Below are positions 1-64,000 of a stretch of 64,000 bases of DNA, piece after piece. Numbering within the stretch: the first letter of the stretch is position 1; every line of letters starts with the position of its first letter. Origin of the DNA: Palleronia aestuarii (GTDB lineage Bacteria; Pseudomonadota; Alphaproteobacteria; Rhodobacterales; Rhodobacteraceae); NCBI RefSeq assembly GCF_003253995.1, contig NZ_QKZL01000005.1, positions 186,001 through 250,000 on the forward strand, written 5' to 3'. Under the pieces are notes generated by a model that was not told the origin of the DNA, did no database searches, and saw only the letters and a list, made by a program, of their open reading frames with translations. Both the position numbers and the translations under genes were made by a program.

Positions 1-114
1 TCAACCAATCGGAACCATTCCGGCCCCCGCCTTCTTTCCACCCGCGCAATGACCCATGATGCGGGCCGTGTGCCGCCCGATGCGGTTGCGCGACTTGCAG
101 CAGAAGGAGACGTC

Positions 115-714
115 ATGAAGGCTTCGAAGTCCCGCCGTTCCGATCACCCGGTCGATCCGATGTTCCTCGAACGCTGGTCGCCGCGGGCCTTCGCTCCGGA
201 AACCATGCCCAAGGCCGACCTGCTGACCATCCTCGAGGCCGCACGGTGGTCCGCGTCGGCCTTCAACATCCAGCCATGGCGGTTCGTCTGGGCGCGGCGG
301 GAGACGCCCGACTGGGACCGGCTGCTCGGCCTCCTCGTCGAGAAGAACCGCGATTGGGCGAAGAACGCCTCCGCGATCGTGATCGTCCTGTCGGACAGTC
401 TTCGCAGGCGCGAGGGGAAGGAGGACGCGCCCTCGGGCACCCATGCCTTCGATACCGGTCTTGCCGCGGCGAGCCTCGTGTTGCAGGCGCAGGCGCTCGG
501 CTGGTGGGCGCACGGGATGGAGGGGATCGACAAGGCCCGGACGCTCGAGGAGGTGAACGCGCCCGAGGGTTACGAGGTGCAGGTAGCCTTCGCGCTCGGC
601 CGTCGCGGTGAGCCGGACGACCTGCCGGAAAACCTCCGCGAGCGCGAGGCCCCGAGCGACCGCCTCCCCCTCGGGGCGATCGCCTTCGAGGGCCGGATGG
701 CACCCCCGTTCTGA
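115..714 (+). CDS. Nitroreductase family protein
   Basis: A 199-aa nitroreductase-like flavoprotein, expected to bind FMN and use NAD(P)H in the cytoplasm; the substrate is unknown. Visible family marks are SPRAF at residues 22-26, which matches the RxSxRxF entry block, and NIQPW at 51-55, which matches the FMN-binding SxxNxQPW block; GWWAHGM lies in the C-terminal half. The frame is open back to position 49, but the ATG at 115 has a strong ribosome-binding site (AGAAGGAGA) a few bases upstream. It stands alone and converges with the DUF2383 gene, with a GC hairpin between them. Confidence 0.85.
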   Translation: MKASKSRRSDHPVDPMFLERWSPRAFAPETMPKADLLTILEAARWSASAFNIQPWRFVWARRETPDWDRLLGLLVEKNRDWAKNASAIVIVLSDSLRRREGKEDAPSGTHAFDTGLAAASLVLQAQALGWWAHGMEGIDKARTLEEVNAPEGYEVQVAFALGRRGEPDDLPENLREREAPSDRLPLGAIAFEGRMAPPF

Positions 715-771
715 TCTTTCCGACCCTCCGAGAGATCACGTCGAACGGTCGAACGCCGCGCGCGTCATCAT

Positions 772-803
772 CCGCGGGGGCAGGGATCGCCCCGCCCCCG
801 CGG
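772..803. terminator. GC hairpin between convergent genes
   Basis: A perfect 10-bp stem, CCGCGGGGGC (772-781) with GCCCCCGCGG (794-803), and a 12-nt loop. It sits between the stops of two convergent genes (714 and 812), so it can end transcription from both sides. There is no U-tract, so it would be Rho-assisted or only a 3'-end stabiliser. Confidence 0.5.
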
Positions 804-811
804 AGGGGCGA

Positions 812-1234
812 TCAGGCGAGGGCCTCGGCCTCCTTGATGGTCGCATCGACCTTGGCGCGCTGCTCGACGAGGAACTGCCAGCGCGGCGCGCCGTCCGTCG
901 CCTCGATCGCGTCGTCATAGGCCGATTTCAGATATCCGTCGCCGCGGGCGCATTCGGCATAGGTCCCGCCGGGGCCGGAGGAAATCGCGTCGCGGAGCTT
1001 GAAGACGCCGCGATGGAGCGCCGCGGCCGTCGATCCGTCCTCGTCCACCGTGACCCCCTCGGCGGAGAGCGCCTCGTGCAGCGTCTGGTGGAAGCCCTCG
1101 CGCTCCGCGATGCAGCGGTCGACGAAATGTCCCAGATCGTCGTCGCCGAGCTGCTCGCGGGCCTGCCGGTAGCCGTCGCGGCTGTCGATCAGCCGGGTAT
1201 GGAGGGTCTGCAGGGCCTTGTCCTTGTCGCTCAT
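812..1234 (-). CDS. PA2169-family four-helix-bundle protein (DUF2383)
   Basis: A 140-aa, all-helical, charged protein without signal peptide or membrane segment. The pattern (LQTLHTRLIDSRDGYRQA near the N-terminus, CIAEREGF and SYDDAIEA-like segments later) fits the DUF2383/PA2169 family of ferritin-like four-helix proteins, whose role is not established. The ATG at 1234 has AAGGGAG upstream. It is divergent from the flavin oxidoreductase gene, with about 136 bp between the starts that must carry both promoters. Confidence 0.8.
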   Translation of the reverse strand: MSDKDKALQTLHTRLIDSRDGYRQAREQLGDDDLGHFVDRCIAEREGFHQTLHEALSAEGVTVDEDGSTAAALHRGVFKLRDAISSGPGGTYAECARGDGYLKSAYDDAIEATDGAPRWQFLVEQRAKVDATIKEAEALA

Positions 1235-1370
1235 CTCGATGCTCCCTTGATGATGATCGTGTCACGCGCCCAACGGTGAACGCGGCGGGGCGGTCCCGGA
1301 TTTCGATGCGACCTTGCGCCACAAGCGGCATCGGTCAGGATGGCCGCGACCAGCCCTTGGGGGAACCGCC

Positions 1371-3407
1371 ATGCCGCACGACCCGCTTCTCGAACCCTAC
1401 CGCCTGAAACATCTGACGCTCCGAAATCGTCTGATGATCACCTCCCACGAGCCCGCCTATGCCGAGGACGGGATGCCGAAGGAGCGCTACCGTGCCTACC
1501 ACGCGGAACGCGCCCGGGCGGGGATCGCGCTGACGATGACGGCGGGTTCCGCCGCCGTGTCGCGCGACAGCCCGCCCGCCTTCAACAACATCCTCGCCTG
1601 GAAGGACGAGGTGGTGGGCTGGATGCGGGCGCTGGCCGACGAATGCCACGGCCACGGCGCGGCGGTGATGATCCAGCTCACCCATCTGGGCCGTCGCACC
1701 CGCTGGGACCGTGGCGACTGGCTTCCCGTCGTCTCGGCGGGCCACGCGCGGGAGCCCGCCCACCGGGCGTTTCCGAAGGTGGTCGAGGACTGGGACATCG
1801 CCCGCATCGTGGCGGATTACGCGGATGCGGCGGAGCGGATGCGGGATGCGGGTCTCGACGGGATCGAGATCGAATCCTACGGCCATTTCATGGATCAGTT
1901 CTGGTCGCCGCTCACGAACGACCTCCAGACCGAGTATGGCGGATCCCTCGAGAACCGGATGCGCTTCACCTTCGACGTGCTCCGCGCGATCCGCGAGCGG
2001 GTGGGGCCGGACTTCATCGTCGGCATCCGCTATTCGGGTGACGAGGTGCTGGCGGGAGGCCTTACGGCTGAGGACGGGGCGGAGATCACGCGCCGACTCA
2101 AGGCCTCGGGGCTCGTCGATTTCTTCAACCTGATCCGCGGGCACATCACCACCGATGCGGGGCTGACGGACGTGATCCCGGTCCAGGGGATGCGCAGCGC
2201 GCCGCATCTCGACTTCGCGGGAGAGGTGCGTGCCGCGACGGGATTTCCCACCTTCCACGCGGCGAAGATCCAGGACGTGGCCACCGCGCGCCACGCCATC
2301 GCCACCGGCAAGCTCGACATGGTGGGCATGACCCGGGCCCATATCGCCGATCCGCATATCGTGGCGAAGATCCTGCGCGGGGAGGAGGACCGGATCCGGC
2401 CCTGCGTGGGGGCGAATTACTGCCTCGACCGGATCTATCAGGGCGGCGCGGCGCTTTGCCTGCACAACCCCTCCACGGGCCGGGAACTCGAGCAGCCGCA
2501 CGAGATCGCGCCCGCCGCCCAAGCGCGCCGCGTCGTCATCGTGGGCGCGGGGCCCGCGGGGCTCGAGGCGGCGCGGGTCGCCGCGGCGCGGGGCCACGAG
2601 GTGATCGTCTTCGAGGCGGCGAACGAGCCGGGCGGCCAGGTTCGCCTGACCGCGCGGACGCCGCGCCGCCAGGAGGTGATGGGCATCGTCCGCTGGCGGA
2701 TGGAGGAATGCGAGCGGATGGGCGTCACCTTCCGCTTCAACAGCCTTGCCGACGCGGAGGCGGTCCACGCCGAGGCCCCCGACATCGTGATCGTCGCCAC
2801 CGGCGGCCTGCCGCATACGGAGGTTCTCGAGGAGGGGGACGATCTCGTCGTCTCCGCCTGGGACATCCTCTCGGGCGATGCGGTGCCGGGGGAGAACGTG
2901 CTCCTCTACGACGATGCGGGCGATTACGCCGCGCTTCAGGCCGCGGAGCGGATCATCGCGGCAGGCGGACGCGTGGAGATCGTGACCCGCGACCGGACGC
3001 TCTCCCCTGAAGTCATGGCGATGTCGCTCACCCCCGCGATGCGGATGCTGCAGGCGGGCGACGTGACCTTCACGCCCACGTGGCGGCTCGACGCCGTGAG
3101 GCGGGAGGGCAATGCGCTCACGGCCCGGCTCGGCAGCGATTACGGCGCGGCGACGAGGGAGCGCCGGGTCGATCAGGTCGTCGTCAATCACGGCACCCGA
3201 CCGCTCGACGACGTCTATTTCGACCTGCGCCCCGGATCGGTCAATCTCGGGGCGGTCGATTACGAAGCGCTCGTTGCGGGTGCTCCGCAGACGCTCGGCA
3301 CCAACGAGGCGGGGCGCTACCGGCTCTACCGGATCGGGGACGCCGTTGCAGCGCGCAACACCCATGCGGCGATCTACGACGCGCTCCGGATCGTACGGAC
3401 GCTCTGA
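1371..3407 (+). CDS. NADH:flavin oxidoreductase / FAD-dependent demethylase-like protein
   Basis: A 678-aa protein of the two-part Old-Yellow-Enzyme/dienoyl-CoA-reductase architecture. Residues 1-340 form the FMN TIM barrel (EYGGSLENR at 189-197 is the typical barrel motif). A cysteine cluster follows (Cys345, Cys351, Cys363), then a Rossmann FAD/NAD(P) half with GAGPAG at 392-397. Sequence style is closest to DgcA (dimethylglycine) and N-methylproline demethylation proteins, so oxidative demethylation of an N-methyl compound is the best guess, though that is inference. The position of the usual second cluster cysteine is Ala348 (CVGANYC). The start at 1371 has GGGGGAA upstream. It is followed by a gamma-glutamyltransferase-like gene in the same direction. 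Confidence 0.85.
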   Translation: MPHDPLLEPYRLKHLTLRNRLMITSHEPAYAEDGMPKERYRAYHAERARAGIALTMTAGSAAVSRDSPPAFNNILAWKDEVVGWMRALADECHGHGAAVMIQLTHLGRRTRWDRGDWLPVVSAGHAREPAHRAFPKVVEDWDIARIVADYADAAERMRDAGLDGIEIESYGHFMDQFWSPLTNDLQTEYGGSLENRMRFTFDVLRAIRERVGPDFIVGIRYSGDEVLAGGLTAEDGAEITRRLKASGLVDFFNLIRGHITTDAGLTDVIPVQGMRSAPHLDFAGEVRAATGFPTFHAAKIQDVATARHAIATGKLDMVGMTRAHIADPHIVAKILRGEEDRIRPCVGANYCLDRIYQGGAALCLHNPSTGRELEQPHEIAPAAQARRVVIVGAGPAGLEAARVAAARGHEVIVFEAANEPGGQVRLTARTPRRQEVMGIVRWRMEECERMGVTFRFNSLADAEAVHAEAPDIVIVATGGLPHTEVLEEGDDLVVSAWDILSGDAVPGENVLLYDDAGDYAALQAAERIIAAGGRVEIVTRDRTLSPEVMAMSLTPAMRMLQAGDVTFTPTWRLDAVRREGNALTARLGSDYGAATRERRVDQVVVNHGTRPLDDVYFDLRPGSVNLGAVDYEALVAGAPQTLGTNEAGRYRLYRIGDAVAARNTHAAIYDALRIVRTL

Positions 3408-3518
3408 CCCGCCAAGGGGGCTCTGGCCGTTCCGCGACAGTTGCCATAGCATCGGGCGGGATCGCGGCGGCGCGCCACCCGCCGGGATGCACGGCAAGAA
3501 AGCAGTCAGGAGACCCGC

Positions 3519-5093
3519 ATGCACAATTTCTCGACGACGCAGGTGATCCGCAAGATCGTGCGTCAGGGTGCGGGCGGCGTGGTCGCGGCGCAGCACAAGA
3601 TCGCGGCGCGGGCAGGCGCGCGGGTCCTGGCCGAGGGTGGCGACGCGATCGATGCCGCGGTCGCGACCTCCTTCGCCATCGGGATCGTCGAGCCGTGGAT
3701 GAGCGGGCCGATGGGCGGCGGCATGATGAATGTCTGGCGCGCGGGCGCGGAGAAGGCCGAGACGATCCAGTTCGGCATGCGCTCCCCCGCGGGCCTCGAC
3801 CCCGCGGAATATCCGATCGAGCGCGGACGGAAGGCCTCCGACCTCTTTCCCTGGCCGGCGGTGGAAGGCGACCGCAACATCCGCGGCGGCACGGCGGTGG
3901 CGGTGCCGGGCACCGTCGCGGGCATCGCGCTCGCCCACGAGATCTGGGGCACGCGGCCATGGGCGGAACTTCTCGCGCCCGCCATCGAACTCGCCCGCGA
4001 GGGGATGCAGGTCGATTGGTATGCCTCGCTCCTCATCGCGTCGGAAGCCCGCGATCTGGCGCGCGACCCGGACGCCGCGGCGATGTTCCTCGTCGACGGT
4101 CAATGGCCGATCGGGGAGAGCTGGACCGCGCTCTCGGATGCCCGGCTCGACCAGGGCAAGGCGGCGGAGACGCTTGCGCGACTGGCGGAGGCGGGGCCGC
4201 GGGACTTCTACGAGGGCGACATCGCGGCGGCGCTCGTCTCCGACGTGCAGGCCAAGGGCGGCAGCCTCGCCCTCTCCGATCTCGCGGAGTACCGCGCGCG
4301 CCGGGCGCCCTCGCTCGAGCAACCCTATCGCGACGGGCGCGTGATGGCGCCGTCGGGGTTCAGCGCGGGGACCGAGCTCGCACAGGCGCTCGCGCAGATG
4401 GAGGGTGCGTTCACACCGGGCGACGGCCCGGATGCGGAGAGCTATGGCGCCATGGCCGATGCGCTCGACACGGCCTATGCCAGACGACTCGCCGAGGTCG
4501 GCGATACCGGGGAGGACGACCGCACGCCCGCCTGTACGACGAGCTTCAGCATCGTGGACCGGGCGGGCAACATGGTCTCGGTGACGCAGACGCTCCTGTC
4601 GATGTTCGGCGCGCATGTGGTCTCGCCCAGCACCGGGTATCTCCTCAACAACGGCATCATGTGGTTCGACCCCGAGCCCGCCAAGCCGAACTCGCTCGCC
4701 CCCAGCAAGGCATGCCTCATGAACGTCTGCCCGACCCTGGGCGAAGGGCCTGCGGGGCGGTTCGCCATCGGCGCCTCGGGCGGGCGCAAGATCCTGCCCG
4801 CCGTGGCGAACCTCACCTCGTTCTTCCTTGATCACGGCATGGATCTCGAGACGGCCTTCCATCACCCGCGGATCGATGTCAGCGGCTCCGGCCCCATCGT
4901 CGCGGACGAGGCGCTGCCGAAGGAGGTGCTCGACGGGCTCAGGTCACGCAGGGACGTGGTCGAAGCGCCCCGCGGCGTCCACCCTTACGCCTTCGCGGTT
5001 CCAGCGGGTGTCATGCGCAAGGACGGGAGCAATTCCGGCTGCACGGAGATCATGACGCCCTGGGGGGACGCGGTCCACGAGGACGAGGTCTGA
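3519..5093 (+). CDS. Gamma-glutamyltransferase family protein
   Basis: A 524-aa Ntn-hydrolase of the gamma-glutamyltransferase family, normally a self-cleaving enzyme that hydrolyses or transfers gamma-glutamyl groups. The autoprocessing/catalytic threonine is recognisable at about Thr340 in ACTTSFSIVDRAGN, the counterpart of the usual TTHFSVVD block. The oxyanion/glycine region GASGGRKI lies further on. No signal peptide is visible, so unlike the classical periplasmic GGT it is probably cytoplasmic. It lies 111 bp after the flavin oxidoreductase and converges with the amidase gene, suggesting a shared catabolic role. Substrate unknown. Confidence 0.85.
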   Translation: MHNFSTTQVIRKIVRQGAGGVVAAQHKIAARAGARVLAEGGDAIDAAVATSFAIGIVEPWMSGPMGGGMMNVWRAGAEKAETIQFGMRSPAGLDPAEYPIERGRKASDLFPWPAVEGDRNIRGGTAVAVPGTVAGIALAHEIWGTRPWAELLAPAIELAREGMQVDWYASLLIASEARDLARDPDAAAMFLVDGQWPIGESWTALSDARLDQGKAAETLARLAEAGPRDFYEGDIAAALVSDVQAKGGSLALSDLAEYRARRAPSLEQPYRDGRVMAPSGFSAGTELAQALAQMEGAFTPGDGPDAESYGAMADALDTAYARRLAEVGDTGEDDRTPACTTSFSIVDRAGNMVSVTQTLLSMFGAHVVSPSTGYLLNNGIMWFDPEPAKPNSLAPSKACLMNVCPTLGEGPAGRFAIGASGGRKILPAVANLTSFFLDHGMDLETAFHHPRIDVSGSGPIVADEALPKEVLDGLRSRRDVVEAPRGVHPYAFAVPAGVMRKDGSNSGCTEIMTPWGDAVHEDEV

Positions 5094-5139
5094 ACCGACC
5101 CGCTGTAACGGTGGGCGATGCGGGTCGGGGTTCCGCGTC

Positions 5140-6558
5140 TCACATCGGGGAAGTGGGCCAGGGCCGCCGCCCGTCCCACATCGCTTCCCATGACGCGGCC
5201 ATCCGCAGCACGCCCACGTCATCGAAGCGCCGCCCGGCGATCTGCAGCCCCATCGGAACGCCATTGGAATCGTAGCCGCAACAGACGCTTACGGCCGGTT
5301 GTTCGCTCATGTTGTAAGGTACGGTGAAGCCGATCTGGTCATGCGCGCGGGCGACGTCGTTCGAGGGATAGGCCCAGTCGGCGGGAAAGCTCGTATTGGC
5401 GGCCACGGGCGACAGGACGAAGTCGAAGGGATGGGTCGCGGCAACGGTTCTCGTCCGGATCGCCATCGTCGCGCTGTAGGCCTCGAACCCCTGGAGCGCC
5501 GTAAGCTCGCGCGCCGGCGCGACCCATTCGAGAAAGATCGGCAGAACCTTCTCCCGCCGTTCGGGCGTCAGCGCCTCGATGTCGCGGAGCGCGCGGATCC
5601 GCCAGAACCGGTCGAGGGCGTGGAGCATCTCGTCGTCCATCCAGGGATCGAGCGGCTCCACGATCGCGCCCGCCGCCTCGAAGGCCCGCGCCGCGGCGCG
5701 CACGGGCTCTATCACCTGCGGATCGACCGGCAACCCGCAACCGGGATCGAGCTGCAACCCGATGCGCAGACCTGCGAGCGACAGGTTCGGATCGTCCCAG
5801 GCGAGATCGGCCGGGGGTAAATTCATGCTGTCGCGGCCCTCGGGATCGGGGCGGGAGAGGACTGCCATCATCAGCGCGGCGTCGGCGACGCTGCGCGTCA
5901 TCGGCCCGGCGGCACGGCCCATGTAGGGCGGGTCGATGGGGATCCGCCCGAGGCTCGGCTTCAGTCCCACGAGCCCGTTCCAGGCGGCGGGAAAGCGGAC
6001 GGAGCCGCCGATATCGGTCCCGATATGGAGCGGCGCGTAGCAGGCCGCGCCCGCCGCGCCCGCCCCCGCGCTCGATCCGCCGGGGTTCATCGCGGTGTTC
6101 CAGGGGTTGCGGGTGAGGGAATGGAAGCTCGACAGGCCGGAGGACATCGCCCCGTATTCGGGCATCGTCGTCTTGCCGAGGATCACCGCGCCCGCCTCCC
6201 GCATCCTGGCCGCGGGCGGTGCGTCCGCCGGGGCGGGCACGAGCTCGGTCGCGGCGGTACCTAGCGGGACCGGCACGCCCTTCGTCGCCACGTTCTCCTT
6301 GATGGTGCAGGGTACGCCGTCGAGGGTCACGCCGCGGGTGGCGAGCGGCGTGCCCGCCCGCCAGCGCGCCTCCGACGCCTGCGCCATCCGCCGGGCTCCG
6401 TCCGGGTCTAGCATGTAAGTAGCCTTGAGAACCGGCTCGCAGCGCTCGACCTGCGCGAGCGCGGCCTCCGTCACCTCCACGGGCGAGAGGGTCCGCGCCG
6501 CATAGGCCGCGAGAAGCTCCTGCGCCGAAAGGCCGATCAGGTCCGTCGATTGGGGCAT
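5140..6558 (-). CDS. Amidase (amidase-signature family)
   Basis: A 472-aa amidase-signature enzyme that hydrolyses a carboxamide. The Ser-cisSer-Lys triad is visible: Lys87 in CTIKEN, the Ser162/Ser163 pair in PGGSSAGAG, and nucleophile Ser186 in GTDIGGSVR. There is no signal peptide, so it is cytoplasmic. The reading frame extends to 6624, but ATG 6558 starts the conserved protein and has GAAAGA upstream. It follows the M20 deacylase gene on the same strand after 38 bp, so the two are probably co-transcribed and may act in sequence on one substrate. Confidence 0.9.
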   Translation of the reverse strand: MPQSTDLIGLSAQELLAAYAARTLSPVEVTEAALAQVERCEPVLKATYMLDPDGARRMAQASEARWRAGTPLATRGVTLDGVPCTIKENVATKGVPVPLGTAATELVPAPADAPPAARMREAGAVILGKTTMPEYGAMSSGLSSFHSLTRNPWNTAMNPGGSSAGAGAAGAACYAPLHIGTDIGGSVRFPAAWNGLVGLKPSLGRIPIDPPYMGRAAGPMTRSVADAALMMAVLSRPDPEGRDSMNLPPADLAWDDPNLSLAGLRIGLQLDPGCGLPVDPQVIEPVRAAARAFEAAGAIVEPLDPWMDDEMLHALDRFWRIRALRDIEALTPERREKVLPIFLEWVAPARELTALQGFEAYSATMAIRTRTVAATHPFDFVLSPVAANTSFPADWAYPSNDVARAHDQIGFTVPYNMSEQPAVSVCCGYDSNGVPMGLQIAGRRFDDVGVLRMAASWEAMWDGRRPWPTSPM

Positions 6559-6596
6559 GGGATGTCTTTCAGGGGGATGGGGGAACGGCGCGCGGC

Positions 6597-7895
6597 TCAG
6601 TCTGCGACCGGCTCGAGCCCGCACCAGCCGGCGATGAAGAGCGCGATGGCCAGCGTCGTGCGCTCCAGCGAGGCGAGGTCCACGCTCTCGTCGAAACCAT
6701 GGGAGGCGAGGCTCTTCGCGCCGTAGCAGAGCGCCGGGATCCCCTCGAAAAGCGCATGGACGCGCGCGTCGAGATAGGCAGGCATCGCGTGGCTGCCGAG
6801 CGGATAGCCCATCGCCGCCTCGTGCGCGGAGGCGAGCACCGCCTCGGCCTCCGTCCCCTCCGGCTGCTCGTAGCCCTGGGTGAAGAAGCCGTTCCAGGTA
6901 AGGCGCGGGGGGTTGTTCGCGAGGAAGGTGTCGGACGCGGCGAATTCGGAGAGTTGACGCTCGATCTCAGCGGCCCGTTCCTCCGCGCTCCAGCCCGGCA
7001 GGATCGAGACGCGGAAATCGACCGCCGCCCGCGCGGGAACGGAGGAGGCCCATTCGCCGCCCTCGATCTTGCCCACGTTGAGATTGAGCGGATGCTCCAT
7101 GGCGCCGAAATGGGGATCTGAAGCCGCCTCCTCGTTCCAGCGCGTCTCGACCTCGCGGAGCGCGCCGATGACCCGGATCGCGGCGTCGATCGCATTGGCG
7201 CCGGTGCCCATGTGGCTCACGTGGACCGGCACGCCCTCGAGCTCGACGCGGAACCACAGGACGCCTGTATTCGCGCGTACGAGGCTCTCGCCCGTGGGCT
7301 CCGGAATGAGCGCAGCCTCTGCGCGGTAGCCCCTGAGATGGGCCATCATGGCGCCGTTGCCGGTGCTCTCCTCCTCGACGACCGAGGCGAGATAGACGGT
7401 CGCGGCGGGTTGCCAGCCGGCACGGCGCAGCGCGTCGAGCGCCGCGATTGCGCAGACGAGGCCGGATTTCATGTCGCCTGCACCCCGGCCGTACATGCGC
7501 CCGTCCCTGATCGTCGCGGAGTAGGGCGGATGGGTCCACATGTGCTCCGGCCCGGTGGGCACGACATCGACATGGCCCTGCAGGAAGAGCGAATGCCCGG
7601 TTTCCTCGCGCGGATGGTGGATGCCCACGACGATCGGCGCGTCGGAATGGGTCGCGCTGATCCGGCCCGCCCCGGGATGTGCCTCGAGAGCGGCGCGGTC
7701 CATCTCGAAGCGGTCCATCTTCAGGCCGCGGTCGCGGAGCGCGGCGAAGACGATATCCTGCATCGCGTGTTCGGCTCCCCGCTGCGAGGGGCATCCGACG
7801 AACTCCGCCGTGAGATCGAGCTGCGCGGCAAACCCGTCGGCGACGCTCTGGCGCAGCGTCTCGTGGAGGGCGGGATCGACGGAGGGGGTGGGCAT
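6597..7895 (-). CDS. ArgE/DapE-type M20 deacylase
   Basis: A 432-aa zinc-dependent M20 hydrolase of the acetylornithine deacetylase/succinyl-diaminopimelate desuccinylase group. Metal and catalytic residues are present: His108 and Asp110 in QGHVDVV, Asp141 in GAGDMKSG, and the acidic pair at 174-175 in VVEEES. The frame runs to 8060 but ATG 7895, preceded by AGAAAGG, starts the domain. It leads a minus-strand pair with the amidase and is divergent from the oligopeptide ABC transporter, which may supply its substrate. The substrate is not deducible. Confidence 0.88.
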   Translation of the reverse strand: MPTPSVDPALHETLRQSVADGFAAQLDLTAEFVGCPSQRGAEHAMQDIVFAALRDRGLKMDRFEMDRAALEAHPGAGRISATHSDAPIVVGIHHPREETGHSLFLQGHVDVVPTGPEHMWTHPPYSATIRDGRMYGRGAGDMKSGLVCAIAALDALRRAGWQPAATVYLASVVEEESTGNGAMMAHLRGYRAEAALIPEPTGESLVRANTGVLWFRVELEGVPVHVSHMGTGANAIDAAIRVIGALREVETRWNEEAASDPHFGAMEHPLNLNVGKIEGGEWASSVPARAAVDFRVSILPGWSAEERAAEIERQLSEFAASDTFLANNPPRLTWNGFFTQGYEQPEGTEAEAVLASAHEAAMGYPLGSHAMPAYLDARVHALFEGIPALCYGAKSLASHGFDESVDLASLERTTLAIALFIAGWCGLEPVAD

Positions 7896-8040
7896 GGGCA
7901 ACCTTTCTGGCCGGGATCGCATTCTCGGCGAAAGTGTCGCGGCGATGGTGGTGGTCCGCAACCCCGGGGCAGTGGCTTCGATTATTCCCGCATCGTATCG
8001 GTTGCCGGGAGATGAAAAACTGTGCGATGCATTTGACGTG

Positions 8041-8055
8041 GGCACAAACTGTGCC
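8041..8055. promoter_or_regulatory. Dyad in divergent promoter region (candidate operator)
   Basis: GGCACA-aac-TGTGCC is a perfect 6-bp inverted repeat in the 259-bp gap between the divergent M20 deacylase and transporter genes. The half AAACTGTGC also occurs 29 bp upstream at 8017-8025. Position and symmetry suit a repressor or activator controlling both units; no regulator gene lies next to it. Confidence 0.35.
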
Positions 8056-8154
8056 TTCACTGTTCACGTCGGCGGCGATTTGATCGACGCTCCGACCAAC
8101 GCCGGGCCGCTCGAAGGCGGCCTTTAAAGACGTCAGGAAACGAGGGACGCAGTG

Positions 8155-9744
8155 ATGAACGCCAATCTGAACACCCTAGGTCGCGGGTCTCTCTATGCGG
8201 GGCTGATGGCCGGGGCGCTTGCCATGCCAGCGGGTGCCCAAACGATCACCGCCGTGATGCATTCGGGCCTCCGGGTCCTCGATCCCGTGATCACGACGGC
8301 GCACATCACCCGCGACAACGCCTCGATGATCTTCGACACACTGGTCTCGCTCAATTCCGACTTCGAGGTGGTTCCGCAGATGGCGGAGTACGAGGTCTCC
8401 GAGGACGGCCTGACCTACACCTTCACGCTGCGCGATGGTCTCACGTGGCACGATGGCGGCGAGGTCACGCCGGCCGATTGCATCGCGTCGATGAAGCGCT
8501 GGATGGAGCGCGACGGCGGCGGGCAGATGATCGCCGACAAGATGGAAAGCCTCGAGGCGACGGGCGACAACAGCTTCGAGCTCGTCCTGACGGAGCCGTT
8601 TCCCTACACGCTCACCGCGATGGCGAAGGTCTCGGGCCTCGCGCTCTTCATGATGCCCGAGCGCATCGCCAGCACGCCATCGGATCAGGCCATCGAGGAG
8701 CTGATCGGCTCCGGCCCCTTCAAGTTCGTGCAGGAGGAATTCCAGCCGGGCGTCCGCGTGGTCTTCGAGAAGTTCGAGGATTACGTCGTCACGCCGGAAC
8801 CCGCGGACTGGTTCTCCGGCGCCAAGGAGGTGCTCGTCGATCGCGTTGAATGGGTCACGATGCCCGACGCGCAGACGGCGATCAACGCGCTCGTCAACGG
8901 CGAGATCGACTACATGGAATCCGTGCCCGTCGACCTTCTTCCGCTTCTCGAGACGGTCGAGGGCGTGGAAACGCAGGTCCTCAACGATCTCGGCTCGGTG
9001 ACGATCGGGCGGATGAACTTCCTCCACCCGCCCTTCGACGATCCGCAAATCCGGCGCGCCGCGATGATGGCGCTCAACCAGGAGGACGTCCTGACCGCGC
9101 TGATCGGCAACCCGGAATACTACCAGGTCTGCGGCGCCATCTTCGGCTGCGGCACGCCCTACGAGTTCACCGACGGGTCGGAAACGCTGACCACCGGCGA
9201 CGGGGTCGAGCAGGCGACGCAGCTTCTCGAGGAATCCGACTACGACGGCACGCCCATCGTCCTGATGCAGCCGACCGACGTCGTCACGCTCACCGCGCAG
9301 CCCATCGTCGCGGCGCAGGCGCTGCGCAATGTGGGCTTCAATGTCGACATGCAGCCGATGGACTGGCAGACGCTCGTCACCCGCCGTGCGAGCCAGGCGG
9401 CCCCGTCGGATGGCGGCTGGAACATCTTCTTCACGAACTGGGTCGTGCCGGAAGTCTCGAACCCGCTGGCCAACGTCATGCTGAACGGTCGCGGGGACGA
9501 GGCCTGGTTCGGCTGGCCCACCGACGAGGAGATGAACCAGATGCTGGCCGATTTCGGTGCGGCCGAGGACGAGGAGACCCGCAAGAGCCTAGCCGAGCAG
9601 ATGCAGGCCCACGTGATGGAGAACGTGAACTACGTCCATCTCGGGCAGTATTTCAGCCCCGCGGCCTGGCGTTCCGACGTTCTGAGCGGCGTCGAGACGG
9701 CCCCGTTCCCGGTCTTCTGGGGCGTCTCGAAAGACGAGGGCTGA
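8155..9744 (+). CDS. Peptide/nickel-type ABC transporter substrate-binding protein
   Basis: A 529-aa periplasmic solute receptor of the DppA/OppA (SBP_bac_5) family. A signal peptide is clear, with a hydrophobic core from about residue 12 to 24 and an AGA-Q cleavage site. The mature part shows the family layout, including LDPVITTAH near the N-terminus and YTFTLRDGLTWHDG around residue 100. A GTG directly precedes the chosen ATG, and GAGGGA lies at good spacing for the ATG. It is the first gene of a four-gene importer operon. Ligand unknown; the hydrolases around suggest a peptide-like or N-acyl compound. Confidence 0.9.
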   Translation: MNANLNTLGRGSLYAGLMAGALAMPAGAQTITAVMHSGLRVLDPVITTAHITRDNASMIFDTLVSLNSDFEVVPQMAEYEVSEDGLTYTFTLRDGLTWHDGGEVTPADCIASMKRWMERDGGGQMIADKMESLEATGDNSFELVLTEPFPYTLTAMAKVSGLALFMMPERIASTPSDQAIEELIGSGPFKFVQEEFQPGVRVVFEKFEDYVVTPEPADWFSGAKEVLVDRVEWVTMPDAQTAINALVNGEIDYMESVPVDLLPLLETVEGVETQVLNDLGSVTIGRMNFLHPPFDDPQIRRAAMMALNQEDVLTALIGNPEYYQVCGAIFGCGTPYEFTDGSETLTTGDGVEQATQLLEESDYDGTPIVLMQPTDVVTLTAQPIVAAQALRNVGFNVDMQPMDWQTLVTRRASQAAPSDGGWNIFFTNWVVPEVSNPLANVMLNGRGDEAWFGWPTDEEMNQMLADFGAAEDEETRKSLAEQMQAHVMENVNYVHLGQYFSPAAWRSDVLSGVETAPFPVFWGVSKDEG

Positions 9745-9845
9745 TCGGCCCGATTTCCCCGTATCCGCGCCGCCCCGGTCTCGGGCGACGCGGATGAACG
9801 CGGTGGCGGTGCCCCGTGCGCCGCCGAACCTCCCCGAGGTATCAG

Positions 9846-10787
9846 ATGCCGATCTTTCTCGTCCGCCGCTTCCTCGCCGCGATCCCGGTTCTCCTGACCG
9901 TGGCGGTCTTCGTCTTCCTTCTGCTGCGCCTGACGCCGGGCGATCCGGCGGCGATCATCGCCGGTGACATGGCGACCCCGGAACAACTCGAGCGGATCCG
10001 GGCGACCCTCGGGCTCGACCAGCCCATCATCGTGCAGTTCGGCACCTGGATCGTCGATATCCTGCGCGGCGATTTCGGCACGTCGCTGATCTCGCGCCAG
10101 CCCGTTCTCAACCTCGTCACCGACCGGATGTGGCCGACGATCTGGATCGGTCTCATCACCATCGCACTTTCCGTGATCATCGCGGTGCCCATGGGCGTGC
10201 TCGCGGCCTGGAAGCAGGGAAGCTGGATCGATCACCTGGTGATGACCTTCTCGGTCCTGGGCTTCTCCGTTCCGGTCTTCGTCACGGGCTATCTGCTCAT
10301 CACGCTCTTCGCGCTCGACCTGCAGCTCTTCCCCGTGCAGGGCTACACCCCGCCGAGCCAGGATTTCGGGTCCTTCGCCGCGCGGGTCGTGCTGCCGTCC
10401 TTCACGCTCGCCTCGATCTACATCGCCCTCATCGCGCGGATGACGCGGGCGAGTCTCCTGAACGTGCTCGGGGAGGATTACGTGCGGACCGCGCGGGCGA
10501 AGGGTCTCACGGAGCGGCGGGTCCTCTTCCGCCACGCGCTTCGGAACGCCGCCGTTCCGGTGATGACGGTCATCGGCACGGGCTTCGCTTTGCTGATCTC
10601 GGGCGTGGTCGTGACGGAAAGCGTATTCAACATCCCCGGCCTCGGCCGGCTCACGGTCGATAGCATCTTCGCCCGCGACTATCCCGTCATCCAGGCACTC
10701 ATCCTGCTGACGGCGGGGATCTACGTGCTCGTCAATCTTCTCATCGACATCTCCTATTCCTTCCTTGATCCGAGGATCCGCTACTGA
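9846..10787 (+). CDS. ABC transporter permease, DppB type
   Basis: A 313-aa inner-membrane permease with about six transmembrane segments. It has the DppB-type start (MPIFLVRRFLAAIPVLLTV) and the EAA loop region (DYVRTARAKGLTERRV) that contacts the ATPase. ATG 9846 is preceded by a weak GAGG; the frame is open a little further upstream without conserved sequence. Its stop overlaps the start of the next permease (TGATG), so the two are translationally coupled and should form a heterodimer. Confidence 0.92.
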   Translation: MPIFLVRRFLAAIPVLLTVAVFVFLLLRLTPGDPAAIIAGDMATPEQLERIRATLGLDQPIIVQFGTWIVDILRGDFGTSLISRQPVLNLVTDRMWPTIWIGLITIALSVIIAVPMGVLAAWKQGSWIDHLVMTFSVLGFSVPVFVTGYLLITLFALDLQLFPVQGYTPPSQDFGSFAARVVLPSFTLASIYIALIARMTRASLLNVLGEDYVRTARAKGLTERRVLFRHALRNAAVPVMTVIGTGFALLISGVVVTESVFNIPGLGRLTVDSIFARDYPVIQALILLTAGIYVLVNLLIDISYSFLDPRIRY

Positions 10788-11656
10788 TGGCCGACAAGCT
10801 CATCCGCGGGGCCTTTCCCCTTTCGACGGGCAAGCTCGCCGCACGCGTCGGCTTCGCCCCGACCGTTTCGGCGATCGTCCTCCTCCTGATCGTGCTCGGC
10901 GCGATCTTCGCGCCCTACGTGGCCCCGCACGACCCGATCATGCAGGATCCGACCGCGCGGCTTGCGGCGCCATCTGCCGAATATCCCCTCGGCACGGACA
11001 ATTACGGCCGCGATCTCCTCAGCCGGGTGATCTACGGCGCGCGCGTCTCGCTGATCATCGGCATCGGCGCCACCCTCTTCGCGGTGGTGCTGGGCCTCAC
11101 GATCGGGCTGGTCTCGGGCTTCTTCCGTCTCGCCGACGCGATCGTCATGCGGATCATGGACGGGCTCATGGCGATCCCCTCCGTGCTTCTCGCGATCGCG
11201 ATCGTCTCGCTCATGGGGGCGAGCATCTGGACCGTCATGGCGGCGATCACGATCCCGGAAATTCCCCGCGTCGTCCGGCTCGTCCGGTCCATCGTGCTGT
11301 CTGCGCGCGAGGAGCCCTACGTGGAGGCGGCGTTGTCCCTCGGCACATCGATGCCGCGGATCCTCTGGCGTCACCTGATGCCCAACACCTTCGCGCCGCT
11401 GACCGTGCAGGCCACCTATGTCTGTGCCTCCGCGATCCTGACAGAGGCGATCCTGAGCTTCCTCGGCGCGGGCGTGTCGACGGAGACGCCCACCTGGGGC
11501 AACATCATGGCGGAGGCGCGGCTCTACTTCCAGCTCAAGCCCTCGCTGATCCTTTGGCCCGGACTGGCGCTGTCGCTCTGCATCCTGTCGATCAACCTGC
11601 TCGGAGACGCGGCGCGCGATGTGCTCGATCCGCGCATGGGCAAGCGGGAGGCTTGA
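10787..11656 (+). CDS. ABC transporter permease, DppC type
   Basis: A 289-aa inner-membrane permease, second half of the dipeptide-type pore. It has the N-terminal OppC-like segment, the PLGTDNYGRDLLSRV block at about residues 66-80 and an EAA loop around EPYVEAALSLGTS. It overlaps the upstream permease by one base and is followed after one base by the ATPase gene, giving a tightly packed importer operon. Confidence 0.92.
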   Translation: MADKLIRGAFPLSTGKLAARVGFAPTVSAIVLLLIVLGAIFAPYVAPHDPIMQDPTARLAAPSAEYPLGTDNYGRDLLSRVIYGARVSLIIGIGATLFAVVLGLTIGLVSGFFRLADAIVMRIMDGLMAIPSVLLAIAIVSLMGASIWTVMAAITIPEIPRVVRLVRSIVLSAREEPYVEAALSLGTSMPRILWRHLMPNTFAPLTVQATYVCASAILTEAILSFLGAGVSTETPTWGNIMAEARLYFQLKPSLILWPGLALSLCILSINLLGDAARDVLDPRMGKREA

Positions 11657-11657
11657 G

Positions 11658-13280
11658 ATGACGGTCCTCAGCGTCGAAAACCTCACCGTCGCCATCGACG
11701 ACGCCAAGGGCGCGGAAGTCGTCCGCGGCATCTCGCTCGAGATCGCGGCGGGCGAGACCGTCTGCCTCGTGGGCGAGAGCGGATCGGGCAAGTCCGTGAC
11801 CTCTCTGGCCGCAATGGGCCTTCTTCCCAAGGGCTCGCTCAAGACCACGTCGGGGCGGATTCTCCTCGACGGCGAGGATCTGCTGACGCTGCGCCCGAAT
11901 GAGTTGCGGGAGCGGCGGGCGACGCGGATGTCGATGATCTTCCAGGAGCCGATGACCGCCCTCAATCCGGTGATGAAGGTCGGCGACCAGATCCTCGAAG
12001 TGCTGACCGCCCATACGCGGATGCCGTCGAGCGAGGCGGAGGCGAAGGTTACCGACATCCTCGGCCAGGTGGGATTGCCCGACATCGAGCGCATGGCGTC
12101 GAGCTATCCGCACCAGCTTTCGGGCGGGCAGCGGCAGCGCATCATGATCGCCATGGCGCTCGTCCTCGAGCCGCGGCTCCTGATCGCCGACGAGCCCACC
12201 ACCGCGCTCGACGTGACGACGCAGAAGCAGATCCTGAAGCTCATCAAGGACTTGCAGACCGGGCACGGGACGGCCGTGCTCTTCATCACCCACGACATGG
12301 GCGTCGTTGCGGAGATCGCGGACAGGGTCTACGTCATGAACCAGGGTGCGCTCGTGGAAGACGGGCCCGTGCGGGACGTCATGTCGAACCCGACGAAGGA
12401 CTATACCCGCAAGCTTCTGAGTTCCGTCCCCTCGCTCGACCCGCGCGCGCCGCGTCCGCCGCGCTCGAAGAAGCCGACCCTCGTGGTGAGCGACCTGAAC
12501 AAGGTCTATGGCGGCGGCGGATTCCTCAAGCGCGGGGCCGAAACCCATGCGGTGAAGGACGTGTCGCTGGAGCTCATGTCGGGCCGCACGCTTGGCGTCG
12601 TGGGCGAAAGCGGTTCCGGAAAGAGCACGCTCGCGCGCTGCGTGATGCGGATGATCGACATCACGTCGGGCGGCGTGAAGATCGGCGGGCAGGAGATCGG
12701 GCAGTTCGGGCGGCGGGCGATGCATCCCTATCGCAAGCGGTTGCAGATGGTGTTTCAGGATCCTTATCGTTCGCTCAATCCGCGGTTGACGGTGGAGCAG
12801 AGCATCGTCGAGGGGCCGGTGAATTACGGTATGCCCCGCAAGGAGGCCCGCGCGAAGGCGGCGGAGCTTCTGGACCTCGTCGGCCTGCCCACGAACGCGC
12901 TCGGACGTTATCCGCACATGTTCTCCGGAGGGCAGCGGCAGCGCATCGCGGTGGCGCGTGCGCTCGCGATGGAGCCAGAGCTTCTCGTGGCCGACGAGGC
13001 GGTCTCCGCCCTCGACGTGTCGGTTCAGGCGCAGGTCCTTGATCTTCTGGACGAAATCCAGGACCGGACGGGGATCGCGATCCTTTTCATCACCCACGAT
13101 CTGCGCGTCGCGGCGCAGGTTTGCGACGAGGTCGCGGTCATGCATCGCGGACGGGTGGTGGAGATGGGCACGACGCGGGACGTGCTCGGCAATCCGCAGC
13201 ACGAGTACACGCAGAGCCTTTTGGCCGCCGCGCCGGGGCGGGACTGGGACTTCGCCAATTTCCGCCCCGTGGCGGCGTGA
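11658..13280 (+). CDS. Fused double ABC ATPase of dipeptide-type importer
   Basis: A 540-aa protein joining the DppD- and DppF-like ATPases, as in GsiA. Domain 1 has Walker A at 39-46 (GESGSGKS), signature LSGGQRQ at 154-160 and Walker B around 177-180. Domain 2 has Walker A at 316-323, signature SGGQRQR at 423-429 and Walker B around 443-447. Domain 2 reads ADEAVSALD where ADEPVSALD is usual; the catalytic Glu is kept, so activity should not be lost. It completes a self-sufficient importer. The 187 bp after it hold the first 11-bp repeat array. Confidence 0.92.
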   Translation: MTVLSVENLTVAIDDAKGAEVVRGISLEIAAGETVCLVGESGSGKSVTSLAAMGLLPKGSLKTTSGRILLDGEDLLTLRPNELRERRATRMSMIFQEPMTALNPVMKVGDQILEVLTAHTRMPSSEAEAKVTDILGQVGLPDIERMASSYPHQLSGGQRQRIMIAMALVLEPRLLIADEPTTALDVTTQKQILKLIKDLQTGHGTAVLFITHDMGVVAEIADRVYVMNQGALVEDGPVRDVMSNPTKDYTRKLLSSVPSLDPRAPRPPRSKKPTLVVSDLNKVYGGGGFLKRGAETHAVKDVSLELMSGRTLGVVGESGSGKSTLARCVMRMIDITSGGVKIGGQEIGQFGRRAMHPYRKRLQMVFQDPYRSLNPRLTVEQSIVEGPVNYGMPRKEARAKAAELLDLVGLPTNALGRYPHMFSGGQRQRIAVARALAMEPELLVADEAVSALDVSVQAQVLDLLDEIQDRTGIAILFITHDLRVAAQVCDEVAVMHRGRVVEMGTTRDVLGNPQHEYTQSLLAAAPGRDWDFANFRPVAA

Positions 13281-13302
13281 GGCGCCGGACCCGTCCCTTG
13301 CT

Positions 13303-13456
13303 CGTACACCACGCGTACACCACAGGTACACGGCCCGTGCAGCGAACGTGCATCCCGCGTACACGGGACGTGCATCCCGCGTGCCGACATCGTGCACAGG
13401 GTGTCGCGACATCGTACACGGGGCGTACACAACCAGCGTCCGCACCGTTCAGATTT
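13303..13456 (+). repeat. 11-bp-phased CGTRCA repeat array 1
   Basis: Fourteen successive 11-bp registers with core CGTRCA(C) followed by a variable 4-5 bp. Units start at 13303, 13314, 13325, 13336, 13347, 13358, 13369, 13380, 13391, 13402, 13413, 13424, 13435 and 13446. Nine (13303, 13314, 13336, 13347, 13358, 13369, 13391, 13413, 13424) carry the exact core. Units 13325 (GGTACA), 13380 (CGTGCC) and 13446 (CGTTCA) differ by one base; 13402 is degenerate (TGTCGC) and 13435 has no core. The variable parts differ, so only core and spacing are conserved. The array fills most of the gap between the ABC ATPase stop and the M81 start and ends at the CGGGAGA ribosome-binding site. One unit per helical turn suggests a protein binding along one face of the DNA. 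Confidence 0.9.
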
Positions 13457-13467
13457 CGGGAGACCAC

Positions 13468-15003
13468 ATGACCGCGTCCCGCATCGCCATCGGCGGCTTC
13501 CTGCACGAGACGAACACGTTCGGTCCCTCCAAGGCCACCTACGAGGATTTCGCCCATGGCGGCGGGTCTGGCCGGATGCTTCGCGGTGGGGAGATCCTCG
13601 AGACCTGCGCGGACATGAACGCCGCGATCTCGGGCGCGATCCGGCACGGGACGCAGGCGGGCTGGGACCTGCGCCCGACGCTCTTCTGCTCGACCTCTCC
13701 CTCGGCCCATGTCACGCGCGACGCGTTCGAGCGGATCGCCGACGAGCTGATCGAGCGGATCGTGGCCGAAGGGCCGCTCGACGGGCTCTTCCTCGACCTG
13801 CACGGGGCGATGGTCTGCGAGCATCTCGACGACGGGGAGGGGGAACTGCTCACGCGGCTCCGCGACCGGCTTGGGGCGGACCTGCCGATCGTCGTCTGCC
13901 TCGACCTGCATGCCAACGTCACCGACGCGATGTTCGCCCATGCCGACACGCTCGAGAGCTATCGCACCTATCCGCATGTGGACATGGCGCAGACGGGGCT
14001 CAGGGGCGCGCGGGCGCTCGGGCGGATGCTTGAGGGCGGCAAGCCCGAAAAGGCGCTGCGCGTGGCGCCGTTCCTGACCGCCATCGCCTGGCAATGCACC
14101 GATGCCGCCCCCGCGAAGGATCTCTACGCGCATCTTAGGGAGCTTGCGGGCGAGGGACGCGACGTGAGCTTCAACATGGGCTTTCCGGCGGCGGATTTCC
14201 CGCAATGCCGGATGAGCGTCACCGCCTACGGCCCCGGCGCCGACGAGGCCGCCGACAGCCTGATGGCGGCCATCGAGGCGGCCGAGCCAGATTTCACGGG
14301 CGAGGTCTTCTCTCCGGCGGACGGCGTGGCGGAAGCGATCCGGCTCGCCGGTCTGCCCGAGACGGACGGCCCCGTCATCATCGCCGACACGCAGGACAAT
14401 CCCGGCGCGGGCGCGGACAGCAACACGACCGGCATGATCCGCGCGATGGTCGACGCGGGCGCGCGGGGCGCGCTCGGCAATCTCTACGATCCGGAGGCCG
14501 CGCGCGCGGCCCATGCGGCGGGCGAGGGGGCCACGCTCCGCATCGCGCTCGGCGGCCGGTCGCGGGTCGCGGGCGACGCGCCCTTCGAGGCGGAGTTCCT
14601 CGTGGAGCGCGTCTCCGACGGGGCCTTCACGGCCACGGGGCCCTATTACCGGGGCCGCAAGATGCAGATGGGCCCGTCGGCCTGCCTCAGGATCGGGGAT
14701 CTGCGCATCGTCGTCGTTTCCGCCAAGGCGCAGATGGCCGACCGCGCGATGTTCCGCCAGGTGGGCATCGTGCCGGAGGAGGAGCCGATCCTCGTCGTCA
14801 AGAGCTCCGTCCATTTCCGCGCCGATTTCGCGCCCGTCGCGGGCGCGCTTCTCGTCTGCGCCGCGCCGGGGCCGATGGCCGTCGATCCGGCGCTTCTGCC
14901 CTGGACGCGGCTCGAACCGGGGATCAGGCTCGGCGCGCTCGGCCCGGCCTTCGCGCCGCCGGAAAACGTACCCACGAAGGAGACAGAGAATGCCCGTCAT
15001 TGA
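13468..15003 (+). CDS. M81 family metallopeptidase (MlrC-like)
   Basis: A 511-aa protein of the M81/MlrC family, named from microcystin-degradation protein MlrC; members are zinc hydrolases of small peptides or amides. Visible marks are FLHETNTF at about residues 11-18, CLDLHANVTD near 145 and a DNPGAGADSNTTG block near 310. ATG 13468 has GGGAGA just upstream. The 3' end overlaps the next gene by 14 bp. It lies downstream of the dipeptide-type importer, separated by the 11-bp repeat array, and upstream of two M20 hydrolases, so it probably degrades the imported compound. Confidence 0.88.
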   Translation: MTASRIAIGGFLHETNTFGPSKATYEDFAHGGGSGRMLRGGEILETCADMNAAISGAIRHGTQAGWDLRPTLFCSTSPSAHVTRDAFERIADELIERIVAEGPLDGLFLDLHGAMVCEHLDDGEGELLTRLRDRLGADLPIVVCLDLHANVTDAMFAHADTLESYRTYPHVDMAQTGLRGARALGRMLEGGKPEKALRVAPFLTAIAWQCTDAAPAKDLYAHLRELAGEGRDVSFNMGFPAADFPQCRMSVTAYGPGADEAADSLMAAIEAAEPDFTGEVFSPADGVAEAIRLAGLPETDGPVIIADTQDNPGAGADSNTTGMIRAMVDAGARGALGNLYDPEAARAAHAAGEGATLRIALGGRSRVAGDAPFEAEFLVERVSDGAFTATGPYYRGRKMQMGPSACLRIGDLRIVVVSAKAQMADRAMFRQVGIVPEEEPILVVKSSVHFRADFAPVAGALLVCAAPGPMAVDPALLPWTRLEPGIRLGALGPAFAPPENVPTKETENARH

Positions 15004-16147
15004 GGACATCGCCGCGTTCGCAGAGGATCTGACCGCGATCCGCCGCGATTTCCACGAACATCCCGAGCTGGGCTTCCAGGAGCACCGGACGTCGGGCAAG
15101 GTCGCCGAGATGCTGCGCGCCTGGGGGATCGAGGTGACGACGGGGCTTGGCGGGACGGGCGTCGTGGGCGTGCTCGAGGGCAGCCGTCCCGGACGCCGCA
15201 TCGGGCTGCGCGCGGACATGGACGCGCTGCCGATCGACGAGCAGACGAACCTGCCCTGGGCGTCGAAGACCCCCGGCGTCATGCATGCCTGCGGCCATGA
15301 CGGGCACACGACGATGCTTCTGGGCGCGGCGCGCTATCTCGCGGCGAACCGCGATTTCGCGGGCACGGCGATCTTCATCTTCCAGCCGGCGGAGGAGGGG
15401 CTCGGCGGCGCGCGCGCGATGATCGCCGACGGGCTTTTCGAGAAGTTTCCCTGCGACGAGATCTACGGGATGCACAATTCGACCGGGGACGCGCCCGACA
15501 TGGTCGGCGTGAAGAAGGGCCCGGCGATGGCGGGCGCGAACTTCTTCGACATCCGCGTGATCGGTCGCGGCGCGCATGGCGCGCGGCCCGAGGAAAGCCG
15601 CGACCCGGTGGTGATCGCCGCCTCCCTCGTCGGAGAGATGCAGTCGATCGTCTCGCGCAACGTCGAGCCGACCTCGCCCGCGGTGCTGTCGATCACGCAA
15701 ATCCATTCGGGCTCCGCCTACAACGTCATACCGGGCACCGCCGATCTTGCCGGGACCGTGCGGTTCTTCGACACCGCGACGGGAGAGCTCATCTCCGAGC
15801 GGATCCGGGCGCTCTGCGCGGGGATGGCGGCGGCGCACGGGGTGGAGATCGAGGTCGATATCCGCAACGTCTTCGACGTGCTGATGAACGACGACGCGCT
15901 CTCGGACGCGCTCATCGCCGCCGCCGCGCCGGTGGTGGGCGAGAAGGCGCGGGTGAAGACCGACCTCGTCATGGGCTCGGAGGATTTCGCCGACATGCTG
16001 CGCGTCGTGCCGGGGGCCTATTGCACCGTCGGCCATTCGGGCGACGTGGCGCTGCACAATCCGGGCTTCGTTCTCGACGACGCGATCCTGCCCGTGGGGG
16101 CCAGCATCTATGCCAACCTCGTGACGAGCCGGGGCGCGGCGGCATGA
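14990..16147 (+). CDS. M20 amidohydrolase (hippurate hydrolase-like)
   Basis: A 385-aa member of the M20D amidohydrolase group (hippurate hydrolase, N-acyl amino acid or IAA-conjugate hydrolases). Typical marks are DFHEHPELGFQE at 18-29, MHACGHDGHTTM near 98-109 with metal-binding Cys/His, and QPAEEGLGGARAM near 130-142. ATG 14990 has AAGGAGA upstream and lies inside the end of the M81 gene. Its stop overlaps the next M20 gene by four bases (ATGA), so M81, M20D and M20 are translationally coupled. Confidence 0.9.
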   Translation: MPVIEDIAAFAEDLTAIRRDFHEHPELGFQEHRTSGKVAEMLRAWGIEVTTGLGGTGVVGVLEGSRPGRRIGLRADMDALPIDEQTNLPWASKTPGVMHACGHDGHTTMLLGAARYLAANRDFAGTAIFIFQPAEEGLGGARAMIADGLFEKFPCDEIYGMHNSTGDAPDMVGVKKGPAMAGANFFDIRVIGRGAHGARPEESRDPVVIAASLVGEMQSIVSRNVEPTSPAVLSITQIHSGSAYNVIPGTADLAGTVRFFDTATGELISERIRALCAGMAAAHGVEIEVDIRNVFDVLMNDDALSDALIAAAAPVVGEKARVKTDLVMGSEDFADMLRVVPGAYCTVGHSGDVALHNPGFVLDDAILPVGASIYANLVTSRGAAA

Positions 16148-17280
16148 GCATCTGGAAAGAGCTGCCCTTCGACACCGACGAGATCGTCGAAGGGCTGCGC
16201 CCCTGGATCGAATGCGAGAGCCCGACCTTCGACGCGGCGGCGGTGGACCGGATGATGGACCTGGTCGCGATGCGCTGTGCCGAACTCGGCGCGACGGTCG
16301 AACGGATCCCGGGCACGATGGGCCTCGGCGGGTCGGTGCGCGCGCGCTTTCCGCATCCGCGCATGGGCGAGCCGGGGATCCTCATTTCGGGTCATTTCGA
16401 TACGGTCCATCCCGTGGGCACGCTGGCCAAGAACCCGTTCCGCCGCGAGGGGGGCCGCGTCTACGGCCCCGGCATCCAGGACATGAAGGGCGGCAACTAC
16501 ATCGCGCTCGAGGCGATCCGGCGGCTGGCGGAGGCGGGGTTCGAGACGCCGCTGCCCGTCACCGCCCTCTTCACCCCCGACGAGGAGATCGGTACCCCCG
16601 CCGCGCGGACGCTGATCGAGACGGAGGCGCGGCGGGCAAAATACGTGCTCTGCCCCGAGCCCGCGCATCGCGACAACGGCGTGACGACGGGCCGCTACGC
16701 CATCGCGCGCTTCGACCTTCATGCGGAGGGCAAGCCGTCCCATGCGGGCGCGCGGCTCTCGGACGGCACCTCCGCCGTGCGCGAGCTCGCCCGTCGGATC
16801 ATCGAGATCGAGGAGATGACGAGCGAGGATTGCACCTTCTCGTGCAACAACGTCTCCTCCGGCCGTTGGGTCAATTGCGTGCCGTGGACGGCGTCGGCCG
16901 AATGCCTCTCCATGGCCAAGGAACAGGACGATCTCGACTCCGGGATCGAGCGGATGCTGGCTCTGTCGGGCGAGCGCAACGGCGTGCGGTTCACCGTCAC
17001 GCGCGGTGTGACGCGGCCCGTCTGGGAGGCGGAGCGGCCCGAGACGATGGCGCTCTACGAGAAGGCGCGCGCGATCTCCGTCGATCTCGGCCACGAGATG
17101 CCGCATCGCAGCCAGGGCGGCGGGTCGGACGCGAACTTCACCGGCGCGATGGGCATCCCCTCGCTCTGCTCGCTGGGCGTGAGGGGCGACGGGCTCCATA
17201 CGTTCGGGGAGCATATCGACGAGGAGATGATCGTCCCGCGGACCCGGATCTTCGCGGGACTGCTCGCGACGCTGGACTGA
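16144..17280 (+). CDS. M20 family metallopeptidase (ArgE/carboxypeptidase G2-like)
   Basis: A 378-aa zinc hydrolase. Metal-site segments are ISGHFDTVHPVG (His and Asp ligands), GPGIQDMKGG (bridging Asp) and TPDEEIGTP (catalytic Glu pair), in the order expected for M20A enzymes such as carboxypeptidase G2. It starts with an ATGA overlap on the preceding M20D gene and is the third hydrolase of the M81-M20-M20 unit. Two M20 enzymes in tandem suggest sequential removal of two groups, or two related products of the M81 step. Confidence 0.88.
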   Translation: MSIWKELPFDTDEIVEGLRPWIECESPTFDAAAVDRMMDLVAMRCAELGATVERIPGTMGLGGSVRARFPHPRMGEPGILISGHFDTVHPVGTLAKNPFRREGGRVYGPGIQDMKGGNYIALEAIRRLAEAGFETPLPVTALFTPDEEIGTPAARTLIETEARRAKYVLCPEPAHRDNGVTTGRYAIARFDLHAEGKPSHAGARLSDGTSAVRELARRIIEIEEMTSEDCTFSCNNVSSGRWVNCVPWTASAECLSMAKEQDDLDSGIERMLALSGERNGVRFTVTRGVTRPVWEAERPETMALYEKARAISVDLGHEMPHRSQGGGSDANFTGAMGIPSLCSLGVRGDGLHTFGEHIDEEMIVPRTRIFAGLLATLD

Positions 17281-17382
17281 CCGGGTCCGGGCGGGGATCG
17301 AAGGAATTGTGCGGAACGAGGAGGAACGAGCCATGCAGATCGACCGGAGACCGGGCCGCCGGGCCCCGCTGGGAGCGCGGGC

Positions 17383-18072
17383 ATGAGCGGGCGGGTCGCG
17401 CTCGTTTCGGGAGCGAGCCGGGGCATCGGGGCGGCGGTCGCCGACAGGCTCGCGGCCGCCGGGTGGCGCCTGTCGCTCGGGCTGCGCGATCCCGACGCCC
17501 TCGCGGAAAGGTTTCCGGGCGCGCAGCGCGTCCGCTACGACGCGCTCGCCGGTGGCGAAGAGGAATGGGCGGAGGCGGCGCGGCGCGAGTTCGGTCGGAT
17601 CGACGCGGTGGTCGCCTGTGCGGGCATCATGGAATCGGCCACGGTCGTGGCGATCGAGGAGGATGCGCTCGACCGGATGTGGAATGTCAACGTCAAGGCG
17701 CCGCGCCGCCTCGTCCGCGCCGCCTGGGACGACCTCTGCGCCGCGGAGGCGGGGCGGGTCGTGCTGCTCGCTTCGCTTTCGGGCAAGCGGGTGAAATCCC
17801 CCGAGAGCGGGCCCTACGCGATGACGAAACATGCCGCGATCGCGCTCGGCCACGCCATCCGGCAGGCCGGCTGGAAACACGGGATCCGGGCGACCTCCGT
17901 CTGCCCCGGCTTCGTCGATACCGACATGGCGCGGGCCATCACCGATCGCGACCCCGCGCGGATGACGACGGTGGAGGACGTGGCGCGGCTCGTCGAGCTG
18001 GCGCTCGATCTGCCCGATACCGCCTCCGTGCCCGAGCTTTACGTCAATTGCACCATCGAGCCGGTGTTCTGA
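17383..18072 (+). CDS. SDR family oxidoreductase
   Basis: A 229-aa short-chain dehydrogenase/reductase. The cofactor motif SGASRGIG is at 9-16, ACAG at 78-81, NVNV at 101-104, active-site Ser131 or Ser133, Tyr145 and Lys149 (YAMTK), and a PG motif follows (VCPGFVDTDMA). It is NAD(P)-dependent and cytoplasmic; substrate unknown. It lies 102 bp after the last M20 gene in the same direction and may reduce or oxidise a released product. Confidence 0.88.
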   Translation: MSGRVALVSGASRGIGAAVADRLAAAGWRLSLGLRDPDALAERFPGAQRVRYDALAGGEEEWAEAARREFGRIDAVVACAGIMESATVVAIEEDALDRMWNVNVKAPRRLVRAAWDDLCAAEAGRVVLLASLSGKRVKSPESGPYAMTKHAAIALGHAIRQAGWKHGIRATSVCPGFVDTDMARAITDRDPARMTTVEDVARLVELALDLPDTASVPELYVNCTIEPVF

Positions 18073-18181
18073 GGGCCGGACGACCCGGAGGCGCGCAGCC
18101 GTCAGGGGGCGTCATCCGCACCGATTGACGGCCTCGCCAATGTGGCAGAGAAGGCGGCGGACCCTCGACCGGAGCGATCGC

Positions 18182-19270
18182 TTGGCTGTCTCCCTCACCG
18201 ATCTGACGAAGAGCTTCGCGGCGCACCGGGCCGTCGACGGCGTGAGCGTGGATATCGCGGACGGGGAGTTCTTCGTCGTCCTCGGCCCGTCGGGCTGCGG
18301 GAAATCCACGCTCCTCCGGCTCGTCGCGGGGCTCGAGATCCCCGACCGGGGCGAGGTCGCGGTGGACGGGGTTCCCGTCTCCGGCCCCGGCCTGCACGTC
18401 CCGCCCGAGAAGCGGGGGATGGGGGTCGTCTTTCAATCCTACGCGCTCTGGCCGCATATGGACGTGCGCGGCAACGTGGCCTTTCCGATCGAGAGCGCCG
18501 GACGCTCCCGGCGGGCGGCGCGGCAGGAGGCTGAGGGGCATCTGGCGACCGTCGCGCTCGGCGATTTCGCCGACCGGCGCCCGGCCGAACTCTCAGGTGG
18601 GCAGCGACAGCGGGTCGCGCTCGCGCGTTGCCTCGCCGGAGGCGCGCGGACCGTGCTGATGGACGAGCCGCTCGCCAATCTCGACCCGCATCTGCGCGGC
18701 GCGATGGAGGCGGAGATCGCCGCGTTCCATGCGCGGGCGGGGGCGACGACGATCTTCATCACACACGACCAGCGCGAGGCGATGGCCCTTGCCACCCGCG
18801 TCGCGGTCATGGCGCGCGGCGCGTTCCAGCAGGTCGCTGCCCCGCAGGAGCTCTACGAACGGCCCGAGACGGAAGAGGTCGCCCGCTTCATCGGCCGCGC
18901 CGCGATCCTCGATGCGCGGGTCGAGGGCGGAGCGGCGCGGATCGGCGGCGCCACGGTTCCCGTGACCGCGCGGGGCGCGTTGCCGGACGGCCCGGCCCGC
19001 CTCGTGATCCGGCCGGGCGATGTCCGGCTGGGCGACGGTCCGCTCTCGGGGCGGCTTTCCCACGTCTTCTATCGCGGCGGCGTGTGGGAAGCGTTCGCGG
19101 AGAGCGACGCTTTTGCGGAGCCGGTTCCGGTCGCGAGCGCCACGCGGCTCGTTCCGGGCGAGGAGATGCGGTTCTCCATCACCGCGGCCTGGGCGCTGCC
19201 CTCGGCCCGCGGTTCAGAACCGCCAGGGCACGACGCCCGCGGGCAGGTTCCGGCCGAGGCGGTCGAGTAG
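18182..19270 (+). CDS. Fe3+/spermidine-type ABC transporter ATP-binding protein
   Basis: A 362-aa ATPase of the FbpC/PotA type: Walker A GPSGCGKS at 35-42, signature LSGGQ at 137-141, Walker B with DEPLANLD at 161-168, and a C-terminal TOBE-like domain. The start is uncertain. I chose TTG 18182 because GGAG lies seven bases upstream and MAVSLTDLTKSF is a natural N-terminus; ATG 18140 and TTG 18125 are also in frame. It converges with the permease gene of presumably the same importer and overlaps it by 57 bp, an unusual arrangement. Confidence 0.82.
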   Translation: MAVSLTDLTKSFAAHRAVDGVSVDIADGEFFVVLGPSGCGKSTLLRLVAGLEIPDRGEVAVDGVPVSGPGLHVPPEKRGMGVVFQSYALWPHMDVRGNVAFPIESAGRSRRAARQEAEGHLATVALGDFADRRPAELSGGQRQRVALARCLAGGARTVLMDEPLANLDPHLRGAMEAEIAAFHARAGATTIFITHDQREAMALATRVAVMARGAFQQVAAPQELYERPETEEVARFIGRAAILDARVEGGAARIGGATVPVTARGALPDGPARLVIRPGDVRLGDGPLSGRLSHVFYRGGVWEAFAESDAFAEPVPVASATRLVPGEEMRFSITAAWALPSARGSEPPGHDARGQVPAEAVE

Positions 19271-20905
19271 CGCCATCAGTACAACGGTCGCCGCCACCGT
19301 CACCGTGGACATCGCGGCCGCGAGCGTGGTGTAGCCGCCATCCTCGAAGTTGAAGATCGTCGTCCCGATCGTCTCCGCACCCCGCGACCAGAGGAGCGCG
19401 GAGACGGTCACCTCGTTATAGGCCGTGAGGAAGACGAGGATCGCGCCCGAGGCGGCGGCGGGCGCGACCAGCGGAAGATAGATGCGCCGTATCCGCCGCC
19501 CGAACCCCGCGCCCGCGACGCGTGCCGCATCGTCGAGCGCGTCGTCGAGCTGCCCCGCCGCCGCCGTGACCGGTTTCAGCCCGATCGCAAGGTAGGCCGT
19601 GAGGTAGGCGAGGAAGATCAGGGTGAGCGTGTTGTAGAGCGACAGGCCCAGGAGCGGGATCGGTCGCAGGTAGACGAGGATGAAGGCGATGGAGACGACG
19701 AGGCCGGGGATCGCGTAGCTCACCTCCGCGAGTACGGTCACGCCGCCGCCGACGAGACGGCCCCGGCGCTCCATCCCCGCGCCGAAGCGGGCGACCACGA
19801 TGGCGAAGAGCGCGAGGACGAGGGCTGCCGCCCCGGCGGCGAGGGTGGAATTGGCGAAGGCCCGCGCGGGGGCGCTCTGCCGCACGAGCACGTCGGCGAA
19901 GTTCTCGAACGTGGCCGTCGCGAAGCTCAGCGGCACGCCGTAGACCGGGACGAGCGCGGTCGCGACGAGGGAGGCCAGCGGCAGGAGGAGCGTGCCGGCG
20001 ACGAAGAGGACGAGCCCCGCCGTCCAGAGCGGCCGGGCGCGGCCGAGCGCGATCCTGAGGGGCGGCTGCGGCGGACCGACGAGGCCGACGCGGAAGCGCC
20101 GCTGCAACCAGCCCTGCAGGCCGACGACGAGGACGGCGAGCACCGCGAGGATCATCGAGAGCGTCGCGACGTCCGACAGCACGCTCGGCCCGAACCCGGC
20201 GAGGCGCCGCCAGATCAGGACGGGCATGGTCACGTAGCCGCCGGGCACGCCCAGCAGGGCCGGGATGCCGAAATTCCCCAGCGCGGAGACGAAGGCCAGG
20301 GCGAAGGCCGCCACGAGCGACGGCGCAAGGAGCGGCAGCACGACGCGGCGGGCGAGCCGCACGGGACCGGCGCCGGAGGTCCGCGCCGCCTCGATCATCT
20401 CGCGCGGCAGGCCCCGGAGCGCGGCGAGCACGACGAGGAACGCGAGCGGCGCGTGCTGGATCGTCAGGAGCCCGATCACGCCGGCGCGCGAATAGAGCGG
20501 ATGGGCCGTCCCGATCGGAGGCGCGATCCCGAGCCAGCCCAGCACCGGGCTCGACGGTCCGAGCGCCTGGATCCAGGCAACGGCCGTGACATGGGGCGGG
20601 ATCATCATCGGCAGGAGGAGAAGGAAGACGAACACCCCCTTGCCGCGGATATCGGTCAGCCCCACCAGCCCCGCGAGGCAGGCCCCGACAACGAGGGCGC
20701 AGAGGCCCGAGACGGCCGCGCTGTCGAGGCTGTTAAGAAAGGCGCGGCGCACGGCGTCGTTGCCGGCCAGCTCGACGAACGGCCCGGTGCCGCGGCCGAG
20801 CGCGGTCCAGAAGAGCCGGCCGAGCGGCAGGACGAAGACCGCGGCCGCGACGAGGCAGACGAGGCCGAGGGCGATGCCCTCGATGCCTGGGAAGCGGCGT
20901 GTCAC
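19214..20905 (-). CDS. Fe3+-type ABC transporter permease (two-domain)
   Basis: A 563-aa inner-membrane protein with about twelve hydrophobic segments and two binding-protein-dependent permease domains in tandem, as in FbpB/AfuB/SfuB. EAA-like loops are visible around EMIEAARTSGAGPVRLARRV and in the second half around LDDALDDAARVAGAGFGRRI. The start is GTG 20905, whose GTGA overlaps the stop of the receptor gene. The 3' end overlaps the convergent ATPase gene by 57 bp. Iron as substrate is the family default, not proven here. Confidence 0.85.
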   Translation of the reverse strand: MTRRFPGIEGIALGLVCLVAAAVFVLPLGRLFWTALGRGTGPFVELAGNDAVRRAFLNSLDSAAVSGLCALVVGACLAGLVGLTDIRGKGVFVFLLLLPMMIPPHVTAVAWIQALGPSSPVLGWLGIAPPIGTAHPLYSRAGVIGLLTIQHAPLAFLVVLAALRGLPREMIEAARTSGAGPVRLARRVVLPLLAPSLVAAFALAFVSALGNFGIPALLGVPGGYVTMPVLIWRRLAGFGPSVLSDVATLSMILAVLAVLVVGLQGWLQRRFRVGLVGPPQPPLRIALGRARPLWTAGLVLFVAGTLLLPLASLVATALVPVYGVPLSFATATFENFADVLVRQSAPARAFANSTLAAGAAALVLALFAIVVARFGAGMERRGRLVGGGVTVLAEVSYAIPGLVVSIAFILVYLRPIPLLGLSLYNTLTLIFLAYLTAYLAIGLKPVTAAAGQLDDALDDAARVAGAGFGRRIRRIYLPLVAPAAASGAILVFLTAYNEVTVSALLWSRGAETIGTTIFNFEDGGYTTLAAAMSTVTVAATVVLMALLDRLGRNLPAGVVPWRF

Positions 20906-21900
20906 CCGCCGAAGATCTCGATGAACCGTTCCTTGTAGGCCGCGTCGTTCGCGAGCGCGTCGGCTGGATCGAAGTCGATCACCTTGATTTCGGAGCGGTC
21001 GGGGAAGCCTTCGGGCGCCGCGACATCGGGATGCGCGGGGAGGTAGCCCTGCTCCGCCGCGAGTTCCTGACCCTCGGTGGAGAGGAGGAAGTCGATGAAG
21101 GCCTTCGCCGCTTCGGGGTTCTTGGCGGTCGAGAGGATCGCGGCGGGTTCGGTCACGGCGGAGACGCCTTCGTCGGGGAAGACGAAGCTGACCGGCGCGC
21201 CTTCCCCGGCGCTGCGGATGGCGAGGAAGTCGACGACGAACCCGTAGAGCGCCTGGCCGCCCGCCACCGCCTGGAAGGTGCCGCCATTGCCACCCTGTGC
21301 GATCGCGCCCTGATCCGCGAGCCCCTCGTAATACTCCCAGCCCAGCTCCGGCAGGCCCGTGAGCGAGATCATGTGGATGGTCGCGGCACCCGATTCGAGC
21401 GGGGAGGGCATGACGATGTTGTTCTGCGCCGCCGGGTCCAGGAGATCGGCATAGGACGAGGGCACCATCTCCGCGGCGTCGTTGTAGATGATGCCGGTGG
21501 TGATGAGCTTGGTGGAGAAGTAATGGCCCTCGGGATCCATGAGCCCGTCGGCATAGGCGGCGGTATCGGCCTCCGGATAGGCCATCAGGCGGTCGTCCTG
21601 CTTGAGGCTCTCCATCGTCACCGTGTCGGCGATCAGGAGCACGTCGGGCTGCGGCTGCCCGGCCTCGAATTCGGCGCGCAGGCGGGCGATCATCTGCGTC
21701 GTGCCGTCGCGCACCCAGTCGACCTCGACCTCCGGGTAGGCCTCCATGAATGCGTCCACCGTCTGCTGCGCGTCCTGATCGGGCTGCGAGGTGTAGAGCA
21801 CGAGCGTACCGGAAACCTCTCCGGACCCGGTTTCCTGCGACAGGGCGGGACAGGCGGCCGCCAGGGCCGTGATCGTTGCGGCGCCGATGATGCGGATCAT
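20902..21900 (-). CDS. Fe3+-type ABC transporter substrate-binding protein
   Basis: A 332-aa periplasmic receptor of the FbpA/AfuA (SBP_bac_1-like) group. The signal peptide is MIRIIGAATITALAAACPAL with cleavage near ALS-Q. The mature part opens with the typical GTLVLYTSQPDQDAQQTVDAF segment. ATG 21900 has AAGGAGA upstream; upstream in-frame codons look non-conserved. It is translationally coupled to the permease. Related receptors also bind phosphonates or thiamine, so the ligand stays open. Confidence 0.85.
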   Translation of the reverse strand: MIRIIGAATITALAAACPALSQETGSGEVSGTLVLYTSQPDQDAQQTVDAFMEAYPEVEVDWVRDGTTQMIARLRAEFEAGQPQPDVLLIADTVTMESLKQDDRLMAYPEADTAAYADGLMDPEGHYFSTKLITTGIIYNDAAEMVPSSYADLLDPAAQNNIVMPSPLESGAATIHMISLTGLPELGWEYYEGLADQGAIAQGGNGGTFQAVAGGQALYGFVVDFLAIRSAGEGAPVSFVFPDEGVSAVTEPAAILSTAKNPEAAKAFIDFLLSTEGQELAAEQGYLPAHPDVAAPEGFPDRSEIKVIDFDPADALANDAAYKERFIEIFGG

Positions 21901-21945
21901 GCGGGAAGTCTCCTTTACCATTTGCCACGCGGCTAGAGGCCCTTT

Positions 21946-21971
21946 GTGACAGCTACGTGACATCGCGTCAC
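21946..21971. promoter_or_regulatory. GTGAC-type dyad upstream of the receptor gene
   Basis: GTGACA occurs at 21946-21951 and again 11 bp on at 21957-21962. The second copy forms the inverted repeat GTGAC-atcgc-GTCAC (21957-21971). It lies about 46-71 bp upstream of the receptor start on its promoter side. Could be an operator; it does not resemble a Fur box. Confidence 0.3.
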
Positions 21972-22088
21972 CTGCGGCCGGTTTTCGCAGGGGAAATCGC
22001 GTCATGATCTCTGTCCGGCCGTTCCAACTCGCGTGAGACGACGATGCGGTCTGTCGCGGTGAACTGCCCGGCCGGTCGAGAGAACCTT

Positions 22089-22350
22089 GGTCGAGATCGG
22101 GCAGGCTATGCGGACCGATCGGGTGCTTGACTTCGGGCCGAATGGCTCCGGCAGCTTCAGAACCCGCATGATGCTGCCCAGGATCGGACGGACATCCTCG
22201 ATCAGTTGCAAAGCGAAGGGGCTGGCCTGCATGCGCCCCCCGACCTTGACCATCAGAGGATCGCCGACGCGTTCCCGGAGCCGCGCCAATGCATGGCTGA
22301 CCGCCGACGGCGTCTTGTTGAGCCTGACCGCCGCACCCGCCATACTTCCC
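22089..22350 (-). pseudogene. LysR-family regulator fragment
   Basis: About 87 codons reading GSMAGAAVRLN, then KTPSAVSHALARLRERVGD and a short stretch ending STRSVRIACPI. This is the helix-turn-helix plus linker and first effector-domain strand of a NodD-like LysR regulator. The first helix with the start codon is missing at the 22350 side, where sulfotransferase sequence begins, and the effector domain is lost at the other end. It is a remnant with no start codon of its own. Confidence 0.7.
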
Positions 22351-22358
22351 GCGGGCAT

Positions 22359-22922
22359 CTGGTCTTCGGCCCCTGTCACCACATGGTGGAGGTCATGGGC
22401 AATTCGGACCAGCCCGCCTTCTGGAGGGCGCATGCCGAGGGGAAGGAGGTGGACTGGGCGGAGGTGTTCGCCGACTATTTCAGCCAGGTCGATTTTCCCG
22501 GTGCACCGGTCTGGCATGAGCTTTCCGTGGCCTTTCCGGATGCCAAGGTCGTTCACACCGAGCGGCTGGAAGAGGAGTGGTGGGCCAGCTATTCGGCGAC
22601 CATCGGCAAGTTCTTCGAATACCGTGAGAGCTTGGTCCTGCCACCGCCTAAGGCCGAGAATTTCGAGGCCATGGAAAGGCTCCTGATCCGGGATGTGATG
22701 GGCGGGCCGGGCAAGGCTGCCGTGCTTTCCGCCTATCGCCGCAACAACGAGAAGGTGCGCGCGACGATCCCGGCGGATCGGCTGCTCGTCTTCACGCCAT
22801 CGGATGGCTGGGAACCGCTCTGCGCCTTTCTGGGTGTCGCCCGCCCCGAGGGTGATTTTCCGCGTAGCATCGCACGGGACGAATTCTGGGCGCTTTTCGG
22901 CGGCGAACCGGTGTCCGCCTAG
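22359..22922 (+). pseudogene. 5'-truncated sulfotransferase gene
   Basis: The frame from LVFGPCHHMVEVMGN through AFPDAKVVHTERLEEEWW to the stop at 22922 matches the body and C-terminus of a bacterial sulfotransferase-like family with a 'GFGRTGT' P-loop N-terminus. That N-terminal PAPS-binding loop and first helix are absent: family sequence begins abruptly at 22359, about ten bases from the LysR remnant on the other strand. An in-frame ATG at 22383 could start a product, but it would lack the cofactor loop. The rest of the frame is intact, suggesting recent truncation. Confidence 0.7.
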
Positions 22923-23067
22923 ACGCGTGGTCTCAGCGCCAAACCTACCGTTCCTTTCGGCGTGGAGAACGGCAAGTTTTTTCGCATGGTGTTGGTTCGA
23001 CTTGGCGTCGATCTCGCAGCCGCGTGCAAGACCCTAGCTTATCGTGGCAATCCACAATTTCTGTAAT

Positions 23068-23144
23068 TGGTCGGAGTGAGAGGATTCGAACCTCCGACCC
23101 CTGCCTCCCGAAGGCAGTGCTCTACCAAGCTGAGCTACACTCCG
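23068..23144 (-). tRNA. tRNA-Pro (CGG), CCA encoded
   Basis: 77 nt on the minus strand with a complete cloverleaf: acceptor CGGAGTG/CACTCCG, D-arm GCTC/GAGC, anticodon arm CTGCC-TTCGGGA-GGCAG giving anticodon CGG, T-arm GGAGG-TTCGAAT-CCTCT with one G-U pair, discriminator A and genomic CCA. It begins 14 bases after the stop of the DMT transporter on the same strand. Its 3' end faces the truncated-gene scar at 22.1-22.9 kb. Confidence 0.97.
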
Positions 23145-23158
23145 ACCGTCCGCGCGGA

Positions 23159-24166
23159 TTACGGGTTCGGCGCGCGATTGGCAAGGGCCTGATAGCTCGG
23201 GATCGACATCGCACGACGACGAAGCATCGCCGGGATGCGCGGGGTGGCCGCCATGCCCATGCGGTCCCCGTCCTCGGAGACCGGCGTGTTGGCCGAACGG
23301 CCGGGCGCGCTTTCGCGCACGACGATGTAGAGCCCGCTCGCGATGATGATCGCGGCGCCGATCCAGGTCGGCAGGTCGGCGCCCTCGTCGAAGAGGAGGA
23401 TTCCGAAGAAGGCCGCCCAGAGGATCTGGGAATATTGCATCGGCGCGACGATCGCCGCCTCCGCGCGGCGGTAGGCCGCGATGATGAGAAGGCCCGCGCC
23501 GAAGCCCAGTGCCGCGACGAGGCCCGCGAGGCCTAGATGCGCGAGCGGCATGGGAACATAGACGAAGGGCAGGATTATGCCCGTCAGGGTGAAGTTCGCC
23601 ACCATCGGGTAGAGCATGAGGACGACCCCGCGTTCCTCCTTGCCGATCTTGCGCACCACCACCGCGGCCGTGGCGCTGCCGCAGGCGGCGAGGACGGCGG
23701 TCAGATGCCCGGTCGAAAGCGCCGCGCCGTTCCACGGGCGCAGCACGATCAGCACGCCGCAGAGGCCCACGAGGACGGCCACCCATCGATGCGGACCCAC
23801 GCGTTCTCCCAGGATCGGGATCGACAGGACGGTGATGAGGAGGGGGGCCGCGAAGATGAGCGCGTAGACCTGCGCGAGGGGCAGGGTGGAGAAGGCGTAG
23901 AAGGCGGAGATGAGCGTGATCACCGAAGCGCCCGTCCGCAGCGCCGTCCACCACGGATGGACCGGCCGCAACGTTCCGCTCATCGGGTCGCGCATCAGCA
24001 TCAGCGTGGCGAGCGGAAAGCTGAAGAGCACGCTGAAGAAGATGATCTGGAACGGGGCGTAGGTCGCGCCCAGCACCTTCACCAGCACGTCGTGCGTCGC
24101 GAAGATACCGAACGCCACGAGCGCCAGGATCGGGCCGCCGAGGCCGGGAGGGAGTGGACGAGACAT
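23159..24166 (-). CDS. DMT (EamA) family transporter
   Basis: A 335-aa inner-membrane protein with ten predicted transmembrane segments in two EamA repeats, the drug/metabolite transporter pattern; direction and substrate unknown. A hydrophilic tail of about 50 residues follows the last helix. ATG 24166 heads a protein with conserved FATHDVLVK in helix 1. It is divergent from the YetF-like gene and lies directly upstream of tRNA-Pro, so read-through into the tRNA is possible. Confidence 0.88.
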   Translation of the reverse strand: MSRPLPPGLGGPILALVAFGIFATHDVLVKVLGATYAPFQIIFFSVLFSFPLATLMLMRDPMSGTLRPVHPWWTALRTGASVITLISAFYAFSTLPLAQVYALIFAAPLLITVLSIPILGERVGPHRWVAVLVGLCGVLIVLRPWNGAALSTGHLTAVLAACGSATAAVVVRKIGKEERGVVLMLYPMVANFTLTGIILPFVYVPMPLAHLGLAGLVAALGFGAGLLIIAAYRRAEAAIVAPMQYSQILWAAFFGILLFDEGADLPTWIGAAIIIASGLYIVVRESAPGRSANTPVSEDGDRMGMAATPRIPAMLRRRAMSIPSYQALANRAPNP

Positions 24167-24252
24167 GCGCTCTCCAAACGCGGCGCATCGTTCCCGTCAA
24201 GGGGGAACAATCCGGGGGCAATGCGCGCTGTCAACGATAGCAGGGGAACGCA

Positions 24253-24744
24253 ATGGACATTCTCGAGATTCTGCTCCGCGCGGCGATCGCGACGGGCGCC
24301 GTCATCGCGCTGACCCGGATCAACGGGCTTCGCAGCTTCTCGAAGATGTCGGGCTTCGACTTCGCCCTGACCGTCGCGAAGGGGTCGATCCTGGCGAGCG
24401 CGATGATGGCGGGAAGCTGGAACAGGTTCTGGGTGATCCTCGCCGCGCTCCTCGCGCTGTTCCTCGTTCAGGGGATCATCTCACGCCTGCGCGAGCGGTT
24501 CGGCCGGATGGAGGGGGCGGTCGACAACACGCCGCTCCTCCTGATGCGGAACGGCGAGTTTCTGGACGAGAATCTTAAGCGCGGCCAGGTCAGCCGGTCC
24601 GACGTGATCGGCAAGCTCAGGGAGGCGAATGCGCTCCGCCTCGATCAGGTGCGCGCCGTCGTGCTCGAGGCGACGGGGGATGTCAGCGTCCTGCACGGCC
24701 CCGAGGAATGCGACGATCTGCTTCTCGAGGGTGTCGCGCGCTGA
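24253..24744 (+). CDS. YetF/DUF421 domain membrane protein
   Basis: A 163-aa protein with two to three transmembrane segments in the first half (ALTRINGLRSFSKMSGFDF is the DUF421 hallmark) and a soluble C-terminal YetF domain from about residue 85, where NTPLLLMRNGEFLDENLKR lies. Function of the family is unknown; some members are linked to spore or stress physiology. The start has GGGGAA upstream. Its stop abuts the convergent leuB stop with no intervening base. Confidence 0.85.
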   Translation: MDILEILLRAAIATGAVIALTRINGLRSFSKMSGFDFALTVAKGSILASAMMAGSWNRFWVILAALLALFLVQGIISRLRERFGRMEGAVDNTPLLLMRNGEFLDENLKRGQVSRSDVIGKLREANALRLDQVRAVVLEATGDVSVLHGPEECDDLLLEGVAR

Positions 24745-25851
24745 TCAGCCCGCGCCGAGTGCCGCGACGATCGCATCTCCCATCTCCGACGTCGTGACGG
24801 CGTCGCGCCCTTCCTCGCCCAAGAGATCGGGCGTTCGCAGACCCTGCGCCAGGACCGCCTCCACCGCGCCCTTGAGCAGCGTCGCCTCGTCGCCGAGATC
24901 GAAGCTGTAGCGCAGCGCCATCGCGAAGCTCAGGATGCAGGCGATCGGGTTGGCCTTGCCTTGGCCCGCGATGTCGGGGGCGGAGCCGTGGACGGGCTCG
25001 TAGAGCGCCTTCGGGCGCCCGTTCTCCATCGGTGCGCCGAGCGAGGCGGAGGGCAGCATCCCGAGGCTGCCCGTGAGCATCGCCGCGGCGTCGCTCAGGA
25101 GATCGCCGAAGAGGTTGTCGGTCACGATCACGTCGAACTGCTTCGGACGCCGGACAAGCTGCATGGCGCCGGAATCCGCGAGCATGTGGGTGAGCTCGAC
25201 ATCGGGATATTCCTCGTCGTGGACCCACTGGACTTCCTCACGCCAGAGGATGCCCGCCTCCATGACGTTCGATTTTTCCATCGAGCAGACGCGGTTGTCG
25301 CGCTTGCGTGCGAGTTCGAAGGCGGAGCGCGCGACGCGGCGGATCTCTTCGGTCGTGTAGCGATGGGTGTTCGTACCGACTCGGCCGCCCTCGTTGTCGT
25401 CGGCGATGCCGCGCGGCTCGCCGAAATAGACCCCGCTCGTCAATTCCCGCACGATCATGATGTCGAGGCCGGAGACGATGTCGCGCTTGAGCGAGGAGAA
25501 ATCCGCAAGCGCCTCGAAACATTGCGCGGGGCGCAGGTTGGCGAAGAGGTCCATCTCTTTGCGCAATCGCAGGAGACCCCGCTCCGGCTTCACCGCGAAA
25601 TCGAGCTTGTCGTATTTCGGGCCGCCCACGGCGCCCAGGAGCACGGCGTCGGCCTTCTGCGCGCGGGCCATCGTGGCGTCGGCGAGGGGCGTGCCGTGCT
25701 TGTCGTAGGCGGCGCCGCCCACGAGATCCTCGGCCACCTCGAAAGCGACATCGCGATGGTCGGAGAACCAGGCGATGACCTTGCGTACCTCCGCCATCAC
25801 TTCCGGGCCGATGCCGTCTCCGGGCAGGATGAGGAGTGAGGGGTTCGGCAT
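24745..25851 (-). CDS. leuB: 3-isopropylmalate dehydrogenase
   Basis: A 368-aa NAD-dependent enzyme of leucine biosynthesis, oxidising 3-isopropylmalate to the 2-oxo acid that decarboxylates to 2-ketoisocaproate. Full length, with [13 protein letters not shown] at the start, the [10 protein letters not shown] substrate block, and [14 protein letters not shown] with its metal-binding aspartates. I start at ATG 25851 ([11 protein letters not shown]); ATG 25863 (MERP) is an alternative and neither has a good ribosome-binding site. It lies 66 bp after the nuclease-like gene and follows leuD on the same strand. Confidence 0.95.
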
Positions 25852-25917
25852 CGGGCGCTCCATCGGATTGACGTCGCCCGGCGGCGTATCCCGTGGGTCC
25901 GGACGCGTCAAGGCGAG

Positions 25918-27018
25918 CTACTCGAGGTCCAGGTCGGCCCAGACGATGCGGTGCCGCGGCCAGTCCTCCACGGGGCCGAGCGCCTCGGCTTCGGGCGTGC
26001 CTGGGGCGGGCCAGTAGACGCCCGCGCCTCGGACCGCGAGATCGGCCGAGGGGATCAGGTAATCGACCCGGAGATTGCCCGGAGGATCGTCGAAATCGGC
26101 GGTATCGAGGGCGGGATCGCCGGTATGGCCGGGATCCGCGGCAGCGGCGCCACCCGCGCTTCGCGGCGCGATGTCCCGGAGCCGCGGATCGGAGAGGAGC
26201 GTATCCATCGCCGCGCGCCGCCCGTCGCCGTCTTCGGGGTCGAGATTGGCATTGCCGAGGATCACGAAGGGCGTCGGAGGCGGCGGCGTGTAGAGGTCGC
26301 CGTCGACGAGGCGCAGCCAGAGCGCCGCCTCGTCGTGGTTGCGCCGCCCGTTCAGATCCTCCGGCCCGTCGAAGACCGGCGGCGTCGCGCGCCAGGTGAG
26401 AAGGGTGAGGGGAGTGCCGTCGATCTCGACCGGCACGATCCAGTGGGCGGTGCTCGAGAGGCGCTGGATCGCGGCGGCCTCCTCGGAGGGGAAGGCGCGC
26501 CCCTCGATCATCGGGGGAATGGCGCCCGGAAGATCGCGCCAGAGCAGGCCGGAGAGATCCACGGCATCCTCGGCAAGTATCTCGAAACGCGAGAGAATCG
26601 CCAGCCCGTCGGCCCCGGCGAAGCGGCCGTATCCCTGCGCGTCGCGCGGGTCGCCGAGATCGCCGTCGCCGTTCATGTCGAGCCCCGTCGCCATCCCGGT
26701 ATTCGGGCGCAGCGCGAAGCGGTGGGGGTAGTCGGGTCCGTCCTCGGCGATCCGGTCGGCCAGCACCGACAGCGTGGCGCCGCCCGCGTCGTAGTCGATG
26801 CCCTGCAGGACCAGGATGTCGGGGGCGACGGCGGCGATCATCCCGAGCGCGACCTCCGCCTGCGGGGAGCGGCCGTCGGTGAGATCGCGCAGGAGGAGGC
26901 CGGGGCCGCGGGCGGTGAGGCCGGTGTCGAAGGTGGCGACGCGGATCGTGTCCGCACCCGCCGCGGTCGTGGCGAGCCAGGCGGCGAGAAGGGCCCCGGC
27001 GGGGCGCAGACGCGTCAG
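25918..27018 (-). CDS. Endonuclease/exonuclease/phosphatase family protein, probable CTG start
   Basis: A secreted-type protein of the EEP fold. The body shows [16 protein letters not shown], a calcium-loop-like [10 protein letters not shown] segment, [16 protein letters not shown] and DYLIPS near the C-terminus, the phosphodiesterase layout. The first ATG (26841) lies inside the domain. Upstream codons stay open and encode [19 protein letters not shown], a good signal peptide, followed by [12 protein letters not shown]. The only start fitting this is CTG 27018, whose CTGA overlaps the leuD stop. GNAN replaces the usual GDFN; with this and the DYDAGG block, metal binding should be checked. 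Export to the periplasm or outside is inferred. Confidence 0.7.
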
Positions 27019-27620
27019 ACCCAGGGCCGCGCCTGCGCGAACTCGGTCTCAAACCCGTCGATCGCGGCGCCCTTCTCGAGGGTCAGGCCGATATCGTCCA
27101 AACCATTGAGAAGGCAGTGCTTTCGGAACGGATCGATCTCGAAGGGGAGGGTGCGGCCGTCCGACATGGTGATCTCCTGCGCTTCGAGATCGACGCTGAT
27201 GCGGGCATTCGCGCCCTTCTCCGCGTCCTCCATCACCAGATCGACCTGATCCTGCGGCAGGGCGATGGGCAGGATGCCGTTCTTGAAGCAATTGTTGTAG
27301 AAGATGTCGGCGTAGGAGGGCGCGATGATGCAGCGGATGCCGAAATCCGCGATCGCCCAGGGCGCGTGTTCGCGCGACGAGCCGCAGCCGAAATTGTCCC
27401 CGGTGACAAGCACTTGCGCGTCGCGGTAGGCCGGTTTGTTCAACACGAAATCGGGATTTTCGGAGCCGTCGTCGAGATAGCGCATCTCGTCGAAGAGGTT
27501 CACGCCCAGTCCCGAACGCTTGATCGTCTTCAGGAACTGCTTGGGGATGATCATGTCGGTATCGACGTTGATCTGGGGCAGGGGCGCGGCGATGCCCTGC
27601 AATTCGGTGAACTTCTCCAT
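27015..27620 (-). CDS. leuD: 3-isopropylmalate dehydratase small subunit
   Basis: 201 aa, full length. It pairs with LeuC to isomerise 2- to 3-isopropylmalate in leucine biosynthesis. Visible marks: [16 protein letters not shown] near the N-terminus and [16 protein letters not shown] at about 74-89, the substrate loop. ATG 27620 has AAGGAG upstream. It is followed by the nuclease-like gene and leuB. The second 11-bp repeat array begins 36 bp upstream of the start codon. Its partner leuC lies 4.7 kb away on the same strand, separated by inserted genes. Confidence 0.97.
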
Positions 27621-27655
27621 GCGGAGGCTCCTTCGACGTTCCGTTCGCGCGGGAA

Positions 27656-27776
27656 CGTACACCAGCCGTACACGGGACGTACAGACCGCGTGCACCGCGC
27701 GTACGCCCCCCGTGCATATGCCGTGCAGCGGATGTGCAGCGGACGTACGGCGAGCGTGCACGGAATGTCGGACGCG
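27656..27776 (+). repeat. 11-bp-phased CGTRCA repeat array 2
   Basis: Eleven contiguous 11-bp units with core CGTRC(A). They start at 27656, 27667, 27678, 27689, 27700, 27711, 27722, 27733, 27744, 27755 and 27766. Two units read CGTACG (27700, 27744), one has TGTGCA (27733), and the last is degenerate (TGTCGG), the same variant found in array 1. The array lies upstream of leuD, and its core runs opposite to leuD transcription. It shares the stretch CGTACACGGGACGTRCA with array 1, though flanking genes are unrelated. Confidence 0.9.
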
Positions 27777-27867
27777 GTTTCCGGGGTGTTACGGGAGGGT
27801 GCGGTGTTCACCGGATCCGTCCGCGCCGCTGCTTCCGCACGGCGCGGACGTTTCGATTTTCAGGGGC

Positions 27868-28710
27868 TCAGGCGCGGCGGCGCAGGAACCCGAGCAATCC
27901 GAGACCGGCCACGAGAAGCGGCAGCGATGCGGGGACCGGGACGGCGGCCACGGGCGGCAGCGGGTCCACCGGATCGGTCGGCTCCATCGGAATTTCGGGA
28001 ACGCCGGGCGGCACGATGACGTCACCGGGCTCGCCGAAGCGCACGTTGTCGATGTTGTATCCCGCGGGCTCGGAGCCGACGAGATCGAGGAAGACGCCTG
28101 CGATCTCAGACATCCCGTCCGCCGAGACGAGGCCGAGGAACTCGATCCCCCTGGTCTCGTTCGTCACGGTTCCCAGAAGCTCGCCCTGCCGCCCGAACGC
28201 CGTGATGCCCGTCGATTGCGCGGCGTCGAAGAATCCGCCCTCGAACCCGACGGCGAGCTGATCCTCGTCGAAGAGAAGCGCGATCGGTCCGTTGAACCGC
28301 GGTGTGCCGCTCAGTGTGGGCGAGGTGGGAAAGGAGGAATCGTTCGTGATGAACGTATTCGGCGCGTCGGCGTCGAGGGTGAGTTCACCGGTCGGCGCCC
28401 CGGAGATGCATCCCGACGGCGATGCGGAGGGACAATCCACGGACGGGTTATCGCTCAGCGACTGTCCGACGAAGTATCCGCCCGTCGTGACCGTGGGCGC
28501 TGTCGTGTCCGCGCCGTAATCCGACGGGGTGTAGACCGGGTTGAGCGTTCCGAGGTTGAACTCCGAGAAGGTGATCAGGCCGGCGCCGGCGGCGAAATTA
28601 TCCTCCGTCACCCTGACCACGGCGGCCGGGGCGATCGTCGCCGTGACCACCGTCGCCACGCCGATGGCGGGTGCGATAAGGCGTAGCGTCCTAACGGGAC
28701 AGAATTTCAT
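27868..28710 (-). CDS. VPLPA-CTERM sorting-domain surface protein
   Basis: A 280-aa exported protein. It has an N-terminal signal peptide (RTLRLIAPAIGVATVVTAT), a Thr/Pro/Asp-rich body with two cysteines close together (SVDCPSASPSGC), and a proline-rich stalk. The end is VPVPASLPLLVAGLGLLGF plus RRRA, the VPLPA-CTERM tripartite tail processed by exosortase-type enzymes. Three ATGs in a row precede it; the third (28710) has GGAG seven bases upstream. The function of the body is unknown. No exosortase is in the window. It separates leuD from leuC. Confidence 0.82.
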   Translation of the reverse strand: MKFCPVRTLRLIAPAIGVATVVTATIAPAAVVRVTEDNFAAGAGLITFSEFNLGTLNPVYTPSDYGADTTAPTVTTGGYFVGQSLSDNPSVDCPSASPSGCISGAPTGELTLDADAPNTFITNDSSFPTSPTLSGTPRFNGPIALLFDEDQLAVGFEGGFFDAAQSTGITAFGRQGELLGTVTNETRGIEFLGLVSADGMSEIAGVFLDLVGSEPAGYNIDNVRFGEPGDVIVPPGVPEIPMEPTDPVDPLPPVAAVPVPASLPLLVAGLGLLGFLRRRA

Positions 28711-28811
28711 CATCATACTCCAATTGCTCGCACTAATGCAGCAGTTCGGAGCCCGACCGACGGGATTCCATGTGCAGGCGGACCGCGACTGCCAGTTCGA
28801 CGCTAGGAGAG

Positions 28812-28824
28812 CAGGTACAACCTG
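28812..28824. promoter_or_regulatory. CAGGT-aca-ACCTG dyad upstream of the VPLPA-CTERM gene
   Basis: A perfect 5-bp inverted repeat with 3-bp spacer, followed by an AT-rich TTAATCATTTT, about 100 bp upstream of the start. It may be an operator or part of the promoter. The rest of the 268-bp gap (28711-28978) shows nothing I can name. Confidence 0.25.
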
Positions 28825-28978
28825 TTAATCATTTTCGGTGGACATGGGCGAAATACCGTTTCACCCGCCGGACGATGCCGGGAAATCAGGCGGATATTTT
28901 CGCCATGGTAGAGCCCGCGAGATCGCGCACAGCCGGGAGCCGAGACGCGCCGAGGCCCGGCTCGGAGGCTCGAGAGGG

Positions 28979-29314
28979 TCAGCGCGACAGGCGCACCGCG
29001 TAGCCGTTCGGCCAGATTACCGCGTCGTTCGAGACGTCCGCCTGGCCGTCGACGAGGAAGAAGGTTCCGGCTCCTATCAGGAAGGCGGTGCGTTCGTCGC
29101 GATTGGCGAGGGCGATGAAGGCCACGTCGTTTTCCTCGAGCCGGCCGAGGAACTCGAAGGTCGCCCCGTCGTCGACGATCTCGCAGGAAGCGGCCTGCTC
29201 AACCGTGTCGCCGTCGAAGTCGAGGATGGTCAGGGTGCAATCCACGGTCTGCGCCGACGCGGAACCGGAGGCGAGCAGTGCGGCCACCGACAGCAGGAGC
29301 GGATGCCGGCTCAT
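28979..29314 (-). CDS. Small exported protein of unknown function
   Basis: 111 aa with a signal peptide (HPLLLSVAALLASGSASA, cleavage near ASA-Q). The mature part of about 90 residues has two cysteines (VDCTL and ASCEI) likely to form a disulfide, and a beta-rich pattern ending in NGYAVRLSR. No family recognised. ATG 29314 overlaps the stop of the upstream lipoprotein gene by four bases, so the two are translationally coupled and probably act together in the periplasm. Confidence 0.65.
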   Translation of the reverse strand: MSRHPLLLSVAALLASGSASAQTVDCTLTILDFDGDTVEQAASCEIVDDGATFEFLGRLEENDVAFIALANRDERTAFLIGAGTFFLVDGQADVSNDAVIWPNGYAVRLSR

Positions 29315-29601
29315 GCACGGTCGACCCCCACGAGACGTCCCTCGGCCGAGAAGGTGCAGTAGAAGAAGAGGTCGTCGATCTGGCCCGGCACCGTGTACAT
29401 GCCTTGATCGGGCTCGGCGGGCAGGGTGATCACGTCCATCGGCCTGGCGGAAAACTCCTCCGCCGCGGCACCACGGCAGAATCTCGGCATCTCGCCCTGG
29501 CTGACCAGATCCGGAGCGGCGCTGGACATGTCGGTATCGTCGACGCAGCCGGCCAGTCCCAGGGCCGAAAGAACGAGCGCGAAGCGAATTGGGTTGGTCA
29601 T
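29311..29601 (-). CDS. Small lipoprotein of unknown function
   Basis: 96 aa. The signal peptide ends in a lipobox (LGLAGC), so Cys19 should be lipidated. The mature part contains CRGAAAEEF and FFYCTFSAEGRLVGV, a two-cysteine domain seen in many proteobacterial envelope proteins without assigned role. An in-frame ATG at 29670 would hide the signal sequence, so 29601 is preferred. It is the first gene of a two-gene unit with the 111-aa exported protein. Confidence 0.65.
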   Translation of the reverse strand: MTNPIRFALVLSALGLAGCVDDTDMSSAAPDLVSQGEMPRFCRGAAAEEFSARPMDVITLPAEPDQGMYTVPGQIDDLFFYCTFSAEGRLVGVDRA

Positions 29602-29707
29602 GCGGTGGGCCTCCCATGGCGATGCGTGCGTAGCCAGAGGATTGAAACCCGAAAAATATCGCCTTGTCATCGAAAATGTCCCGACGCGCGGAGGTCAGGG
29701 TCGTCGC

Positions 29708-29827
29708 GCATTGCCGACATCCCGGCTTCATCGGATATCGGCAATGCGGCCCGGTCGGGGGCCGGGTGGTCCGATCGTCTCAGACGGTCGCGCTCTCGGC
29801 CGTCGCGCCGGTGATCTCCCGCACGTC
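29708..29827. repeat. 120-bp direct repeat, copy A (leuC 3' end)
   Basis: Matches 32279-32398 with five differences in 120 bases, all transitions; the last 50 bases are identical. Identity stops sharply after CGCACGTC. It carries the same hairpin as copy B (stems 29708-29720 and 29735-29747, one mismatch). It lies in the 457-bp gap between the lipoprotein and chemoreceptor genes; the remainder of that gap (29828-30058) should hold the chemoreceptor promoter but shows no clear signal. Confidence 0.95.
29780..29827 (-). pseudogene. leuC: leuC C-terminal fragment (15 codons plus stop)
   Basis: Within repeat copy A this stretch is identical to the last 48 bases of leuC, encoding [15 protein letters not shown] and the stop. 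Nothing upstream of it resembles leuC, so it is an orphan duplicate of the gene's end, not a broken full copy. Confidence 0.9.
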
Positions 29828-30058
29828 GTTGAGCGATGGAAACCTGCTGCCGCCTGCGCTGACCTTTGAACGAGATGTGTTTCCCGGGCGGCCGGAAATG
29901 GATGGTTAACCGGCGTCAACTATAGGGCCGTCGTCGGCGGACTCGCACGCTTCGGATTTCTCGCTCGTTAGAATTCGGTTGCTACCTGTTCTGAGCGGAT
30001 AGTCCCGGTGGTCGTTCTTGGCCTCGGCAATGTGGGAACAGCTTTCGAGACCATATTC

Positions 30059-32221
30059 ATGAGCCTGAAATTTCGCATATCCTTGGCAATCGCCATCCCC
30101 CTGATCACGACGCTCGGCCTTCTCGGAATTTTCGCACGGGGATATCTGCAGGATCTGCAGAAACTCCGTGACCTGGGCAATGTGGTCGCATTGGCCGACC
30201 GGGCTGGCGCCTTGGTCCATGAGTTGCAGATCGAGCGCGGACTGAGCGTAGGGTACATAACGGGAGGGCGTCCCGAGAACGTCCTCACCAAGTTGCAGGG
30301 ACAACGACAAACGGTCGATGCCGAGTACGCGCGGTTTCGCGAGTTCCTTGGGTCAAGCGATATAGGGAGGGAAGTTCCCGCGCTTGGCGCGGATCTCGAC
30401 AATATCGGCACCAGCCTGGAAAAGATTTCAGAGTTCCGAAACGAGGTTTCCACATCCCTGAATACGGGCGGTGAAGCCGCGGCGTTTTATACGGCACGCG
30501 TCGACGCGTTGATCGACGTGATCCGTCAGACCGTCGGCTACAGTCCCAACCTCGGTGTCGCGCGTGAATTGCAGCCGTATGTCTCGCTGGTCGAAGCCAA
30601 GGAGCATGGGGGCCTGGAACGCGCCTTTGGAGCCGCTCTATTCAATCAGGCCGCGGCCGGCGATGTCTCTCCCGCGACGTTCAAGACTTACCTCTCTCGG
30701 CTCACAGGAGAGAGACTGGCTCTGGATCGCTTTCGCTCGGAGAGCTCGCCGGTTCAGCAGGGTTGGTTCGACGAGATCGTCCGCGGCCCGGCCGTCGAGC
30801 AGGTTGCGGAACGGCGCGAGGTCCTGGCCGTGATCGACGAAACCCAGGATGGCCAGGGCATCGACGGAGCGGTCTGGTTTGCCGAGGCGACGGAACGGCT
30901 CGATCTCATCAAAGACGTTCACGAACGGATCGTCGCGGCGACATCGGACCACCTGCAGGGAGCGATCTCCGACGCCCACATTGCCTTGATCCGCCTGTTC
31001 GCGATTGGCGGGGGCGTGATCGCGGTCGCGTTGGCGGTCGGGATCCTCGGTGGTCGGTCCTTCTCTCGCGGCATGAGCGAGATGACGGACGCGATGAACC
31101 AGCTCGAATGCGGGGCGACGGATTTCGACATCCCCGGGACGGCGCGACGGGACGAAATCGGGGATACCCTCCGGGCCGTGGAGCGATTGGCTGGCAGCCT
31201 TGGCGACAGAGCGGCTGCCGCGGACCGCATTGCCCGCGGAAACCTGAAAGCCGATGTGACGCCGCATTCCGAGAAGGACCGTCTGGGGATTGCCCTTCGG
31301 GACATGGTGGTGAAGCTGCGCGAGGTGATCGCGAACGCGTCGACGAGCGCGAGCAATGTGAAGGAGGGGGCGTCGGTCATGTCGGCGACGGCCGGGCAAC
31401 TATCGTCGGGCTCCACGCAGCAGGCTTCGGCGGTGGAGGAAGCCTCTGCTTCGGTCGAGGAGATGACGGCCAACATCCGACAGAACGCCGACAACGCGTC
31501 CCAGACGGAGAAGATCGCCGGGCAGTCGGCCGACGACGCCAGGAAGTCCGGCGAAGCCGTGGCCGATGCCGTGCGCGCGATGAAGACCATCGCCGAGAAG
31601 ATCAACATCATCCAGGAGATCGCGCGGCAGACCGATCTCCTGGCGCTGAACGCGGCCGTGGAGGCTGCGCGCGCGGGAACCCACGGCAAGGGTTTCGCGG
31701 TGGTGGCATCGGAGGTGCGCAAGCTCGCGGAGCGGTCCCAGCAGGCGGCGACCGAGATCAGCCAGCTGTCCGTCGAGACGGTAGATGTCTCGGGCGAGGC
31801 GGGCCGTATGCTGGAGGCGCTGGTGCCCAACATCCAGCGCACGGCGGACCTCGTCTCCGAGATCTCGGCCTCGACGCGGGAGCAGAACGTGGGCGCCGAG
31901 CAGATCAACCAGGCGATCCGGGAGCTGAATGCTGTGATCCAGCAGAACGCCAGCGCTGCGGAGAGATCGGCGGCGACAAGCCAGCAGCTTGCGGCGCAGT
32001 CCCAGCAGCTGGCCGGCGTGATCTCCTTCTTCGAGGTCGAGGCACCGAAGGCCTCCGTGGTGACGTCCGCAGAGCCGCGCACCTTCACAGCGCCGAAGGT
32101 CACCGTCGCGACAGCGACCGAACCCGGGGGAAGCAGCCGGGAGGCAATGGTCGAAGCTTTCGAGCTCGACCTCGCCGCCGACGAAGTTTCAGACACGGAT
32201 TTCCAGCGCTACGCAGGGTGA
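30059..32221 (+). CDS. Methyl-accepting chemotaxis protein with NIT-like sensor
   Basis: A 720-aa chemoreceptor. TM1 is at about residues 8-28. The periplasmic part, about 30-305, begins [18 protein letters not shown] and fits the nitrate/nitrite-sensing NIT domain; TM2 is at about 308-330, then HAMP. The long cytoplasmic coiled coil has its tip at [19 protein letters not shown] near 520. The tail ends DTDFQRYAG, which could be a degenerate aromatic CheR-docking pentapeptide. Start at MSLKFRISL; the frame is open to 30008. Codon and base usage look less GC-rich in the first 700 bases than in neighbours. It is bracketed by the two leuC-end repeats and is probably an insertion. Confidence 0.9.
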
Positions 32222-32278
32222 GGTTCACCCTGCTTCAGCACTGCAATGGAGCATTGCGGCGAAAGTCTGGAAGGTCCC

Positions 32279-32318
32279 GCATTGCCGACATCCCGGCTTC
32301 GTCGGATGTCGGCAATGC
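32279..32318 (-). terminator. Hairpin after leuC
   Basis: A perfect 13-bp stem (GCATTGCCGACAT at 32279-32291 with ATGTCGGCAATGC at 32306-32318) and 14-nt loop, 33 bp past the leuC stop. A second small GC hairpin (CCCGG...CCGGG, 32321-32337) lies between. There is no long U-run. It lies between convergent leuC and chemoreceptor genes and may serve both. Confidence 0.6.
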
Positions 32319-32350
32319 GGCCCGGTCGGGGGCCGGGTGGTTCGGTCGCC

Positions 32351-33781
<1,431 letters not shown>

Positions 33782-33997
33782 GGCGTCCTCTCCTTGGCGA
33801 AATTCGTGCGGATGGCGTCGGGTCGCGGTCACGCGCGGCTACGCCCGGGCCAGCACCGAGTGGGTGGCCCCGAAGAAGCGCTCCGCGAGACGGGCGCGAT
33901 CGGCCAGATCGTGGATCCGTGACATGGCCGGGTTTCTAGACCATCGGGGCGGGCGGGGGAAGGGCCGTGCCGCTTGTCTCGCGCCGCGGCGGACGGC

Positions 33998-35347
33998 ATG
34001 ATTTCGGGCATGGACGCGGAATACACGGCGCTCTTGGCCGAGGCCCGGGATCTCTGGGCGCTCATCAGATTGCAGTTCCAGAACCTGCTGCTGCCGTCGC
34101 GGCTGTGGCAGGTGGCGATCCTCGTCGCGATCTTCGCGGCGGCCCATCTCGTCGCGGCCATCGCCCGGCCGAGGATGCGGGAATGGATGCGCGGGCTCGA
34201 GAACCGCCCGACCTGGCAGCTGCGGCTTCTCCTGACGATCAACCGGCGCCTCAGGCTCCTGGTCTTCACGGTGCTCGTCTGGATCGCGGTCTGGATCGCG
34301 CGGGAGGCCTCGCCCTTCCCGTCGCGGTCGTTCCTGCTTGCGCTCGCGGCGAGCCTGGCGCTGGCCTGGGTGGCGGTGATCTTCGCCGCGCGGCTGGTGC
34401 GCAATCCGGTGCTGCGCTCTGTCGTGCGCTGGGGGCTCTGGGTCTACGTCACGCTGGTGGTGCTCGGCGTCGCCGACGAGGTGGGCGGCGCGCTCGACGG
34501 GGTGGCGTTCTCCTTCGGCTCGTTCCGGCTCAGCGTGCTTACGATCATCAAGGCGGTGGTGATCCTCTCGGCGCTCTTCATCGTCGCGCGGTTCGTCGCG
34601 GCGGGCAGCGCGGAGCGGATCCGGCGCAACGAGGAGATCAGCCCGTCGATGCGGGTCCTCGCGGTGAAGGTGCTGCAGATCGTGCTCTACGGCGCGGCGT
34701 TCTTCATCGGGCTGAAGGTGGTTGGGGTGGACCTTACCGGACTCGCCGTGCTCTCGGGCGCGATCGGCGTGGGCCTCGGCTTCGGGTTGCAGAAGGTCGT
34801 CTCGAACCTCGTCTCGGGCGTCATCATCCTGCTCGACAAGTCGATCAAGCCCGGCGACGTGATCTCGCTCGGGGAGACGTTCGGCTGGGTCGGCACGCTC
34901 GGCGCGCGCTATGCCTCGGTCACCACGCGGGACGGCAAGGAATACCTGATCCCGAACGAGGACCTGATCACCGGACAGGTGGTCAACTGGTCCCATTCCA
35001 ACACCTTCGTGCGGCTCGACATCACGTTCGGCACCGCCTACGGCGACGATCCGCACAAGGTGCGCCGCGTCGCGATCGAGGCGGCCTCGGCCGTGGAGCG
35101 GGTGCTGACCACGCGGCCGCCCGTCTGCCACATCACCGGCTTCGGCAATTCGTCGGTAGACTACATCCTGCGGTTCTGGATCACCGACCCGGCGGGCGGG
35201 CTCACCAATATCCGCGGCAACGTCTATCTCGCGCTCTGGGACGCGTTCCAGGAGCACGGCATCTCGATCCCGTTCCCGCAGCGCGAGGTGCGGGTTCTGA
35301 ACGATGCGATCCGGGTCGAGGACGGGCTTGCGAAGGGCGAGGGGTGA
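33998..35347 (+). CDS. MscS-type mechanosensitive ion channel
   Basis: A 449-aa inner-membrane protein. About five hydrophobic segments are followed by the MscS pore and beta domain: SGAIGVGLGFGLQKVVSNLV is the pore helix, then LLDKSIKPGDVISLGETFGWV and TRDGKEYLIPNEDLI. It should open on membrane tension during hypo-osmotic shock. Starts at 33998, 34010 (MDAEYT) and TTG 33974 are possible; none has a strong ribosome-binding site. It heads a plus-strand group with DUF1992 and TspO. Confidence 0.88.
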   Translation: MISGMDAEYTALLAEARDLWALIRLQFQNLLLPSRLWQVAILVAIFAAAHLVAAIARPRMREWMRGLENRPTWQLRLLLTINRRLRLLVFTVLVWIAVWIAREASPFPSRSFLLALAASLALAWVAVIFAARLVRNPVLRSVVRWGLWVYVTLVVLGVADEVGGALDGVAFSFGSFRLSVLTIIKAVVILSALFIVARFVAAGSAERIRRNEEISPSMRVLAVKVLQIVLYGAAFFIGLKVVGVDLTGLAVLSGAIGVGLGFGLQKVVSNLVSGVIILLDKSIKPGDVISLGETFGWVGTLGARYASVTTRDGKEYLIPNEDLITGQVVNWSHSNTFVRLDITFGTAYGDDPHKVRRVAIEAASAVERVLTTRPPVCHITGFGNSSVDYILRFWITDPAGGLTNIRGNVYLALWDAFQEHGISIPFPQREVRVLNDAIRVEDGLAKGEG

Positions 35348-35362
35348 GGCCATCTTCGCCGC

Positions 35363-35692
35363 ATGTCATGGCTCTGGCGCATCGCGGAACGCAGGATCGA
35401 GGAGGCGCGGGAGGCCGGTGATCTCACCGGTCTCGCGGGCGAGGGCCGTCCGCTCGATCTCGGCGGCGCGGAGCGCGGGATCGACGCGATCGAGGCGGCG
35501 GGCCACCGGATGATGAAGGCCGAAGGCGTCGTGCCGCCGGAGGTGGCGCTCAGGCGGAAGGCGGCGGAGCAGCGCGCGGTTCTCGCGGCCACCGAGGATC
35601 CGGAGGCGCGCAAGGTCGCGATGGCGGCGCTGTCGGAGACGATGATGCGGATCGCGATGATGTCGGAGCGGCGCCGCGGTCTTCGGGGCTGA
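35363..35692 (+). CDS. DUF1992 domain protein
   Basis: A 109-aa charged cytoplasmic protein with AERRIEEAREAGDLTGLAGEG at about 8-28, the DUF1992 (DnaJ-homologue-associated) hallmark, and a helical remainder rich in Arg and Glu. The family has no firm function; some members are linked to J-domain proteins, absent here. It begins 15 bp after the MscS gene. Confidence 0.85.
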   Translation: MSWLWRIAERRIEEAREAGDLTGLAGEGRPLDLGGAERGIDAIEAAGHRMMKAEGVVPPEVALRRKAAEQRAVLAATEDPEARKVAMAALSETMMRIAMMSERRRGLRG

Positions 35693-35733
35693 TCGGCACT
35701 GGATTACGGCGCCGGAATCGCTAAGTTCGCCAC

Positions 35734-36201
35734 ATGGACTGGACCCTCTTTCTCATTTTTCTCTTCTCCTGCGGCGCGGCGGCGGCGACCGGCGCGGCCT
35801 TCAAGCCCGGACGCTGGTACGAGGCGCTGGAGAAGCCTTCGTGGACGCCGCCCAACTGGGTCTTCCCGGTGGCCTGGACGCTGCTCTATCTCTTCATGTC
35901 CTTCGCCGCGGCGCGGGTGGCCGTCGAGCCGCTCAACGCCTATGCGATGGCCTTTTTCGCCATGCAGATCGCGTTCAACACGCTCTGGACGCCGGTCTTC
36001 TTCGGGCTGCACAACACCCGCGGGGGCCTCGTGGTGATCGCGTTCCTGTGGTTCGCGGTGGCGGGCACGCTCTTCACGTTCCTCGAGCGCGATCTTCTCG
36101 CGGGGCTGCTCATCGTGCCCTATCTCGCCTGGGTGACGATCGCCGCGGCGCTGAACTTCGAGGTCTGGAGGCTGAACCGCCACGCGCCCATGGCGACCTG
36201 A
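35734..36201 (+). CDS. tspO: TspO/MBR family tryptophan-rich sensory protein
   Basis: A 155-aa membrane protein with five transmembrane helices. WYEALEKPSWTPPNWVFPVAW at about 29-49 is the TspO signature, and WxPVFFGLHN follows. TspO proteins bind tetrapyrroles; in Rhodobacter the protein modulates pigment gene expression in response to oxygen. It follows DUF1992 by 41 bp. Confidence 0.92.
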   Translation: MDWTLFLIFLFSCGAAAATGAAFKPGRWYEALEKPSWTPPNWVFPVAWTLLYLFMSFAAARVAVEPLNAYAMAFFAMQIAFNTLWTPVFFGLHNTRGGLVVIAFLWFAVAGTLFTFLERDLLAGLLIVPYLAWVTIAAALNFEVWRLNRHAPMAT

Positions 36202-36568
36202 TCCCCGGTCGCGCGAAGCCTCGGGATCGGGAGGGACGCCGGTGCCGACAGCCCCATGCGGGGCCTCGGCAGGGAGGGCGCGAGCGCTGTCAAGATTCCG
36301 GCTCGCCCCGTGATCCGGACCTGTGGCGGGATGGCGCTCGATCCTCATTTACCGATGAAGGTTTGACGTGGAAGGCCCTGTTTGCCTTCGCGAATTTAGT
36401 CTGTCTCTTTCGGTATGACGCGGGAGGGCTGGGTGCTGAAACTGTCGGATGCCTCGCCGCGATGCGACCCTCATTGGCGAGCGTGATCCAGAGGGATGAC
36501 GTTTCCGCGCGGCACGCCCCGCAGGTGGCCGAGACCCGCGCGGCGGACCGGATGCGCGGAGGCACGGC
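36202..36568. other. 367-bp gap without recognised gene
   Basis: Between tspO and the TRAP permease gene. It is less GC-rich around 36340-36430 than its surroundings, as expected for a promoter of the TRAP operon. I see no conserved reading frame, RNA or clear dyad. Confidence 0.4.
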
Positions 36569-38413
36569 ATGTCCGGCGCCGGGCATGGCGGGGCGATGAA
36601 GGCGGCGCCCGGAGATCGGGGCATCCCCCGGTATGCGGCGCTGCTCCTCGGTGCGGCGGAGGCGGGTCTCGGGGCCGCGAGCGCGCTGCTCCTCGGGATG
36701 CTCCTCGCGCTCGTCGCGACGGGCGCCGTGCTGCGCTACGTCTTCGGCACGGGGATACTCGGGGCCGAGGATGCGGCGCTCTGGCTCCACGTGGCGATCC
36801 TCTCCGTGGCCCTGCCGCTGACGCTCCGCTCCGCGCTGGCGATGCGCCTCACGGTCCTGCGCGAGCGGATGCCGGATCGCGCGGGACGGGCGGCGGATGT
36901 CCTCGCCGATGCGGTCGTCCTGCTCTCCGGTCTGGTGATCCTGCTCGGCGGGCGGAAGGTCGCGGACCTGGTGGGGGGGATCAGCCCCGGGCTCGGCCTG
37001 CCGGAATGGATCCCCTTCGCGCTCTTTTCCGCGGGGGGTGGTCTCGTCGTCGTCCTCGTCGCGCTCGCCCGCGTCGCGGAGCGGCGCATCGCGGGGCTTG
37101 CGCTGGCCGCTGGGATCGCCGCCGCGCTCTATCTCGCGGGGCAGGGATTGCGGGTCGAGACCGGAATGCCGCCCTCCGCGCTCCTCGCGGGGATCGCGGC
37201 GCTCGGCCTCGTCGCGGGGGCGCCCCTGCCGCACACCCTTTTCGCCGCCGCCTATCTCGTGCTGCCCTTCGGCGCGCCGCTGCCCGAACCCGCGATCGTC
37301 AATACCGCCGTGGCCGGCATGTCGAAGTTCCTCCTCCTCGCGGTGCCGTTCTTCCTCCTCGCGGGGCTGTTCCTGTCGGCCTCCGGCATCGCCACGGCCC
37401 TCGTGCGGTTCGCCGATACGCTGGTCGGCCATCGCCGCGGCGGCGTGGGTCAGACCACGCTCGTCACCAACCTCCTCTTCGCGGGGGCGTCGGGCTCCTC
37501 GATCGCCTCGGCGGCCTTCGGGGCGAGCACGTTCCAGCCCGAGCTCGTGCGGCGCGGCTACACCCCCGCGCGGGCGGCCGCGATCGTGGCGGCGACCTCC
37601 GTGCTCGACAACGTCATCCCGCCCTCGATCGCGATCCTGATCCTCGCCGGGGCGACGAACCTTTCGGTAGGCGCCCTTCTCCTGGGCGGCCTCTGGGCGG
37701 GCCTCCTGATGGCCGCGGCGCTCTTCGTGGCGATCGGCCTGACGAGCGCGGAGCCCGCGCGCGGATCGGCGGCCTCGGCCGGAGATCGCTGGCAAGGCGC
37801 GCTCGGCGCGGTGCCGGCCTTCGGGCTCGGCCTGATCGTCGTGGCGGGCATCCGTTTCGGGGTCGTCACCGTCACGGAGGCCGCGTCCATGGCCGCGCTC
37901 TACACGCTCGGCCTCGCGCTGCGGGGCGGCGTTGGGATCGCCGGGCTCTTCCGCCTCTTCCGGCAGGGCGCGATCGAGACGGCGGCGATCGCGCTCCTGA
38001 TCGCGACGGCCGCGCCCGCGGCGTTCCTGCTCGCGGTCGACGACGTGTCGGGGGCGATCTCGGTCCTCGTCGCGGGGGCCGGGCCCCTGGGCGTGCTGGC
38101 CTTGTCGTGCGCGATCCTGCTTCTCGCGGGCCTCGTCCTCGATATCGGCGCGGCGCTCCTCCTCTTCGGACCGCTCCTGCTGCCGCCCGCCACGCAGGCG
38201 GGCCTCGATCCGATCACGTTCGGCGTCATCGTCGTGGTGGCGCTGATGATCGGCGGGCTGACGCCGCCCCTGGGCGTACTGGTCTTCGTGACCGCGGGCA
38301 TCACGAAGGTGCCGACGGACGCGCTCTTCCGGGCGGTGATACCCTATATCCTCGCGCTTGCCGCGGCGCTCGCAATCATCTGCGTCTTCGCCTATGCCAC
38401 GGCGCAAGCCTGA
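36569..38413 (+). CDS. TRAP transporter fused DctQ-DctM permease
   Basis: A 614-aa inner-membrane protein. Residues 1-175 hold four hydrophobic segments of the small DctQ subunit (VLRYVFGTGILGAEDAALWLH is typical); from about 205 the large DctM subunit follows with a dozen segments (FFLLAGLFLSASGIA, LFAGASGSSIASAAFGAS, VIPPSIAILI). DctM uses a sodium gradient to import organic acids. ATG 36569 has GGAGG upstream; 36596 is an alternative. The receptor gene follows 25 bp downstream. Confidence 0.9.
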   Translation: MSGAGHGGAMKAAPGDRGIPRYAALLLGAAEAGLGAASALLLGMLLALVATGAVLRYVFGTGILGAEDAALWLHVAILSVALPLTLRSALAMRLTVLRERMPDRAGRAADVLADAVVLLSGLVILLGGRKVADLVGGISPGLGLPEWIPFALFSAGGGLVVVLVALARVAERRIAGLALAAGIAAALYLAGQGLRVETGMPPSALLAGIAALGLVAGAPLPHTLFAAAYLVLPFGAPLPEPAIVNTAVAGMSKFLLLAVPFFLLAGLFLSASGIATALVRFADTLVGHRRGGVGQTTLVTNLLFAGASGSSIASAAFGASTFQPELVRRGYTPARAAAIVAATSVLDNVIPPSIAILILAGATNLSVGALLLGGLWAGLLMAAALFVAIGLTSAEPARGSAASAGDRWQGALGAVPAFGLGLIVVAGIRFGVVTVTEAASMAALYTLGLALRGGVGIAGLFRLFRQGAIETAAIALLIATAAPAAFLLAVDDVSGAISVLVAGAGPLGVLALSCAILLLAGLVLDIGAALLLFGPLLLPPATQAGLDPITFGVIVVVALMIGGLTPPLGVLVFVTAGITKVPTDALFRAVIPYILALAAALAIICVFAYATAQA

Positions 38414-38438
38414 AATCCCGCCAGGCAGGGAGATGCCC

Positions 38439-39440
38439 ATGTCCGCGCCAGCCCGACCCGATCGCCGCACGTTCCTCGGGACCGGCGCAGCGGGCCTGCT
38501 CGCCGCGCCGATGCTCGCGCGCCCCGCCCGCGCGCAGCAGAGCGTCACCGTGGCCTCGCTCCTCGCCGCCGACAAGCCCGAGACGCTGATCTGGACCCGG
38601 ATCGCGGACCGGATGGAGGAACGGATGCCCGGGGCCTTCGCGTTCAACATCGTGCCCAACGCGGCGCTCGGGGGCGAGCGCGAGGTGGCGCAGAACGCGC
38701 GTCTCGGGGCGGTGCAGGGGTCGCTCTCGACGGTCTCGGTGATGTCGGCCTGGGTGCCGGAGACGCAGATCCTCGATCTGCCCTTCCTTTTCCGCGATGC
38801 CGCGCACCTGAAGGCCGTGACCGGCGGAGAGATCGGCGAGGCCCTGCGCGCGCGCCTCCGCGACGCGGGGTTCGTCGCGCCGTCCTTCATCGATTACGGC
38901 GCGCGGCAGCTCCTGTCGAAGAGCCCGATCCGGCGGCCGTCGGAGCTTCGGGGGCTCAACATGCGGGTGATCCAGAGCCCGCTCCACACGACGCTCTGGT
39001 CCGGCTACGGCGCGATCCCCACAGGCATCCCGATCGTGGAGGTCTACAACGCGCTCGAGACGGGCGTGGTCGATGCGATGGACCTGACGAAGAGCGCCTA
39101 TGCCGGGTTCAACCTCTACGAGGTCGTCCCCGACCTGACCGAGACGTCGCATATCCGTGCCGCGGGCATCGTCTATTTCTCCCGCGCCTTCTGGGACGGC
39201 CTCGACGCGGAACACCGGGAGGTGCTGGGCGAGGAGGTGCGCGCCGCGGCGGGCTATTTCGATGCGCTCATCGTCCGGGACGAGGTCCGCGCGATGGAGG
39301 AGGCGCGCGCGGGTGGCGGCGTCGTGGTCGAGCCCGAGGAGATGGAGGCCTGGATCGCGGGCGCCCGGCCCGTGTGGGAGGAGATGGCCGAAAGCGTCGG
39401 CGGCATGGACCGGATCGAGGCGATCCGCGAAACGGGCTAG
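38439..39440 (+). CDS. TRAP transporter substrate-binding protein (DctP family)
   Basis: A 333-aa periplasmic receptor. The N-terminus PDRRTFLGTGAAGLLAAPML is a twin-arginine signal, so export is probably by Tat as a folded protein. The mature part shows the DctP pattern, with LRGLNMRVIQSP (carboxylate-binding Arg) around residue 170 and EVYNALETGVVDAMD near 210. GGGAG lies at proper distance for 38439; ATG 38433 is too close to it. Ligand unknown, probably a small carboxylate. Confidence 0.9.
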   Translation: MSAPARPDRRTFLGTGAAGLLAAPMLARPARAQQSVTVASLLAADKPETLIWTRIADRMEERMPGAFAFNIVPNAALGGEREVAQNARLGAVQGSLSTVSVMSAWVPETQILDLPFLFRDAAHLKAVTGGEIGEALRARLRDAGFVAPSFIDYGARQLLSKSPIRRPSELRGLNMRVIQSPLHTTLWSGYGAIPTGIPIVEVYNALETGVVDAMDLTKSAYAGFNLYEVVPDLTETSHIRAAGIVYFSRAFWDGLDAEHREVLGEEVRAAAGYFDALIVRDEVRAMEEARAGGGVVVEPEEMEAWIAGARPVWEEMAESVGGMDRIEAIRETG

Positions 39441-39533
39441 GTCTCGCGGCCGGGACCGGCGGAGGGCCGAAACGTCAGCCGGGGCGGTCGCTTCAGGATT
39501 GCGTGTCCCCGCGCGAGGCGGCATCACGAATTC

Positions 39534-40136
39534 ATGGTCGACGCGCCCCGCCACAGCCTTCTCGACGATGCCCAGGGATTGGGGTTCGGCGTCTTCTGCG
39601 CGGCGCTCGGCCTGCAGGTCCTGACCTTCGCGGGGCTCGTCACGGGCCAGACGGCGGGGATCGCGGTGATCGTCTCGTATCTCACGGGCTGGTCCTTCGG
39701 CCCGGTCTTCTTCGTCATCAACCTACCCTTCTACTGGCTCGGATGGCGCCGGATGGGCGCGACCTTCACGGTCAAGTCGCTTCTCTCGGTCACGCTCCTG
39801 TCGATCCTGACGGAGCTCCTGCCGATGGGATTCGAGATCGAGCGGCTGAACCCCGCGCTCGGGGCGGTGATCTTCGGGGTGCTGACGGGCCTCGGCCTCC
39901 TGGCCCTTTTCCGACATGGCGGGTCGCTCGGCGGCGTCGGGATCGTCGCGCTCTACGCGCAGGACCGGTTCGGCATCCAGGCGGGATATCTGCAGCTCGC
40001 CTTCGATGCCGTGCTCTTCGCGGTGGCGTTCCTGATCTTCCCGGTGCCGATCGTGATCTGGTCGCTGCTGGGTGCGGTGGTCCTCAATCTCGTCATCGCC
40101 ATCAACCACCGCCGTGACCGCTACGTGGCGACCTGA
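39534..40136 (+). CDS. YitT family membrane protein
   Basis: A 200-aa protein with five to six transmembrane helices. GLQVLTFAGLVTGQTAGIAV and NLPFYWLGWRRMG are typical of the YitT family, whose function is unknown. It is shorter than Bacillus YitT because the C-terminal soluble domain is missing. It stands alone after the TRAP genes and converges with the UDP-glucuronate decarboxylase gene. Confidence 0.85.
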   Translation: MVDAPRHSLLDDAQGLGFGVFCAALGLQVLTFAGLVTGQTAGIAVIVSYLTGWSFGPVFFVINLPFYWLGWRRMGATFTVKSLLSVTLLSILTELLPMGFEIERLNPALGAVIFGVLTGLGLLALFRHGGSLGGVGIVALYAQDRFGIQAGYLQLAFDAVLFAVAFLIFPVPIVIWSLLGAVVLNLVIAINHRRDRYVAT

Positions 40137-40164
40137 GCGCCACGCAGCCGTCGCGGGAGCCCTG

Positions 40165-41115
40165 TCACGCCTGTTCGGCGAGGACCCCGCGGAAATAGTC
40201 GATCGTGCGTCCGAGCCCCTCGGAGAGGGTGATCTCCGGGCGCCAGTCGAGCAATTCGCCCGCGCGGGTGATGTCGGGGCGGCGCTGCTGCGGGTCGTCC
40301 TCCATCGCGGGGCGGTCGACCAGTTCCGAGCGCGAGCCGGTGGCGGCGATCACGGTCTCGGCGAGCTCGCGGATCGTCATTTCGTTGGGGTTGCCGATAT
40401 TGACGGGGCCGCTGACATTCTCGGGTGTCGCCATCATCCGCATCATGCCCTCGATCAGGTCGTCGACGAAGCAGAAGGACCGGGTCTGGCTCCCGCCGCC
40501 ATAGACGGTGATCGGCTCGCCCCGCAGGGCCTGCACGACGAAGTTCGAGATCACCCGCCCGTCGCCCAGGTTCATCCGCGGCCCGTAGGTGTTGAAGATG
40601 CGGATCACCTTCACGTCCATCCCGTGCTGGCGGCGATAGTCGAAGACCAGCGTTTCGGCGCAGCGCTTGCCCTCGTCGTAGCAGGAGCGGGGGCCGATCG
40701 GATTGACGTTGCCCCAGTAGGATTCGACCTGCGGATGGACGACGGGATCGCCGTAGATCTCCGAGGTCGATGCCTGCAGCAGCTTGGCCTTACAGCGCTT
40801 GGCGAGCCCCAGCATGTTGATCGCGCCGATCACGGAGGTCTTCGTGGTCTGGACGGGATCGTGCTGGTAATGGATCGGCGAGGCCGGGCAGGCGAGGTTG
40901 TAGATCTCGTCCACCTCCACGTAGAGCGGGAAGGTCACGTCGTGGCGCATCGCCTCGAAGCCGGGCTTGCCGAGCAGATGCGAGATGTTCGAACGCCGCC
41001 CGGTGAAGTAATTGTCGACGCAGAGGACCTCGTGCCCGTCCGCGACGAGCCGTTCGCAAAGATGACTGCCCAGAAATCCGGCGCCGCCTGTGACCAATAT
41101 ACGCTTACTATCCAA
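40165..41115 (-). CDS. UDP-glucuronate decarboxylase (UDP-xylose synthase-like)
   Basis: A 316-aa extended SDR that should convert UDP-glucuronate to UDP-xylose for surface glycan synthesis. NAD motif [10 protein letters not shown] at 9-18; STSEIYGDP at 116-124 with active-site Ser/Glu; Tyr146 and Lys150 in SCYDEGK; NTYGPRM follows. No ATG fits: TTG 41115 is the natural start, with GAGGG upstream. The 283 bp beyond it (41116-41398) hold no recognised gene. It opens the glycan/RTX region. Confidence 0.88.
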
Positions 41116-41398
41116 AATACTTGCCCTCGATCTGATTGTTTCCCCCGGCCGGACCGGAGGATGTCCTTCAAGCCGCCCGGAGGCCCGAGCCCCGTGAAAC
41201 GCGACAGCCACCACGCCGTGCAATGTCGCCCGTGACCGCGAGATATGGAAGCCGCATCGTCCTATGATCGTGGCTGCCAGTCGAACCCTTTCGTCCACAC
41301 GCCCATACTATCGCCATCTCCGGCGGAAAAGCCGCTACGCGTCTCTCGAAGCGCAGCATGAGGGCCGACGATAATGAGAGTGACAGAGCCGCCCGTTT

Positions 41399-42487
41399 TC
41401 AGGGCAGCGGGATTTCCGCGAAACCGCCCTCGGCGCGCCGAGTGAGCGGCCAGGCGACGAGGTCGCGTTCGGGGCCCACGCGGCAGGCCCCGTCGAGCGG
41501 CATCCGCACCGCCGTGAGCCAGACCGGGCCGTCGAGGACATCGAAGTTCCGCGACGGGCTCTCTGGGGCCAACAGCGCGGGATAGGCGTAGACGGCGGGC
41601 GCCGCGCAGTCGCGCCGCCAGAGGAGCGGCAGCGCGGCCAGAAGCTCTGGCTCCGTCCAGTGGATCAGGTCGTCCGAACGCTGTAGCCAGAGGCCCGGGC
41701 GGCCCGACACCGTCCGGGGCGTCACCGCGAGCCAGCCCCCGGACGCGTCCGCCACGACGGAGGAGAGGGTGGAGACGACACCGTCCACCGGCGCGCAGGT
41801 ATCGCCGTCCGGCCCCCCGTCGAGACGGGCGGCGAACCCCTCTCCGTCCCAGGCGCGCCATTCTCCGCCAGGTAGCGGGCGGCGCAGCAGGCAAGCCCCG
41901 CGGGCCTGCGCGCCGGAGGCCTCCGCGAAGACGAAGACATGCAGGAAATCGCCGTCGCGGAAGATGTTCGACGGGTTGAAATAGCCCGTGCGCCGGGTCT
42001 GCGCCGGGTCGTAGGGAAAAGGAAGCGCCGCGACGGGCGGTCCGGGGCGCCTGTCGAAGCGCCCCGCATCCGTTCGCTCGAGCGCGATGACCGAATTGCG
42101 CCAGCAGGCCGCGTAGTCCTCGGCCAGGCAGGTTCCGTGCCGATGGCCGTGATATTCGACATGGGCCAGCGCCTCGAACCGGCCGTCGGGACGCAGCCAT
42201 GTGGAATGGATCCAGGCGCGGTCGTCGTTTTGCGTCGGATCGGGGTCATGGCCGCCCGCATAGACGACCCCGCAATCGCGCGAGAGGGTGAACGGATCGG
42301 GCCCGCGGGCGATGCGCGAGGATTCCGAGCCCGCCACGAGCGCCACGCCGCCCTCCTCCCGCCAGAACCGCGCCGGGGTGTCGGGGATGTCCCAGCGTGC
42401 GCAGGCGTCCTCCGACCAGTCGTAGAGGACGGTCTGCGCGGTCGCGGGTGCCGCCAGGAGGCACAGGATAGCCCAAATCCACCGCAT
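41399..42487 (-). CDS. Exported beta-propeller-like protein of unknown function
   Basis: 362 aa with a signal peptide (IWAILCLLAAPATA-Q). The mature protein is rich in Trp, Asp and Gly, with recurrent segments (WIHSTWLRPDGRFEALAHVEYHG, GYFNPSNIFRDGDFLHVFVF, GLWLQRSDDLIHW) recalling five-bladed propeller glycosidases of the GH43/sialidase-like type. About six cysteines suggest disulfides outside the cytoplasm. No catalytic assignment is possible by eye. It is divergent from the 209-aa GWAID-domain gene with 75 bp between, so they may share a promoter region and act on a surface glycan. Confidence 0.65.
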   Translation of the reverse strand: MRWIWAILCLLAAPATAQTVLYDWSEDACARWDIPDTPARFWREEGGVALVAGSESSRIARGPDPFTLSRDCGVVYAGGHDPDPTQNDDRAWIHSTWLRPDGRFEALAHVEYHGHRHGTCLAEDYAACWRNSVIALERTDAGRFDRRPGPPVAALPFPYDPAQTRRTGYFNPSNIFRDGDFLHVFVFAEASGAQARGACLLRRPLPGGEWRAWDGEGFAARLDGGPDGDTCAPVDGVVSTLSSVVADASGGWLAVTPRTVSGRPGLWLQRSDDLIHWTEPELLAALPLLWRRDCAAPAVYAYPALLAPESPSRNFDVLDGPVWLTAVRMPLDGACRVGPERDLVAWPLTRRAEGGFAEIPLP

Positions 42488-42562
42488 TTCGCACCTCGCC
42501 GTTAAATCCGCATTCAGGGATATCCGGCTTAAGAATTGGCGAACGCAGACCGGAGCCTCGCC

Positions 42563-43192
42563 ATGCCAGAGATGTCCAGCAACGCCGCCGATCCCGAAGC
42601 GGGCACGGACGGTCGCCTCAACGGCGTCGTCGACGTGCCGCGCGCGAACCGCGTCGCGGGATGGGCGATCGACCGCGCCGATCCCGAGGCGGCCGTGACG
42701 GTGCGCGTCACGCGCGAAGGCCGCGTCGTGGCCGAACTGCGCGCCGATACCCCCCGGCCGGATCTCGAACGCAACGGGATCGGCACCGGGCGCTACGGCT
42801 TTTCCGTCGATCTCGATCCGCCGCTCGAGCCGGGCTTCGAGTTCACGATCGAAGCGACGGCCCATGTGGACGGCGTGGCGCCCATGCCGCTGCGCCGGAT
42901 CGGCCGGGCCGCGGACAGGGACGAGCCGGGCCGGCGCCTGCCGGAGCGGACGTTCGAGGAGGTGGTGGCGCTTCGCGCGCGGCTGGAGACCGGCCTCGAG
43001 CGCGATACCGCGCCGCTCCGTGAGACGCTCGACCGGATCGAGATCGTCCAGGCGCGGATCGAGACGGCGCTCGGAGGTCTCGAGGCGCCGCCGCGTACGG
43101 GCGGACGGGGCCTCGGTCTCGCGGTCGCGGCGGCCCTGGCGATCGGGGCGGGCTCGCTGGCCCTCGGGCTCTGGTCGCTCTTCGGTGCCTGA
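42563..43192 (+). CDS. GWAID-domain protein with C-terminal membrane anchor
   Basis: A 209-aa protein. The N-terminal 95 residues form a beta-sandwich-like domain with the line RVAGWAIDRADPEAAVTVRV, also recognisable in the 709-aa protein of this cluster (LLVSGWLLDP). A coiled coil of about 50 residues follows and then a C-terminal membrane helix (LGLAVAAALAIGAGSLALGL). ATG 42563 has GGAG upstream. Its stop overlaps the GTG of the following glycosyltransferase. No function is known; I suspect a scaffold for glycan enzymes at the membrane. Confidence 0.6.
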   Translation: MPEMSSNAADPEAGTDGRLNGVVDVPRANRVAGWAIDRADPEAAVTVRVTREGRVVAELRADTPRPDLERNGIGTGRYGFSVDLDPPLEPGFEFTIEATAHVDGVAPMPLRRIGRAADRDEPGRRLPERTFEEVVALRARLETGLERDTAPLRETLDRIEIVQARIETALGGLEAPPRTGGRGLGLAVAAALAIGAGSLALGLWSLFGA

Positions 43193-44462
43193 CGGAGCCG
43201 CGGGGCCGGGCGCGATCGCGACCCCGGCGCTGCGGCGGGGTGTGCGGCCCCATATTCTTTTCGTCCACGATGACGGTCCGGGCCAGTTCGGGGCGCTCGG
43301 GCGGTATCTCGCCACGCTCGGATGGCCCGTCACCTTCGCCGCGCGCGCGGCGACGGCCATCCCCGAATGCGGCTCGCTTCGCTATGCGCCCGCGCGCGCG
43401 CCGTCGTCGCGGACCCATCCCTATGCGCAGCCGTTCGACCGGGCGGCGCTGAACGGCCAGGGCTTCGCCCGCGCGGCGCTCGCGGCCGGGCGATCGGGCT
43501 TGCGGCCGGATATCGTCGTCTCCCATGCCGGGCCCGGGGCGGGCCTTTTCGCGCGCGACGTCTTTCGCGGGGTCCGCACAGTCGCCTATGCGGAATGGTG
43601 GTACAACCATCCCGCGCCCGACCTCGCCTATCTCGGCGCGACGCATGGTGATCTGTCGGATCCCGACCAGGCGATGGTCGAGCGGGGCAGGAACGCCGCG
43701 ATGGCGCTCGAGATCGCGGCGGCGGACCGGGTTCTCTGCCCGACCGCGTTCCAGGCCGCGCAATTTCCCGACGCGCTCCGCGGGGGGATGACGATCTGCC
43801 ACGACGGGATCGACACCGAATTCTTCCGTCCCCGCTCGGGCGGCGCCGATCCGATGGACCGGCCGGACGCGCTCGAAGGTCTCGCGCCCTCCACACCGCT
43901 CGTCACCTACGCCACGCGGGGGATGGAGCCGCACCGGGGCTTTCCGCAATTCATGGCGGCATTGCCCGCCATCCAGGCCGCCCGGCCCGACGCGGTGATC
44001 GCGATCGCGGGCACGCCTTCGGTGGCCTACGGGACCGATGCGATGCGGCGGGTGGACTGGCTCGGCGAGGGGCTCGCGACGCCGGGCCTCGATCGCGGCC
44101 GGGTCGTGCTTCTGGGAAAGCTTCCGCTACGCTCCTATCGCTGGCTTTTGCGCCGGAGCGACGCGCATGTCTACCTGACCGTGCCCTTCGTGCTGTCGTG
44201 GTCGATGCTCGAGGCGATGGCCACGGGCGCGCGGCTCGTCCTGTCCGATACCGCGCCGGTGACGGAGTTCGCGGATGACGCCACCGCGCGGCTCGTCGAC
44301 ATGCGCGCGCCGGATGCGCTTTCGGACGCGGTACTCGATGTCCTCGCGGACCCGTGGGCCGCGGCGCGGCGGGCCACGGCCGCCCGCGACCGCGTCCTCG
44401 CCCGCGCCGCGGCGCGGGAGATGCTGGCCCGTCGGGCGGCACTCTTGGGCGAGATCGCCTGA
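43185..44462 (+). CDS. GT4-type glycosyltransferase
   Basis: A 425-aa GT-B-fold enzyme. The N-terminal Rossmann half opens HILFVHDDGPGQFGALGRYL; the C-terminal half has VVLLGKLPLRSYRWLLRRSD and SWSMLEAMATGARLV with the retaining GT4 acidic residues. It probably transfers a sugar in surface glycan synthesis; donor unknown. GTG 43185 overlaps the preceding gene by eight bases; a second GTG follows shortly. It converges with galE. Confidence 0.8.
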   Translation: MPDGAAGPGAIATPALRRGVRPHILFVHDDGPGQFGALGRYLATLGWPVTFAARAATAIPECGSLRYAPARAPSSRTHPYAQPFDRAALNGQGFARAALAAGRSGLRPDIVVSHAGPGAGLFARDVFRGVRTVAYAEWWYNHPAPDLAYLGATHGDLSDPDQAMVERGRNAAMALEIAAADRVLCPTAFQAAQFPDALRGGMTICHDGIDTEFFRPRSGGADPMDRPDALEGLAPSTPLVTYATRGMEPHRGFPQFMAALPAIQAARPDAVIAIAGTPSVAYGTDAMRRVDWLGEGLATPGLDRGRVVLLGKLPLRSYRWLLRRSDAHVYLTVPFVLSWSMLEAMATGARLVLSDTAPVTEFADDATARLVDMRAPDALSDAVLDVLADPWAAARRATAARDRVLARAAAREMLARRAALLGEIA

Positions 44463-44478
44463 AGCGCCGCCTCTCCCG

Positions 44479-45483
44479 TCACTCCGCGGCGATCCGCGTT
44501 CCGAGGTAGTGGTCCAACCCGTAGGAGCCGTGCCAGGCGATGGCCGCCGACAGGAGGCTCTGCGCATCGGAATGGCGCGGCGTCCAGCCGAGCTCGGTCC
44601 GGGCCCGCGTCGTATCGGCGATGAGCCGCGCCGGGTCGCCGGGGCGGGCGGGCTTGACCTGCGACGGGACCGGGCGGCCCGTCACGGCCTCGGCGGCCGC
44701 GAGGATCTCGCGCACGCTCGTCCCGGTGCCCGACCCGAGATTGTAGCGCGCCATGACGCCGGGACGCGCCCGCTTCAGCGCCCGCAGATGCGCATCGGCG
44801 AGATCGATCACGGAGACGAAATCGCGGATGCAGGACCCGTCGGGCGTGTCCCACTCTCCGCCATAGACGTCGAACCCCGCGCGGTTGCCAAGCGCGGCCT
44901 CGACGACGAGCGGGATCGCGTGGCTCTCCCGGCGATGCGCCTCGCCGTGCCGTCCGTCGAGATCGGCGCCCGCCGCGTTGAAGTAGCGCAGCGCCGTCGC
45001 CGCCATCCCGTAACCCGTCGCGTAGCCCTCCAGGAGATGTTCCACGGCGAGCTTCGAGGCGCCGTAGGGCGTCGCGGGCGCGATCGGATCGTCCTCCCGG
45101 ATGGGGCGATCGAAGCCGTGTGCATAGACTGCGGCGGTGGAGGAGAAGACGATCCGCCCCACGCCCTCGGCCCGCATCGCCTCCAGAAGGCTCATCGAGC
45201 CGGCGGTGTTGACCGACCAGTAGCCCGCCGGATCGGTGATCGAGTCGGGTACCGAGATCAGCGCCGCGAGATGGACGACATGGTCGATCCCGCGCCGCCG
45301 GAGGATGGCCGCGACCGCATCGGTATCGCGGATGTCGGCCACGTCGAGCCGGTCGGCCTCGACGGCGCCGGCATGGCCCTCGCTGAGATCGTCGAGGACG
45401 AAGGCCTCGATTCCCTGCCGCCTGAAATGGCGGAAACAGGCGCTGCCGACATAGCCGGCGCCACCGGTGAGCAATATGCGCAT
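44479..45483 (-). CDS. galE: UDP-glucose 4-epimerase
   Basis: A 334-aa extended SDR interconverting UDP-glucose and UDP-galactose. NAD motif TGGAGYVGS at 6-14, FSSTAAVYA with active-site Ser, YGASK (Tyr/Lys pair) near 140 and LRYFNAAGAD downstream, all as in GalE. It follows the 431-aa RTX gene on the same strand after ten bases, so the RTX protein and nucleotide-sugar supply are co-expressed. Confidence 0.93.
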   Translation of the reverse strand: MRILLTGGAGYVGSACFRHFRRQGIEAFVLDDLSEGHAGAVEADRLDVADIRDTDAVAAILRRRGIDHVVHLAALISVPDSITDPAGYWSVNTAGSMSLLEAMRAEGVGRIVFSSTAAVYAHGFDRPIREDDPIAPATPYGASKLAVEHLLEGYATGYGMAATALRYFNAAGADLDGRHGEAHRRESHAIPLVVEAALGNRAGFDVYGGEWDTPDGSCIRDFVSVIDLADAHLRALKRARPGVMARYNLGSGTGTSVREILAAAEAVTGRPVPSQVKPARPGDPARLIADTTRARTELGWTPRHSDAQSLLSAAIAWHGSYGLDHYLGTRIAAE

Positions 45484-45493
45484 GTCTTCATCC

Positions 45494-46789
45494 TCACAGA
45501 TAAAAGAGATTGGTGTCGAGAAGGCCCGACAGGGTGTCGGGATCTAGCCCCGCGAAGAGGATCGTGTTGTCCTCTCCCAGGTCGAGCAGCGTGTCGTCGC
45601 CGAAGCCGATCATCCGGGTCGCGAGGCTCGCGGCGTCGAGCCCGGTCAGGCCGTTCATTTCCCGCTCGATATGGAGCGCGTCGTCGGCGGAGAAGTCGGT
45701 GACGACGTCGTTGCCCGACTGGCCGCGGAACTCGAAGATGTCGGACCCGGCCCCGCCGGTGAGCACGTCGGTGCCCGCGCCGCCGTTCAGCCGGTCGTTG
45801 CCCGCGCCGCCATCGATCCGGTCGTCGTGCCGGCCGCCGTGGATCCAGTCGTCGCCGTCCTCGCCGTAGATGAGGTCGTCGCCCCGGCCGAGATCGTCGA
45901 TCGCGGCGACGAAATCGTCTCCCGCCCCGAGCCAGATCGTATCGTCGCCATGACCGCCATCCGCGTAATCGTCGCCGTCGCCGGCCCGGATCACGTCCGC
46001 CGACGCGCCGCCGTGGAGGACGTCGCGATCGGCGCCGCCGTCGATCTCGTCGCGTCCGCCACCGCCGTGAATCGTGTCGCGTCCGTCGCCGCCGTCGAGG
46101 GTGTCGGCGCCCGCGCCGCCTAGCAGCCGGTCGTCGCCCGCCTCGCCGAAGAGGCGGTCGGCCCCGTTGTCGCCCCGCAGCAGGTCGTCGCCCGCGCCGC
46201 CATGCAGGACGTCGTCGCCGTCCTGTCCGCGCAGCGTGTCGTTGCCCGCGTCTCCGTGCAGCAGATCGGTGCCGTAGGAGCCCTCGAGGCGGTCGTTGCC
46301 GTCGCCGCCATACATGACGTCGACCGAGAGCCGCTTCTCGGCCCGCCAGACCTGGAAGGATTCGTAGGGCCCCGAATAGGTGGCCCAGCGGACATCGAGC
46401 ACGTCGTCGCCCGCCCCCCCGACGAGGAGGTTCGACCCCCCGCCGCCATGCAGGGTGTCGTTGCCGTCCTGGCCGAGGAGGATGTCGATCCCGGCACCGC
46501 CCTCGATGAGGTCGGCGTCGCTGCCGCCCAGAAGCGCGTCATTGCCGTCGCCGCCCCGGAGCGTGTCGCCGCCACCCGAGGCGAAGACGAGATCGTTGCC
46601 CGCCCCGCCATCGACGAGGTCCGCATCCTGCGTCCCGATGATGATGTCGCCCGCGTCGCTGCCGGCGGAAGACCCGGTCGGCAGGGGCAAGAAGGTCAGG
46701 TTCGAATGGAGGAGTGTCGAGAGGCGCCCGGCATCGGAAAGGAGCGCGGACGCGAAGGTATTCAAAGCGTTTGAAAGCGAGATCGCCAT
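45494..46789 (-). CDS. RTX calcium-binding protein (431 aa)
   Basis: A secreted-type protein with no Sec signal. A short N-terminal region is followed from about residue 45 to 370 by many GGxGxDxLx nonapeptides, which bind calcium and fold as parallel beta rolls outside the cell. One interruption (about 125-155, [19 protein letters not shown]) breaks the array. The tail is non-repeat and ends LDTNLFYL, an acidic-then-hydrophobic end typical of type I secretion substrates. A probable client of the PrtD/HlyD-like exporter at 54.4-57.4 kb. No enzymatic domain is visible. Confidence 0.88.
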
Positions 46790-46967
46790 AAAACATACCG
46801 CCTGATGTCAGGTGAACCCGCTGGCGATACCGAGAAGACCAGCGGAAATGGTGGATCGGAGCCGGGCCCCATGCCCGGTGCGACCCGAGTCATCCCGTCG
46901 GGCGGCTTACCGTCTTCTTAACGGGCCCGCGCCGGTTCCGGAGCATTCGACTAACGATCAACTAAAA

Positions 46968-46997
46968 GGCGAGAAACTTGGTCGGAGCTTTCTCGCC
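46968..46997. promoter_or_regulatory. 9-bp inverted repeat between divergent RTX genes
   Basis: GGCGAGAAA (46968-46976) and TTTCTCGCC (46989-46997) form a perfect stem with 12-nt loop in the 293-bp gap between the two RTX genes. Read on the minus strand it is followed by TTTTAGTT, like an intrinsic terminator, yet no minus-strand gene precedes it. It may be an operator, or it may block antisense transcripts. Confidence 0.45.
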
Positions 46998-47082
46998 CTA
47001 TGCGGTCGCGCATTAGGATTTCGTTAGGGTGGCCCGCGCCACCTCTTGGCTCACGGGGGCTGCTAATCAAGGGGTCATATCA

Positions 47083-47817
47083 GTGGCTACAATTCCAGGC
47101 GGTGCATTCAACGATTTTGTCTTCGGAACGTCCGAGAGCGACTTCATCAGCGCAGGCGGCGGCGCCGATACCGTGATCGCGGGATCGGGTGACGATATCA
47201 TCGACGGCGGCGCGGGAGACGACATGCTCAATGGCGGATCCGGCGAAGATCAGGTCTATGGCGGGGAGGGCGACGACCTCCTCCTCGGCGGATCGGGCAG
47301 CGACACGCTCTCGGGCGACGAGGGCGACGACACGGTTCTGGGAGGGGCGGGCGACGACGTCATGGAGGGCGGAGCGGGTGACGACCTGATGGTCGGCGGC
47401 TCCGGCGACGACACGCTCGAAGGGGGAACGGGAGACGATCGGCTCGAAGGGGGATCGGGCGACGATCTGCTGCAGGGCGGGGCGGGCGACGACCTTCTCT
47501 ACGGCGGCAAGGGCGACGATACGATCGACGGCGGCGCGGGCGACGACGTGATGTTCGGCGGCGACGGCGACGACCTCTTCGTCTTCTCGGGTGGCGGCGA
47601 CGTCATCATGGATTTCTCCGACGGCGATATCCTGCAGATCGCCGGGACGCTCGACGGCCTGTCGCTCGAGGGGGCGGCCGACGTCGCCGGCTATGCCATC
47701 GATCTCGGCGCGGAAGGCACGCTCATCGATTTCGAACAGGGCGACAGCATTCTTCTCAAGGGGGTGTCCTACGAGGAAATCACCGCCGATCCGGAGAAGT
47801 TCTTCACGATCGTCTAA
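47083..47817 (+). CDS. RTX calcium-binding protein (244 aa)
   Basis: A protein built almost only of GGxGxDD nonapeptides, about 15 in a row between residues 20 and 165, then a C-terminal cap (VIMDFSDGDILQIAG) ending KFFTIV, which fits a type I secretion signal. I start at GTG 47083 (MATIPGGAFNDF) because AAGGGG lies eight bases upstream; GTG 47029 is the other candidate. It is extremely acidic, suiting a calcium-bound matrix or surface-layer component. It precedes the glycosyltransferase/secretion operon by 84 bp. Confidence 0.88.
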   Translation: MATIPGGAFNDFVFGTSESDFISAGGGADTVIAGSGDDIIDGGAGDDMLNGGSGEDQVYGGEGDDLLLGGSGSDTLSGDEGDDTVLGGAGDDVMEGGAGDDLMVGGSGDDTLEGGTGDDRLEGGSGDDLLQGGAGDDLLYGGKGDDTIDGGAGDDVMFGGDGDDLFVFSGGGDVIMDFSDGDILQIAGTLDGLSLEGAADVAGYAIDLGAEGTLIDFEQGDSILLKGVSYEEITADPEKFFTIV

Positions 47818-47901
47818 CCGCTGTCGTGATCTAATCGCGGCCGGCGCGACCCGGGAGGGGGTCTGCCGGCCGCACCCTCTTCCGCTTTCACACGGGATTT
47901 C

Positions 47902-49818
47902 ATGATGCTCGATATGGCATTCGGCCAGGACCGTGACCGCACTCTCACGCCGGCACTCGCAGTATTCGTCGTTCCCCTGTCCTCCGAGCGCACCGCGATC
48001 TTCTTCGACACGGGGCCCGCGACCCTGGGCCTGGGCGACAGGCTCACCGCGACGCTCGACGGCGAACCGCTCGGCGGGCCGGTGGCGCTGACGCGGCTCG
48101 GTCTCGAGACCGGCGGCCAGCGCCACCTCCTCATCGTCGCCTATCCGTCGGCGCGTCTTTGCGCGGGCGCCCTCAGCATCTCGGCGGGCCATGTCGTCAT
48201 CGCGCGGATCGATCCGCTCGCGCTGCAATCCCCGCTCGTCGATGCGATGGCGCTCGTCGCGGGGCTCGACGAGACCGGGGGGCTGCGGCTCCTGCGTCTG
48301 CTGCTGACCACCGGCGCGTCGCTCTTCGGGAAGGGCGAGGTCGGCGAGTTCGGCGCGCTGGCCGAACAGCTCGTCGAACGCCTGGGCGTCCATGTTCCGC
48401 TCGCCGAACGCAGCCCGGTCGGCCGCGACGGCGCGGTCCTGACCTGGGAGCTGCCGGCGGAGATGGCACTGCCCCGGCTCGAGGCGGTGACGCTCTGGAC
48501 GGGCGCCCGGACCCGGCGCCTGCGCGACATCGCCACTTGCGAGGAGGTCTCGGGGGGACGCCGGTTCCTGCACATCTTCCTCGACCGGCCGCTTCCGCAA
48601 TCGGGCGAGCTCGTGGCGATCGGGACGACCCTTCTGCGTCTCGGTGTCTCGAGCAGCCCGGCCGCGCAACCGCTCTCGAGCTGGCTCGCGCGCCGCAATG
48701 CCGCGACGCGCATGGCGGCGCGCGCCTTCGTCGACCGGCTCGCAGCGGAGCGTACCGAGGTCGCGATCCTGCGCGCGGAGATCGATTGCCCGGCCGAGGC
48801 CGCGCCGACTGCGCGCGCCGTGCATCTGTCGCGGCAGGGCGACGGACTTCTCTATCTCGTGAGCATCGACGATCCGCGCGGCCTTCTCGCGGGGTTCCGG
48901 ATCGAGGCGGAGGACACGCAGGCCGATCTGCGCTGCGATGCGCTCGTCTGGCACGATCGCCTCGGCCCCGTCGCCGCGGGCTACGTGCCCTGGTCCGGTC
49001 CTGCCTCCGGGCCGGCGACGGTGGCGCCCGTCTATCGCTCCGGCCGGATCGGGCCGCGCCAGCCCGCCTCGTTCGACGCAACGAACGAGATCTGCCCCGA
49101 GGCGTTCCGCTCCCTGCCCGAAAGCGCCGCCGCGGACGTGCTCGCCGCGGCCCTGCCCGGCGTGATGCGCGGGCGGCCGGATTGGCGCTGCCGGGTGGCG
49201 GAGTTCGGATCGGCGAAGGCCAGGCCGTCCGTTTCGGTGGTGATCGCGGCCTCAGAGCCGCGCGAGCATCTCCACGCCCTCCTCGCGGCCATCGTGACGG
49301 AGCCGGGCGCGACGCAGGCGGAGATCGTGCTTTACCATCCCGACGGCGCGCAGACGTCCTCTGTCCTCGCGACGGCCGATGCGCTGAGCGCGATCCACCG
49401 CGTAGGGCTCCGTGTCGTGTCGGTCGCGTCCGGGGCAATGCCGAGCGAATGCCTGCGTGCGGCGCTGCGCGTGGCGCGCGCCGACCGGGCCGTGATCCTC
49501 GGACAGGGGATCCTGCCGACCCGCCGCGGCTGGCTTTCCGCGTGGCGCCGTCGGGCGGGCGCGTCCCGGGCAAGCTTCTCGGAGATCGGCGAGGGCGGCC
49601 ATGTCGCCGCGCTCGGCGGGGCGTCCCTCGCCGCGATGCGGTCTTCGAAAGCATCCCTTCCCAGCGTCCTTGCCGATCTTCACGCGGTTCCGGCCGCCCG
49701 GGCGGGCCGGGCAGGGAGCGACGGCTTCGCCGTCTTCTCAGACGACCTGCCCGATCCGCTGCAACGCGCCGTCGAGGGCCGCGCGCTCGCCACCCTTCGG
49801 GAGACGTCCCATGACTGA
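47902..49818 (+). CDS. Large protein with degenerate GT-A-like C-terminus (638 aa)
   Basis: A 638-aa cytoplasmic protein of unknown function. Residues 1-420 are beta-rich and unlike anything I recognise. From about 445 the line VSVVIAASEPREHLHALLAAI resembles the opening of family-2 (GT-A) glycosyltransferases. At the place of the metal-binding DxD the sequence reads VILGQGILPTRRGW, so catalysis by the usual mechanism seems lost. Its end overlaps the next glycosyltransferase by eight bases. Together with the 709-aa protein it could be a non-catalytic partner of the GT4 enzymes. Confidence 0.65.
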   Translation: MMLDMAFGQDRDRTLTPALAVFVVPLSSERTAIFFDTGPATLGLGDRLTATLDGEPLGGPVALTRLGLETGGQRHLLIVAYPSARLCAGALSISAGHVVIARIDPLALQSPLVDAMALVAGLDETGGLRLLRLLLTTGASLFGKGEVGEFGALAEQLVERLGVHVPLAERSPVGRDGAVLTWELPAEMALPRLEAVTLWTGARTRRLRDIATCEEVSGGRRFLHIFLDRPLPQSGELVAIGTTLLRLGVSSSPAAQPLSSWLARRNAATRMAARAFVDRLAAERTEVAILRAEIDCPAEAAPTARAVHLSRQGDGLLYLVSIDDPRGLLAGFRIEAEDTQADLRCDALVWHDRLGPVAAGYVPWSGPASGPATVAPVYRSGRIGPRQPASFDATNEICPEAFRSLPESAAADVLAAALPGVMRGRPDWRCRVAEFGSAKARPSVSVVIAASEPREHLHALLAAIVTEPGATQAEIVLYHPDGAQTSSVLATADALSAIHRVGLRVVSVASGAMPSECLRAALRVARADRAVILGQGILPTRRGWLSAWRRRAGASRASFSEIGEGGHVAALGGASLAAMRSSKASLPSVLADLHAVPAARAGRAGSDGFAVFSDDLPDPLQRAVEGRALATLRETSHD

Positions 49819-51034
49819 ACCGCGTATTCTCCAGATCGTCCACGATCATCCCGACGTCACCAATGGCGGTACCGAGTGGATCGCCGCCGATCTGACGCGT
49901 GCCCTGCGCCGGTCCGGCGCACCGACGACGCTCCTGGCCGCGAGCACGTCGCTCTCGCGTCCCGAGATGGCGCCGGGCTCGCTCGCGGAGGCCGGGGAGG
50001 ACCTGCTCCTGCGCACGGGCCGCTACGATGCCTTCGCTATGCTGCGGCTCGACGGATCCGGATGGATCGCCGCGCTCGAGCGGATCCTCGGCCGGACGCG
50101 CCCCGACATCGTGCATCTGCACGGTCTCGACCGCATCGGGTCGGATGTCGTCGCGGCGATCCGGTCGCGCTCGCGGGCGCGGATCGTCGTGACGCTGCAC
50201 GATTTCCAGCCGATTTGCGCGAAGGACGGTCTCATGGTGACCTCCGAGGGCGCGCTTTGCAGCCGGGCGGAGCCCGCGCGGTGCCGTCAATGCCTGCCAG
50301 AGCTTTCGGTCGCGCGCCACGCGCTGCGCGAGGCGCATCTGAAGGCCGTGCTCTCGGGGGTCGATCTTGTCGTGCTGCCGAGCCGCTTCGCGATGGAGCG
50401 CTACGCCGCCTGGGGCCTGCCGCGGGAGAAGATGGTTCTCCTTCCGAACGGCGTGCCGGGCCGGGCGCCCGCCTTGCCCGTCCAGGGGCATCGTTTCGCC
50501 TTCTTCGGCAACGTCGCCGATCACAAGGGCGTCCACGTCCTGCTCGATGCCGCGGCCCGGCTCGCGGCGCGCGAGGCCGATCTGCGGATCACGATCCATG
50601 GCGGCTTCACCTGGAGCGCTGAGGCCGAGCGCGCAGGGTTCGAGGCGGCACTCGCCCGCGCGGCGCCGCTGGCGCATAATCATGGCCCCTACGACCGGTC
50701 GGACCTGCCCGGTCTGATGGACCGGACCGATTGGGTGGTCGTCCCGTCGACCTGGTGGGAAAACGCGCCCCTCGTGATCCTCGAGGCGCAGCGCTCCGGC
50801 CGCCCGGTCATCTGCACCGGCATCGGCGGCATGGCCGAGGCGGTCGAGGATGGCCGGACGGGACTTCACGTGCCCCGCAACGATCCCGCGGCGCTCGCCG
50901 AGACGATCGCCCGCGCGGATGCCGATCTCTGCCGGCGGCTCGCGGCGAACATCCGGCCGCCCACCGACACCGACGCGATGGCGCAGGCCCATCTCGCCCA
51001 GTACCGCCGACTTTGCCAGGAGGCCCTCGCATGA
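49811..51034 (+). CDS. GT4-type glycosyltransferase (407 aa)
   Basis: A GT-B-fold retaining glycosyltransferase. ILQIVHDHPDVTNGGTEWIA opens the N-terminal domain; HDFQPICAKDG and a C-x7-C-x2-C cluster (about residues 155-166) follow; the C-terminal half has FFGNVADHKGVHVLLDA and STWWENAPLVILEAQRSG with the donor-binding acidic pair. It is paralogous in style to the 424-aa GT4 two genes downstream. Start/stop overlaps on both sides place it in the secretion operon. Confidence 0.88.
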   Translation: MTEPRILQIVHDHPDVTNGGTEWIAADLTRALRRSGAPTTLLAASTSLSRPEMAPGSLAEAGEDLLLRTGRYDAFAMLRLDGSGWIAALERILGRTRPDIVHLHGLDRIGSDVVAAIRSRSRARIVVTLHDFQPICAKDGLMVTSEGALCSRAEPARCRQCLPELSVARHALREAHLKAVLSGVDLVVLPSRFAMERYAAWGLPREKMVLLPNGVPGRAPALPVQGHRFAFFGNVADHKGVHVLLDAAARLAAREADLRITIHGGFTWSAEAERAGFEAALARAAPLAHNHGPYDRSDLPGLMDRTDWVVVPSTWWENAPLVILEAQRSGRPVICTGIGGMAEAVEDGRTGLHVPRNDPAALAETIARADADLCRRLAANIRPPTDTDAMAQAHLAQYRRLCQEALA

Positions 51035-53160
51035 CCCCGCCCGTCACGCATCCCGCCGCGACGGAGGCGGCCACCCTCTCGCCGACCTCCGCGATCATCC
51101 TGCCCGGAGGGCATGTCGCGCTGGTCTTCGCCGCGTCGCCGACGCCCCTTCCCGCGGACGGCACGCTCGACGGGATCGGACCCTGGGCCTGCCTTTCCTG
51201 GACGACGCCGCGCGGTCATGCGGGGCTCGCCCTTCTGGGCGCGATGCCCCCGCACGGGGCCATGCTTCGGCTCGCGCAGGGCCGGGCATCGCTGCGGCTC
51301 TCCGCGCCCGGCGATCTCGACGTGACCGCGACGCCGCTTCTCAAGCTCGTGCGCGAAGGGGGCGATGCCGGGGCGATCCTCGCGTTCCTGCGCCAGCACG
51401 CGCCGACGTCGTCGGGCGATCTCGCCGCCGATTTCAGGACGCGGTCGGCCGAGCGCGCGGGCTTCGTCGAAGTCGCGGCGCGCACCGAATGCGGGGGGCT
51501 GTTCCTACAGGGCTGGGCCCATGCCTTCGACGCGGAGGTGACGGAGATCGCGGGACTGCCGGGCCACGACGCCCGCGCGATCGCGGTGGCGCGGTTCGAA
51601 CGGGAGGACATCCTGCCGCCCGCTTCCGGCTTCTGCCTCTACATCAAGCAGGTCGATCCCGAGGTTCCGCTTCCTGAGGCGCTCTTCTTCGAACGCGGCG
51701 GGCGCCTCGGCCGGCTCGATGTCGTGCCGACGATGGCGCCCGCGTTCCGCGGCCCGACGGCCACGGCGCATGTCAGGGGCATGCTCGACCGGCTGCAGGC
51801 GCCGAAGGCCGTCCTCGGCGCCTTCCGCCGGATCTGCCGACCCCGCTACGAGGGGCACGACACGCTGTCGTCTCATGACGGTCCGGTAGCGGCGGCGCTC
51901 GACCGGGTCCTGAAGGCCGCTGACGGGGGGCTCCTGGTCTCGGGCTGGCTCCTCGATCCGCTGTCGCAGGTCGAACGCGTGATCCTGAAGGGGTCGGGCA
52001 ATCTCTACGCGCCGCTGCACGAGACGTGGTCGATGTTGCCCCGGCCGGACCTCAATGCGGGCTTCGCGCTCGATCCGCGCTTCGCCGGGCTCCTCGACGA
52101 TCGCGACGTGATGCACGGTTTCGTCTGCCACGTCCCGGCGCAGCCCGGGAGGGACGGGGGCGACCTCTATCTCGAGCTGGTGTTCGAGAACGGATCGTGC
52201 CTCTTCCGGCCCGTGGACGTGATGCTCGCGCAGGGCGACGGGGTCCTGCCCGCGGTCCTCTCGGGGCTCTCGCCGCACGAACCCGAGCTTCCGGTCATCG
52301 TCGAGCGCCATCTCGCCCCGTTTCTCGCGGGCCTCGGTCGCCGGACCGAGCCTTTGCGCCGGATCGGCGCGGCGATGCCGCTCGGACCGGGCCCCGCGGG
52401 GCGCGACGTCTCCGCGGTGATGCCGGTCGCGGGCCTGGCGGAGCTGCAGCCGATCCTCGCCACGCTCGCGGGCACCTCCGACGCGGAGGGGATGGATCTC
52501 ACGCTCGTCGTCTCGCGGAGCGTGGCCGCGGAGATCCGCCGGCCGCTCGACGATGCGTTCCACTTCTACGGCTTGACCGGAAGCCTGATCGTGGTGCCCG
52601 ACCATGCCACGATGGCCGCGCGGCTCGATGCCGGGACGGCCGCAGGGAATGCCGAGCGTCTCCTCGTCTGGCAAAGCGCCGCGCTGCCGCGGGGGCCGGG
52701 ATGGCTCGCGCGGCTCCGGGTCGAGGCGGAGCGCGTCGGCGCCGGGCTCGTCTCGCCGGTCCTGTTCTACGAGGACGGCTCGATCTATTTCGGCGGCGAG
52801 CGGCCGCGTCCCGGCGCGCGCGGGCCAGATTGCCTGCGCGCGGGCCTCGGCGCACATGCGATAGGCTCGGACACGACCCGCGCCGTCGCGGCGGGCGCGG
52901 CCGAGATCGCCCTCGTCGACCGGTCGCTCCTTGCCCGGTCGGGCGGGTTCTCCGGCCACCTTTTCGGCGACACCTATACCCATCTCGACCTCGCCCGCCG
53001 GCTGCGGCTCGCGGGGGGCGAGACCTGGTGCGCCAGCGCGGTCGCGTTCTGGATGGTCGAGGACCCGCGGCCCGAGGAGCTCACCCCCTTCGCGCAGATG
53101 ACGCGCGCCGTCGATACCGCGCTCATCGCGCGCCGCACCGAGAAAGGAGCCCGTCCGTGA
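51031..53160 (+). CDS. Large protein with GWLLD domain and degenerate GT-A-like C-terminus (709 aa)
   Basis: A 709-aa protein. The middle part (about residues 285-400) contains LLVSGWLLDPLSQVERVIL, similar in pattern to the GWAID domain of the 209-aa protein. The C-terminal 240 residues look GT-A-like (PGWLARLRVEAERVGAGLVSP, GFSGHLFGDTYTHLDLARRL), the second resembling family-2 acceptor segments, but the DxD position reads LVWQSAALPRGPGW. Probably a non-catalytic or unusual glycosyltransferase. It has ATGA/GTGA overlaps with both neighbours, so synthesis is coupled to the two GT4 enzymes. Confidence 0.65.
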   Translation: MTPPVTHPAATEAATLSPTSAIILPGGHVALVFAASPTPLPADGTLDGIGPWACLSWTTPRGHAGLALLGAMPPHGAMLRLAQGRASLRLSAPGDLDVTATPLLKLVREGGDAGAILAFLRQHAPTSSGDLAADFRTRSAERAGFVEVAARTECGGLFLQGWAHAFDAEVTEIAGLPGHDARAIAVARFEREDILPPASGFCLYIKQVDPEVPLPEALFFERGGRLGRLDVVPTMAPAFRGPTATAHVRGMLDRLQAPKAVLGAFRRICRPRYEGHDTLSSHDGPVAAALDRVLKAADGGLLVSGWLLDPLSQVERVILKGSGNLYAPLHETWSMLPRPDLNAGFALDPRFAGLLDDRDVMHGFVCHVPAQPGRDGGDLYLELVFENGSCLFRPVDVMLAQGDGVLPAVLSGLSPHEPELPVIVERHLAPFLAGLGRRTEPLRRIGAAMPLGPGPAGRDVSAVMPVAGLAELQPILATLAGTSDAEGMDLTLVVSRSVAAEIRRPLDDAFHFYGLTGSLIVVPDHATMAARLDAGTAAGNAERLLVWQSAALPRGPGWLARLRVEAERVGAGLVSPVLFYEDGSIYFGGERPRPGARGPDCLRAGLGAHAIGSDTTRAVAAGAAEIALVDRSLLARSGGFSGHLFGDTYTHLDLARRLRLAGGETWCASAVAFWMVEDPRPEELTPFAQMTRAVDTALIARRTEKGARP

Positions 53161-54431
53161 AGGCCCTCGTTGTTTCCCATGCTCATCCCGCCTTCTCCAT
53201 CGGCGGCGCGCAGGTCGCGTCGTGGAATCTCTACGAAGGGCTCGGCGCGCAGCCCGGATGGGAGGCGCATTACCTCGCGGGCGTGGCCCCGCCGGTCGTG
53301 CGCCACAAGGCGACGCCGCTGATGTCGCTAGGGCGCGGCCCGAACGAGATGCTCTACCATTCGTCGGATTTCGACTGGTTCCACCTCGGCAGCAAGGATC
53401 TCGACGATCTGATGGCGCATTTCGAGCGCTATCTGCGCGAGCTGCGCCCCGACGTGGTGAACTTCCACCACGTGATGGGTTTCGGCATGCAGGCGATCCG
53501 GGCGGTGCGCCGGGCGCTCGGCGACGTGCCGATCGTCTACACCCTCCACGAATACCTGCCGATCTGCGCCCATCACGGGCAGATGATCAAGCCCGCGACC
53601 CATGCGCTCTGCACCAAGGCGTCGCCGTCCGAATGCGGGATGTGCTTTCCGGAGATCGGGGCGGGCAACATGCTGCGCCGGGAGATGTTCGTGAAGTCGT
53701 TCTTTAACGAAGTCGACGCCTTCGTCTCGCCGTCCCATTTCCTGCTCTCGCGCTTCGAGCAGTGGGGATTGCCCGCCGAGAAGCTCGTGATGATCGAGAA
53801 CGGGCTCGACGGCGGCCCGATCGCGCCGCTGCGGCCCGCGCTGCCGGGCGCGAAACGCAACCGCTTCGCCTATTTCGGCCAGCTCAATCCGTTCAAGGGC
53901 ATCAAGGTGCTCGTCGAGGCGGTGACGCGGGTGCCGAAGGAGGTCTGGGGCGACAGCATCCTCTACGTCTACGGCGGCAATCTCGAACACCAGCCGGAGA
54001 CGTTTCAGGCGCAGGTCAAGGAGCTCTTCCGCATCGCGGGCGGCCGCATCCGTTTTCGCGGCAGCTACAAGAGCCACGAATTGCCGAACCTCATGCGCGA
54101 GGTCGACTGGATGATCGTGCCCTCGACCTGGTGGGAGAATTCCCCCGTCGTCATTCAGGAGGCGTTCCACCACGGCCGCCCGCTCATTGTTTCCGATATC
54201 GGCGGCATGGCGGAGAAGGTCCGCCACGGGATCGACGGGCTCCATTTCCATGTCTCCTCCGCCGAGAGCCTGGCCGAGCGGATGGGCGAGGCGATCTCAG
54301 ACCCGGCGCTCTGGACGCGGCTCCGGGCCGGGATCCGGCCGCCGATGACGTCGCTTGAGGCCGGGCGGCGACATGCGGAGCTCTTCTCCAAGCTCGCGGC
54401 CCGGCGCGCACCCATGCGCGAGGCCGTCTGA
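53157..54431 (+). CDS. GT4-type glycosyltransferase (424 aa)
   Basis: A GT-B-fold glycosyltransferase. It opens VVSHAHPAFSIGGAQVASWN; YTLHEYLPICAHHGQMI and a C-x7-C-x2-C cluster follow around residues 148-160; FAYFGQLNPFKGIKVLVEA and STWWENSPVVIQEAFHHG mark the donor domain. It starts with GTG 53157 in a GTGA overlap with the 709-aa gene and has AAAGGAG upstream. One base separates its stop from the ATG of the secretion ATPase, so glycosylation and export are expressed together. Confidence 0.88.
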   Translation: MKALVVSHAHPAFSIGGAQVASWNLYEGLGAQPGWEAHYLAGVAPPVVRHKATPLMSLGRGPNEMLYHSSDFDWFHLGSKDLDDLMAHFERYLRELRPDVVNFHHVMGFGMQAIRAVRRALGDVPIVYTLHEYLPICAHHGQMIKPATHALCTKASPSECGMCFPEIGAGNMLRREMFVKSFFNEVDAFVSPSHFLLSRFEQWGLPAEKLVMIENGLDGGPIAPLRPALPGAKRNRFAYFGQLNPFKGIKVLVEAVTRVPKEVWGDSILYVYGGNLEHQPETFQAQVKELFRIAGGRIRFRGSYKSHELPNLMREVDWMIVPSTWWENSPVVIQEAFHHGRPLIVSDIGGMAEKVRHGIDGLHFHVSSAESLAERMGEAISDPALWTRLRAGIRPPMTSLEAGRRHAELFSKLAARRAPMREAV

Positions 54432-54432
54432 A

Positions 54433-56145
54433 ATGGTGCCGGAAGCGGCCTGGAGCGCGGCGATGCGCGACCTCGTGCGCGGCGGGCTCGCCGCGGGCGC
54501 GGTCGGGTTCTTCGTGGGGCTCCTGCATCTCGGGATGCCGCTCTACATGATCCAGGTCTACGACCGGGTGCTGTCGTCGCGAAACCTCGACACGCTTCTG
54601 GCGCTCGTGCTTCTCGTGGCCGTCATCCTCGTGTTCCAGCTCGTCCTCGACGTGATCCGCCAGCGCATCTTCGCGGTGCTGGGCGGCCGCTTCACCGCGC
54701 GGCTCGGCACCCCCGTCTTCGAGGCCGCGGTCGAGACGACGCTGAGGAACGGCCCGACCTCCGCCATGTCGGCGGTGCGCGACCTGTCGGACCTGCGCGC
54801 CTTCATCGTCGGGGGCATGATCGCACTGCCCATCGACCTGCTGATCACGCCGCTCTTTCTCTTCGTCCTGTTTCTCCTCCACCCGGCCTACGGCACCGTC
54901 GCGCTGGCGGGCGCACTCCTCCTTCTCGGCGCGGCGATCGGCATCGAGCTTGCGGTGCGGCGTCCGAGCGCCGCGGCCTCCGCCGCTTCCGGTCACGTCC
55001 AGGCGGAGACCGCCGAGGCGCTGCGCAACGCCGAGGTCATCACCGCGATGGGCATGCTGCCCGCTCTCGCGCGGCGCTGGCGGCGCAAGCAGGGTGAGGC
55101 GATCGAGGCGGTCGAGAGCGGCCTCAGGCTCGCCAAGGGGCTTTCCTCGCTCGTCCGGACGACGCGGATGGCGTTCCAGATCGGCATGATCACCACCGGC
55201 GCAATCCTTGTGATCAACGATGCCGCCACCGCGGGCACGATCATCGCCGCCTCCACGCTGACCGGACGCCTGCTCCTGCCGTTCGAGCAGCTCGTCGATG
55301 GCTGGCGGCAATGGGTGGACGCGCACGGCGCGGCGCGGCGGCTGCGATCCGTAACCGAGGAGGGGGCGACGGATCGCGCCCGCGAGGGGTTCGAGATCGC
55401 GAGCGGCCGCCTGAACGTCGATCGCCTGACCTACGTGCCCGACGCGCAGGGCCGTCCGCTCCTGAGGAACGTGACCTTCGAGGTCGGCGCGGGCGAACTT
55501 ATCGGGATCGTCGGACCCTCTGGCGCCGGCAAGTCGACGCTCGCGCGCATGATTGTCGGCATCCACCGTCCCACGGCGGGCGGCGTCTATCTCGACGGGC
55601 AGGCGGCCTGGGCGCATGAACGGGCCTCCTTCGGGCGGGCGACCGGATACCTGCCGCAGGATGCCGCTCTCTTCTCGGCCACCGTGGCCGAGAACATCGC
55701 CCGGTTCGGCGAGGGCGACATGGAGGGGATCGTGGCCGCCGCCCGCGCCGCGGGGGTCCACGACCTCATCGGGTCGCTCCCGAACGGCTATGCCACGCGG
55801 CTCGGCGGCTCGGGCCTGCAGCTCTCCGGCGGGCAGAAGCAGCGTGTGGCGCTCGCCCGCGCGCTCTACGGCGCACCAAAACTTCTTGTCCTCGACGAGC
55901 CCAATTCCAACCTCGACGCGGAAGGCGAGGCGGCGCTCGTGGCCGCGATCGAGGCCGCGCGAAGAGGCGGCGCCACGATCGTCGTGGTGGCACAGCGGAT
56001 GTCGATCCTGAACCGCGCCGATCGCCTTCTGGTGCTGAAGGACGGGGCCGTCGCGCAGTTCGGCCCGCGCGCCGAGGTGATGGAGACCATGACACCCCGC
56101 CGCGTGGCCGCCGCAGCCGCGGCCCTGACGAGGGACGCATCGTGA
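54433..56145 (+). CDS. Type I secretion ABC transporter (PrtD-like)
   Basis: A 570-aa half-transporter for type I secretion. The N-terminal membrane domain has about six helices (LGMPLYMIQVYDRVLSSRNLD is the PrtD/LapB-type hallmark). The ATPase domain has Walker A GPSGAGKS near 363, signature LSGGQKQR near 470 and VLDEPNSNLD. There is no N-terminal peptidase, so substrates carry C-terminal signals as RTX proteins do. It works with the HlyD-like gene directly downstream; the TolC partner is not in the window. Confidence 0.93.
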   Translation: MVPEAAWSAAMRDLVRGGLAAGAVGFFVGLLHLGMPLYMIQVYDRVLSSRNLDTLLALVLLVAVILVFQLVLDVIRQRIFAVLGGRFTARLGTPVFEAAVETTLRNGPTSAMSAVRDLSDLRAFIVGGMIALPIDLLITPLFLFVLFLLHPAYGTVALAGALLLLGAAIGIELAVRRPSAAASAASGHVQAETAEALRNAEVITAMGMLPALARRWRRKQGEAIEAVESGLRLAKGLSSLVRTTRMAFQIGMITTGAILVINDAATAGTIIAASTLTGRLLLPFEQLVDGWRQWVDAHGAARRLRSVTEEGATDRAREGFEIASGRLNVDRLTYVPDAQGRPLLRNVTFEVGAGELIGIVGPSGAGKSTLARMIVGIHRPTAGGVYLDGQAAWAHERASFGRATGYLPQDAALFSATVAENIARFGEGDMEGIVAAARAAGVHDLIGSLPNGYATRLGGSGLQLSGGQKQRVALARALYGAPKLLVLDEPNSNLDAEGEAALVAAIEAARRGGATIVVVAQRMSILNRADRLLVLKDGAVAQFGPRAEVMETMTPRRVAAAAAALTRDAS

Positions 56146-57434
56146 CGCTCGCCATCGACGAACCCCGCCTCCAGTCCTATGCGCCGCTCCTGCTCGCCGC
56201 GCTGCTCGTCGCCTCGGCCTTCGTCGCGACCATCGGGGGCTGGGCGCTCTTCGCGCGCCTCGACGCCGCGGTGGTCGCGCAGGGAACGCTGCATGCCGAC
56301 AGCGAACGCAAGAGCGTCGAGCATCTCGAGGGCGGCATCCTGTCCGAGCTTCTGGTGCGTGCGGGCGACCGCGTCGCGGGCGGGCAGGTCGTGGCCCGGC
56401 TCGATGCGACGCAGATCCGGGAGACGCTCTCGCAGATCGCGGCTGAGCTCGACCAGGCGCGTTTCGCGGCCTGGCGCCTCGAGGCCGAGCGCGCGGGACG
56501 GCGTCCGGACGCCGCGTCCCGCCCCGAAGGTGCGCAGGCCGAGATGCGGGGGGCGGTCGAGCTCGCGCTCTACGACGCGCGCCTCGGGACGCATCGCTCG
56601 CGGATCGCGGCGCTAGAGCGGCAGATCGACCAGTCCCGGTCCCAGATCGCGGCCTCCGAGGCCCGTGCCGCCGCCGCCGCAAGCCAGTCCCGGCTCTGGA
56701 CCGAGGAGCGGGCGCAGACCGAGACCCTGGTCGAGCGTGGCGCCGTGCCGCGCCAGAAGCTCTACGAGCTCGACCGGGCCCTCGCGCAATTCGGCGGCGA
56801 ACGCGGCGAGCACGAGGCCCTGGCCGCCGCGGCGCGCCAGGACATCGCCCGCGCCCGCGCCGAGATCGCGGCGCTGGAGGAGGAGCGCCGGGTGGAGATC
56901 GTCACGAACCTCGTGGAGACCCGCAAGCGGATCGAGACGCTGTCCTCGCAGGAGCGGACCGCGCGGGACGTGCTGCGCCGTCAGGATCTGCGCGCCCCCC
57001 AAGCCGGGCGCGTGGTCGAGATCACGACCGTCACCCCCGGCGCCGTGATCGCGCCCGGCGAGCCGCTGATGACCATATTGCCCGAGAACGACGAACTCGT
57101 GGCGCTGGCGCAGCTGCACCCGTCGGCCATCGACAGCGTCCAGATCGGCGTACCGGCGCAGGTGCGCTTCGTCGCCGCCAAGAAGGCCGGCAGCCCGATC
57201 GTTCCGGGCACCGTTTCCTACGTCTCGGCCGACGCCCTGACCGACGATGCGGGCGAGACGTATTTCGAGGCGCGCGTCGCGCTCGACCCCGAGGCCGTCG
57301 CCGCGCTCGACGACGTGGTGCCGCTCGCCGGCATGCCGGTCGAGGTGTCGCTGACGATCGGGGAGCGGCGGGCCGGGACGTATCTCGTGGAACCTCTCCT
57401 GCGCCGGATCGGCCGCGCGATGCGAGAGGAATGA
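56142..57434 (+). CDS. HlyD-family type I secretion adaptor (PrtE-like)
   Basis: A 430-aa periplasmic adaptor. One N-terminal membrane helix (LLAALLVASAFVATIGGWAL), then GTLHADSERKSVEHLEGGIL, the PrtE/LapC-type lipoyl half, a long coiled coil (about 95-275), second lipoyl half LRAPQAGRVVEI, and a beta-barrel region. GTG 56142 overlaps the ATPase stop (GTGA). It bridges the inner-membrane ATPase to an outer-membrane TolC-type channel. Confidence 0.93.
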   Translation: MTLAIDEPRLQSYAPLLLAALLVASAFVATIGGWALFARLDAAVVAQGTLHADSERKSVEHLEGGILSELLVRAGDRVAGGQVVARLDATQIRETLSQIAAELDQARFAAWRLEAERAGRRPDAASRPEGAQAEMRGAVELALYDARLGTHRSRIAALERQIDQSRSQIAASEARAAAAASQSRLWTEERAQTETLVERGAVPRQKLYELDRALAQFGGERGEHEALAAAARQDIARARAEIAALEEERRVEIVTNLVETRKRIETLSSQERTARDVLRRQDLRAPQAGRVVEITTVTPGAVIAPGEPLMTILPENDELVALAQLHPSAIDSVQIGVPAQVRFVAAKKAGSPIVPGTVSYVSADALTDDAGETYFEARVALDPEAVAALDDVVPLAGMPVEVSLTIGERRAGTYLVEPLLRRIGRAMREE

Positions 57435-58873
57435 CATTCATGCCCTGTCAAGAACCGCCGCTTAGGACCACGCCCATGACCAGACGCTGCATCCTCCAGA
57501 TCGGAACCGAGAAGACCGGCACCACGTCGCTGCAGATGTTCCTCTCCCGCAACCGCGACCGTCTCGGCGCGCGCGGCATCCGCTACCCGCGCTTTCCGGG
57601 GCAGTTCAATCACACCGGTCTGCCCGCCTACGCGATGGACGACGACAGGCGCGATCCGATCCGCGATGCGTTCGGCGTCCATTCCGCGGAAGCCGTCGCG
57701 GGGTTCCGCCGGCGCATCGAGCGGCAGGCCGAGGCCGAGCTCGACGGACAGGGTATCACGATCTTCTGCAGCGAGCATTGCCACAGCCGCCTGAAGACCC
57801 GCGAGGAGGTGCAGCGGCTCGCCGATCTCCTGATGCCGCATTTCGACCGCATCGACGTCAGTATCTATCTGCGTCGTCAGGACGAGGTTGCCGTCTCGCT
57901 CCATTCCACGCGGCTGAAGGGAGGGGAGACCGACAAGAATATCCTGCCCGAAACCGATGCCGGCAATCCATATTTTAACTACGACCGGTCGCTATCGCTC
58001 TGGGAGGACGTCTTCGGGCGGCCCCATGTCCGTGTGCGCCTCTTCGAGCGGTCCGAGCTCGTGGATGGCGACGTCGTTTCCGATTTCCTCTCCGCCTGGG
58101 GTCTCGGCCCACTCGACGCGTACCGCGCGGTGAAAAAGCTCAACGAATCCGTCGATGCGCGGGCGCAGGATTTCCTCCGCCGCGTCAACGCGACCCTCGA
58201 GCCGCTCTCCGGTCTGCCGCGCGAGGCCGTGCAGGGCCCCTTGGCCGACAGCCTGGCGCGGCTCTTCCCCGGAAAGGGTCCCCGTCCGTCGCGCGCCGCC
58301 GCCGAGGCGTTCTATGCCACCTGGCGAAGCTCGAACGAGGCCGTGCGCAAGCGCCATTTCCCGAACCGCGAGACGCTTTTCCGGGAGGATTTCGGCGGCT
58401 ATCCCGAGGAGGCCGACCGGATCGAGTACGAAGCCGAGGACATAGCGCGCGTCGCCGCGCGGCTCCAGCACGTCCAGGCCCGGGAGATCCGCAGGCTCGA
58501 GGCGGAGATTCGGATCCGCGAGGGCCGGCTGGCCTGGGAACGGGGCGAACGCGAAGTCGCGCTCGGCTTCTTCCGCCGCGCCGCCGCCCATCTGCCTGAT
58601 TACGCGGAGGCGGCGCGGACGCTCGCGGAGTACCTTCACCGCAGCGAGCTTCACGGCGATGCCGCGGTGCAGGCGCGCCGTGCCGCGGAGCTCAGACCCG
58701 ATCATCACGAATACTGGCACTTCCTCGGCATCGCGCTTCACGCCGCCGGGGACGTGCAGGAGGCGATCGTCGCGCAGGAACGCGCCCTCGCGATCGCGCC
58801 CGACCACGAGCCCTCGCAACGGACGCTCGACGCGCTCCGCGTCCGGCTCGCAGAGATCCAGGCCGCAGGCTGA
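57431..58873 (+). CDS. Sulfotransferase-like protein with TPR-like C-terminus
   Basis: 480 aa. The N-terminal part has the PAPS 5'-phosphosulfate loop IGTEKTGTTSLQ (about 24-35) and a 3'-phosphate-type segment VSIYLRRQDEVAVSLHS near 150, so it may transfer sulfate to a glycan or protein. From about 355 helical pairs follow (ERGEREVALGFFRRAAAHL, AAGDVQEAIVAQERALAI), a tetratricopeptide-like tail for protein contact. ATG 57431 overlaps the adaptor stop (ATGA); ATG 57476 would begin closer to the domain. It is the last coupled gene of the secretion operon, or next to last with the acetyltransferase. Confidence 0.8.
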   Translation: MTFMPCQEPPLRTTPMTRRCILQIGTEKTGTTSLQMFLSRNRDRLGARGIRYPRFPGQFNHTGLPAYAMDDDRRDPIRDAFGVHSAEAVAGFRRRIERQAEAELDGQGITIFCSEHCHSRLKTREEVQRLADLLMPHFDRIDVSIYLRRQDEVAVSLHSTRLKGGETDKNILPETDAGNPYFNYDRSLSLWEDVFGRPHVRVRLFERSELVDGDVVSDFLSAWGLGPLDAYRAVKKLNESVDARAQDFLRRVNATLEPLSGLPREAVQGPLADSLARLFPGKGPRPSRAAAEAFYATWRSSNEAVRKRHFPNRETLFREDFGGYPEEADRIEYEAEDIARVAARLQHVQAREIRRLEAEIRIREGRLAWERGEREVALGFFRRAAAHLPDYAEAARTLAEYLHRSELHGDAAVQARRAAELRPDHHEYWHFLGIALHAAGDVQEAIVAQERALAIAPDHEPSQRTLDALRVRLAEIQAAG

Positions 58874-58894
58874 GACCACGGGAGAGGACGACTT

Positions 58895-59692
58895 ATGCCA
58901 CAGATCACGATTGACCTCGCCCGCGCGGATTACCGGGCGCTCGCTGCCCACGGGCTGAAGCTCGCGGGCCTCGGCCAGACGGGCCGCCTCGATGCGGCGT
59001 CGCGTTTCGAGGGGCCGACATCGGTCCTCGCGGGGGTCACGCCCGGCGCGTTCCTCGATATCGGGGCCTTCTGCAACCTCTCGGGCGGCACGCTCAACAA
59101 CCTGCGCGTCGGCCCCTATTGCTCGATCGCGGCGGGCGTCGTGACTGGGACGCACGAGCATCCCTCCGACTGGCTGACGACCTCGCGCACCGGGTACTAT
59201 CCCGAGGTCAATGGCTGGGACCGGCTGATGGCGCCGGAGAGGCTCGCCGAGATCGCCGCCAAGCGGCGCCCTTTCCCGGCATCCTGTCCCGTCACCACGC
59301 TCGGCCCCGATGTCTGGATCGGGCAGGGGGCGTTCCTCAAGTCTGGCATCACCGTGGGGACCGGCGCGATCATCGGCGCGCGGGCCACGGTGGTGAAGGA
59401 CGTGCCGCCCTATGCGATCGTGGTGGGCACGCCCGGCCGGGTCCTGCGCCTACGCTTTCCCGAGCCCGTGATCGAGCGGCTGCTCGCCTCGCAATGGTGG
59501 CGGTATTCGATCTACGATCTCTTCGACGCGCCGATGGACGACATCGAACGGGCGCTCGACGTGATCGAGGATCTCATCGCCAAGGTCCGCGTCGCGCCGC
59601 ATGAGGGGCCGGTCGTGACTGCCGCCGATCTCGCCGATCCGGCGACGCTCCTCGCGCGTCTTGCGCCGGTGCCATTGGCCGAAAGCGCCTGA
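58895..59692 (+). CDS. CatB-related O-acetyltransferase
   Basis: A 265-aa left-handed beta-helix acyltransferase (xenobiotic acetyltransferase/CatB type). Hexapeptide repeats run from about residue 45 to 185 (FLDIGAFCNLSGG, VGPYCSIAAG, GPDVWIGQGAFLKSGITVG, IIGARATVVKDVPPYAIVVG), with GTHEHP giving the likely catalytic His. It would acetylate a sugar on the glycan or on a nucleotide-sugar product. It follows the sulfotransferase by 21 bp and closes the cluster. Confidence 0.88.
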   Translation: MPQITIDLARADYRALAAHGLKLAGLGQTGRLDAASRFEGPTSVLAGVTPGAFLDIGAFCNLSGGTLNNLRVGPYCSIAAGVVTGTHEHPSDWLTTSRTGYYPEVNGWDRLMAPERLAEIAAKRRPFPASCPVTTLGPDVWIGQGAFLKSGITVGTGAIIGARATVVKDVPPYAIVVGTPGRVLRLRFPEPVIERLLASQWWRYSIYDLFDAPMDDIERALDVIEDLIAKVRVAPHEGPVVTAADLADPATLLARLAPVPLAESA

Positions 59693-59766
59693 GGACCAGG
59701 GCCCGAGACCGTTCCTTATCGGGCGTCACTGCCCAGACGACGCACCTTGCCGGCGTTCGCCCCCGG

Positions 59767-60681
59767 TCAGGCGGGCACCGGCCCGAGCGGACGGCGGCGC
59801 TCCATCGCGGCGAAGCCCGCGCCGAAGAGGACCAGCGGCAAGGCGAGGAAGAAGGCGGGGGCGAGCGGCAGGCCGAAGATCACGAGATCGGTCAGGACGG
59901 CCCAGATCAGCGTGACATATTCGAACGGTGCCATCCGCGACGCCTCGGCATACTTGAAGGCGAGCGTCATCGCGATATGGGCGAAGCCGCCGAAGATGCC
60001 CGCGAGCACGAGGAACGTGACAGCCTGCGCCGAGGGCAGAATCCAGCCGCCCGGCAGCGTGGCGAGGCCCGCCAGTGCCGAGGTCACGGCGAAGTAGAAG
60101 GCGATGGCGCCGGGGCTTTCGCCGGTACGCGCGAGAGAGCGGGTCATGGCGAGCGCGAGCGAGGTCAGGATCGCGGTAAGGACGCCGAAGGCGAGACCGG
60201 CAAGCCGCGTCTCGTCCATCGGCCCCGCGCCGATCTCGGGCCCGACGAGCACCGCCACCCCGGCGAGCCCGAGGGCGATGCCGCCGACGCGGAACACCGT
60301 CGCCCGCTCGCCCAGGAGGATCACACCCGCCACGGCCGTCAGGACCGGCGACAGGTAGCTGATCAGCATCGCCTCGGCCACGGGCAGGCGGGCGATGGAT
60401 GCGAAGGACGTGAACATCGCCGCGCAACCGAAGCCCGACCGCAGGACATGTCCCCAGGGCCGTCCGCTCCGCAGGCCGGAGGGGAACTCCCCCCGCATCC
60501 GGAGGAACACCACGAGCGGGATCAGCGCGAAGGCGGAGCGGAAGAAGACGATCTCCCCGAGCGGCACCTCCTCGCTCAGGGCCTTCACCATGACGATCAT
60601 TCCCGCGAAGAGGAGGCCCGACAGGATGCGCAGGCCGATCCCCCGCCAGGGCAGGTCGTTCGCCGTATCGAACGCGCTCAT
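59767..60681 (-). CDS. DMT (EamA) family transporter
   Basis: A 304-aa inner-membrane protein with ten hydrophobic segments in two EamA repeats (IVFFRSAFALIPLV, YLSPVLTAVAGVILLGE, EYVTLIWAVLTDLVIFG). Substrate unknown. ATG 60681 opens the conserved part; no gene is seen in the 294 bp between this start and the znuB stop at 60976. A second DMT protein of this window (23159-24166) is only distantly alike. Confidence 0.88.
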   Translation of the reverse strand: MSAFDTANDLPWRGIGLRILSGLLFAGMIVMVKALSEEVPLGEIVFFRSAFALIPLVVFLRMRGEFPSGLRSGRPWGHVLRSGFGCAAMFTSFASIARLPVAEAMLISYLSPVLTAVAGVILLGERATVFRVGGIALGLAGVAVLVGPEIGAGPMDETRLAGLAFGVLTAILTSLALAMTRSLARTGESPGAIAFYFAVTSALAGLATLPGGWILPSAQAVTFLVLAGIFGGFAHIAMTLAFKYAEASRMAPFEYVTLIWAVLTDLVIFGLPLAPAFFLALPLVLFGAGFAAMERRRPLGPVPA

Positions 60682-60975
60682 CCGGGGCGCCTCCCTGTTG
60701 TCCAGCGCATCTCGCGGCACGTCCCCGACACTGGCGATCGAATGGAAGAAGAGGCGCGCGGCATGGCCGGGCCAGATCGTCTGCCACGGGATAGAGCCGA
60801 TATGGCGCCCGGCGTCCAGCCGCCTCCTGCAACATCCGGGCACGAGCGAGGACGCCTCGAATGACGCGGTTCGCTGGCCCTGCCTATCCCCGCGGTCCGC
60901 GTCGCGGCGGCGCAGGTCTTGCACGACGACATCGGGCAGGGGTCTCGAAGACCCGCCCGAGACCTGGCGCGTCTC

Positions 60976-61782
60976 TCAGTCCGTCCGGACCTTGAGACGG
61001 CGCAGGCCGGAAACGGTCGCGGAACAGCAGAACAGGATGGCGACGACGCAGACGATGGTGGGGCCCGTGGGCGTGTCGAAGGCATAGGAGGCGCGCAGCC
61101 CGCCCCAGGCGGAGGCGATCGCGACGCCTGTGGCGATCAGGGCCATCGTCTCCGGCGTGCGGGCGAAGGGGCGTGCCGTCGCCGCCGGGATGATCAGGAG
61201 CGCGGTGATCAGGAGCACGCCCACGACCTTGATCGCAACGGCCACGACGATGGCGAGCGCCAGCGTCAGGACGAGCTCCTCGTGCTTCGGATCGATCCCG
61301 GCCGCACGCGCGAGATCGGGGTTCAGCGTCGCCGTCAGGAGCGCCGACCAGCGCCAGGCGACGAGGGCCAGGACGAGCGCGGCCCCGCCCCAGATGACGG
61401 CCAGGTCCGACCGGCTCACGGCGAGGATGTCGCCGAAGAGATAGGCCATGATGTCGATCCGGACCGAGGTGAGGAACGAGGCCGCGAGGAGGCCGAAGGC
61501 CAGCGCCGAATGGGCAAGGACGCCCAAAAGCGTGTCCATCGCGTAGCCGCGGCCCGAGAGCAGCGCGACCGTCGTCGCCATGAGGAGCGCGATCACCACC
61601 GCGCCGGCGAAGATCGGCAATGACAGGGCGAGCGATAGCGCCACGCCGAGGATCGCCGCATGGGCGGTCGCATCCCCGAAATAGGCCATCCGCCGCCAGA
61701 CGACGAAACAGCCCATGGGCGCCGCGGCAAGAGCGGTGCCGATGCCGGCGAGCGTCGCGCGGGTCATGAAATCGTCGAGCAT
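60976..61782 (-). CDS. znuB: Zinc ABC transporter permease
   Basis: A 268-aa ABC-3 family inner-membrane permease with seven to eight helices. RRMAYFGDATAHAAILGVAL near residue 28 is the family hallmark. It starts one base inside the ATPase stop (TGATG). With ZnuC and ZnuA it makes the high-affinity zinc importer; gene order zur-znuC-znuB is common in alphaproteobacteria. Confidence 0.92.
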   Translation of the reverse strand: MLDDFMTRATLAGIGTALAAAPMGCFVVWRRMAYFGDATAHAAILGVALSLALSLPIFAGAVVIALLMATTVALLSGRGYAMDTLLGVLAHSALAFGLLAASFLTSVRIDIMAYLFGDILAVSRSDLAVIWGGAALVLALVAWRWSALLTATLNPDLARAAGIDPKHEELVLTLALAIVVAVAIKVVGVLLITALLIIPAATARPFARTPETMALIATGVAIASAWGGLRASYAFDTPTGPTIVCVVAILFCCSATVSGLRRLKVRTD

Positions 61783-62543
61783 CAGCCGGCCTCCCGAACC
61801 CGTGTCGCGTCCGGATCCGCGGCCCCGCCATGGTCGTGGCGGTGGTCGTGGCGGTGACGGTAGAGCGCCAGCGCCCCTTGCGTGCCCTCGCCGAAGAGTG
61901 CCCGATAGACCGGCGCCTCCGCCACGACCTGCGGCGTGCCCTCGCAGCAGACATGGCCGTTGAGGCAGATCACGCGATCGGACGCGCTCATCACCACGTG
62001 CAGGTCGTGACTGACCATGAGCACCGCGCACCCCGTCTCCGACCGGACCTCCTCGAGGCGGCGGTAGAATGCGGCCGCGCCCGGCTGGTCGAGCCCCGCA
62101 GTCGCCTCGTCGAGGATCAGGAGGTCGGGGTTCTCGAGGATCGCGCGGGCGAGGAGCACGCGCTGGAACTGCCCGCCCGACAGATCGGCCATCTGCTGCC
62201 CGCCGAGATCGGGGATGCCGGCCCGGGTCAACGCCGCGTCGCGCTCGCGAGGCGGGATCCGTCGCGTCAGGCCCAGAAATCGTGTGACCGTCATCGGCAG
62301 GGTCGGATCGAGCGCGAGGCGCTGCGGCACGTAGCCGAGCCGCAATCCCGGCGCGCGGTCGATGCGGCCCCGGCTCGGACGAACGCCGCCGAGGATCGTG
62401 CGCAGGAGCGTCGACTTGCCCGACCCGTTGGGTCCGACGATCGTGACGATTTCGCCCCGGCGAATCGTAAAATCCACGTCGTCGAGCACCATGCTGCCCC
62501 CGAGACGGACGGAAAGCCCCCGCGTCTCGACGAGAAAGGTCAC
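61782..62543 (-). CDS. znuC: Zinc ABC transporter ATP-binding protein
   Basis: A 253-aa ATPase: Walker A GPNGSGKST near 37-45, signature LSGGQFQRV near 127, Walker B LLILDEATAGLD. The C-terminus carries a His-rich tail (YRHRHDHRHDHGG) that may bind zinc. The start is GTG 62543 in a GTGA overlap with zur. Confidence 0.92.
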   Translation of the reverse strand: MTFLVETRGLSVRLGGSMVLDDVDFTIRRGEIVTIVGPNGSGKSTLLRTILGGVRPSRGRIDRAPGLRLGYVPQRLALDPTLPMTVTRFLGLTRRIPPRERDAALTRAGIPDLGGQQMADLSGGQFQRVLLARAILENPDLLILDEATAGLDQPGAAAFYRRLEEVRSETGCAVLMVSHDLHVVMSASDRVICLNGHVCCEGTPQVVAEAPVYRALFGEGTQGALALYRHRHDHRHDHGGAADPDATRVREAG

Positions 62544-63019
62544 GCGGCCTCCGTCGCGCAGGAGGGACAAAGCCCGATCGCCTCGCGGACGGTCCGCTCG
62601 ATCACGAAGCCCGCCGCCTCGGCCGCGCGGCCGAGCTCGCCTGCCCGCGGATCGGCCTCGGCCTCGACCACGCGGTCGCAGGAGCGGCAGATGAGGAAGG
62701 CCGGGCTGTGCCGGTTCTCCGCATGAATGCAGGCGATGAAGGCATTGAGCCGTTCGATCCGGTGCGCGAAGCCGTGGCTCACCAGGAAGTCGAGCGCCCG
62801 GTAGGCCACCGGAGGCTGCGAGCCGAACCCCTCCGCACGGAGCCGGTCGAGGATCTCGTAGGCGCCCATCGACCGGTGCTCCTCGAGCAGGATCTCGAGG
62901 ACGCGACGGCGGGCCCGGGTGAATTGGAGCTTGTTGGCGGCGCAATGGCGCTCCGCAGAGGCGACGCCCTGCGCGATGCAGCTTGCGTGATCGTGCGATT
63001 CGAATGCGGTGCTCGACAT
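62540..63019 (-). CDS. zur: Zinc uptake regulator (Fur family)
   Basis: A 159-aa Fur-family repressor. The N-terminal winged helix has RRRVLEILLEEHRSMGAYEI; the dimer domain has the structural zinc cysteine pair CRSCD and a second pair CPSC near the C-terminus. With zinc bound it should repress the zur-znuCB and znuA promoters. It is translationally coupled to znuC and divergent from znuA across an 88-bp gap containing the operator. Confidence 0.93.
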   Translation of the reverse strand: MSSTAFESHDHASCIAQGVASAERHCAANKLQFTRARRRVLEILLEEHRSMGAYEILDRLRAEGFGSQPPVAYRALDFLVSHGFAHRIERLNAFIACIHAENRHSPAFLICRSCDRVVEAEADPRAGELGRAAEAAGFVIERTVREAIGLCPSCATEAA

Positions 63020-63081
63020 GGACGTCTCCTGTCATGCGGGGCTTGCGGCCGTAAAGAGCTTCGATTACTGCCGCCGATGAA

Positions 63082-63098
63082 ATGTTATCTAATTACAT
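63082..63098. promoter_or_regulatory. Probable Zur operator
   Basis: ATGTTAT-cta-ATTACAT is a near-perfect palindrome, part of GAAATGTTATCTAATTACAT, that matches the GAAATGTTATANNATAACATTTC style of proteobacterial Zur boxes. It is the only AT-rich spot in the region and ends ten bases before the znuA start, on the shared zur/znuA promoter. Confidence 0.8.
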
Positions 63099-63107
63099 GA
63101 GGCGCCC

Positions 63108-64000
63108 ATGTCCAACCGTCTGTCGACCCTTTCCGGCCTTGCCGGGCTACTCGCCACCAGCGCCGCGGTCGCCGACGTGCCGCAGGTCGCGACCGATATC
63201 GCCCCCGTTCATGGGCTCGTGGCGCGGGTGATGGGCGATCTCGGCGAGCCGACGCTGATCGTCCAGCCCGGCGCCTCCCCCCACGGTCATTCGATGCGCC
63301 CCTCCGAGGCGCGGGGCCTACAGGAGGCGGATGCCGTCTTCTGGATCGGGCCCGAACTCGAGCCCTGGCTGGAGAATGCGATCGCCAACCTCGCGCCCGG
63401 GGCGGAGGCCGTGGAGCTCCTGGAGGTTCCCGGCACGCAGACGCACGAATTCCGCACCGGCGCGACCTTCGCGCCGCACGATCATGGCGATCACGAGGGC
63501 CATGATCACGAGGATGACCATGCCCATGAGGAGGGGCACGATCACGAGGGCGAACATGCCCACGATGAGGACCACGAACACGAGGATGACCATGCGCATG
63601 GGGAGACGCACGATCACTTGGGCGAACACGCTCATGGGGAGGCGCACGATCATGCAGAGAGCGAACATGGTCATTCCCATGAGGGCGTCGATCCCCATGC
63701 CTGGCTCGACCCGGAGAACGCAAAGACCTGGCTCGACGCGATCGCCGTGACATTGGGCGAACTCGACGTCGAGAACGCCGAAACCTACGCGTCGAACGCC
63801 GCAGCCGGAAAGGCCGAGATCGACACGGCGGTGGAGGACGCGAGGAATACGCTCCGGGACGTCAAGGACCTGCGCTTCGTGGTCTTCCACGACGCATATC
63901 GCTATTTCGAGGAGCGGTTTGGCCTCTCGACCGTCGGCGCCATCGAACTCAGCGATGCGTCCGATCCCTCGCCGGCGCGGGTCGAGGAGGTGCGCGACAC
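63108..64000 (+). CDS. znuA: Zinc ABC transporter substrate-binding protein (partial)
   Basis: A periplasmic zinc receptor, 297 codons to the window end without a stop. Signal peptide MSNRLSTLSGLAGLLATSAAVA. Zinc ligands are expected at His56-type PHGHSMRPSE, and DPHAWLDPENAK follows the loop. Between them (about residues 122-195) is a long His/Asp/Glu-rich loop of repeated HDHE-like units, longer than in many ZnuA proteins, which would sequester or sense zinc. VFHDAYRYFEERFGL near 265 is the third ligand region. Divergent from zur. Confidence 0.92.
   Translation, partial: MSNRLSTLSGLAGLLATSAAVADVPQVATDIAPVHGLVARVMGDLGEPTLIVQPGASPHGHSMRPSEARGLQEADAVFWIGPELEPWLENAIANLAPGAEAVELLEVPGTQTHEFRTGATFAPHDHGDHEGHDHEDDHAHEEGHDHEGEHAHDEDHEHEDDHAHGETHDHLGEHAHGEAHDHAESEHGHSHEGVDPHAWLDPENAKTWLDAIAVTLGELDVENAETYASNAAAGKAEIDTAVEDARNTLRDVKDLRFVVFHDAYRYFEERFGLSTVGAIELSDASDPSPARVEEVRD

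Follow-up and report, generated by a model that had tools for sequence, protein, structure and literature searches.

The known polar signals that act on the scale of a chromosome have each led to a machine: FtsK, RecBCD and Tus. The FtsK-orienting polar sequences (KOPS) are single 8-mers, numerous and dense near the terminus, and are read by certain residues of the recognition helix in the FtsK γ domain. The nucleoid-occlusion sites bound by SlmA (SBS) and Noc (NBS) are palindromic and unpolarised, with tens of them dispersed along the chromosome arms. Tandem direct repeats are found in the partition site parC, a single cluster beside parM/parR on a plasmid, where 11-bp units are bound by ParR, a protein of ribbon-helix-helix fold, and in the boxes of PhoB/OmpR-type regulators, in which 7 conserved and 4 variable bp are repeated head to tail and which control adjacent promoters. 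OmpR/PhoB-type and ribbon-helix-helix proteins both bind with one subunit per unit.

Here we describe intergenic arrays of 11-bp units, found in a 64-kb stretch of DNA (the window) and in the genome to which it belongs (G000; 4.54 Mb in 77 contigs), that probably form a polar chromosomal landmark, with one predicted protein subunit per helical turn, tied to replication or segregation. The arrays resemble SBS and NBS in being tens of sites dispersed along the arms, but are polar, head-to-tail direct repeats. With ParR–parC and the iterons of partition systems they share direct 11-bp repeats, one protein unit per turn (here predicted) and a ribbon-helix-helix lead, of BrnA type; they differ in being 25 dispersed chromosomal arrays in G000, and no par gene was recognised among 168 genes neighbouring arrays. 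Repetitive elements of the REP/BIME kind are likewise intergenic, multicopy and alike within a genome, whereas the arrays do not fold better than shuffled sequences, are polarised with replication and occupy sites common to several genera. No description of such arrays was found in the open literature, most subscription papers lying outside the search, and we rate them as categorically new as a chromosomal signal, their function being a matter of proposal.

Array 1 (13303–13434, + strand) is composed of 12 head-to-tail units of the form CGTRCA-N5. Counted from 13303, slots 1–6 read CGTACACCACG CGTACACCACA GGTACACGGCC CGTGCAGCGAA CGTGCATCCCG CGTACACGGGA and slots 7–12 read CGTGCATCCCG CGTGCCGACAT CGTGCACAGGG TGTCGCGACAT CGTACACGGGG CGTACACAACC. 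Units 1–3 begin with CGTACAC or GGTACAC and units 11 and 12 with CGTACAC, unit 10 is degenerate, and the others are mostly of the CGTGC type. The core GTRC stands in exact 11-bp register in 11 of the 12 slots (1–9 and 11–12; 13304 to 13428), and in slot 10 (13402, TGTCGCGACAT) GT is kept and GTRC is lost. The 22-bp step from 13391 to 13413 reported in a preliminary description of this DNA was confirmed; its length of 154 bp had to be reduced to 132 bp, the bases past 13434 being out of register. Array 2 (27656–27776, + strand) has 11 units, 10 with GTRC followed by the degenerate unit TGTCGGACGCG. When the window was scanned, array 1 scored at best 11 GTRC cores in 12 slots and array 2 at best 10, against a maximum of 5 slots in 60 first-order Markov copies of the window (58 of which gave 2–3), so that the recurrence of units every 11 bp from 13303 is real. 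Other periods between 7 and 15 bp brought at most 3 slots of the real window into register, and Tandem Repeats Finder returned only fragments.

Array 1 lies between two + strand genes, one encoding an oligopeptide/dipeptide ABC-transporter ATPase (11619–13280; Pfam ABC_tran twice and oligo_HPY) and the other an M81/MlrC metallopeptidase (13468–15003; PF07364 (M81) and PF07171 (MlrC_C)), whose ATG at 13468 follows the end of the array by 33 bp. Array 2 is flanked by two − strand genes: upstream, 35 bp away and divergent from the array, a gene for an Aconitase_C-domain protein (27015–27620; Pfam), probably leuD by inference, and downstream a gene for a PEP-CTERM-tagged protein (27868–28716; Pfam, E = 0.0002). 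The upstream neighbour of array 2 matches the upstream neighbour of an array in another genome, G236. The + strand, on which both arrays are written, is locally the G-rich strand around array 1 (skew +0.032 over ±13 kb and +0.014 over ±5 kb), and its skew around array 2 is +0.051 to +0.062. Rfam models matched only a tRNA gene (23071–23144, − strand) between 12900 and 28500, and no structured RNA at the arrays. Elsewhere in the window, tandem repeats with a period of 27 bp and GGCGACGA-type units (45753–46219 and 47347–47576) probably encode glycine-aspartate-rich, calcium-binding (RTX-like) protein repeats, and repeats of 18, 36 and 72 bp (63495–63669) probably encode a segment rich in His, Asp and Glu, for example a metal-binding loop.

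Array 1 is not a solitary object in its genome. Three consecutive units of the pattern CGTRCA-N5 were matched 70 times in G000, and the reversed pattern not once; the matches cluster into 25 arrays scattered between genes. A 26th, more degenerate array (locus L034, 4360–4451) lies about 0.5 kb from a good one and is possibly a decaying copy; it was counted in the unit profile (26 arrays) and left out of the orientation counts (25 arrays). Aligned on the first unit, the 26 arrays are objects of roughly 12 units (132 bp), in which the core is faint in slot 0, almost complete from slot 1 onward, fades over slots 10–12 and is weak from slot 13. Through slot 11, G2 is present in 92–100% and T3 in 88–100% of the arrays (100% and 88–100% in units 5–10), and the spacer letters vary, in agreement with the conserved core and variable remainder first noted in array 1. 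The units differ from one another: in slots 1–2 position 4 is A in 88–96% of purines, and CGTGCAG is favoured in slots 5–8. One dominant phase is kept in 24 of the 25 strict arrays, which bears out the proposed constraint on spacing. The array of locus L036 comprises 4 units, a 14-bp step (a 3-bp slip) and 7 further units, and it was aligned on its second block, so that the profile values of slots 1–4 are lower by one array. Several arrays carry one to four extra, off-phase GTRC cores, within or after the array. Given the register and the conserved cores, the cores lie on one face of the DNA, for which a cooperatively binding protein, as the preliminary description suggested, is the natural reading. 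The near self-complementarity that it saw in the core holds for some cores only, and single-strand folding of five arrays on both strands (ten strands; z between −0.80 and 1.72) was no better than that of shuffles.

In most relatives examined, arrays consist of about 4 units (about 44 bp) behind an A-rich tract. A profile of 108 distinct arrays, which includes one from G000 (L101) and leaves out two plain-repeat loci and the loci of other phyla, shows an A-rich stretch at −19 to −16, a weaker one 11 bp further upstream and then approximately four 11-bp units, each with a layout of 7 conserved and 4 variable bp; these arrays were chosen for three exact units, and those columns are therefore fixed by selection. 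The strict three-unit pattern occurs in 30 of 394 genomes of the family, a few of them with plain repeats, and the reversed control in 2. Four exact units were found, among the matches listed, in records labelled Nioella, Roseicyclus, Jannaschia, Paracoccus, Maritalea mobilis and others; in a pattern scan of contigs the Rhodobacteraceae loci among the matches listed are array-like, and many others are plain 11-bp tandem repeats. The 13 congeners of G000 have no strict match. The strict motif undercounts arrays, because one of these congeners, G009, has 11 consecutive 11-bp units with another core between serC and serA. A second array of G009, with CGTRC/TGTCGGG, lies at 2.379 Mb (from a search that gave 9 matches, as against 2 for the control, the majority being no arrays). 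Units in G016 are NGTMTGGTTTG-like and at lpd are placed behind GGGGAAAAAC. Those of G014 follow YRTARYTCTTY, with 11 matches in 10 arrays genome-wide and none in the control; its array at lpd, TCTTTCGTAAC, has kin throughout the genome.

Motif and spacers are both genome-specific. The spacer letters (4 of every 11) agree at 0.52–0.79 within six genomes with 4-unit arrays and at 0.20–0.35 between genomes; the spacers of G000 are looser, at 0.38 within the genome, a figure obtained from the 44 bp nearest the locus centre, which do not always begin at unit 1. For 12 orthologous pairs of arrays the agreement ranges from 0.12 to 0.62, the highest values (0.56–0.62) being those of G109–G236 and of one G000–G109 pair, so that a likeness persists in some orthologous arrays. 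On the whole an array is closer to the others of its own genome than to those that share its position in other genomes. The likeness of the spacers in G024 (0.79) exceeds what binding to the core alone would need. In the G024 array near position 10004 of locus L305, a GGGGTGT-CAC-ACACCCC inverted repeat overlaps unit 1; other genera carry GGGGTGACATG or GGGGTGCCCCC in its place.

The addresses of the arrays were compared through the nearest neighbours of 84 arrays in seven genomes, with genes called by a simple codon-usage script; this comparison replaced one by tblastx, which had been noisy in this GC-rich DNA. An orthologous neighbour on the same or the mirrored side was found in 33 of 2,924 between-genome array pairs, compared with 189 of 183,493 pairs of control spacers (the remaining spacers of these loci that are 60 bp or longer), an approximately 11-fold difference, and both flanks are common to 10 array pairs as against 40 control pairs. 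The control rate is itself inflated, because spacers beside shared arrays are syntenic too. Shared sites, all given here under names read from the sequences, include those beside lpd (G000, G014, G142 and G236) and a chorismate-mutase-like gene (G000, G014, G024, G109 and G236), as well as beside an ABC transporter gene (G014, G024, G142 and G236), a gltD-like gene (G000, G109 and G236) and between serC and serA (G000 and G024). Shared sites are occupied in G014 by arrays of another motif. At lpd and serC–serA some species have an array and others do not; in all 13 congeners of G000 lpd has a short spacer and no array, and sites are therefore gained or lost. The array neighbours that were read are mostly unrelated housekeeping genes.

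The orientation of the arrays, the main finding of this analysis, follows the strand composition of the surrounding chromosome. GC skew, taken in array orientation over 10–20 kb around each array with the array itself masked, is positive, that is, the array points along the G-rich strand, in 80 of the 84 arrays (G000, 25 of 25; G024, 10 of 11, drawn from 12 matches; G109, 8 of 9, drawn from 10 matches; G031, 9 of 10; G142, 10 of 10, taken from the 10 places that head a list of 24 matches; G014, 9 of 9, one of 10 regions taken having no match to the script's expression; and G236, 9 of 10). The binomial probability is 2 × 10⁻¹⁹ when arrays are treated as independent, which those at shared sites are not entirely, and approximately 6 × 10⁻⁸ for G000 alone. 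The exceptions are L301, L315 (raw skew only), L394 and L424. With the influence of gene orientation removed, by averaging the skews of forward and of reverse genes, 75 of 78 arrays had positive skew, and the genes flanking the 84 arrays are oriented at random (30 −−, 26 ++, 14 +− and 14 −+), convergent spacers included. The base composition of the arrays is no explanation of the polarity, because their own skew on that strand is 0.00 to −0.36, neutral or C-rich. Among smaller and noisier loci, 37 of 47 (3-kb loci) and 34 of 43 (named loci of up to 8 kb) agree.

Replication direction was inferred from GC skew except in two chromosomes in which dnaA was seen. In G236, dnaA lies at base 1 and the skew flips between 2.4 and 2.64 Mb, which puts the terminus near 2.5 Mb; arrays on the + strand lie at 0.30, 0.46, 1.12 and 1.85 Mb and arrays on the − strand at 3.07, 3.83, 4.04, 4.38 and 4.59 Mb, so that 9 of 10 point from origin to terminus, the exception being a + array at 3.16 Mb. 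On this chromosome one array is separated from dnaA by about 7.5 kb. The G016 chromosome also begins with dnaA and has its skew flip between 1.52 and 1.71 Mb; three of its four arrays fit their arm, and the fourth, at 2.738 Mb, opposes its arm and fits the local 3-kb skew. In G109 the sense of the arrays flips between 1.65 and 1.91 Mb, convergently, as around a terminus. For depletion at the terminus, as for SBS and NBS, one chromosome was informative, that of G236 (10 arrays), where no array lies between 1.85 and 3.07 Mb; the general claim that arrays avoid the terminus was dropped on the evidence of G109. Between serC and serA, the arrays of G000 and G024 have opposite senses with respect to the genes, and the local skew in array orientation is positive in each genome (0.038 and 0.016, the value for G024 being weak). 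The other 32 of the 33 shared pairs keep the sense of the array relative to the genes and are compatible with a replication or a gene reading, so that serC–serA is the only site that separates the two site by site.

These orientations bear directly on the role first proposed for array 1, which had been placed where a promoter or operator should be. An operator array, with a cooperative regulator on 12 phased sites controlling the downstream gene, would suit its position just upstream of the M81 start, and 11-bp direct repeats with a 7 + 4 layout, head to tail, suit regulators of the OmpR/PhoB type. As a general role, control of the adjacent gene is contradicted by the 84 arrays, whose orientation is independent of that of their random flanking genes, even in convergent spacers, and follows the inferred replication strand instead, and by the mostly unrelated housekeeping functions of the neighbours; we regard this explanation as very improbable. 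A wrapping site for gyrase or another architectural protein, with flexible pyrimidine–purine steps phased every 11 bp over about 132 bp in the 12-unit form, would make use of the alternating pyrimidine–purine sequence CGTRCA and of a length (12 × 11 = 132 bp) near that of the gyrase wrap. It seems very unlikely to us, as the near-invariant G2–T3 implies direct readout, arrays are about 44 bp long in most genera examined, and wrapping gives no reason for polarity with replication and leaves motif drift unexpected. A small mobile or copying element that enters single-stranded DNA of the lagging strand could produce biased orientation and likeness within a genome without any function, and the strong strand bias, the greater likeness of spacers within than between genomes and the differences between species in array presence at lpd and serC–serA agree with it. 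The probability of such an element is nonetheless low: it is disfavoured by addresses common to genera approximately 11-fold above control spacers, even where the motif is different, by core positions in G000 that are conserved while spacers diverge, by folding no better than that of shuffles and by the finding that a reading by eye of the first 70 residues of each of the 168 immediate neighbours revealed no recognisable transposase.

Two further explanations take the polarity with replication as their starting point. Like the Tus–Ter and RTP fork traps, the arrays are few polar sites per chromosome (10 in G236) aligned with replication (80 of 84 by skew), and the convergent flip in G109 would also be expected if each array, through a terminator protein different from Tus, stopped the fork arriving from the terminus side. 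They differ from these traps in their tandem 11-bp architecture; Tus (PF05472) was found in 0 of 10 genomes, with a positive control in E. coli, and the arrays of G236, rather than being concentrated at the terminus, span the whole arms, approach the origin and are missing from the region between 1.85 and 3.07 Mb. A fork barrier is accordingly unlikely. That the arrays are the KOPS of this family is suggested by a motif that is polarised chromosome-wide from origin to terminus, as KOPS are. KOPS are not, however, arranged as 10 (G236) to 25 (G000) tandem arrays with a genus-specific motif that are absent around the G236 terminus. The FtsK γ domain was found in all 10 genomes searched, and in the nine sequences examined its central part hardly varies, whereas the array motifs differ; the motif does not follow the domain that would have to read it, and we judge an identity with KOPS to be extremely improbable.

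Genes beside the arrays point to a possible binder. When the first 70 residues of the 168 immediate neighbours were read, small ribbon-helix-helix genes were found just downstream of arrays; Pfam was run on four neighbours in the window, three further array neighbours and one more neighbour, and the rest were read by eye. Such proteins of G236 and G109, encoded beside prfC, match BrnA_antitoxin (PF14384) with E values of 5 × 10⁻¹¹ and 5 × 10⁻¹⁴, and genes for relatives of BrnA type also follow arrays at two further places, one next to mutL in Nioella ostreopsis and N. sediminis and the other in G024. All five genes (L423, 9546–9911, −; L312, 10106–10450, +; L058, from 1602, +; L121, 141–611, −; and L151, 2129–2599, −) lie directly downstream of arrays on the array strand, 48–84 bp from the end of the third core unit. 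A tblastn search (E up to 0.05) of 454 array-centred loci (3.68 Mb) found no BrnA-type gene away from arrays; this survey covered array-centred DNA, in which array neighbours are over-represented, and the BrnA-type genes come from three independent loci. Apart from these genes, the search brought up only short stretches of array sequence that were matched by the untrimmed G024 reading frame. No BrnA-type gene was found in the examined loci of G000, G014, G031 and G142. The recurrence at three unrelated loci is suggestive, and makes a BrnA-type ribbon-helix-helix protein the best lead and a candidate array binder; the genes may encode either true antitoxins or co-opted DNA-binding proteins. A CcdA-like gene of G024 has the same geometry as the BrnA-type genes, genes for HTH-cupin proteins recur beside arrays (G236, G109 and, at locus L081, G229), and LysR, LacI, TetR and GntR types, read by eye, each occur once.

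The arrays keep an 11-bp register and a defined number of units, occupy shared intergenic sites independently of transcription direction, align almost without exception with skew and are alike within a genome, and a 7 + 4 layout that recurs with each helical turn agrees with the binding of one protein subunit to each unit. As polar landmarks they would be bound by a sequence-specific protein, one subunit per unit along one face of the helix. The resulting oligomer would have a direction and would count about 4 subunits in most of the genera examined and about 12 in G000; four or twelve subunits in a row would amount to an oriented filament. Since it is replication and not transcription that the orientation tracks, the polarity would most simply be read by a machine that travels from origin to terminus, with the fork or behind it, such as the replisome, SMC/condensin or another segregation factor, and the arrays may be its stations in chromosome-arm organisation or fork-coupled segregation. 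The specificity of the binding protein would drift between genera and the arrays of a genome would follow, as expected of sites that co-evolve with one trans-acting factor. A bolder version, which we offer tentatively as a possibility, is that the arrays constitute an undescribed class of polar signal in Rhodobacteraceae and kin, loading an oriented oligomer (possibly of BrnA type, co-opted from a toxin–antitoxin family) that would provide directional checkpoints or boundaries for an origin-to-terminus machine (SMC/condensin or the replisome), a functional analogue of polarised CTCF-type boundaries, with a code rewritten in concert at fixed addresses as lineages diverge.

Polar DNA signals of chromosome scale are rare, and a new one with stable addresses and a changing code would, if true, reveal a so far unknown protein that organises the chromosomes of an abundant marine family. 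Experiments could then address how bacterial chromosomes encode the direction of their arms and how DNA codes with many sites co-evolve with their reader; with so few arrays (10 in G236), and each of them short, a single strain could be made in which every array is deleted or inverted.

Sequences resembling the arrays were also encountered elsewhere. A plasmid search with one 44-bp array gave two records, both irrelevant. Viral contigs with the motif (16 with four units and 26 with three, three being in both sets) were rejected, their sequences being repeats of other kinds. In seven viral contigs (L361, L364, L370, L371, L373, L375 and L377) a recurrent block of CGTGCACCACT/CGTGCACCATC, CGTRCACGAAG, CGTGCACGGAT and GGTCACCTAAC is followed by CTAACC/ATAACC-type repeats, and several IMG/VR contigs have it in conserved form. 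In Ignavibacteria (L170) and Limisphaerales (L159, L171 and L183), CGTACA units spaced at 11 bp form runs of up to about 8–10 and may represent either plain tandem repeats or additional families of arrays. In the Bacteroidales metagenome-assembled genomes RGIG2655 and RGIG6188, inverted pairs of 11-bp arrays (CGTACAAATAC CGTACATATAC CGTACAAC and so on) point outward from a short centre (L132, L136, L143, L177, L182, L185, L188 and L197, several contigs belonging to one genome), and look like a separate, symmetric multi-copy array family.
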